Shown: positions 1 to 32,669 of the stretch, one piece after another | Layout: each line of letters opens with the position of its first letter | Numbering within the stretch: position 1 is the stretch's first letter | DNA from: an uncultured Collinsella sp. | GTDB taxonomy: Bacteria > Actinomycetota > Coriobacteriia > Coriobacteriales > Coriobacteriaceae | Assembly: GCA_949287065.1 (NCBI GenBank) | Contig: CASEEV010000092.1 | Coordinates: forward strand, 1 to 32,669 | DNA: 32,669 nucleotides | Direction of reading: 5' to 3' | Notes under the pieces: model-generated | The model's input: only the letters and a program-made list of their open reading frames with translations | Databases searched by the model: none | Told to the model about the DNA's origin: nothing | Made by a program: the position numbers and the translations under genes

Positions 1-1
1 C

Positions 2-1126
2 CCCTCCATCATCGAGCCCGCAATCTCCGCCGCCCTCATCTCCAACCTCGAGCTCAACATGGCCATGTACCAGGCCGGCGAGCACGCAACCGCCGTCCTC
101 ACCAAACCGCTTCAGGATTTCGTCGTCGCCATGGGCGGCACCGGCGCCACGTTGGTGATCTGCTTCATGTTCGCCTTCCTCGCCAAGTCCAAAGAGATGC
201 GCGCCGTGGGCCGTGCCTCAGCCGTGCCGGTTTGCTTTGGCGTCAACGAGCCGTTCCTCTTCGGCGCTCCCATGGTCTTGAACCCCATCTTCTTCATCCC
301 CTTCATCTTCGCGCCCATCGCCAATATCTGGATCACCAAGTTCTTCATCGACGTCTTGGGTATGAACGGCTTCATGTTCAGCCTTCCCTGGACCACCCCC
401 GCGCCCGTGGGCATCGCCATGGGCCTGGGACTTCAGCCCCTTGCGTTCCTGCTCATCCCCGCCCTGCTGATTGTCGATTTCCTCATTTATTTCCCCTTCT
501 TCAAGGTGTACGACCGTGAGAAGTGCGCCGAAGAAGCCGAGGCCGATCAGGCTGAGGTCGCACAGCGCGCCGCCCAGAAGCAAGCAGCCATGAACGCGGC
601 GTTCCAGGGCAAGACAGACACGGCAAGCGTCGCCACCGGTGCCGTCGCCCAGGCTGCCGCGAGCATGGCAGCAGAGAAAAAGCGTGCCGCTGGCCAGCCT
701 ATGGACGAAGAATCTGCGGGTAACACCACCCCCGCTGCATCTGATAACGCCGTTGCCAGCGCCTCGTCCAGCACTATCGCCGCTGCGAGCGACCCCTATG
801 CAGCGCTCAACGGCCGTCGTGTCCTGGTCCTGTGCCAGGGAGGCGGAACCTCCGGCCTGCTCGCCAACGCGCTGGCCAAAGCTGCCCGCGAGCACGGCAT
901 CGACCTTGAGACCGCAGCGGACGCCTACGGCAGCCATCTGGACATCATGCCGGACTTTGACCTTGTTATCCTGGCGCCCCAGGCAGCGTCATACTTCGAC
1001 GACCTCAAGGCCGACGGCGAGCGTATGGGCGTTGCCTGCTGCGTCACCCGCGGCAAGCAGTACATCGACCTCACCCGCGACGGCGAGGCATCGCTGGCAT
1101 TTGTAGCCCAGCAGCTGGGCCTCTAG
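2..1126 (+). CDS. lacE: PTS lactose-type EIICB permease, C-terminal part (5' end outside window)
   Basis: Membrane transporter that takes up and phosphorylates a beta-galactoside through the phosphotransferase system. The reading frame is open to the left edge, so the N-terminus is missing; 374 residues are visible. The IIC part contains the lactose/cellobiose-family signature GVNEPFLFGAPMVLNP at about 239-286, followed by hydrophobic membrane segments. An Ala/Lys-rich linker (about 530-800) joins it to a IIB domain starting RRVLVLCQGGGTSGLLANAL; the Cys codon at 833-835 is the expected phosphorylation site. IIC-IIB fusion order and the IIB sequence resemble LacE rather than the separate cellobiose IIB/IIC proteins. 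The 6-phospho-beta-galactosidase gene follows after 129 bp, which supports lactose as substrate. Substrate is inferred from family and context; a related beta-galactoside is possible. Confidence 0.88.
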   Translation, partial: PSIIEPAISAALISNLELNMAMYQAGEHATAVLTKPLQDFVVAMGGTGATLVICFMFAFLAKSKEMRAVGRASAVPVCFGVNEPFLFGAPMVLNPIFFIPFIFAPIANIWITKFFIDVLGMNGFMFSLPWTTPAPVGIAMGLGLQPLAFLLIPALLIVDFLIYFPFFKVYDREKCAEEAEADQAEVAQRAAQKQAAMNAAFQGKTDTASVATGAVAQAAASMAAEKKRAAGQPMDEESAGNTTPAASDNAVASASSSTIAAASDPYAALNGRRVLVLCQGGGTSGLLANALAKAAREHGIDLETAADAYGSHLDIMPDFDLVILAPQAASYFDDLKADGERMGVACCVTRGKQYIDLTRDGEASLAFVAQQLGL

Positions 1127-1171
1127 ATCCCTGCGCGTGCAATAGCGCACTCGAATAGAGCCCCCATTTCC

Positions 1172-1214
1172 GCGGTCCGGGAGCAGCGCGCCCTGCCGTC
1201 TTCTCCCGGACCGC
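1172..1214 (+). promoter_or_regulatory. Intercistronic stem-loop between lacE and lacG
   Basis: A perfect 12-bp inverted repeat, 1172-1183 paired with 1203-1214 (arm GCGGTCCGGGAG), encloses a 19-nt loop. No T-run follows, so it is not a standard terminator. Its position between two operon genes suggests mRNA stabilisation, processing or partial attenuation; which one cannot be read from sequence. Confidence 0.6.
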
Positions 1215-1255
1215 CCCTAACCCCTTTCAGCCCTTCAAACAAGATTGGATTCGCC

Positions 1256-2686
1256 ATGAGCCACATGTCCCCCGCCGATACCCCCCAGCGCTTTCCCGAC
1301 AACTTTGTTTTTGGCGGCGCCACCGCCGCCTACCAGGTAGAAGGCGCTTGCCAATCCCATGGCAAGGGCAAGGTCGCATGGGACGACTACCTCGCCCAGC
1401 AAGGCCGCTTCTCGCCCGAGCCCGCCTGCGACTTTTACAACCGCTACGATAGTGACCTCGAGTTGTGCGAGCGCTTCGGCATGAACGGCATCCGCGTCTC
1501 AATCGCCTGGAGCCGCATCTTTCCCAATGGCGGCGTGGGCGAGCCCAACGCTGAAGGCGTGGCCTTTTACCACAACCTCTTCGCCAGCTGCCGCGCCCAC
1601 GGAGTCGAGCCATACGTGACCCTGCACCATTTCGACTCCCCCGCCGCGCTCTACGCCAACGGAGACTTCCTCAACCGCGACACCATCGACGCCTTTGAGG
1701 CGTATGCCCGTTTCTGCTTTGACGAGTACCCCGAGGTGACCCGTTGGTTCACGTTCAACGAGATCGCAGCGGCCACGCTCAACCGCTATGTCGAAGGCAC
1801 CTGGCCGCAGGGCAAGAAGGGCTGCCTGCACGAGTGCCTGCAGGCCCAACACAACATGATGCTCGCCCACGCCCGCGCCGTCTTGGCCTACAAGCAGGGT
1901 GGCTATCCCGGAACGATCGGCGTCATCCACGCACTGGAATACAAGTACCCCTATGACCCCGCCTGCCCAGGCGACATCCAGGCAGCCAAAAACGACGATG
2001 TTTTGCAAAACCGCCTGCTGCTCGACGCCACCTTCCGCGGCGACTATGCGCCCGATACGCTCCAGATCATCGAGCACCTCTGCCAGGCGAGCAACGGCTC
2101 AGTCGAGTTTTTGGACGATGACCTCTCGATTATGCGCCGCGCCGCGCAGCTCAACGACTGCCTGGGCATCAACTATTACCAAAGCCGTTTTCTCAAGGCG
2201 TTCGACGGTGAGACCGACCTTCATCACAACGGCACTGGCGACAAGGGTACCGGTCGCTGGCGCGTGGCGGGCGTGGGCGAGCGCGCCGTACGCCCCGGCA
2301 TTCCCACCACGGACTGGGATTGGATTATCTATCCCAAGGGTCTGTTCGACCTTATGATGGATATTTCACTGCGCTATCCCAATTACAGGCAGCTGTTTAT
2401 CACCGAAAACGGCATGGGTCGCAAGGACCAGCTTGTCGATGGCACCGTGGACGATTCCGAACGCATCGCATACGTCGAAGACCACCTGCGCTGGATCCTC
2501 AAGGCCATCGAATGCGGTGTCGACGTTGGCGGCTACTTTATGTGGAGCCTGCAAGACCAGTTCAGCTGGACCAACGGCTATAACAAGCGCTACGGCTTCT
2601 TCTACGTTGACTTTGAAACCCAGCAGCGCACGCCCAAGGCCAGCGCGTACTGGTTCAAGCGCGTCGCCCAGAATCACTGCCTGTAG
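1256..2686 (+). CDS. lacG: 6-phospho-beta-galactosidase (glycoside hydrolase family 1)
   Basis: Cytoplasmic enzyme that hydrolyses lactose 6-phosphate, the product of the upstream PTS permease, to glucose and galactose 6-phosphate. The 476-residue length fits GH1 6-phospho-glycosidases. The acid/base Glu is E169 in TFNE and the nucleophile is E384 in ITENG. The sugar-phosphate loop FSWTNGYNKRYG keeps S437, K444 and Y446, matching the phosphate-binding residues known for Lactococcus LacG. W438 occupies the position where Trp marks 6-phospho-galactosidases, whereas 6-phospho-glucosidases usually carry Ala or Met there. A 6-phospho-beta-glucosidase is therefore less likely, but activity on both sugars cannot be excluded. 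The ATG at 1256 precedes the conserved FPDNFVFGGATAAYQ start of the barrel. No clear Shine-Dalgarno sequence is seen. Confidence 0.9.
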   Translation: MSHMSPADTPQRFPDNFVFGGATAAYQVEGACQSHGKGKVAWDDYLAQQGRFSPEPACDFYNRYDSDLELCERFGMNGIRVSIAWSRIFPNGGVGEPNAEGVAFYHNLFASCRAHGVEPYVTLHHFDSPAALYANGDFLNRDTIDAFEAYARFCFDEYPEVTRWFTFNEIAAATLNRYVEGTWPQGKKGCLHECLQAQHNMMLAHARAVLAYKQGGYPGTIGVIHALEYKYPYDPACPGDIQAAKNDDVLQNRLLLDATFRGDYAPDTLQIIEHLCQASNGSVEFLDDDLSIMRRAAQLNDCLGINYYQSRFLKAFDGETDLHHNGTGDKGTGRWRVAGVGERAVRPGIPTTDWDWIIYPKGLFDLMMDISLRYPNYRQLFITENGMGRKDQLVDGTVDDSERIAYVEDHLRWILKAIECGVDVGGYFMWSLQDQFSWTNGYNKRYGFFYVDFETQQRTPKASAYWFKRVAQNHCL

Positions 2687-2725
2687 GCATCGAATCACCT
2701 GTTAGCGCCGCATATCATTAAACGC

Positions 2726-2764
2726 ATGCGCCCCCTGTCGGCATCGCCGCCGCAGGGGGCGCAT
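2726..2764 (+). terminator. Terminator-like hairpin after lacG
   Basis: A perfect 12-bp stem, 2726-2737 (ATGCGCCCCCTG) with 2753-2764, and a 15-nt loop lies 40 bp after the lacG stop. The following tract TGGTTTCTG is only weakly T-rich. Probably the end of the lac transcript. Confidence 0.65.
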
Positions 2765-2810
2765 TGGTTTCTGCCGATATCCACCAGCACAGACGCTCGT
2801 CCTTCATATC

Positions 2811-2840
2811 AAAAAGAAGGGAAACCCCTCGGGGCTCCCT
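2811..2840 (-). terminator. Leftward intrinsic terminator
   Basis: On the minus strand the stem GGGAGCCC/GGGTTTCCC has a CGAG loop and a small bulge, and is followed by TTCTTTTT. It would end transcripts entering from the promoter at 3346-3374 and may be the original terminator of the damaged tRNA gene. Confidence 0.6.
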
Positions 2841-3124
2841 CCCCCTTGTAGCAAGCTGTCAGCATCTACAGCAAGACGCACGACGACATGCGAAAACAAA
2901 GAAATACGTGCAAACGTATGCAGCTCGATTGTGCCGCGCCGACGATCCCGCCCCTTCCTCCGCGATGCGCACATAAGCGAGCAGGCGCCGCGCAGAGCTT
3001 CAGCGCGGCCGCACTTCCACGTCTGTGGCGGAGGTGCCCGACGGCGGCTTGGCGAACGTGGGGCGCGCCTCGGTGTCGGCTTTGCGAGCCCCTTGTTTGC
3101 AGGCGTCAGCGTGCGGGGGGAGCG

Positions 3125-3230
3125 CCTTGCGCACGGAACCGATTCGGAAAAACGCGCGTTGTTCCGGTTGCGCGAGAGCCCATGAAAAAACGCCCGTTGC
3201 GAAAACAAGGCGTTTTAACTGGTCTTATTT
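3125..3230. repeat. Repeat-like sequence resembling the array after gyrA
   Basis: On the minus strand this stretch reads TCTCGCGCAACCGGAACAAC followed by T-rich CG-flanked sequence. It resembles the minus-strand element around 31660-31700, which begins TCTCGCGCAAACAGGGAACA. The matches are spread over about 40 bases. Similarity was judged by eye and is partial, so membership of one family is tentative. Confidence 0.35.
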
Positions 3231-3276
3231 GATTGTGGATTGCTTTGGTTGCGTTTGCGTTCTCTTGCTCGCTCGA

Positions 3277-3313
3277 TTGGGAAGCTGATGCCTTACCACT
3301 TGGCGATGCCCGC
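3277..3313 (-). pseudogene. 5' half of a tRNA-Gly(CCC) gene, 3' half missing
   Basis: The minus strand from 3313 reads as a canonical tRNA: acceptor strand GCGGGCA, TC, D-arm GCC-AAGTGGTAA-GGC, A, anticodon stem TCAGC, then loop TTCCCAA with anticodon CCC (Gly). The partner strand GCTGA is expected next, but TCGAG follows. No T-arm (TTCGA) or acceptor partner TGCCCGC is found before the terminator at 2811. The gene is therefore broken at the 3' side of the anticodon loop. A promoter with consensus spacing stands 26 nt upstream of its 5' end, so a transcript is still likely. An intron seems unlikely because no 3' exon is visible. Confidence 0.7.
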
Positions 3314-3345
3314 GTATATGTGCCGAGCGAATCGGCATACTGGTT

Positions 3346-3374
3346 AGTATACAGTTCTGCAAATCTTGGTACAA
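3346..3374 (-). promoter_or_regulatory. Promoter in front of the broken tRNA-Gly
   Basis: On the minus strand the -35 box TTGTAC (3369-3374) and -10 box TATACT (3346-3351) are separated by 17 nt. The predicted start near 3339 lies about 26 nt before the tRNA 5' end. Confidence 0.65.
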
Positions 3375-3410
3375 GATCCCCTTTTTAAAGAGACTTCTGC
3401 CCCCTGCAAC

Positions 3411-3446
3411 AGAGAAGGCCGACCGCATCTGCGGCCGGCCCTCTCT
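3411..3446 (-). terminator. Hairpin ending the pseudo-M28/small membrane protein operon
   Basis: A long, nearly perfect stem pairs 3411-3427 with 3430-3446 (arm AGAGAAGGCCGACCGCA, one G-T type mismatch) about 20 bp beyond the stop of the minus-strand gene at 3467. The tract that follows on the minus strand is poor in T, so termination may be factor-assisted or the hairpin may protect the mRNA end. Confidence 0.6.
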
Positions 3447-3466
3447 TTGTGGCTATGCGCCCCACA

Positions 3467-3658
3467 CTATCCGAGGCTGTTGATGTCGGCTGAGCCCATC
3501 TCCTCGCTGCCTGTGGGCGTTTCCTCGAACTCGGTGGAATGGTCGATGTCCGAGGAACCCCAGACGTAGAACGCGTACGATGCGCCGAAACCCACAGCAA
3601 GCGCCACGACGAGGCCAATCACGTAGGCGATCCAGTGCGCCTTAATAAAACCCCACAT
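3467..3658 (-). CDS. Small single-span membrane protein, function unknown
   Basis: A 63-residue protein. Residues about 10-33 (WIAYVIGLVVALAVGFGASY) form one transmembrane helix after a short basic/aromatic N-terminus, and the rest is an acidic Ser/Glu/Asp tail. It follows the large pseudo-M28 membrane gene by 8 bp: the Shine-Dalgarno AGGAGG overlaps that gene's TAG stop, with 6-7 nt spacing to the ATG at 3658, so translation is probably coupled. I do not recognise a family. Its acidic tail is similar in style to the insertion of its neighbour, which suggests they act at the same membrane site, but this is inference only. Confidence 0.75.
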   Translation of the reverse strand: MWGFIKAHWIAYVIGLVVALAVGFGASYAFYVWGSSDIDHSTEFEETPTGSEEMGSADINSLG

Positions 3659-3666
3659 ACGACCTC

Positions 3667-6600
3667 CTAAGAGCGACGGATAACTTCGGTCACCACGTCG
3701 GCAACCACGTCGATCTTCTCGGGCTCGATATTCTCGGGCGCGTCCTCCTCGGAGTAGCCGCAGGCAAAGCGCGGACCGACTGGGTCAACACCGGCAACGG
3801 TGATCGAGCGCAGGCTCATGCTCATGGCAACCGTAGCGTCGGTCTCGACGAACGGCATGTCGACCGTGGAGAACGGACGGTGGAAGTCGGCGGACACCTG
3901 GTTGAGCAGACCGAGGATACGGCGGTCGCCCTTAAGGGGCTTGCGCGTGCCCTCGTGCATGACCACGGCGGTCTCTCCGGCGCCGACGCACTCGAGGTTG
4001 ATCAGGAACACGCCACGCAGCTTGTTGCGGTGCGCTGCGAGGAAGGCCTTCATGCCGGCACCGTCGTGCACCGAGGAGCCGGTTGCCACGAACCAGATGT
4101 CGTGACCGAGAAGCTCGTCGTCGCCCATCGAGGTGATGGCGTCGAGCATCTCCTCATCCGACACGTTCTCGGCAGAGACGGCGCCGCCCTTCCAGCGCTT
4201 CTCGTCGTTCTCGAAGTTGTCCCACGAGCCGATCTTGCGGCCCGAGGTCTTGGCGTCAAAGTCTTCGTCAACGCCGAGCCACTCGCTCATCGAACCGCCT
4301 TCGGGCTCCTCGGTCTTCTCGTCATGACCGAAGAACTTGCCGAAACCGTGCTTCTTTGCGGGCTTCTCGGTTTTACCGGTGATCTTCTCGCTTGCGCCAG
4401 AATTCTCAGTCGGGGACTCGTCTGCATCGGAGCGAGAAGCACGACGGGGCGTGGGCTTCTGCTTGACCGCTTCGGCGATGAACGGAGGAACGATCGGTTT
4501 CTGAGACTCCTGATACGGTGCCATGTCGGCGTCGATCGTGCCCTTGTCGGAAACACCGGTCGTGAATGGATCGCCAGAAGCCGCCGGATCAGGAAGATCA
4601 AACAGCGCGGAGCGGTTGGCCGCGGACGGAACCTCGATGGGCTCGAAGCTCGAGGTACCCCACTCGGGGTCGTCGACAACGTCCTTGGCACCCTGCGATG
4701 CATCGACAACCGCCTCCGACGCCGGCTCGGGATCCGACTGAACGGGCTCGGGATCCGGAAGCGGCTGGCTGGACGCCAGGTCAATCTGCTGCATCATGAC
4801 GTCGACGGCCGCCTCGCGCGCCTCGCGCGCCTGAACAGCGGAGAACGCCTGGGTGGCGTCTGGGTCGACCTGAGGCGCGTCGGGGATCAGATCCTTGACG
4901 CTGAACACCTGCAGCTCTTCGGCAGCCTGTGCGGGCTCCTCGGTGTAGGCAGGCTCGGCTGCATGCGCAACGGGCTCAGGCGCGGCAACGGACTCGGGTT
5001 CCTCAGTCACCGCCTGCGGCACATCGTCGGAAGCGTACTCCTCGACCGGCTCGTCGTAAGATGCCTCGTGATAAACAGGGGACCACGTTTCCTCATTCTC
5101 GAAGGAGTCCTCGGTATGCGGCGCCTCAGGCTCGGGCTCAGCGTATGCCGCGGGCTCCTCTTCGTAGCCGTACGCTCCGCCGGCATATTCACGGTGCTGA
5201 GGAGCAGAAGCGGCCGCCTCCTCGTAGGGTTCCTCATACGCCTCGGTCTCGGGCTCGTACGGAGCCGTGGAGTCGAGGGCATCGTCGCTCACCGGATCGT
5301 AGGCGGCAGTGGAGTCGTACGTCATCGAGGGATCCCAAGCGGCCGTCTTGTCAACAGGTGCCGCCTCGTACCCTTCCTGCGCCTCAGGCGCGTCCTCGGC
5401 ATCGGACTCGCAGTACTCGTCGGTGGCATCGTCCGCACCGCCACGACCCTGCAGAGCCTCCTGAATACGCTGGACAAACGAAAGGCCGCGCACGCGCTCG
5501 GGAATGGACTGCGCCTGCTCGGTCAGGCTCTGCACACCGCCCTGCACGCGATCGCGCAGCGAACCGAAGAAGTCGGTCGCGGCGGGCTGCTCTTCTACCT
5601 GCTGCTCCTCATAGCCCTCTTCGGCCTCCTCGGCGTACGCGTCATCCTGCTGACGATACGCGTCCTCCTCGAGATACTCCTCGGTGTCAGAAGCCAGGTC
5701 GTACGCGGGGCCGTCGGCGTAGGCATCGGCGGCAGGCTCTTCGCGCTGCTCCTGCTCGGCGACGATCTCGTCTTCGGCAACCTCGTCATACGCGGGAGCG
5801 TAGGGCTCCTCGTATGCAGGCTGAGCCTCCCAGGCGGTCGTTGCCTCAAGATCAACTTGCTCTTGCTCGTACGCAACGGGCTCGGAAGCCTGAGCGGCAG
5901 GCTGCTCGACGACCTCGGGCTCCGGCGCAGGAGCAGGCTCAACAGGGCGGGGCGCAGGCGTATCCGCCATAACGTAGTGATCGCTGAGCGCCACATGCTT
6001 TGCGGCGGTAATAGCGGCGTTGACCGCCATGACCGCATCCTCAGCCGGAGGAAGCTGCTCAACGGCGGCAGCGTAGTCGATGCCCTCCTCGGCAGGCTCC
6101 TCGTCGTCAAAGCCAGGCTGAGCAGCAGCCTCGAGAAGCGCGTCGGAATCGTCTACATAGTGCGGCCGCTCCACAGGGGAGGCTTCTTCGGCAGCTTGCG
6201 CGGCAGGCTCCATTGCCTGCTCGGGCTCGGCGCCCTCGGCAACCGCGGCGCTCGCGGCAGCGGCAAGCTCCGCGCGCGAAAGCTGAACCGTATCCTGTGT
6301 GTCAATCTGGGCAACAGGGGTCTCGGACTCGACAGGCGTCATAGACGCGGCCGGCGCGGCCGCAGGCGCAACAACCTCGGGAACGGTCGGGGCGGCTGCC
6401 TCAGCAGCCTGAACGGGCTCAGGAGCAGGCGCCGGAACAGGCTCCACGCGCGGCGCCTCGTACTCGATCTCGCAGGTGTCGGGAAGCATCTGCAGGGCGC
6501 GCAGCACCTCAATGCCGTGACGGCGCGCGGCCGGCTCTGCCGGAGCCGCAGGCACGGTGGCCGCGGCAACCTGCGCAGGCTGGGAAGCTCCAGCAACAGG

Positions 6601-7494
6601 AGCAACGGGCTCCGCAGCAGGCCCCTCCTCGCCAAACCCGGAAACGGCCGAGAAGGTCTCATCGGCGCGATACACGCCCTCCTCGCTCGGCTCCTCGCCA
6701 GCCTCATCGCTGTAACGGTAAGTCGAGGCAAAGCGCTCGGCCGGGATGTCGTCGGGGAACTCGTTCTCGCCGTGGAACGGTGACACCGCGTCCATGACGC
6801 CGAGCATGGCGGCAACCGAAGACTTGTTGCAGACCGAGCCGCTCGTGTAAGGCAGGAAGAACTTGTTCATGATGATGCACACGGCGTTGAACAGAGGCAG
6901 CGCCGCGCACACGAGCGAAAGGATCCAGAACACCGTGCGCAAAAAGCCGGGAATCGGAAGAAGGCTCAGAATGGCAAGCACCACGGGCGCCGCACAGGCA
7001 AACGGCATGAGCTTCATCATGAGCGGGCGGTAAGGCGCCAGCTCGGGACGAGAGAACATGTCGGCGCGGGGCGAGTCGTAATGGGCCACGATGACCACGG
7101 GACGGTTGCGGGGCGAGGCAAGCGGACCGGAGGCCTTGTGGTAGGCGATGACGTTCTGGCTGAGACCCGTGCCCCCACGCAGAAAGCCCTCGAGGCGCCC
7201 GAAGCGGTCGAGGAAGTAGAGCGCCGTGCTCGCCACGATCATCACAAAGCCGACGATGCCGGCAGCGCCGCCGATTCCGTAGAGGATAGAGCCCAAGAAC
7301 AGCAGGATTCCGATAATGACATGAGGAAGCCTGGTGAACGTCGGAGCGTTGAACTCCTGAATCTCGGGGTTGAACCCGTGATTACGATACACGTCGGCGA
7401 TAAGTTCCGCCGCTTCGCGCTCCTCCTCGCTGCATGCAGGAGTGATCCCCGCGCGCTGCACGAGGTGGTTGAGGTATTTCAGCGTGTTGGCCAT
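3667..7494 (-). CDS. Giant membrane protein: degenerate M28-peptidase fold split by an acidic low-complexity insertion
   Basis: From ATG at 7494 the protein has 1275 residues; a GTG at 7521 would add nine but lacks a ribosome site, whereas the ATG has a weak GGGA. Both ends look like M28 metallopeptidases. Residues about 1-245 include VVIVAHYDSPRAD with H138/D140. The C-terminus about 1130-1275 includes INLECVG and SEEDAPENIEPEKIDVVADV, typical of the M28 C-terminal helix. Two hydrophobic hairpins (about 58-95 and 158-209) interrupt the N-terminal half. The expected Asp (ND motif) is replaced by CNKSS (222-226), the Glu-Glu pair by ATGSS, and the terminal zinc His by Tyr (Y1247). Active zinc chemistry therefore looks lost. 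Between the halves lie about 850 residues rich in Ala, Glu, Pro, Asp and Tyr, predicted disordered. Function unknown; a scaffold is plausible. Confidence 0.78.
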   Translation of the reverse strand: MANTLKYLNHLVQRAGITPACSEEEREAAELIADVYRNHGFNPEIQEFNAPTFTRLPHVIIGILLFLGSILYGIGGAAGIVGFVMIVASTALYFLDRFGRLEGFLRGGTGLSQNVIAYHKASGPLASPRNRPVVIVAHYDSPRADMFSRPELAPYRPLMMKLMPFACAAPVVLAILSLLPIPGFLRTVFWILSLVCAALPLFNAVCIIMNKFFLPYTSGSVCNKSSVAAMLGVMDAVSPFHGENEFPDDIPAERFASTYRYSDEAGEEPSEEGVYRADETFSAVSGFGEEGPAAEPVAPVAGASQPAQVAAATVPAAPAEPAARRHGIEVLRALQMLPDTCEIEYEAPRVEPVPAPAPEPVQAAEAAAPTVPEVVAPAAAPAASMTPVESETPVAQIDTQDTVQLSRAELAAAASAAVAEGAEPEQAMEPAAQAAEEASPVERPHYVDDSDALLEAAAQPGFDDEEPAEEGIDYAAAVEQLPPAEDAVMAVNAAITAAKHVALSDHYVMADTPAPRPVEPAPAPEPEVVEQPAAQASEPVAYEQEQVDLEATTAWEAQPAYEEPYAPAYDEVAEDEIVAEQEQREEPAADAYADGPAYDLASDTEEYLEEDAYRQQDDAYAEEAEEGYEEQQVEEQPAATDFFGSLRDRVQGGVQSLTEQAQSIPERVRGLSFVQRIQEALQGRGGADDATDEYCESDAEDAPEAQEGYEAAPVDKTAAWDPSMTYDSTAAYDPVSDDALDSTAPYEPETEAYEEPYEEAAASAPQHREYAGGAYGYEEEPAAYAEPEPEAPHTEDSFENEETWSPVYHEASYDEPVEEYASDDVPQAVTEEPESVAAPEPVAHAAEPAYTEEPAQAAEELQVFSVKDLIPDAPQVDPDATQAFSAVQAREAREAAVDVMMQQIDLASSQPLPDPEPVQSDPEPASEAVVDASQGAKDVVDDPEWGTSSFEPIEVPSAANRSALFDLPDPAASGDPFTTGVSDKGTIDADMAPYQESQKPIVPPFIAEAVKQKPTPRRASRSDADESPTENSGASEKITGKTEKPAKKHGFGKFFGHDEKTEEPEGGSMSEWLGVDEDFDAKTSGRKIGSWDNFENDEKRWKGGAVSAENVSDEEMLDAITSMGDDELLGHDIWFVATGSSVHDGAGMKAFLAAHRNKLRGVFLINLECVGAGETAVVMHEGTRKPLKGDRRILGLLNQVSADFHRPFSTVDMPFVETDATVAMSMSLRSITVAGVDPVGPRFACGYSEEDAPENIEPEKIDVVADVVTEVIRRS

Positions 7495-7625
7495 CGATTT
7501 CCCATTCGCTTGACTCGGCACAGCATATATATGTCGAAAGTATACTCTTAGATAGGTTCTCTATGAACCGGGCACTTTGCCCCGGCCCATGCCCCATGGT
7601 TTTCTCATCCCCCTGAACGGCGGTT

Positions 7626-7653
7626 TTGAGCCCCTTCAACCAACGGCTACAAT
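7626..7653 (+). promoter_or_regulatory. Promoter of the WYL regulator pair
   Basis: The -35 box TTGAGC (7626-7631) and -10 box TACAAT (7648-7653) are 16 nt apart. The predicted start near 7660 lies ahead of the ATG at 7707 but after the TTG at 7626, which rules against that upstream start. Confidence 0.6.
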
Positions 7654-7706
7654 CGCTGCCAGAAAGGAAACCTCGCGCACGCCAACCGTTTGCGATAAGG
7701 ACGCAT

Positions 7707-8810
7707 ATGACCAACCCCGCAGCACACACCGACGAAGCCGACACGCCAAGCGCGCGGGCACGCAGCGAGGCGGCAGCTGCGGCGGGGCGTGCCGCCAACC
7801 TTCTCTACACGCTCGCCTCGGCGGGCAGGCCCCTTGCGACCTCGGAGATCGTCTCCGACTCCGACCTCGGGTACGGCTCGGGAAACAAGGCCTCCGATCA
7901 ACGAAAGTTTCGACGCGACCGCGAGTCCCTCGCACAGGTTGGCTGCATCGTCAAAGAGCTGCGCCCCCGTGAGGCGGCGGCCGACGAAGAGAGCCTGTGG
8001 GAAATAGACCAGGAACGCACCGGCATCACACTTCCCGACACGGCGCTCGACGAGCTTCTCGCCGCGCTGCGCGCCGTAGAGATTCACCTCACGAGACCGA
8101 ACGTCCCGTACCGACAGGAGCTTCTCCAAGTCCGCGCCAAGCTCGAGCAGATCGCCATCAGCCGCTTCGATACGGACCCGCACGCGCTGCGCACAGCTGC
8201 CGACGCGACGGTGAAGGCCACGACGGCGGCCGAGAAGCGCGAGCTCCTCATCAGAGACGCGCTGTGGTCCGCCTTCTCGTGGAGAAGGACCGCCGCGTTT
8301 GCCTACCGCAAGCCGGACGGCTCGCGCAGGCTCCGCCATGTAAAGATCTACGGCTTCTTTACCGAGGAGGGCATCTCGTACCTATCGGGCGCCGATGCAG
8401 ACTGCGAGGGAGAACCGGTAAAGACGTTCCGGCTTGACCGGATAGACCGCGTTGCCGCACCCGGGAAAACCTATGCGGTGCCATCGTCGTTTTCCATTGA
8501 TGACCAGCGGTTCTTTGTCTTTGACTTCAACCGGGAAGACAACCGTGCACACCGGGAAACCATCGAGATCTTCTTACCGGGTACGCTGACCGAAAGCGAG
8601 GTCAGGACGTTTACTCACGAGACGGGAAGACTCAGCAGCATCGAAGGGGGACAGATCTGGTCCGTTTCCGTCCGCGATACGCGCAAGGCGGCGGCGTACT
8701 GCCTCGCGCACGCGCGCTTTGGGGTGCGACCGCACAATCCCAGCGCCTTCGTGGACACGTGGAGAACCATGATACGGAAGGCGGTGAGCAACCATGCCGC
8801 GGTCAAGTAA
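7707..8810 (+). CDS. WYL-domain transcriptional regulator, first of a tandem pair (PafB-like)
   Basis: A 367-residue DNA-binding regulator. An N-terminal helix-turn-helix region (about 28-85, ending SDQRKFRRDRESLAQVG) precedes a central helical part. A WYL domain follows at about 195-260 (FSWRRTAAFAYRKPDGSRRL... FFTEEGISYLSG). This is the fold that binds single-stranded nucleic acid or small ligands in bacterial regulators. ATG at 7707 is chosen because AAGGA lies 6 nt upstream and the promoter at 7626-7653 precedes it. The next gene encodes another WYL protein and overlaps by 17 bp. In actinobacteria a comparable pair, PafB/PafC, controls a DNA-damage response; here no proteasome genes are near, so orthology is uncertain. 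Confidence 0.82.
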   Translation: MTNPAAHTDEADTPSARARSEAAAAAGRAANLLYTLASAGRPLATSEIVSDSDLGYGSGNKASDQRKFRRDRESLAQVGCIVKELRPREAAADEESLWEIDQERTGITLPDTALDELLAALRAVEIHLTRPNVPYRQELLQVRAKLEQIAISRFDTDPHALRTAADATVKATTAAEKRELLIRDALWSAFSWRRTAAFAYRKPDGSRRLRHVKIYGFFTEEGISYLSGADADCEGEPVKTFRLDRIDRVAAPGKTYAVPSSFSIDDQRFFVFDFNREDNRAHRETIEIFLPGTLTESEVRTFTHETGRLSSIEGGQIWSVSVRDTRKAAAYCLAHARFGVRPHNPSAFVDTWRTMIRKAVSNHAAVK

Positions 8811-9738
8811 GGAGCGCGAGGGCCTTCTCGATCGCGCCATCTCGCTCATGGCGCTGTTGGGCACGATGCCTTCAGGGCGCATTGCCATTGCACGGGCGGC
8901 AGAGCTTCTCGGTTGCTCGGAAGAAGAAGCCGTTGCCGCAGCCGAGGAGATCGCTGCGTTTGGCAACCGCGCAAGCGGCGCGCGAGCCGCCGTGTCCGTT
9001 GAGGGATCGTACCTGCGGTACCGCGGCGTTGACGAGATGATCCCGCAGGTAAGGCTCACCCTGCCTCAGAGCTTGGCACTCTTAAGCGCACTCAACGCCA
9101 CATCGGGACCCGCCTGCGCACAATCCCTCAGAGATAGTTTGGCGGGCATTCTCTCCCCTGGAGAAGACCGCACCGCGAGCAGCGACCTCGTGCGTGACGC
9201 CGCGCCGTGGTCACCGCACCTCCCAGCGCTCGCCGAGGCCGTTGAGGTAGGTATCCGGTGCCGGATACATTACCGGTCAAACCGGGAAAACACGGCAACT
9301 TGGCGAACGGTTGATCCGCACCGCCTGTTTGAGTCCGACGATGCGTTGTACCTCTCTGCCTGGGATGTTTGCAAAGACGCGCAGCGCCTTTACCGCCTCG
9401 ACCGTCTCTCTGACTGCGTGCTCACCGAGGACTCCGTTGCACAGCATCGCTATGACGATCGCACGCTCAACGAAGCCTTCATGGACGACGGAACCCTCGC
9501 ACGCGTGCGCTTTGCCTCGCGCGAGGCATTCGCCGCGGCGGATTGGCAGGGGATCCTCGCCGTGAGCGGCAAGCGCCGCGGACCCGTGACCGTCGACGTT
9601 GCCTGCACGAACCTGCCCTGGCTGTTCGACCAAGTTCTGGCATCGGACGGTGCGATCGAGCTCATCGGGCCCACCGACGTGCTCGGCACGTACGCTGCGT
9701 ACGCGAGCAGCCTCCTCGCCGACCCGCCTCAAAGCTAG
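8794..9738 (+). CDS. WYL-domain transcriptional regulator, second of the pair (PafC-like)
   Basis: A 314-residue protein with an N-terminal winged-helix-like region (about 8-60) and a WYL domain at about 150-212. The domain contains RCRIHYRSNREN and PHRLFESDDALYLSAWD, with the namesake W-Y-L appearing as L-Y-L. The start lies inside the preceding gene; GGTGAG upstream can serve as ribosome site and the overlap implies translational coupling. Two WYL proteins made together suggest a heteromeric regulator, as known for PafBC. Its targets are not evident. The transcript ends at a good terminator at 9749-9787. Confidence 0.82.
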   Translation: MPRSSKEREGLLDRAISLMALLGTMPSGRIAIARAAELLGCSEEEAVAAAEEIAAFGNRASGARAAVSVEGSYLRYRGVDEMIPQVRLTLPQSLALLSALNATSGPACAQSLRDSLAGILSPGEDRTASSDLVRDAAPWSPHLPALAEAVEVGIRCRIHYRSNRENTATWRTVDPHRLFESDDALYLSAWDVCKDAQRLYRLDRLSDCVLTEDSVAQHRYDDRTLNEAFMDDGTLARVRFASREAFAAADWQGILAVSGKRRGPVTVDVACTNLPWLFDQVLASDGAIELIGPTDVLGTYAAYASSLLADPPQS

Positions 9739-9748
9739 CCACTACCGG

Positions 9749-9787
9749 CGCACCGCCAGCGGCAGCTGTCAGCTACGGTGCGTTTTT
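9749..9787 (+). terminator. Terminator of the WYL pair
   Basis: Stem CGCACCG/CGGTGCG (9749-9755 with 9776-9782) is followed at once by TTTTT (9783-9787). It overlaps the last codons of the convergent dinG gene. Confidence 0.75.
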
Positions 9788-12672
9788 CTCCACAGCTCGA
9801 GGTAGCGCCCCACGAGCGCGCTCTCTATGCGCTGGTACCCCGTGGGCAGCGACCCGAGGAACTGCCTGCCGTACCCCTTGGTCACCAAACGCGAATCGGC
9901 GAGCACGAGCACGCCGCGATCGGACGACGAGCGAATGAGCCTGCCCGCCGCCTGCTTGACCTCGAGCACCGCCTCGGGCAGCGAGTAACGCGCCCAGGCA
10001 CGCTCCTCACGCAAGTCGCGTTCGCGCACAAGCGGATCGTTCGGACTCGCAAAGGGAAGCTTCGGGATAACCACGCAGCGCAGCGCATCTCCAGCGGCGT
10101 CAAAGCCTTCCCAAAACGCTTTGAGCGCAAAGAGCGAGAGCTCCTCCGACGCGAGGAACCGATCGCGCAACCGCTTGGGCGAGCTGTTGCGGAACTGGCA
10201 GTCGAGCTCGAGGCCCGCGCGCTCGAGAGCCGGGCTCACACGGCGGTAGAGGTCCTCCATGTCGCGACGGTTCGTGAAGAGCGTGAGCACCGAACCGCCC
10301 ATGGCAACGTGCACGTCCACCAGCAGTTTCTCGAGCGATCCCAGATAGGCGTCGCGGCTGCGCGGGTCGGGAACGTCCCCTGCCACAACGATGGCCATAT
10401 GCTCGTCGTAGTTGTAGCTCGAATCAAGATGCCGCGCGCGCGTAAGCCCTTCGCCGATACGATCCAGGCCCACGGCATGGTTGAAGTGCGAGAAGTTTCC
10501 GGCAACGGCGATCGTGGCAGACGTAAAGATCACGGTGTGCATCTCGGGAAGCCAATGGTCGGCAAAGGCCCGGCCGATGTCCATGCGCTCGGCGGTAAAC
10601 GTCTCGCCACCCGCTTTGATACGGTGGTTGACCTGCAAAGAGTACACGTAGGCGCTGTCCGTGCCGTCGAGCACGAGCTTGAGCGCGTCGAGAAGCTCGT
10701 GGATCCTCCTGCCGGCGTCGGCAAGGTCGACGACCTTCTCGGGGGCCCCGGCCTTGATGGCCTCTACGGCAGACGCAATGGTCCTGTCGGCTGCGTCGAG
10801 AGCGCGCACCGCGGTATCGCCCGCATCGAGAAGCTCGGCCCACGCAGGCGTTGCGCGCACCTCGGGGCTGATCCACAGGCTCACCGATTCATAGCCACGC
10901 TGCGTCGGGAAGCCCTGGGCAAATGCGCGCGCAGCTTCAAAAAGCCCCGCCATGGCAACCGATGCCCGCGCGCAAGCCGCGTCGGCCTTGGCAACCAGCC
11001 CCATGAAGAGCGTCGCGGACTCCGAGGACGCCATATCGTGCGTGAGCTGCCCGACGACGCCCGTCCTACGGCCGCCCAGACGCTCGAAGAGCACGCGCGT
11101 CTCGTCGGCCGACACCTGAATCGCCCATTGCCGGCGCGCTTCCGCCTCAACCGAATGAGCCTCGTCAACCACCCAATGGCGGATCGGCGGCAGGATCTTT
11201 CCGTCAGCCGCAACATTGCGGAACAGCAGGGAGTGGTTGGTCACCACGATGTCGGCCCCTGCCGCGCGCCGGCGAGCGCCGTGCACGAGGCATTTGTCGG
11301 GGTAGAACGGACACAGGCGGCGCGCGCACTCTTTGGACTGCGTCGTCAGAGAGCGACGGCTCACGCTGCGCCAACGGATACCCAGCGCATCCAGGTCGCC
11401 CTCAGGCGACTGGCACACATACGCGTAGATGACCGCAATAGCCGTGAGCGTGTCCGCCGGGTCACGATTGGTCTCAATAGCGTCGGTGCTGCGTGCGAGA
11501 CGCTCGAGCTTGCGCAGGCAAGGGTAATGGTCATAGCCCTTGAGGGCGCAGAACGACAGCCCGCCGGGCAGCTCGCGCGCCAAGCGCGGAAGCTCGTGGT
11601 ACATGAGCTGGTCGGTGAGGTTGTTGGACTTTGTGGCAACGCCCATCGTGATGCGGTTGCGCTTGGCGGCAAGAGCAAAGGGCACAAGGTAGGCGATCGA
11701 CTTGCCGACTCCCGTGCCCGCCTCGATCACCCGGTGCGTGCGCGTCTCAAGCGCGTCGCGCACCTCGTCCGCCATAGCGATCTGCTCTGCGCGCGGCTCG
11801 TATTCCGCGTACATGCGCTCGACCAGGCCACCCGGCTCAAACGCGCGCTCCAGCTCGTCGCGGCTCGGAACGCTCAGGCTCGGAAGCTCGTCGGCGTCGA
11901 TGTGCTGCTCCGCCTCAGAGGAGCGGAGAAGGTCGGCACGGGCGGCAACGAGCGAGAACGATGCGCTCTCGTCGGCCCCCGCAAGCTGGGAGAAAATCGG
12001 GCGATACGACCACGCCACGTCGGGGTGCATGTCGGCGAGCCGGCGCATAAGGCCGCGCGGCAGGTCGGAGAGCGCCGTGAGCAGCACGCGCCATACGCCG
12101 CACAGCGCCTCGACGTCGGCCATGGCGCGGTGCTCGACAGAGGTGCAGCCAAAGAGCTCCGCCATGACGGCGAGCTTGTGGGAGGCAAGTCGCGGCAGCG
12201 CGATGCGTGAGAGTGCGAGCGAGTCGATCCAGAGATCGCTCACGAACACGCCGCCTTTCACCGACTCGATGAAGGTCCGATCAAAGTTGGCGTTGTGAGC
12301 AATGACCGGGCGCCCATCGACAAACGACCGCAGCGAGGCAACCGCCTCGACCGCCGACGGCGCATCGGCAACATCCGCGTTGGTAATGCCGGTGAGCTTG
12401 ACGATCTCCGCGGGGATCGGTCCGGCGGCAGGATGTACGAACGTTTGGAACCGCTCAACAATCTCGCGGCCCCGCAGGCGCGCGGCAGCGATCTCTATCA
12501 GCTCGTTCTCCTGAGACGAGAGGCCCGTGGTCTCGGTGTCGAGAACCACCACGTCGTCTTCGATCAGACCGAAATCGCGTGTGGCGGCACGCTCCTCGAG
12601 CGTGCGATACGCGTCAACGACCGTCTGCGGCGTGCCCGGCAGCACCGCAGAGGCAATCTCTGGCTTGCTCAT
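9769..12672 (-). CDS. dinG: DinG-type DNA helicase fused to an N-terminal 3'-5' exonuclease
   Basis: A 967-residue protein of DNA repair. Residues about 38-195 form a DEDDh exonuclease of the DnaQ type: D45 and E47 in LDTETTG, D131 in NANFD, H181 and D186 in HRAMAD. The helicase follows: Walker A EAGTGVGKS with K324, VVTNH, the DEAH box at 503-506, FTSATI, and the C-terminal motif QAAGRLIRSSSDRG of XPD/DinG enzymes. Four cysteines C385, C449, C454 and C461 between Walker A and DEAH match the iron-sulfur cluster ligands of DinG and XPD. Start ATG at 12672 has GAGGAG upstream. It follows ddl by 32 bp, likely in one operon. Fused Firmicutes DinG proteins known to me often lack the cluster, so having both parts intact is notable. 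Confidence 0.88.
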   Translation of the reverse strand: MSKPEIASAVLPGTPQTVVDAYRTLEERAATRDFGLIEDDVVVLDTETTGLSSQENELIEIAAARLRGREIVERFQTFVHPAAGPIPAEIVKLTGITNADVADAPSAVEAVASLRSFVDGRPVIAHNANFDRTFIESVKGGVFVSDLWIDSLALSRIALPRLASHKLAVMAELFGCTSVEHRAMADVEALCGVWRVLLTALSDLPRGLMRRLADMHPDVAWSYRPIFSQLAGADESASFSLVAARADLLRSSEAEQHIDADELPSLSVPSRDELERAFEPGGLVERMYAEYEPRAEQIAMADEVRDALETRTHRVIEAGTGVGKSIAYLVPFALAAKRNRITMGVATKSNNLTDQLMYHELPRLARELPGGLSFCALKGYDHYPCLRKLERLARSTDAIETNRDPADTLTAIAVIYAYVCQSPEGDLDALGIRWRSVSRRSLTTQSKECARRLCPFYPDKCLVHGARRRAAGADIVVTNHSLLFRNVAADGKILPPIRHWVVDEAHSVEAEARRQWAIQVSADETRVLFERLGGRRTGVVGQLTHDMASSESATLFMGLVAKADAACARASVAMAGLFEAARAFAQGFPTQRGYESVSLWISPEVRATPAWAELLDAGDTAVRALDAADRTIASAVEAIKAGAPEKVVDLADAGRRIHELLDALKLVLDGTDSAYVYSLQVNHRIKAGGETFTAERMDIGRAFADHWLPEMHTVIFTSATIAVAGNFSHFNHAVGLDRIGEGLTRARHLDSSYNYDEHMAIVVAGDVPDPRSRDAYLGSLEKLLVDVHVAMGGSVLTLFTNRRDMEDLYRRVSPALERAGLELDCQFRNSSPKRLRDRFLASEELSLFALKAFWEGFDAAGDALRCVVIPKLPFASPNDPLVRERDLREERAWARYSLPEAVLEVKQAAGRLIRSSSDRGVLVLADSRLVTKGYGRQFLGSLPTGYQRIESALVGRYLELWRKTHRS

Positions 12673-12704
12673 GTACCTGCTCCTCTGCGGCGCCGGCCGC
12701 GCTG

Positions 12705-13661
12705 CTATTCTCCTGCCCGCTCCAGTGCGAGCTCGACGAGCGTGCGCACCAGGTCGGCAAACTCAATACCCACATGACGCGCCTCGTCGGGGAACAGCGA
12801 GGTGGGCGTCATGCCCGGTAGATTGTTCGTCTCGATGATAACGGGCCCGTCCTCGGACACGATGAAGTCGCTGCGCGAGTAACCGCTGCAGCCGAGAGCG
12901 TCGTGCGCAAGGGCGGCGAGCTCCTGGGCACGCGCATAGTCCTCGGGCGAGAGGCGGGCCGGGCAGATATGATGCAGCTCGGCAGGCTCGTACTTAACCT
13001 TGAGGTCGTAGAACTCGGCGCCTTCGCCCGGGTTGATCTCGACGATGGGAAGGGGGCGCGGATGCCTGTTGCCCAGAACGCCCACCGAGATCTCGGTGCC
13101 AACGATGCGCTTCTCGATCAGGATCTTGTTGTCGAGCTCAAAGGCGGTCGCAATCGCCGCGTCGAGCTCGTCGGCGCTGTGGACCGGCGTCACCCCAAAG
13201 CTCGAACCATTGATGGCGGGCTTCACAAAGCACGACGTGCCGACCTTCTCGACGATCTCGTCAACGGAATACGGCTCGCCCTTGGTGAGCACCACGTCGG
13301 GCGAGGTAGGAATGCCCGCACGCTGATACACGAGCTTGGCGAGCACCTTGTCGGACGCCGTACCGCTCGCGATAACGCCCGAACCGGTGTAGGGGATACC
13401 CAACCACTCGAGGACGCCCTGGATGGTGCCGTCCTCGCCGCCTTCGCCGTGCAGGCCGATAAAGGCAACGTCGTAGGCGCCTTGCGCGAGAGCAACGATG
13501 GCGCCCTCGTCGGAAGGGTCGATCATATCGACCGAGGCAAAACCCGCGTCGATCAGGCCCTTTTTGATAGCCGCGCCCGATTCGAGCGAGATCTCGCGCT
13601 CCGAAGAACGACCACCGGCCAAAACAACGACGCGCAGCGACGCCGGATCCGTATTTGGCAT
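12705..13661 (-). CDS. ddl: D-alanine--D-alanine ligase
   Basis: ATP-dependent cytoplasmic ligase that makes the D-Ala-D-Ala dipeptide for peptidoglycan. 318 residues from ATG at 13661, preceded by GAGGAG; a GTG six codons upstream sits on that ribosome site and is rejected. ATP-grasp landmarks are present: GGRSSEREISLESG (16-29), HGEGGEDGTIQG (71-82), FVKPAINGSSFGV (145-157), SRSDF (262-266) and ETNNLPGMTPTSLFP (277-291). In the omega loop YDLKVKY the Tyr (Y224) corresponds to the residue that marks D-Ala-D-Ala rather than D-Ala-D-Lac ligases. This predicts ordinary, vancomycin-susceptible precursors, as far as this gene goes. dinG follows in the same direction. Confidence 0.95.
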   Translation of the reverse strand: MPNTDPASLRVVVLAGGRSSEREISLESGAAIKKGLIDAGFASVDMIDPSDEGAIVALAQGAYDVAFIGLHGEGGEDGTIQGVLEWLGIPYTGSGVIASGTASDKVLAKLVYQRAGIPTSPDVVLTKGEPYSVDEIVEKVGTSCFVKPAINGSSFGVTPVHSADELDAAIATAFELDNKILIEKRIVGTEISVGVLGNRHPRPLPIVEINPGEGAEFYDLKVKYEPAELHHICPARLSPEDYARAQELAALAHDALGCSGYSRSDFIVSEDGPVIIETNNLPGMTPTSLFPDEARHVGIEFADLVRTLVELALERAGE

Positions 13662-13780
13662 GCTACCTGCTCCTCTCACCGCGCCCTTTGGGCTTCATGC
13701 AGTAGACTTATGCGAGTATAGCCCCGCGTTGAAACAGCATAACCCAAATACGCGGTATCACTTTTCCGGAGGTTCATTTA

Positions 13781-14833
13781 ATGGAACACACAGAACGCCG
13801 CCGCGACATCAAGCAGCTCACACGCGAGGACCTCGCACGGGCGCTCGGCGACCTCAAGCAGCCCGCCTTCAGAGCCAAGCAGCTGATCAGTTGGCTCTAC
13901 GAGAAGCACGCGCATTCCTTCGACGAGATGACCAACCTCCCTGCCGCGCTGCGCGAGAAGCTCGCCGACCGCTACGCGCTCAACATCCCTGTTGAGGTAG
14001 CACGCCAGGTCTCCAAAGACGGTTCGCGTAAGTACCTGCTCGAGCTCGCTGACGGCGTAACCGTCGAAACCGTTGGCATGCCGCGCCGCAACAAGCTCTC
14101 GGTCTGCATCTCAACGCAGGCGGGCTGCGGCATGGGCTGCGCCTTCTGCGCCACCGGCATGGGCGGCTTCGTGCGCTCGCTTACCGCAGGTGAGATGTAC
14201 GACCAGGTCATGCACGTTGCCGAGGACTTTGGCACGCGCCCCACAAGCGTCGTGTTCATGGGCCAGGGCGAGCCGTTTGCCAACTACCGTGAGACGCTTG
14301 CCGCGCTGCGCTGGCTCAACGCCGAGGACGGCGCGGGCATTGGCGCGCGGCATCTTACGGTCTCCACCTGCGGCGTCATTCCCGGCATCCGCGCGTTTGC
14401 CGAGGAGCCCGAGCAGTTCACGCTCGCGATCTCGCTACACTCCGCCATTCAGGAGACCCGCAACAAGCTCATGCCCGGCGTTAAGAAGTACACGCTGCTG
14501 CGCCTGCGCGAGGCGCTCGACCAGTACATCGAGAAGACCGGCCGTCGCCCCACGTACGAGTTCGCCCTCATCGGCGGCATCAACGACACCAATCCCGAGA
14601 TGGACGCGCTCGTTGACTTCTGCGCCGGCACGCTTGCGCACGTCAACATCATCCAGCTCAACCGCGTGAAGAACAGCCTTCTGGAGCCCTCGACGCCCGA
14701 GAAGGCCGCCGAGCTCGTACGGCGCCTGAACGCGCACGGCGTTGAGGCCACGATACGCAACTCCCGCGGCAACGACATCGACGCCGCCTGTGGCCAGCTC
14801 AAGCAGCGCGTCATCAACCCGCACAACGCCTAG
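13781..14833 (+). CDS. rlmN: Dual-specificity 23S rRNA (A2503)/tRNA (A37) C2-methyltransferase RlmN
   Basis: Radical SAM enzyme that methylates carbon 2 of A2503 in 23S rRNA and A37 of some tRNAs. 350 residues, usual for the family. The radical SAM cysteines are C116, C120 and C123 in CGMGCAFC, and the methyl-carrying Cys is C337 in DIDAACGQL near the C-terminus. The Cys-to-Ala change that would mark Cfr-like divergence is not seen. ATG at 13781 has GGAGG 9 nt upstream. The gene is single, divergent from ddl and followed by a strong terminator. Confidence 0.96.
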   Translation: MEHTERRRDIKQLTREDLARALGDLKQPAFRAKQLISWLYEKHAHSFDEMTNLPAALREKLADRYALNIPVEVARQVSKDGSRKYLLELADGVTVETVGMPRRNKLSVCISTQAGCGMGCAFCATGMGGFVRSLTAGEMYDQVMHVAEDFGTRPTSVVFMGQGEPFANYRETLAALRWLNAEDGAGIGARHLTVSTCGVIPGIRAFAEEPEQFTLAISLHSAIQETRNKLMPGVKKYTLLRLREALDQYIEKTGRRPTYEFALIGGINDTNPEMDALVDFCAGTLAHVNIIQLNRVKNSLLEPSTPEKAAELVRRLNAHGVEATIRNSRGNDIDAACGQLKQRVINPHNA

Positions 14834-14853
14834 CTCACACACAGCACAAACGA

Positions 14854-14891
14854 CAACGGCCTGCCTCTCACATGAGGCAGGCCGTTGTTTT
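14854..14891 (+). terminator. Terminator of rlmN, overlapping a parS site
   Basis: A perfect 14-bp stem pairs 14854-14867 (CAACGGCCTGCCTC) with 14874-14887, with loop TCACAT, then TTTT. The last bases of the stem and the T-run are also the first bases of a parS-like site. The hairpin may serve the convergent parB-side transcript as well. Confidence 0.85.
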
Positions 14892-14901
14892 ACGTGAAAC
14901 A
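14886..14901. promoter_or_regulatory. parS-like site 1
   Basis: TGTTTTACGTGAAACA differs by one base (T for C at position 6) from the widely conserved bacterial parS sequence TGTTTCACGTGAAACA bound by ParB. It lies downstream of the parA-parB operon. Confidence 0.7.
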
Positions 14902-14959
14902 CTGACCGTGAGCTCGATTTGCCTAGAGCTCAGGCAGTATACGTACAGATGTTCGTATG

Positions 14960-15226
14960 CTAGTACCCGATGTACTCCCACTGCTGGGCAACCCACTCCT
15001 GGTTGATCTTGGGATCGCGCTTGAGCTGGGCGGCACGCACAACCACATCCTCAGACATACCAGACACCTTAGCCTTGGAGCTCTGATACGCCGCCGTGGC
15101 CTTTCCCACGACCTTCTTGCGCAACACCTCGTCGGTAGCGAGCTTGTAACCAACGATCGCACCCGCCACAACCGTGGCGGCGGTACCGGCGGCAACAACA
15201 ATGGCGACAACCTTATTCATGCTCAT
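14960..15226 (-). CDS. Small N-terminally anchored membrane protein, function unknown
   Basis: 88 residues. A hydrophobic segment at about 5-27 (VVAIVVAAGTAATVVAGAIV) is followed by a charged helical region and a C-terminal WVAQQWEYIGY. The layout recalls YtxH-type small membrane proteins, but I cannot assign a family. The start at 15226 lies inside the end of parB (14-bp overlap) with AGGAG 4 nt upstream; ATG at 15220 with 10-nt spacing is an alternative. Position at the end of the parA-parB operon suggests co-expression with chromosome segregation, though a direct role is only inference. Confidence 0.75.
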   Translation of the reverse strand: MSMNKVVAIVVAAGTAATVVAGAIVGYKLATDEVLRKKVVGKATAAYQSSKAKVSGMSEDVVVRAAQLKRDPKINQEWVAQQWEYIGY

Positions 15227-16091
15227 GAGACTCCTCTCTGCCGCTTGTCATCATGTGGATCAACCTGCCCAGATCCTCTTCGTCAGTAAACTCGATTTCT
15301 ATCTTATTCTTTCCGCGCAGCGACTTTACTCGCACGGGAACATCAAAGTATCGGCGAAGGGCTCGAGCGGCGCGCTTGTAGGATTGCGGAGCAACCGCTC
15401 GTGTCGGACGAGGCTCTTCTCCGACTGAGAACAACGGAGCAAGGCGCTCAGTCGCGCGCACCGACAAACCCTCGGCAACAACACGCTCCGCAAGCCTCAC
15501 GCGATCCTCGTCGTTCGGTACAGACAATATGGCACGTGCATGACCGGCAGAGATCTTCCCCTCAAACAGCATATCCTGCACCGCATCGGGTAGGTCAAGG
15601 AGTCTCAGCGCATTGGCGATTGCCGATCGAGATTTGGAAACAGCCTGCGCAAGGGCATCCTGCGTGAGCCCGTTCGCGTCGATGAGCTGACGATAGCCCT
15701 TTGCCTCCTCGATGGGATTGAGGTCGGACCGCTGGAGGTTCTCGATGAGCGCGAGCTCGAGCATTTCGCGATCATCCACCTCGCGGACAATAACCGGCAC
15801 CTCTTCAAGGCCGGCGCGCAACGACGCCTGATAACGACGCTCGCCCGCGATGATCTCGTACTTGCCACCGTGCTTTCGTACCAGCAACGGCTGGAGAACC
15901 CCATGCTCCTTGATCGACGCGGCAAGCTCATCGAGAAGCTCATCGTCAAAATGAACACGCGGCTGATTGGGATTCGGGACAATATCGCCCAATGGAACCG
16001 TAGTGTCAGGGCTTGCATAACCCGACTCGGACTGAGCCTCGCTAATAAGAGAACCCAAACCGCGCCCAAGCCCGCCTCTTCTGCTAGCCAC
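15213..16091 (-). CDS. parB: Chromosome-partitioning protein ParB (CTP-dependent DNA clamp)
   Basis: Binds parS, loads onto DNA and spreads as a CTP-gated clamp, forming the origin-proximal segregation complex. 292 residues. The N-terminal GRGLGSLI matches the ParA-stimulating stretch of the family. The CTP-binding motifs are GERRYQAS (83-90) and ENLQRSDLNPIEEA (117-130). A helix-turn-helix at about 140-170 contains LTQDALAQAVSKSRSAIANA, and the C-terminal dimer domain ends in an acidic tail. Its start overlaps parA by 8 bp. Three parS-like sites lie nearby (14886, 16906, 17032), consistent with an origin-proximal segregation centre. Confidence 0.95.
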   Translation of the reverse strand: MASRRGGLGRGLGSLISEAQSESGYASPDTTVPLGDIVPNPNQPRVHFDDELLDELAASIKEHGVLQPLLVRKHGGKYEIIAGERRYQASLRAGLEEVPVIVREVDDREMLELALIENLQRSDLNPIEEAKGYRQLIDANGLTQDALAQAVSKSRSAIANALRLLDLPDAVQDMLFEGKISAGHARAILSVPNDEDRVRLAERVVAEGLSVRATERLAPLFSVGEEPRPTRAVAPQSYKRAARALRRYFDVPVRVKSLRGKNKIEIEFTDEEDLGRLIHMMTSGREESHEHE

Positions 16092-16884
16092 GGCGTATCA
16101 CCTCCCGTGCAAGCTGCATATATGCACGCGCCCCCTTATTGTTGGGAGCGTACTTAACTACCGGCAAACCAAACGACGGCGCCTCGGACACCTTCACCGA
16201 CCGAGGGATAACCGCCTGAAACACCTTCTTGCCAAAATAACCGCGAACCTCGTCGACCACCTGGTTGGCAAGCGTCGTGCGTGAGTCGTACATCGTAAGC
16301 AGCACGCCGAAGGTCTCGAGATGTCTGTTGAGACGATCCTTGACCATCTTCATCGACTCAAGGAGCTTGGTCACGCCCTCAAGCGCGTAGTACTCGCACT
16401 GTATCGGGATCAGCACGCTATCCGCAGCCGTCAGGGCATTGACCGTCAGTAAGCCGAGCGAGGGCGGACAGTCGATAAACACGTAGTCAAAATCATCTTT
16501 GAGCCCAACGATGATATCCCTCAGACGCATCTCGCGCGCCATTACCGATACAAGCTCGACCTCGGCGCCGGCAAGCTGAATGGTCGAGGGAACCAGAAAC
16601 ACCTTCTTGCACGGCGTCTCCATCACCAGGTTCTCAATCGGCGTACTGCGAAGCAAGGCATCGTAGATGCACGCGTCAAGCCCCTCTTTCTCGATACCGA
16701 AGCCGCTTGTGGTGTTGCCTTGGGGATCGAAGTCGACAACAAGAACCTTCTTGTTGTACTCGCCGAGAGCTGCCGCCAAATTCACCGCCGTCGTTGACTT
16801 ACCGACGCCGCCCTTCTGGTTCAGAATCGCGATGATCTGAGATTCTTTCTTGGCCTTCGAGCGCGGCACATCCTTGTATCCCAC
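16084..16884 (-). CDS. parA: Chromosome-partitioning ATPase ParA/Soj
   Basis: Walker-type ATPase that moves the ParB-parS complex and in some bacteria modulates DnaA. 266 residues starting with GTG at 16884; AAGGAG lies 7-8 nt upstream and no nearer ATG exists. The deviant Walker A motif KGGVGKST holds the signature Lys K24 and K29. Further family motifs are LVVDFDPQGN and FIDCPPSLGLLTVNAL. About 14 basic residues precede the ATPase core, as in other chromosomal ParA proteins that bind DNA non-specifically. The parS site at 16906-16921 lies 22 bp before the start codon, so ParB binding there could repress the operon. Confidence 0.96.
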   Translation of the reverse strand: MGYKDVPRSKAKKESQIIAILNQKGGVGKSTTAVNLAAALGEYNKKVLVVDFDPQGNTTSGFGIEKEGLDACIYDALLRSTPIENLVMETPCKKVFLVPSTIQLAGAEVELVSVMAREMRLRDIIVGLKDDFDYVFIDCPPSLGLLTVNALTAADSVLIPIQCEYYALEGVTKLLESMKMVKDRLNRHLETFGVLLTMYDSRTTLANQVVDEVRGYFGKKVFQAVIPRSVKVSEAPSFGLPVVKYAPNNKGARAYMQLAREVIRRG

Positions 16885-16905
16885 TACAACTTCTCCTTAC
16901 TGCGA

Positions 16906-16921
16906 TGTTTCACATGAAACA
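16906..16921. promoter_or_regulatory. parS-like site 2
   Basis: TGTTTCACATGAAACA differs from consensus parS at one base (A for G at position 10). It lies in the parA leader just upstream of the ribosome site, a position suited to autoregulation. Confidence 0.75.
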
Positions 16922-17022
16922 ACACAATCGAGCTTTAGCCCCTTTGTCAGCAACAGCAGCGGACCGTAGCGCCATTCTATAGTACCGTGCGGACACGAAC
17001 GAAACTACGAGCCCAACATGTC

Positions 17023-17056
17023 GCAGGCCTATGTTTCACGTGAAACATAGGCCTGC
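17023..17056. promoter_or_regulatory. Perfect parS in a 34-bp palindrome (site 3)
   Basis: Bases 17032-17047 match the consensus parS exactly. The symmetry extends to a perfect 34-bp palindrome, 17023-17056, in the rsmG-parA intergenic region. Flanking symmetry beyond the 16-mer (AGGCCTA on the left arm) is more than ParB needs and could also form an RNA hairpin at the end of rsmG mRNA. Confidence 0.9.
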
Positions 17057-17078
17057 ACAACAAACAACTCAACCAGCC

Positions 17079-17795
17079 TTATGCAAGCGGATCGCGCTTT
17101 GCCTTACCGATAGGGCGCGGCAATTTGATCCTGGGATGACTGCTGCGCTGATAGCAGATGATCGTGCGGTGACCCTTGTCGTCGGGCAGATCGTACTCGT
17201 CAAACGAGATCCTTCGCATGCCACAGATTGTTGCTGCGGCATCGCCGGAGGCGATCTCATCCTCGCCGGGGTTTCCCTTCGATACAGCAAGGACACCGTC
17301 GAAGGAGAGCAGCGGAGAAGCGTACTCCACAAGCGTCGGCAGGCTCGCAACGGCACGGGCCGTAACGAAGCCGAATTCCTTGCCATGCAGCTGGGCATAC
17401 GCCTCAACACGGTCGCACACCGTTGAGATGCCCGTCAGGCCAAGCTGCTTAACAAACCCGGTCACTTCATGAATCTTCTTGCCCGTGGAGTCGAGAAGCA
17501 CGCCGCGTCGCCCGGAGCAGATCGCGAGAGGGATACCGGGGAAGCCGGCACCGGTGCCCATATCGAGGAAGAACCCCGAGGAGCGCTTGAGGTACGGGAG
17601 AAGCAGAAGCGAATCAACTACATGCAGAATCAACGCGTCTTCCGGAGAGGTAATGCGCGTTAAGTTAATGCGCTCGTTTGCAGCGACCACCATGTCGAGA
17701 TGCTCAAGCAAGCGCTCTGCCTGTTCAAGAGAGATGCTGATCCCCACCTCGTCGGCTAAAGACAGCAAACGCTGAGTGGTTTCCTTTTGCTCCAT
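17079..17795 (-). CDS. rsmG: 16S rRNA (G527-N7)-methyltransferase RsmG
   Basis: S-adenosylmethionine-dependent methylation of G527 in 16S rRNA; loss gives low-level streptomycin resistance in other bacteria. 238 residues. The SAM-binding loop is FFLDMGTGAGFPGIPLAI at about 75-92, preceded by the family motif ERINLTRI (41-48). GGAGC 6-7 nt before the ATG at 17795 is the ribosome site. It stands upstream of parA-parB, as in many Gram-positive origin regions, and the parS palindrome follows its stop. Confidence 0.95.
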   Translation of the reverse strand: MEQKETTQRLLSLADEVGISISLEQAERLLEHLDMVVAANERINLTRITSPEDALILHVVDSLLLLPYLKRSSGFFLDMGTGAGFPGIPLAICSGRRGVLLDSTGKKIHEVTGFVKQLGLTGISTVCDRVEAYAQLHGKEFGFVTARAVASLPTLVEYASPLLSFDGVLAVSKGNPGEDEIASGDAAATICGMRRISFDEYDLPDDKGHRTIICYQRSSHPRIKLPRPIGKAKRDPLA

Positions 17796-18110
17796 TTATA
17801 GCTCCGTTTCGCAACCGTCAGCATGCCACGCGAATGCCAAGAACTGCACGATGCAGCGCATAGCATTCGCTTACGACCTGTACCCCAGTATACTCAGTTC
17901 ACAGAAGAAGGACAGCCGTAGGCACAGGAGCGCCGCACCACCATAGAGAGGCAGATGCAGAAGAGCAGCGCGTAGCTGCACACACACGCACACCAACGGT
18001 GCAAACGTGCATTCAGCGACTCAAATCCATGCCCCGAAAATCCCAGTCGCACATCGTACAAAAAAGGGGGAGTCCGAAGACTCCCCACAACACAATATGT
18101 GACAAGGCGC
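17796..18110. other. rsmG leader with structured stem-loop
   Basis: No gene is seen. An outer 8-bp inverted repeat, 17830-17837 (GCGAATGC) with 17863-17870, encloses an inner hairpin CTGCA-CGA-TGCAG (17844-17856). A possible leftward -10 box TATACT is at 17887-17892; its -35 is poor. If that promoter is real, the stem-loop lies within the first 60 nt of the rsmG transcript. The jag terminator occupies 18060-18086. Confidence 0.5.
18060..18086 (-). terminator. Terminator of jag
   Basis: On the minus strand GGGGAGTC-TTCG-GACTCCCC (18067-18086) forms a perfect 8-bp stem with a stable UUCG loop, followed by C and TTTTTT. A textbook intrinsic terminator. Confidence 0.92.
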
Positions 18111-18728
18111 TTAGTCGATCTCTACGGGAACCACAACCACGAAGCGATCAGGATCAACGCCCTCGGAATGCGTTACTACATCGTCGTAATCGCGCAGCGC
18201 AAGGTGCACGAGACGACGCTCGTAGGCGTTCATCGGAGGAAGCTTGACCGAACCGCCGGTACGAAGCGCGCGCTTTGCGGCGTTGCGCGCCATGCCGGCG
18301 AGCTTGCTCTTACGGCGGCTCTTGTACCCCTCAACGTCCACCACGAGCGGGAAGCGGAACCCCAGCTTACGGCTGACCATCAGCGAGACGAGCGTCTGCA
18401 GCGCGTCAAGCGTACGGCCATGGCGACCGATAAGCACCGCAAGGTCGCCGCCGGACACATCGAGGATCAACTCGTCGTCATCGCCGTCGTACTCGTCGAT
18501 AGCGCACTTGTCGGCACCGAAGTGAGAGAGAATGGTGCGCAGAACGTCGATCGCAATGTCGGCCACCAGATCGAGCTCGTCGTCGGTCAGAGGCTCGCCG
18601 GACTTCACGTGCGCGGCAAGCTCGGGATAGTCGCCGGTATAGCCCTCCAAGACGTCGTCCGCAGCAGCCTGAGGCTCGGAAGCCGCCTGCTCAGGGGCGT
18701 CGACGTCGATCTCTACAACATCGTCCAT
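18111..18728 (-). CDS. jag: RNA-binding protein Jag/KhpB (KH and R3H domains)
   Basis: Cytoplasmic RNA-binding protein that, with KhpA, affects cell elongation and division in Gram-positive bacteria. 205 residues. An acidic, Ala-rich N-terminal tail (1-50) stands where longer homologues carry the Jag_N domain. A KH domain (about 85-135) has the GxxG loop GRHG at 101-104, and an R3H domain has R171 and H175 in RRLVH. AAAGGAG 5 nt before the ATG is a strong ribosome site. It follows yidC as in most Gram-positive bacteria, but a terminator hairpin separates them. Confidence 0.93.
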   Translation of the reverse strand: MDDVVEIDVDAPEQAASEPQAAADDVLEGYTGDYPELAAHVKSGEPLTDDELDLVADIAIDVLRTILSHFGADKCAIDEYDGDDDELILDVSGGDLAVLIGRHGRTLDALQTLVSLMVSRKLGFRFPLVVDVEGYKSRRKSKLAGMARNAAKRALRTGGSVKLPPMNAYERRLVHLALRDYDDVVTHSEGVDPDRFVVVVPVEID

Positions 18729-18738
18729 AGAAACTCCT

Positions 18739-18758
18739 TTAGTAAGGTGCCTTACTAA
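18739..18758. promoter_or_regulatory. Palindrome next to the jag ribosome site
   Basis: TTAGTAAGG-TG-CCTTACTAA has perfect 9-bp arms and directly precedes AAAGGAG of jag on the minus strand. As RNA it could sequester the ribosome site; as DNA it could be an operator. Confidence 0.5.
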
Positions 18759-18760
18759 TA

Positions 18761-18789
18761 AAAAGGAGCGCGCCCTAATGGCGCGCTCC
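18761..18789 (-). terminator. Terminator of the rpmH-rnpA-yidD-yidC operon
   Basis: On the minus strand the perfect 10-bp stem GGAGCGCGCC/GGCGCGCTCC (18789-18780 with 18774-18765) has loop ATTAG and is followed by TTTTATTA. It lies 3 bp after the yidC stop. Confidence 0.88.
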
Positions 18790-18791
18790 GC

Positions 18792-19553
18792 TTAGTGCTT
18801 CTTGTGCGGACGCGCTTTGCGCTCGCGGCGCACCACGTCCACCTCAACAGGCGCCGAAGCCAAACGGGCTTCTTCCTCGGCCTTGGCCTGCTCCATCACG
18901 CGCTTGGTGATGAAGACCTGCTGGATAACCGCCCATGCGCTCGACGTATCGTAGTACAGAAGCACGCCGGCGGGCAGGCTCCAACCGATCACGACCATGA
19001 AGACGGCCATGAAGATGGCGGTGGTCTTCATGCTCGAAGCCTGAGCGCCCGTCTGATTGCGGGAGGTCAAAAGCGTCGGGATGAGCGTAAGGACGCCGAA
19101 GAGCGCAAGGATGATGAGGTACGGCAGCGCCGCCACAATGTCGCCGCTCGCAAAAGAGCCGCCAGGCGTGCCCGCGAGGTTCGGGATGATGTTGTAGAAC
19201 GAACCGCCGTCGGGAATGCGGTCGCGAAGCACCGTGAAGAGCGCGAAGAAGACCGGCATCTGAATGAGCAGTGGCAGGCACCCGCCGAGCGGGTTGAACT
19301 TGTTCTCGGCCTGGAACTTCATCATCTCTTCGTTCAGGCGCTGGGGGTCGTCGGCGTACTTGTCCTGCAGCTCCTGCAGCTTGGGCTGGAGCACCTGCAT
19401 GCGCGCCGTGGACTTGGTGGCGCGCGTCTGCAGCGGGGTCAGGATAAGACGGATGATGAGGACCAGGATGATGATCGAGAGACCCCAGTCAACCGCGATG
19501 CTCTGAATGAACTGAAGCACCGCGAAGATAATGTCAACGAGCCAATCCCACAT
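18792..19553 (-). CDS. yidC: Membrane protein insertase YidC
   Basis: Inserts and folds inner-membrane proteins, alone or with SecYEG. 253 residues from ATG at 19553, 8 nt after GGAGG; an upstream ATG seven codons earlier lies on that site and is rejected. The conserved Arg of the hydrophilic groove is R35 in LIIRLILTP. The cytoplasmic hairpin is at about 45-80 (QPKLQELQDKYADDPQRLNEEMMKF) and FNPLGGCLPLLIQMPVF follows. It ends with a basic tail that can touch the ribosome. No lipoprotein signal is present, unlike SpoIIIJ-type homologues of Firmicutes. Encoded after rnpA and yidD. Confidence 0.95.
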   Translation of the reverse strand: MWDWLVDIIFAVLQFIQSIAVDWGLSIIILVLIIRLILTPLQTRATKSTARMQVLQPKLQELQDKYADDPQRLNEEMMKFQAENKFNPLGGCLPLLIQMPVFFALFTVLRDRIPDGGSFYNIIPNLAGTPGGSFASGDIVAALPYLIILALFGVLTLIPTLLTSRNQTGAQASSMKTTAIFMAVFMVVIGWSLPAGVLLYYDTSSAWAVIQQVFITKRVMEQAKAEEEARLASAPVEVDVVRRERKARPHKKH

Positions 19554-19580
19554 GAGATTTTCCTCCGATGGCACCGCGGC

Positions 19581-19793
19581 CTACGGTACCGGGTCGTAGC
19601 CACCCGCATGCAGCGGATGGCACCTTACGATGCGCTTCAACCCCAGCCAGGACCCTCGGAGAACACCGTACCTCTCGATGGCCTCGAGACAGTATTGGGA
19701 ACACGTGGGGATGTAGATACACGAGTCGGGCAGCAACGGCGAAACACGGCGCTGGTACAGGCGGATCAGCGCCAGTGCAGCGCGCTTAATCAC
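19581..19793 (-). CDS. yidD: Membrane protein insertion efficiency factor YidD
   Basis: Small amphipathic protein that assists YidC-dependent insertion. 70 residues if started at GTG 19793, which overlaps the rnpA stop (GTGATTAA) and has GAGGAGG 6-7 nt upstream; a TTG at 19808 lies on that site. The family core [19 protein letters not shown] and the C-terminal [13 protein letters not shown] are present. It sits between rnpA and yidC, its standard place, and is coupled to rnpA. Confidence 0.93.
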
Positions 19794-20133
19794 GCGGAGC
19801 CTCCTCAATAGTGAGCCCGGCGCGCTTCATGAGGGAGCGCAGGGCCCGGCACATCTCGTCTGGGCGAGAAACGCGCGTGCGCGGGGTGGCGAACAGGATA
19901 AGGTCTTTGCCGGCCACCGGGAGCGCGCAGGCCTCGGCCGTGGCGCGCAGAACGCGCTTTGAGCGATTGCGCACGACGGCGCACCCAAGCCGCTTAGCTG
20001 CGACAAAGGCGACCCGTCCGGGGTCGCCTTTGTCGGATGCATCGCAGATGATCATGCGAATGAGCGGATGGTTGTAGCGTTTCCCATGAGTGAACACACG
20101 CTCGAAGTCTTGCTTGGACTTGATGGTATTCAT
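19786..20133 (-). CDS. rnpA: Ribonuclease P protein component
   Basis: Protein subunit of RNase P, which matures tRNA 5' ends. 115 residues. The RNR motif region [13 protein letters not shown] (about 53-65) binds the catalytic RNA. It follows rpmH by 24 bp. No clear Shine-Dalgarno precedes the ATG, so translation may depend on rpmH. The rnpB RNA is not in this window. Confidence 0.95.
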
Positions 20134-20157
20134 ATAAGATGAGATATGCCCGCTTCG

Positions 20158-20292
20158 CTACACGCAGAGACGCTTGCGACCCTTGGCACGACGACGGGCC
20201 AGAACAGCACGGCCGCCCTTGGTGGCCATGCGGGCGCGGAAGCCGTGGGTCTTGGCGCGCTTGCGCTTGTTAGGCTGATACGTACGCTTCAT
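20158..20292 (-). CDS. rpmH: 50S ribosomal protein L34
   Basis: A 44-residue, very basic ribosomal protein, [20 protein letters not shown] followed by [20 protein letters not shown]. The match to L34 is unmistakable. GGAGG stands 9 nt before the ATG. It is the first gene of the operon driven by the promoter at 20352-20381. Confidence 0.97.
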
Positions 20293-20351
20293 GTCTCATT
20301 TCCTCCTGTTGCGTTTCAAGTGCCTATGCTTGTGGCAGCTTAAGCTCCAGA

Positions 20352-20381
20352 ATTGTAGAGAATAACTCCAGCTCATGTCAA
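20352..20381 (-). promoter_or_regulatory. Promoter of rpmH-rnpA-yidD-yidC
   Basis: On the minus strand TTGACA (20376-20381) and TACAAT (20352-20357) are separated by 18 nt. The -35 is perfect and the -10 has one deviation. The transcript would start near 20345, 53 nt before rpmH. Confidence 0.85.
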
Positions 20382-20452
20382 TGACGCGCGTAAAACACAC
20401 AGGGCAAACACCTCGGGAGATGTTAAAATTTCTTTCACGATATTTCGTCGAC

Positions 20453-20514
20453 TTTTCAACAGCTCCTGTTGGAATTGTTGATAACTTTTCACGAAGTTGC
20501 TTCAGTTTTCAACA
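20453..20514. promoter_or_regulatory. DnaA-box-like cluster upstream of the GHKL-ATPase gene
   Basis: TTTTCAACA occurs at 20453-20461 and 20506-20514 and TGTTGATAA (reverse TTATCAACA) at 20476-20484. All differ from TTWTCCACA by the same C-to-A change. Three such sites in 62 bp of AT-rich sequence near dnaA suggest a low-affinity DnaA-binding region. Confidence 0.55.
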
Positions 20515-20529
20515 TGTTTTGAAAAGTTG

Positions 20530-20557
20530 TTGGAACAGCGCGGAAGAGTCGTAAAAT
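20530..20557 (+). promoter_or_regulatory. Promoter candidate of the GHKL-ATPase gene
   Basis: TTGGAA (20530-20535) and TAAAAT (20552-20557) are 16 nt apart. The predicted start near 20564 precedes the ATG at 20593 and argues against the TTG at 20497. The DnaA-like boxes lie directly upstream. Confidence 0.45.
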
Positions 20558-20592
20558 CGCAGGTCAAACGTAGTAGCGAACATGAAACGGGC

Positions 20593-21759
20593 ATGGCTAT
20601 GGCGGATTCGTTCTACCCCTTCGTCGACTCGGGCGAGAAAGTTGCCACCAACAGGCACATCACAGCGGCGCAAAAAAGCCCCTTCGCCGAGGCGCAGCGC
20701 GCGCAGGCAGGCGCCGAGTTGGGCGCGTACGAAGCGATGGATGCGCGTGGCGAATCTGAGCAGGTCGGAGCAGGGGGCGGCGCCGAACTCGTGCGCTACC
20801 CGGCCCGTATCGCCATCTACGACGACCTCTTGTCGACGCCGCGCGTCATCGTGGTGGAACCCAAAGACATCCGGTCGTACCTTGAGGAGATCACCAACAC
20901 GGTCAACGCCTGCGTAAAAGAGCAGGGCGGCTCCATCCCCTTCATGGTCATACGCGAGATCGTCGAGAACTTCATCCACGCGTACTTTATAGAACCCACG
21001 GTCTCGATTCTCGACAGCGGCAACACCATCCGTTTCGCCGACCAGGGACCGGGCATCGCCAACAAGGACCTCGCCCTCGAGGCGGGCATGACCAGCGCCG
21101 ACGAGCATATGAAGCGTTACATCCGCGGCGTGGGCTCGGGCTTTCCAACCGTTCAGCAGTACCTCGAGATGGCGGGCGGCAAGCTTGTGATCGAGGACAA
21201 CATGAACCGCGGAACCGTGGTGACCGTCACGCTCGACCAGACGCGCCTCGCAGGATACGGGCAGCCTGCTCCCGCGGGCGCGGCGACCCCTCAGGGCGAC
21301 CCGCGCTACGCCGGCGCGGTGCCCGGGGCAGGGGCCGCGCCGGCGGGTGCGGGCTACGGATCCCCGTGGGGCGCGCAGCCCTACCAGCCTTACCCCGCCC
21401 CATGGCCGGGCGCACAGGCACAGGCGGCGCCGATGCCCTGGCAGCAGCCGCAAGGATATGGATTTCCTCAGAGTTATCCACAAGGGCCGCAGATGTTTTC
21501 CACACCTCCGCAACCTGCGGAAACAGCAATGGCCGCGCAGGGCGAAGCAGCGCCCTTCATCTCGGAACGGGGGCATCTAGCTCTTGGTTTCCTACTCGAG
21601 CACGGATCCTGCGGACCTACCGAGCTCGCGCGAGCGTTCGGCTCCTCCAATCCCACGTGGTCCCGCGAGCTTGCTACACTGGCAGAAACGGGACTCGTCA
21701 TCAAGCGAGGCCAGAAGCACTTCCTCACCGAGTTCGGCAAAACGTACGCGGCGCACTAG
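20593..21759 (+). CDS. GHKL-type ATPase joined to a C-terminal winged helix, next to dnaA; function unknown
   Basis: 388 residues from ATG at 20593. Residues about 115-215 form a histidine-kinase-like ATP-binding domain: N box REIVENFIHA with N126, G1 box DQGPGI (150-155), and G2 box GVGSGF (179-184) followed by the strand GTVVTVTL. There is no dimerisation/phospho-acceptor domain, so it is not an ordinary sensor kinase and is closer in layout to anti-sigma-factor ATPases. A Gly/Pro/Gln/Tyr-rich linker (about 220-320) leads to a winged helix at about 322-388 (LALGFLLEHGSCGPTELARAF ... ending FLTEFGKTYAAH). The ribosome site is weak; ATG 20599 is an alternative. It lies in the slot between rpmH and dnaA, and its coding sequence contains two perfect DnaA boxes. 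A role in regulating initiation is inference. Confidence 0.82.
   Translation: MAMADSFYPFVDSGEKVATNRHITAAQKSPFAEAQRAQAGAELGAYEAMDARGESEQVGAGGGAELVRYPARIAIYDDLLSTPRVIVVEPKDIRSYLEEITNTVNACVKEQGGSIPFMVIREIVENFIHAYFIEPTVSILDSGNTIRFADQGPGIANKDLALEAGMTSADEHMKRYIRGVGSGFPTVQQYLEMAGGKLVIEDNMNRGTVVTVTLDQTRLAGYGQPAPAGAATPQGDPRYAGAVPGAGAAPAGAGYGSPWGAQPYQPYPAPWPGAQAQAAPMPWQQPQGYGFPQSYPQGPQMFSTPPQPAETAMAAQGEAAPFISERGHLALGFLLEHGSCGPTELARAFGSSNPTWSRELATLAETGLVIKRGQKHFLTEFGKTYAAH
21474..21504 (+). promoter_or_regulatory. Two consensus DnaA boxes inside the GHKL-ATPase gene
   Basis: TTATCCACA at 21474-21482 and TTTTCCACA at 21496-21504 are exact matches to TTWTCCACA, in the same orientation and 22 bp apart, about two helical turns. 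They fall in the sequence encoding the low-complexity linker, where codon choice is free. Confidence 0.75.
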
Positions 21760-21817
21760 CCCAGCACCGTCGCCGCAATACCTATATAACTAGCCCCACA
21801 CGACCAAGCAGGTTGCC

Positions 21818-23545
21818 ATGGACAGCGAAGCCCAGATACTTCTCGACGACACGCGCGCGTTCTGCGAGCGAGACGGGCGCGACCAGCGCCTCGTGAACAT
21901 GCTCGCTCAATGCCGCGCGATCGACCTCACCGAAAGCTCCCTCGTCATCGCCGCGCCGTCGCGCTTTGCCGTGGCCTACCTCGACAAGCAGCGCGCGGTG
22001 ATCGAGCCCTACCTCGAAGAGATCGCGTTTGCCCAGCTCGCGCTCGAAGTACGCCCTCCCGAGCAAGAGGGCGGAGCGGCGCCTCGGGTGCAGGCCGGCC
22101 CCAGCACTCCGGCACCCACTCCGGCACCCACGCCCGCGCCAGCACCCGCGCCCCAAACCGCGTCGGCGGCCCAGCGCGCAGAGAACAGCGCGCCCGCACC
22201 GAGCGCCCCCGCAGCCGCCCCCAACACGCCTGCGCCGCAGGCTCCTGCCGCGAGCGCAGAGCCCGCACCGGCCGCGGCAGCCGGATCAGCTGTGCGCAAC
22301 GCAGTCTCCCCCGCAGACTTCGCCCGCCTCATGGCCCAGATGAACGGGGCAGCAGCGCCCAACACCGCGGCTGCCGGCAACGAGGCTGCGGGCAGCGCAC
22401 CTGCCGAGCCCGCTGCAGAGCCCGCAGCCGCCGTGGGCATAAACTCCAAATTCACGTTCACGAACTTCATCCTGGGCTCCGAGAACAAGCTCGCCTACCA
22501 GAGCGCGATCCGCTTCACGGCGCTCGCCGAAGAAGGCGCAGGCGCCCGCGCGCTCTTCATCTACGGCCACAGCGGCCTCGGCAAAACCCACCTTCTGCTC
22601 GCCATCAAAAACGAGCTCGCCAAGTGCCGCCCCGACCTCAGGGTCAAGTACGCCAACTCCCAGGCCTACATCGACGACTACATGCGCGACCTCGCCGACC
22701 TCAAGAACGACAGCGGCAAGGGGGTGCTGCGCGAGTACCACGACGCAGACGTGCTCATCATCGACGATATCCAGAACATCCTCGGCAAGCAGTCGACCAT
22801 CGAGCAGTTCTTCCAGCTTGTCGACGAGTTCATCCGCAAGGGCAAGGGCATCGCCATCGCCTCCGACCGCGCCCCCAAAGAGCTCGCCATGGACGAGCGC
22901 CTCACGAGCCGCTTCAACTCCGGCATGCTCTGCCTCGTGTCCGAGCCCGGCTACGAGACCAAGCTCGCGATTCTCAAGCACTACTACGAGAATATGATCA
23001 AGGCCAAGGACATCTCGCAGTACGCCAACGTCGACCCCGACCTTCTCCAGGCGCTCCAGATGGATTCGGGCACGCTCACCGAGGACCAGCTCAGCTTCAT
23101 GGCCGAGATCTCGGGCAACAACATCCGCGAGCTCGAGAGCTTCTGCGAGCGCTGCGCCAACGACGCGCGCGAGAAGGAGCTGGCCGGCAAGGAGCTCACC
23201 AACGAAGACATCCAGTCGATCGCCAACCAGTACTTCGACACCGCCGCCAAGGTAATCCGCGTCGGAACCGTGCAGACCGTCGTGGAGGAGTTCTACCAGG
23301 TTCCCCACAAGGAGATGATCGGCCGCAAGCGCACGAGCAACATCGCCACGGCGCGCCACATGGCCATCTACCTCACCTACGAGCTCTGCTCCATGTCGCT
23401 CAACGCCATCGGCGCGGCGTTCGGCGGGCGCGACCACTCGACCGTGCTCTCGAGCGTCAAGGTCATCGAGCGGCGTCTCGAGGGCGACCCGTCGGTGCGC
23501 GAGGAGTGCCAGCACCTGAGGACCAAGATCCAGCTGAGATCGTAG
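21818..23545 (+). CDS. dnaA: Chromosomal replication initiator DnaA
   Basis: AAA+ ATPase that binds DnaA boxes and opens the origin. 575 residues, longer than the usual 440-470. Domain I covers 1-80. Domain II is an Ala/Pro-rich linker of about 125 residues (83-208). Domain III starts at NSKFTFTNF and has Walker A GHSGLGKTH with K256 and Walker B LIIDDIQN with D316/D317. Domain IV ends with the DnaA signature AFGGRDHSTVLSSV, which contacts the box. The extra length is all in the linker. The ATG at 21818 has only a weak CAGG upstream. It follows the GHKL-ATPase gene by 58 bp; a TATATAA-like stretch at 21781-21788 could be a -10 box but lacks a -35. Confidence 0.97.
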   Translation: MDSEAQILLDDTRAFCERDGRDQRLVNMLAQCRAIDLTESSLVIAAPSRFAVAYLDKQRAVIEPYLEEIAFAQLALEVRPPEQEGGAAPRVQAGPSTPAPTPAPTPAPAPAPQTASAAQRAENSAPAPSAPAAAPNTPAPQAPAASAEPAPAAAAGSAVRNAVSPADFARLMAQMNGAAAPNTAAAGNEAAGSAPAEPAAEPAAAVGINSKFTFTNFILGSENKLAYQSAIRFTALAEEGAGARALFIYGHSGLGKTHLLLAIKNELAKCRPDLRVKYANSQAYIDDYMRDLADLKNDSGKGVLREYHDADVLIIDDIQNILGKQSTIEQFFQLVDEFIRKGKGIAIASDRAPKELAMDERLTSRFNSGMLCLVSEPGYETKLAILKHYYENMIKAKDISQYANVDPDLLQALQMDSGTLTEDQLSFMAEISGNNIRELESFCERCANDAREKELAGKELTNEDIQSIANQYFDTAAKVIRVGTVQTVVEEFYQVPHKEMIGRKRTSNIATARHMAIYLTYELCSMSLNAIGAAFGGRDHSTVLSSVKVIERRLEGDPSVREECQHLRTKIQLRS

Positions 23546-23819
23546 GCAAAACCAACCGCCGGGCCGGAGGGGGCCTGTGGAAAACTGGAGTATGATATGC
23601 GGACAACGGGAGGAAAAACGCCGCGGTCGCGTGGAAAGCCCCGAGAGGCCCTCAGGGCTGTGGACAAACGCCTTGGGTTTTCCACGTGCCCAAAAGGCAA
23701 CTTTACGGGCGCTACCTGCGGAGATCCGAACACTCCACGTTTTCAACCGCCTTATTACTACTGTTAGGTTTAGATATATAAGAGAACATTAATAAGACCC
23801 GTTCCCAGAAAGGTGCACC
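23546..23819. other. oriC: Replication origin (oriC) between dnaA and dnaN
   Basis: DnaA boxes: TGTGGAAAA (23576-23584), TGCGGACAA (23598-23606, one mismatch), TGTGGACAA (23659-23667), TTTTCCACG (23678-23686, one mismatch), and weak TTTTCAACC (23740-23748). Right after the last box, 23752-23766 (TTATTACTACTGTTA) reads on the other strand 3'-AAT-AAT-GAT-GAC-AAT. This fits the DnaA-trio pattern of basal unwinding elements in the same orientation relative to the box as in Bacillus. An AT-rich tract follows (23767-23792). The gene directions on both sides of the dnaA region diverge, as expected. Confidence 0.85.
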
Positions 23820-24923
23820 ATGAGATTCACGGTCAGTCAATCAGCGCTTGCCGATGCCCTCGCCGTTGTGCAGAAGGGCATCGCCGGATCGTCCACCTTG
23901 CCGATCCTCTCGGGCGTTCTCATCAAGGCGCAGGACGGCGTCCTTGAGTTCCAGACGTCCAATCTGACGATCTCCATCAAGCACCGCGTTGCCGCGCGCG
24001 TAGACGAGGCGGGCGCCGTGGTTCTTCCGTGCAAGATGCTCGCCAACATCACCAAGACGCTTCCCGACGCCGCCGTTCAGTTTGTCTGCGACGGCCGTCA
24101 GGCGCAGATCGCGTGCGAGAAGAGCGCGTTTCGCCTCAACACGCTGCCGCCCGAGGACTTTCCGGAGTTTCCGGCGTTTGCGCTCGAGCGCTCCGTGGAG
24201 CTTCCGAGCAACATCCTCTCCGAGATGGTTAACCGCGTGTACCGTGTGACCTCAACCGACAAGAACCGCCCCGTTCTGACCGGCGTGTACATGACCGTCG
24301 AGAACAACACCATCCGCCTTGTCGCAACCGACTCGTACCGCCTTGCCGTGTGCGACACCCAGGTCGAGACGTCCTCGCTCGACGGGAGCTTCGAGCTGAA
24401 TGTCCCCGCCGGCGCGTTTTACGACGCGCTCTCCATCACGGGCGGCACCGGCACCATCCTCGTCGGCTCGACCGACACGCAGGTCGTGTTCGTGGCGGGC
24501 GGCACCACGTACGTCTCGCGCCGCATCGAGGGCACGTACCCCAACTACAAGCAGCTGATTCCCGCTGCCTGCACCACGTCCGTCAAGATCGACGTCGACA
24601 CGTTTGCCGCGGCGCTCAAGCGCGTGGCGGTTATCGCGCAGAACAACTCGGCCGTGCGCTTTGAGATCGATACCGACGCCGGCCTCATGGGCCTGTCGGC
24701 CATCTCGAGCGACCAGGACGCCGCGCAGGAGGCGTTCGAGGTCGAGGCCGTGGGCGAGTCCGGGACCATTGCCTTCAACTACCACTACATCTTCGGCTGC
24801 CTGAACGCCATCGGGCACGAGAAGGAGATCACGCTCGAGCTTCAGAGCTACGCGCAGGCGGGCGTGTTCAAGTCCTACGGTAAGATCAACTACCTCTACC
24901 TGGTCATGCCCGTGCGCGTGTAG
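23820..24923 (+). CDS. dnaN: DNA polymerase III subunit beta (sliding clamp)
   Basis: Ring-shaped clamp that tethers DNA polymerases. 367 residues, standard length, with three repeated clamp folds. It starts MRFTVSQSALADALAVVQKG and ends with the conserved C-terminus YLVMPVRV. AAAGGTG lies 5-6 nt before the ATG. It lies directly downstream of oriC and 7 bp before recF. Confidence 0.96.
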   Translation: MRFTVSQSALADALAVVQKGIAGSSTLPILSGVLIKAQDGVLEFQTSNLTISIKHRVAARVDEAGAVVLPCKMLANITKTLPDAAVQFVCDGRQAQIACEKSAFRLNTLPPEDFPEFPAFALERSVELPSNILSEMVNRVYRVTSTDKNRPVLTGVYMTVENNTIRLVATDSYRLAVCDTQVETSSLDGSFELNVPAGAFYDALSITGGTGTILVGSTDTQVVFVAGGTTYVSRRIEGTYPNYKQLIPAACTTSVKIDVDTFAAALKRVAVIAQNNSAVRFEIDTDAGLMGLSAISSDQDAAQEAFEVEAVGESGTIAFNYHYIFGCLNAIGHEKEITLELQSYAQAGVFKSYGKINYLYLVMPVRV

Positions 24924-24930
24924 GTTTAGC

Positions 24931-26019
24931 ATGGCCATGCAGCTGACGCACCTTACGGTGCGTGACTTCCGCAGTTTCGAGGCGTACGACCTCGACCCGT
25001 CGCCGGCGACCACCATTCTCGTGGGCCGCAACGCCGTGGGCAAGACGAACCTCGTCGAGGCTCTGCAGCTTCTCACGGCGGGCCAGTCGTTTAGGCGCCC
25101 CTCTCCGCGCGAGCTTGTGCGGGAGGGCGCTCCGTGCGCCATGGCGGCCGCGCGCCTCGAGGGCGAGGGCCGCGTTGTCGACATCCGCCTCGACGTGGCG
25201 GGCGGCAAGCGGTCGTTCAAGCGCAACGGCAAGGGCGTCTCTGCCGCGGGCGTGCGCGGCATCGTGCCGTCGGTCCTGTTCTGCCCTGATCATCTCGATA
25301 TGGTCAAGCGCTCCGCGCGCGTGCGCCGCGAGGCGCTCGACGACTTCGGCATGCAACTCAACGAGCAGTACGCCAAGCTCGTGTCCGCGTACGCGCGCTC
25401 GGTGGAGCAGCGCAACGCCCTGCTCAAGGAGCCTGCGCTCGACGTTGGGCTTCTCGAGGCGTGGGACGAGTCGATAGCGCTCACGGGGGCGGCGCTGCTG
25501 CAGCATCGCTGCGCGCTTCTCGACCGGGTGCGCGCGCATATGGCCGAGGCCTACGTCACGATCGCCCCGCACGAGGAGATCGGCGTGGCGTACGAGGCGA
25601 CTATCGGACCGGTCGACGGCGCCTCGCGCGAAGAGCTCGCCGACCGCCTGGTGGAGGCGTTTCGCACCCGGCGCGACGAGGAGCGCCGCCGCGGCATGAC
25701 GCTCGCGGGCCCGCACCGCGACGAGATCGTTTTTACCATCGACGGCCGCGACGCGCGGGCCTTCGGCTCGCAGGGGCAGCAGCGCAGCGTGGTGCTCGCC
25801 TGGAAGATGGCCGAGGTGCGCGTGACGCGCGACATACTCGGCCGGTACCCCCTCCTTTTGCTCGACGACGTGATGAGCGAGCTCGACGCTTCCCGGCGCG
25901 ACGCCATCATGGGCATTGCCGAGCGCTCGGTGCAGACGGTGGTTACCACCACCAACCTGGGGTACTTCTCGCACGAGGTTCTGGACGCGGCGCAGGTGGT
26001 GAGGATCGGCGATGAGTGA
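24931..26019 (+). CDS. recF: DNA replication and repair protein RecF
   Basis: SMC/ABC-like ATPase that helps load RecA at gaps. 362 residues. Walker A is GRNAVGKT with K38, the ABC signature is SQGQQRS (280-286), and Walker B is LLLDDVMSELD with D312/D313. It starts 7 bp after dnaN with a weak AGG ribosome site and its end overlaps dciA by 8 bp, so the genes form a tight operon. Confidence 0.95.
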   Translation: MAMQLTHLTVRDFRSFEAYDLDPSPATTILVGRNAVGKTNLVEALQLLTAGQSFRRPSPRELVREGAPCAMAAARLEGEGRVVDIRLDVAGGKRSFKRNGKGVSAAGVRGIVPSVLFCPDHLDMVKRSARVRREALDDFGMQLNEQYAKLVSAYARSVEQRNALLKEPALDVGLLEAWDESIALTGAALLQHRCALLDRVRAHMAEAYVTIAPHEEIGVAYEATIGPVDGASREELADRLVEAFRTRRDEERRRGMTLAGPHRDEIVFTIDGRDARAFGSQGQQRSVVLAWKMAEVRVTRDILGRYPLLLLDDVMSELDASRRDAIMGIAERSVQTVVTTTNLGYFSHEVLDAAQVVRIGDE

Positions 26020-26500
26020 CGAGACGGTGCGCCCCGAGGCCGTGCGCGGCGGCAGGGCGGAGGAGGAGCGCCGCCGGCGCATCGAGCACGACGAGCTCGA
26101 GCGCGCCGCCGAGCATCCGTGGCCGTACGGCGGATCCGTGCCCCGGCACGCCATGCGCGACCTCAAAGGCTACCTCGCCGCCGAGCGCGGCCGCGTGCTC
26201 GGCGGGGCGTCGCCGCAGATGCGCGACCGCATGCGCGCGGCCGAGCGCCGCGGCGCGGTGTTTGCCGCCTGGAACGCCGTTATGGCCTCGAGCCCCGAGG
26301 TGGCGCGCGAGAAGGACCATGTGACCGGCCTGTACTACGCTGAGGCCGAGAACGCCCTCGTGGTGTACGTCGACGCCCAGGCATGGGGGACGAACCTCAC
26401 GATGATGCGCGAGATTCTCCGCACCCGCATGGAGTTCCAGGGCGCCCGCGTGGAAAAGATCGTCGTGCGCGTCTCGCGCGAGGGGTACCGACGTCGCTGA
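26012..26500 (+). CDS. dciA: DciA-family protein (DUF721), probable replicative-helicase loader
   Basis: 162 residues. The C-terminal part (about 80-160: VFAAWNAVMASS...LVVYVDAQAWGTNLTMMREIL) matches DUF721/DciA proteins, which assist DnaB loading in bacteria without DnaC or DnaI. The N-terminal 40 residues are charged and probably disordered. The ATG lies inside the end of recF with GAGG 7 nt upstream. Position between recF and gyrB is the standard actinobacterial one. Confidence 0.85.
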   Translation: MSDETVRPEAVRGGRAEEERRRRIEHDELERAAEHPWPYGGSVPRHAMRDLKGYLAAERGRVLGGASPQMRDRMRAAERRGAVFAAWNAVMASSPEVAREKDHVTGLYYAEAENALVVYVDAQAWGTNLTMMREILRTRMEFQGARVEKIVVRVSREGYRRR

Positions 26501-26669
26501 GCGGCTTTTCCTCCCGTTTTGCGGGCGCGCATGAGACAAACGAATCGTTTTTGCCCAATCGTGTCTTCCAGCGGTGTTTGAGGGCCTTGTAGAGCCTTTT
26601 GCGCGCGGGTCAGACTAGTGGCCAATTCAGGTAAAATAGTTCGGATAGCCCAAAACAGGACTCGTGTGA

Positions 26670-28622
<1,953 letters not shown>

Positions 28623-28683
28623 CGCGTTTTCCTGTGCCGAGCGGGGAATCCGTCGCCTGCTCAAGCACATCCTGATTCACGAC

Positions 28684-28704
28684 GGAGGCGCCACCGGCGC
28701 CTCC
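28684..28704 (+). terminator. Hairpin between gyrB and gyrA
   Basis: A perfect 9-bp stem GGAGGCGCC-ACC-GGCGCCTCC is followed by TGTTC, too poor in T for a strong terminator. It may attenuate transcription or tune the gyrB/gyrA ratio. Confidence 0.5.
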
Positions 28705-28826
28705 TGTTCATGCGGAACCTCGCATTCGACGGACTCCCCGCCCGGCTCGTCAGGGTTCCGCGGTTGCTGGAATCCGCTGCGCCGGCCCCCCGGGGTTCGA
28801 GAGACTAGTGACGAGAAAGGAGTCTC

Positions 28827-31523
28827 GTGGCAGATAACGACCGCAGCTTGTTCGATGACGATCGCGAGCCAGTCGATCTGACGGCGGACGTTGCCGACGA
28901 CGTGGATGACGTCGACGACGACGCGGCGGCAGACGGCGTGCAGACGACGTTTCTGAACGACATCAACGGAGGTCATCTCGAGGCCGCCGACATGGGCAAG
29001 GAGATGCGTACGAGCTTCATCGAGTACGCCATGTCCGTTATCGTTGCCCGTGCCCTGCCGGATGTGCGCGACGGTCTCAAGCCGGTTCACCGCCGCATCC
29101 TCTACGCAATGAACGAGGCGGGCATCACCCCCAACCGCCCGCACAAGAAGTCGGCCTGGACGGTCGGCGAGGTTATCGGCAAGTACCATCCGCACGGCGA
29201 CTCCGCCGTGTACGACGCCATGGTGCGTCTCGCGCAAGACTTCTCCATGCGCGTGCCGCTCGTCGACGGCCACGGCAACTTCGGCTCGGTCGACGGCGAC
29301 CCGCCGGCGGCCATGCGCTACACCGAGAGCCGCATGACGCGCGCCGCGATGGAGATGCTCCGGGACCTCGACAAGGAGACCGTCGACTGGGTCCCCAACT
29401 ACGACGAGAGCCTGCAGGAGCCCGAGGTTCTGCCCTCGCGCTTCCCGAACCTGCTGGTCAACGGCTCGTCGGGCATCGCCGTGGGCATGGCCACCAACGT
29501 GCCCCCGCACAACCTGGGCGAGGTCGTCGACGCCGTCGACCTGCTCATCGACAACCCCGACGCCACGACCGAGGAGCTCATGGCGGTGCTCCCCGGCCCC
29601 GACTTCCCCACGGGCGCCACGATCATGGGCACCGACGGCATCCGTCAGGCCTATGAGACGGGCCGCGGCGCGCTCACCGTGCGCGCCAAGGCGCATGTCG
29701 AGCAGATGAAGAACGGCCGCCAGCGCCTCGTGTTCACCGAGATCCCGTATCAGGTGAACAAGGGCACCCTGCAGGAGAAGATCGCGCAGCTCGTCAACGA
29801 GAAGCGCATCGAGGGCATCTCCGACCTGCGCGACGAGACCAACCGCAAGGGCATGCGCCTCGTCATCGACCTCAAGCAGAACGCCATTCCGCAGGTGGTT
29901 CTCAACAACCTGTACAAGCACACGCAGCTGCAGACCACGTTCGGCGTCATCAACCTGGCGCTCGTGGACGGCGTGCCGCGCACGCTCACGCTGAAGGAGA
30001 TGCTGCACTACTACATCGCCCACCAGCAGAGCGTCGTGCGCCGCCGTACCGAGTACGACCTGCGCCGCGCCCGCGACCGTGCGCACATCCTCCAAGGCCT
30101 CATCATCGCCGTCGACAACATCGACGAGGTCGTGCACATCATCCGCTCCTCCGCCGACGACGCCGAGGCCAAGGAGCGCCTCTCTGAGCGCTTCGGCCTG
30201 GACGACGTGCAGTGCGACGCCATTCTCGAGATGCGCTTGCGCCGCCTTACCGGCCTGCAGCGCCAGAAGCTCGAGGACGAGCTCAACGAGCTTCTCGAGC
30301 GCATCGCCTACTACGAGGACCTGCTCGCTCACGAGGAGAAGATCCTCGGCGTCATCAAGGACGAGCTGGGCGAGATCAAGCAGAAGTTCGCCGACAAGCG
30401 CCGCACCGAGATCTCGATGGCCGAGAAGGACCTCGACGTCGAGGACCTTATCGCCGAAGAGGACATGGTCGTTACCATCACGCATACCGGCTACGTTAAG
30501 CGCATCCCCGTTGCCACGTACCGCGCGCAGCGCCGCGGCGGCAAGGGCGTGAGCGGCACGAATCTCAAAGAGGACGACGTCATCGACGAGATGTTCGTGG
30601 CCTCGACGCACGACTTCGTGCTGTTCTTCTCGTCCAAGGGCAAGGTGTACCGCCTGAAGGTGCACGAGCTGCCCGTGGGCAGCCGCCAGGCCCGCGGCAC
30701 GGCCATCGTGAACCTGCTGCCGTTTGAGGAGGGCGAGCGCATTGCCGCCGTCATCAGCTGCCGCACGTTCCCCGAGGACGAGTACCTGATCTTTGCCACC
30801 GAGTCGGGCATGGTCAAGAAGACCGTCATGAGCGCGTACGACCGCAGCCGTCGCGACGGCATTATTGCCATCAACCTCAAGAAGGGCGACCGCCTGCTCG
30901 ACGTGCGCCGCGTAAAGTCCGGCGACATGGTCATCATGGCGACCACGGCGGGCAAGGCCATTCTCTTCCACGAGGAGGACGTCCGCGCAACGGGCCGCGA
31001 TACCTCGGGCGTTCGCGGCATCACCATGAAGGGCGACGCGCGCGTGCTCGGCATGGAGAGCACCAACGGCAAGGGCGACCTCGTTGTCATCACCGAGCGC
31101 GGCTTTGGCAAGCGCACGCCCATCAGCGACTACACGCCGCAGGGGCGCGGCGGTCAGGGCGTGTTCACGATCCAGATGACCGAGCGCAAGGGCCAGCTCG
31201 CCGCCATGAAGGTGATCGGTCCGCAGCACGAGCTCTTCATCATCACGGCCGAGGCCATGGTCACGCGCGTCAAGACGAGCGAGATCTCGCGTCTGGGACG
31301 TGCGACGCAGGGCGTGAAGATGATGAGCGTGCCCGACGGCGACCGCGTGACCGCGGTGGCGCGCATGACGGCCGCTAAGGCCAAAGCAAAGAAGAAGGCC
31401 CAGCTCGAGGGTCAGGAGACGCTCGACTTTGCCGCCGCCGGCGCGGCTGTGGAGCCCGAGGACGAGAGCGTGGACATCGGAGCCGACGAGTCTGCCATCG
31501 AGGATCTCCTCGGCGACGAGTAG
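28827..31523 (+). CDS. gyrA: DNA gyrase subunit A
   Basis: DNA cleavage and rejoining subunit of gyrase. 898 residues from GTG at 28827 with AAAGGAG 4 nt upstream. Residues 1-50 form an acidic extension (many Asp) ahead of the usual start near [20 protein letters not shown]. The winged-helix core has the catalytic Tyr Y165 in RYTE. In the quinolone-determining region [10 protein letters not shown] the Ser and Asp positions (S126, D130) carry wild-type residues. The GyrA box QRRGGKG begins at Q568, confirming a wrapping gyrase rather than topoisomerase IV. The C-terminal tail is acidic. Confidence 0.97.
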
Positions 31524-31547
31524 GCTTCTCTGCACAACCACCTGACG

Positions 31548-31581
31548 CATAAGGCGCCGACCAACCCGTCGGCGCCTTATG
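31548..31581 (+). terminator. Hairpin after gyrA with a third arm copy downstream
   Basis: A perfect 14-bp stem pairs CATAAGGCGCCGAC (31548-31561) with 31568-31581, with loop CAACCC. No T-run follows. The arm GGCGCCTTATG occurs again at 31619-31629, so two alternative hairpins are possible. Probably ends gyrA mRNA by a factor-dependent or structural route. Confidence 0.6.
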
Positions 31582-31639
31582 TGATGGATATACCTCACAA
31601 GGAGGAGCTCTGTCACGTGGCGCCTTATGCGCGGCGGCC

Positions 31640-32175
31640 CCAAGCGTGATCCTGTTGAGAAAGACGTTGCCGGTGTTCCCTGTTTGCGCGAGAAAGTTCC
31701 CGGCTGTAGCCGGGGTTTTCGCGGTTGGTAGGGTTTGCGCCGAGAAAGGGTTGCCGTGAGTTCCTCGGGTTTTCCTCGGGCTTGCAGGGTAGGGACGCGC
31801 GCAGAAAGCCCGGCAGCAGCGCGCGCGTTCTCGGTATGCCCGGTGAACATCGTCCCGCCTTGGGAGAAAAACAGCAGGTTCGCGGCTGTTTGCCCCGCTT
31901 TGCTGCACATTGTCTCGGCTTTGGAGAAAAGCTCGGTTTACGGAAGGTAGGGAGCTTGTCGTTCCCACAGGTAAACGGCGTGGTCTGTTTGGCCACTTCT
32001 CCCAAGCAAGGTTCTTGCGCCCGCAGATTTCTCCCAAGCCGAGACGTTGTGCCGCCGAGAGCCCTGTTCTTGTCTCAAAGGGCCGCTATTCTCCCGAGCA
32101 AGGACGATGCGCGGAGATTTACTTGGCACGTACATGCTTCGGTCCGCGTTTCTCCTGAGCCGCGACGTTGCGCGC
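31640..32175. repeat. Degenerate array of about 30-bp elements that switches orientation
   Basis: On the plus strand copies begin TTCTCCCAAGC at 31997, TTCTCCCAAGCC at 32029, TTCTCCCGAGC at 32089 and TTCTCCTGAGC at 32150, followed by RRGACGTTGYGC-like sequence. On the minus strand TTCTCC-AAAGCCGAGACAAT lies at 31928-31905 and TTCTCCCAAGGCGGGACGAT at 31868-31844, with weaker copies further left. Spacings are 32, 60, 61 and 60 bp, near multiples of 30. Orientation flips around 31930-31995. Copies are too variable for a CRISPR and too short for an insertion sequence. Confidence 0.65.
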
Positions 32176-32263
32176 CGCTGCGGGTCAACGGCCGTTCGGT
32201 TTAACGCTCGCGCCCCCAATGGGGTTCGATCCCCCTAACCTTGGGGTCGATGCGACCGCAAAC

Positions 32264-32290
32264 AAAAAAGACCCCGCGAGTTGCGAGGTC
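32264..32290 (-). terminator. Leftward terminator inside repeat unit 1
   Basis: On the minus strand GACCTCGC-AACTC-GCGGGGTC (32290-32270, one mismatch) is followed by TTTTTT and then GTTTG. A copy lies in unit 2 at 32465-32492. Confidence 0.7.
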
Positions 32291-32303
32291 TTGCGAATTT
32301 GAA

Positions 32304-32324
32304 TGGTGGAGGTTAGGAGTCTCG
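32304..32324 (-). other. tRNA-3'-end-like fragment in repeat unit 1
   Basis: On the minus strand CGAGACTCCTAACCTCCACCA reads like the last bases of a tRNA: end of a T loop (CGAGA), T-stem strand CTCCT, acceptor strand AACCTCC, A, CCA. The terminator follows at once, as after a real tRNA gene. The upstream part of the tRNA is absent. A second copy is at 32506-32526. A plus-strand piece TTCGATCCCCCTAACCT at 32225-32241 shares CCTAACCT. Derivation from a tRNA is inference. Confidence 0.4.
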
Positions 32325-32464
32325 GCGTGCGCCTGGCGGCGCCCGCGCCCGCTTCGGCGCTCCGCGCCTCAGCGCGCTCGCTACAAACGCTCCGCGTTTG
32401 CTTGACGCTCGCGCCCCCAATGGGGTTCGATCCCCCTAACCTTGGGGTCGATGCGACCGCAAAC

Positions 32465-32492
32465 AAAAAAAGACCCCGCGAGTTGCGAGGTC
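32465..32492 (-). terminator. Leftward terminator inside repeat unit 2
   Basis: Same stem as in unit 1 (GACCTCGC with GCGGGGTC, 32492-32472) followed on the minus strand by seven T residues. Confidence 0.7.
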
Positions 32493-32669
32493 TTGAGAAA
32501 TCGTATGGTGGAGGTTAGGAGTCTCGGCGTGCGCCTGGCGGCGCCCGCGCCCGCTTCGGCGCCCTGCGCCTCAGCGCGCTCGCTACAAACGCTCCGCGTT
32601 TGCTTGACGCTCGCGCCCCCAATGGGGTTCGATCCCCCTAACCTTGGGGTCGATGCGACCGCAAACAAA

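Follow-up and report, generated by a model that had tools for sequence, protein, structure and literature searches.

Regulators of DnaA are known mainly from Escherichia coli, Bacillus subtilis, Caulobacter and a few other bacteria, and we know of none for most deep Actinomycetota. The GHKL ATP-binding domain (HATPase_c), with its N, G1 and G2 boxes, is shared by sensor histidine kinases and CheA. Histidine kinases have Asn at the position four residues before the N-box Asn (N-4). Glu at N-4 is typical of ATP-hydrolysing or Ser-kinase GHKL proteins and not of histidine kinases, and it is the base position in GHKL ATPases and in the Ser kinases of the SpoIIAB and BCKD type. SpoIIAB has His at N+4. 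Winged helices of the MarR/IclR type usually belong to repressors. The structure 3lmm, a structural-genomics entry, is that of DIP2311 from Corynebacterium diphtheriae; we take 3lmm-like proteins to be AlbA/Schlafen-type regulators, and to our knowledge DIP2311 has no link to dnaA.

At the origin itself, AdpA, MtrA, HP1021 and IciA are treated in a review as oriBPs, that is, DNA-binding regulators at oriC, and the same review gives dnaA as the usual spacer of bipartite origins (PMC4285127). Among the origins covered in another paper, those of B. subtilis and C. difficile are described as bipartite (PMC7561715). A precedent by position is DciA (PF05258), a conserved gene of the dnaA cluster that was long uncharacterised and, by the account in PMC5109545, proved to encode an initiation protein; it is unrelated to the protein described here.

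We analysed a window of 32,669 nucleotides from an uncultured Collinsella sp. ("the window" is this whole stretch of DNA), in which a gene for a GHKL ATPase with a winged helix lies directly ahead of dnaA. The frame 20593–21759 of the + strand is open, and gives 388 aa when read from 20593. For the placement of the start codon, 20 close relatives were aligned (alignment A1). As these relatives begin with M-x-x-x-F-(Y/F)-(P/T), mostly MA(D/R)xFYPFV, the true start is probably the second ATG at 20599, which gives a gene of 20599–21759 (+) and 386 aa; 20593, two codons upstream, is a possible start. An earlier note on this DNA, made from the letters alone, had proposed 20593–21759. Its open frame stands, and its start should probably be moved by these two codons.

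The structure was predicted with AlphaFold2 using 71 sequences (alignment A3), and pLDDT was averaged per ten-residue block. Besides the window protein, A3 contains 70 of the 80 named loci; L137, L150, L152, L157, L165, L167, L172, L186, L193 and L198 were left out for a doubtful start, near duplication or failure of the motif pattern. The GHKL domain (20797–21255, +, about residues 67–219) carries a beta hairpin at its N-terminal front, and the block means for residues 61–220 are 74–98. It is followed by a disordered linker of about 100 aa rich in Pro, Ala, Gln and Tyr (21256–21558, +), with block means of 45–64 over residues 221–320. The C-terminal winged helix of the MarR/IclR/TrmB kind (21559–21756, +, about residues 321–386) has block means of 94–98. 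The first 60 residues show only 37–51. The GHKL and winged-helix folds are thus predicted with high confidence, and the flexible linker followed by a winged helix, as read in the earlier note, is reproduced by the model. In the fetched relatives outside Coriobacteriales the linker is estimated at mostly 14–51 aa, with exceptions of 72, 82 and 109 aa.

Profile searches agree with this layout. Pfam HATPase_c (PF02518) matches the window protein with E 3.6e-10 (40.7 bits, cut-off 26.4), and is matched by all 71 members of A3. HTH_IclR matches with E 1.9e-5 (24.8 bits, cut-off 22). MarR_2 stays under its cut-off (20.6 against 27 bits), and other MarR-type matches are weak. Among the nine Pfam families matched by the window protein at E up to 10, there is no HisKA, HPt or receiver domain, as expected from the earlier claim that a phospho-acceptor domain is absent. 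Nor was a HisKA or receiver domain seen in the 71 A3 members among the matches listed (25 of 30 Pfam families).

According to VIA-align, the GHKL part, together with its N-terminal hairpin, is best matched by 3lmm (Z 14.7, rmsd 2.7, 151 residues, 18% identity), followed by CpxA 4biw (Z 11.0) and SpoIIAB 1l0o (Z 10.9, rmsd 3.2, 128 residues). The winged helix matches MarR-type chains with Z of about 12. Of the VIA-align output, matches alone serve as evidence here. Each of these likenesses is partial. In contrast to 3lmm-like proteins, AlbA_2 is not listed for the window protein in Pfam at E up to 10, where residues 1–60 have low pLDDT, and it is not found in the A3 relatives among the matches listed. 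Histidine kinases and CheA share the HATPase_c domain and its boxes, whereas the window protein has no HisKA or other phospho-acceptor match, is joined to a winged helix and has Glu at N-4. SpoIIAB/RsbW have a similar fold, likewise lack a phospho-acceptor domain and have Glu at N-4, but the window protein has a predicted DNA-binding domain attached and its gene lies between rpmH and dnaA. The C-terminal part resembles MarR, IclR and TrmB regulators; however, their ligand, dimerisation or effector domain was not found, and the rest of the protein is the GHKL domain plus stretches of low confidence. The proposed mode of action, a DNA-binding regulator at oriC, is like that of the oriBPs. No GHKL protein is named in the part of the review that deals with them (PMC4285127), whereas the window gene lies directly ahead of dnaA and its product would bind DNA by its predicted fold.

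The protein as a whole falls into none of the curated families of Pfam, NCBIfam, PADLOC or PHROGs. Among the matches listed for NCBIfam (25 models), none is near its cut-off; PADLOC and PHROGs give weak winged-helix or kinase-like matches only, and Rfam gives nothing at gathering thresholds. A description of the protein was not found in the literature searched, which was limited to open-access papers and partly to top-ranked results. Coriobacteriales lack actinobacterial signature genes according to PMC4255298, and the GHKL gene is unmentioned in the part of that paper on these genes. The earlier note had recognised no described family, and had asked whether the protein belongs to a well-characterised regulator family with unrelated targets; the database results agree with the former and reveal no such membership.

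The ATP-binding boxes of the window protein are intact, as the earlier note had stated. The N box (20956–20979, +) reads E-I-V-E-N-F-I-H, with E120, N124 and H127 in the numbering from 20599; G1 (21040–21057, +) reads DQGPGI, and G2 (21127–21141, +) reads GVGSG. In A3, whose 70 relatives were all pre-selected by a motif pattern, E120, N124, H127, D148, G150, G152, G177, G179 and G181 are invariant. The pattern itself demanded D or E at N-4, the N-box Asn, DxGxG and GxGxG, and 194 of 199 loci passed it. Glu at N-4 and His at N+3 occur in every one of these 194. The five failures (L069, L111, L186, L198 and L231) all have His, and four have Glu at N-4, L069 having Ser. In total, Glu at N-4 is found in 198/199 proteins and His at N+3 in 199/199. 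Gyrase B in the same window carries a similar box, E-I-V-D-N.

The conserved Glu at N-4 would also suit a kinase tethered to the origin. A GHKL domain like that of SpoIIAB or of the pyruvate/BCKD kinases could phosphorylate Ser/Thr of DnaA or of another initiation protein, and the winged helix would be no more than an anchor on DNA. The SpoIIAB alignment given above points in this direction, as do the BCKDK chains among the sequence-profile and Foldseek matches. However, the protein scores 18 bits with the NCBIfam model spIIAB (TIGR01925), whose cut-off is 135; its conserved His stands at N+3, unlike that of SpoIIAB, and there is no excess co-variation with DnaA (see below). We consider a kinase unlikely.

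In the window, rpmH (ribosomal protein L34; 20158–20292, −) is the divergent upstream neighbour, and dnaA (21818–23545, +) follows the GHKL stop codon at a distance of 58 bp. The dnaA product matches Bac_DnaA (8.5e-41) and Bac_DnaA_C (2.3e-22). Neighbouring genes of the relatives were located by tblastn, mainly with the window proteins, so that the calls depend on similarity to these. In 12 of 199 distinct loci, the fetched DNA stops no more than 400 bp past the matched part; in the other 187 it is long enough, and without exception the gene that follows in the same direction is dnaA (187/187). Thus homologues scattered away from dnaA, which the earlier note had named as a refutation, were not seen. 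rpmH is divergent upstream in 181 of the 199 loci, on the other side in 8 and not found in 10. The gap between the GHKL gene and dnaA has a median of about 15 bp, is 100 bp or less in 131/154 loci, and is an overlap in 21; these figures err short because the gap was taken up to the earliest start codon that the dnaA frame allows. We presume the GHKL gene to be the first gene of a GHKL–dnaA operon.

In the eight loci with displaced rpmH (L118, L119, L127, L186, L198, L203, L205 and L208), the GHKL–dnaA pair is intact in every case, and in six dnaN is divergent on the upstream side. These eight may stem from one or two events. In the Eggerthellaceae-type loci L118, L119, L127, L203, L205 and L208, the pair is inverted relative to dnaN and rpmH; such an inversion would bring the upstream box cluster beside dnaN.

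A strong match (E ≤ 4.4e-23) was found in 264 of 296 genomes of the class. A match at E ≤ 1e-3 was obtained in 273, of which nine weak ones (worse than 1e-6) were left out of the count. Among 396 genomes of the phylum, 178 match at E ≤ 1e-5, part of these being weak kinase-like matches; strong matches occur in other deep Actinomycetota, Rubrobacter included. A scan of genome contigs gave 483 confirmed places, and the titles of the best 80 of 483 include Coriobacteriia, Anaerosomatales, Candidatus Aquicultor, Slackia piriformis, Raoultibacter and Gordonibacter, and also ANGP1, UBP13 and two MAGs titled Clostridia or Bacillota. The gene is present (E ≤ 1e-12) in 38/43 genomes of the phylum around the ANGP1 MAG, a name that comes from the MAG title and is possibly wrong. 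In the Bacillota-like phylum around the "Clostridia" MAG, whose title is possibly wrong as well, it is present in 14/119 (E ≤ 1e-12). Phages gave no match to the GHKL protein, viral contigs gave 40 pattern matches but no confirmed relative, and plasmids gave a single weak partial match. The earlier note had placed the gene between rpmH and dnaA as an insertion. The position is right, and a local or lineage-specific insertion does not hold, the gene being present in most of the class and beyond.

Thirty-two genomes of the class have no strong match, and 29 of them were examined (three were unlisted). In 19 of the 29, dnaA was likewise not found (E 1e-20), so that these absences are uninformative; the assembly probably lacks the locus. 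Among the ten with dnaA, eight show rpmH–dnaA without the gene, one (G162) has no GHKL gene upstream of dnaA and no rpmH in the fetched DNA, and one has a contig that begins inside dnaA. Since nine of these ten have no GHKL gene beside dnaA, the gene is dispensable in some lineages, and real losses exist in families f3, f9, f13 and f23.

Inheritance is mostly vertical. Over 108 loci with all four proteins, the GHKL distances correlate with those of DnaN (0.63) and YidC (0.65), and less with those of DnaA (0.26). The mirror-tree analysis of the same 108 loci shows no excess GHKL–DnaA co-variation (partial r −0.24, against 0.24 for DnaN and 0.41 for YidC). This speaks against a partnership specific to DnaA, with the reservation that the divergence of DnaA in the window's family may make the comparison less sharp.

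The protein might regulate other genes and be a mere passenger beside dnaA, kept there in a frozen ancestral order and co-transcribed by place. The order rpmH–dnaA–dnaN is in any case widely frozen, losses of the gene occur, its GHKL and winged-helix parts are common modules, and the motif searches at the origin gave no binding site of the protein's own. On the other hand, the pair is kept where rpmH has moved, its spacing is tight, dnaA is next at every locus with enough DNA, and the same place is occupied in more than one phylum. With these observations, a passenger seems improbable to us.

The intergenic regions on both sides of the GHKL–dnaA pair carry DnaA boxes. In the rpmH–GHKL interval (20296–20598), presumably the upstream, oriC1-like half of a bipartite origin, DnaA-like boxes occur at 20453, 20476 and 20506, each with one mismatch, and there is no strict box (TT[AGT]TCCACA). 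The dnaA–dnaN interval (23546–23819), presumably the downstream, oriC2-like half, has boxes at 23576, 23598, 23659 and 23678, two strict and two with one mismatch, and the trio-like sequence TTATTACTACTG at 23752–23763. It also contains an AT-rich stretch. By its sequence, this interval is likely the unwinding site. GC skew within the window alone was too noisy to place the origin.

In the relatives, strict boxes occur at 3.44 per kb in the rpmH–GHKL intervals (present in 127/167) and at 3.43 per kb in the dnaA–dnaN intervals (present in 50/110). The density is 0.18 per kb in the GHKL gene, 0.06 in dnaA and 0.01 in dnaN, and no strict box was found in 226 kb of rnpA–yidC DNA of the relatives. 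Words of the TAGTAGTAATA type, the DnaA-trio signature, are among the top enriched in the dnaA–dnaN intervals of the relatives and not in the rpmH–GHKL intervals. All eight gene-loss genomes that show rpmH–dnaA keep boxes between the two genes. The region with DnaA boxes reported in the earlier note is thus present, and it resembles one half, the upstream one, of a bipartite oriC. We presume that the two intervals together form an active oriC. The arrangement is like that of the B. subtilis and C. difficile origins as presented in PMC7561715, whereas the spacer here is the GHKL gene plus dnaA. It suggests a second architecture of bipartite origins, and the gene helps to locate oriC in genomes.

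Our preferred explanation, which we put forward tentatively as the most plausible one, is a conserved ATP-switched winged-helix regulator of the dnaA operon and/or the origin, encoded first in the dnaA operon. The predicted folds, the intact ATP-site residues, the place ahead of dnaA and the upstream DnaA-box cluster are observed; the ATP-gated pairing, the DNA binding and the effect on the operon or the origin are the parts that we infer. ATP binding would close the GHKL lid and pair two subunits. The pairing would put two winged helices, on flexible linkers, onto the origin-region DNA before the protein's own gene. The bound protein would set the transcription of its own operon, and hence the supply of DnaA, and/or it would help or hinder DnaA assembly on the upstream half of oriC. 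ATP turnover, for which the conserved Glu is at the general-base position of GHKL ATPases, would reset the protein. If this is true, initiation would be tied to the nucleotide state independently of DnaA-ATP. The nine genomes with dnaA but no GHKL gene beside it weigh against this explanation, as do the lack of excess correlation with DnaA and the failure of the best candidate for a binding site (see below).

A wider version of the preferred explanation is possible, and we regard it with more doubt. Here, the protein would be an ancient ATP-switched initiation regulator whose gene opens the dnaA operon in several lineages, namely deep Actinomycetota (Coriobacteriia, Rubrobacter), the ANGP1-type phylum and part of the Bacillota-like phylum, and that acts at the upstream half of oriC with its own reading of ATP. 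With the same reserve, its GHKL lid might sense ATP apart from the ATP cycle of DnaA, with the GHKL gene plus dnaA as the origin spacer. With its predicted ATP- and DNA-binding domains and its fixed place beside dnaA in more than one phylum, the gene is a strong candidate that can be tested directly. It would make the control of initiation outside the model bacteria concrete, in gut Coriobacteriia (Eggerthella and relatives) and in Rubrobacter.

A binding site of the winged helix was sought ahead of the gene. In the window, a dyad TTTTCAACA-TG-TTTTGAAAA with the arms TTTTCAA/TTGAAAA lies at 20506–20525, and 15 of 18 loci of the same family have a similar one. Elsewhere in the draft genome, every place differs from TTTTCAACANNTTTTGAAAA by at least three mismatches. 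In the relatives, the inverted repeat TCCACA-N2-TGTGGA occurs in 72/167 rpmH–GHKL intervals and in none of the shuffles; a relaxed form with a 1–3 bp spacer occurs in 94/167. It is found once per genome in 32 of 33 holders, which were chosen for having it, and twice in G427. It is found in 0/9 genomes that lost the GHKL gene. It goes together with an R-[DE]-L recognition helix, a correlation that is confounded by one clade, Coriobacteriales. Among the gene-loss lineages, only one contrast within a family is clean, that of f13 (three holders with the dyad, one loser without); in f9 the holder L069 is likewise without it.

As a control, 14 actinobacterial genomes were used (eight with no match and six with weak kinase-like matches). 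In six of them TCCACA-N2-TGTGGA lies immediately ahead of dnaA at a place that has no GHKL gene, and rpmH is on the other side in five of these six. In the Bacillota-like phylum, the repeat is at the locus in 2/14 holders and beside dnaA in three gene-less genomes. Because it also stands ahead of dnaA in the 6/14 gene-less controls, the dyad is an oriC element and not a GHKL operator; the idea that the winged helix has its operator here is not upheld. A compact element, TCCACA-N2-TGTGGAAAG-N3-TGTGGATAA, lies upstream of the GHKL gene in 72 loci (within L055–L110 and L134–L209) and also upstream of dnaA in the GHKL-less L242–L244, L246, L248 and L249. It stands once per genome in 32 of the 33 chosen genomes, and is possibly a general orisome module.

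Word searches of the rpmH–GHKL intervals gave only DnaA boxes, TTGACA, words resembling −10 elements and a GGTAGA word of no definite form, a kind of search that a degenerate site would escape. Sigma70-like TTGACA words are enriched upstream of the GHKL gene, although some belong to the divergent rpmH promoter. The earlier proposal of a candidate regulator of initiation or of dnaA transcription thus keeps its support from position, and it gains none from a DNA site, as no site of the protein's own was found and the dyad failed. A narrower form of the preferred explanation is a pure autoregulator of dnaA-operon transcription, with no action at the origin as such. The first place in a tight presumed operon, the enriched TTGACA words and the MarR/IclR-like winged helix speak for it, and the lack of an operator of its own among the words searched speaks against it; we think it very unlikely.

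The preferred explanation concerns the protein, and DnaA boxes are also found inside its gene. The window contains four strict boxes, two in the dnaA–dnaN interval and two, perfect and on the same strand (+), 22 bp apart in the linker-coding DNA at 21474–21504 (TTATCCACA and TTTTCCACA). The 22-bp same-strand pair is present in 9/18 loci of the window's family (six with both boxes strict, three with one mismatch in one of the boxes) and absent from the other nine. The linkers of the family hold 15 strict boxes, against a mean of 0.99 and a maximum of 7 in 2000 synonymous shuffles; for the window alone, two boxes were reached in 62/20000 shuffles. With such a constraint at the DNA level, the SYPQ and FSTP motifs of the linker are probably in part a by-product in this family. 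That the DNA and not the protein is selected, the gene being a spacer and box reservoir between the origin halves, might be argued from this pair and its excess over shuffles, but is hardly credible, as the ATP-site and winged-helix residues are conserved across lineages and, taken over all loci, the gene seldom contains strict boxes (28 in 159.5 kb, in 22/182 loci).

The DnaA of the window has a long Ala/Pro-rich stretch at about residues 80–205, and its tblastn identity to DnaA outside its own family is about 28–39%. It is possibly a fast-evolving initiator. A DciA-like ORF lies between recF and gyrB (26012–26500), with 24.3 bits against the Pfam cut-off of 24.
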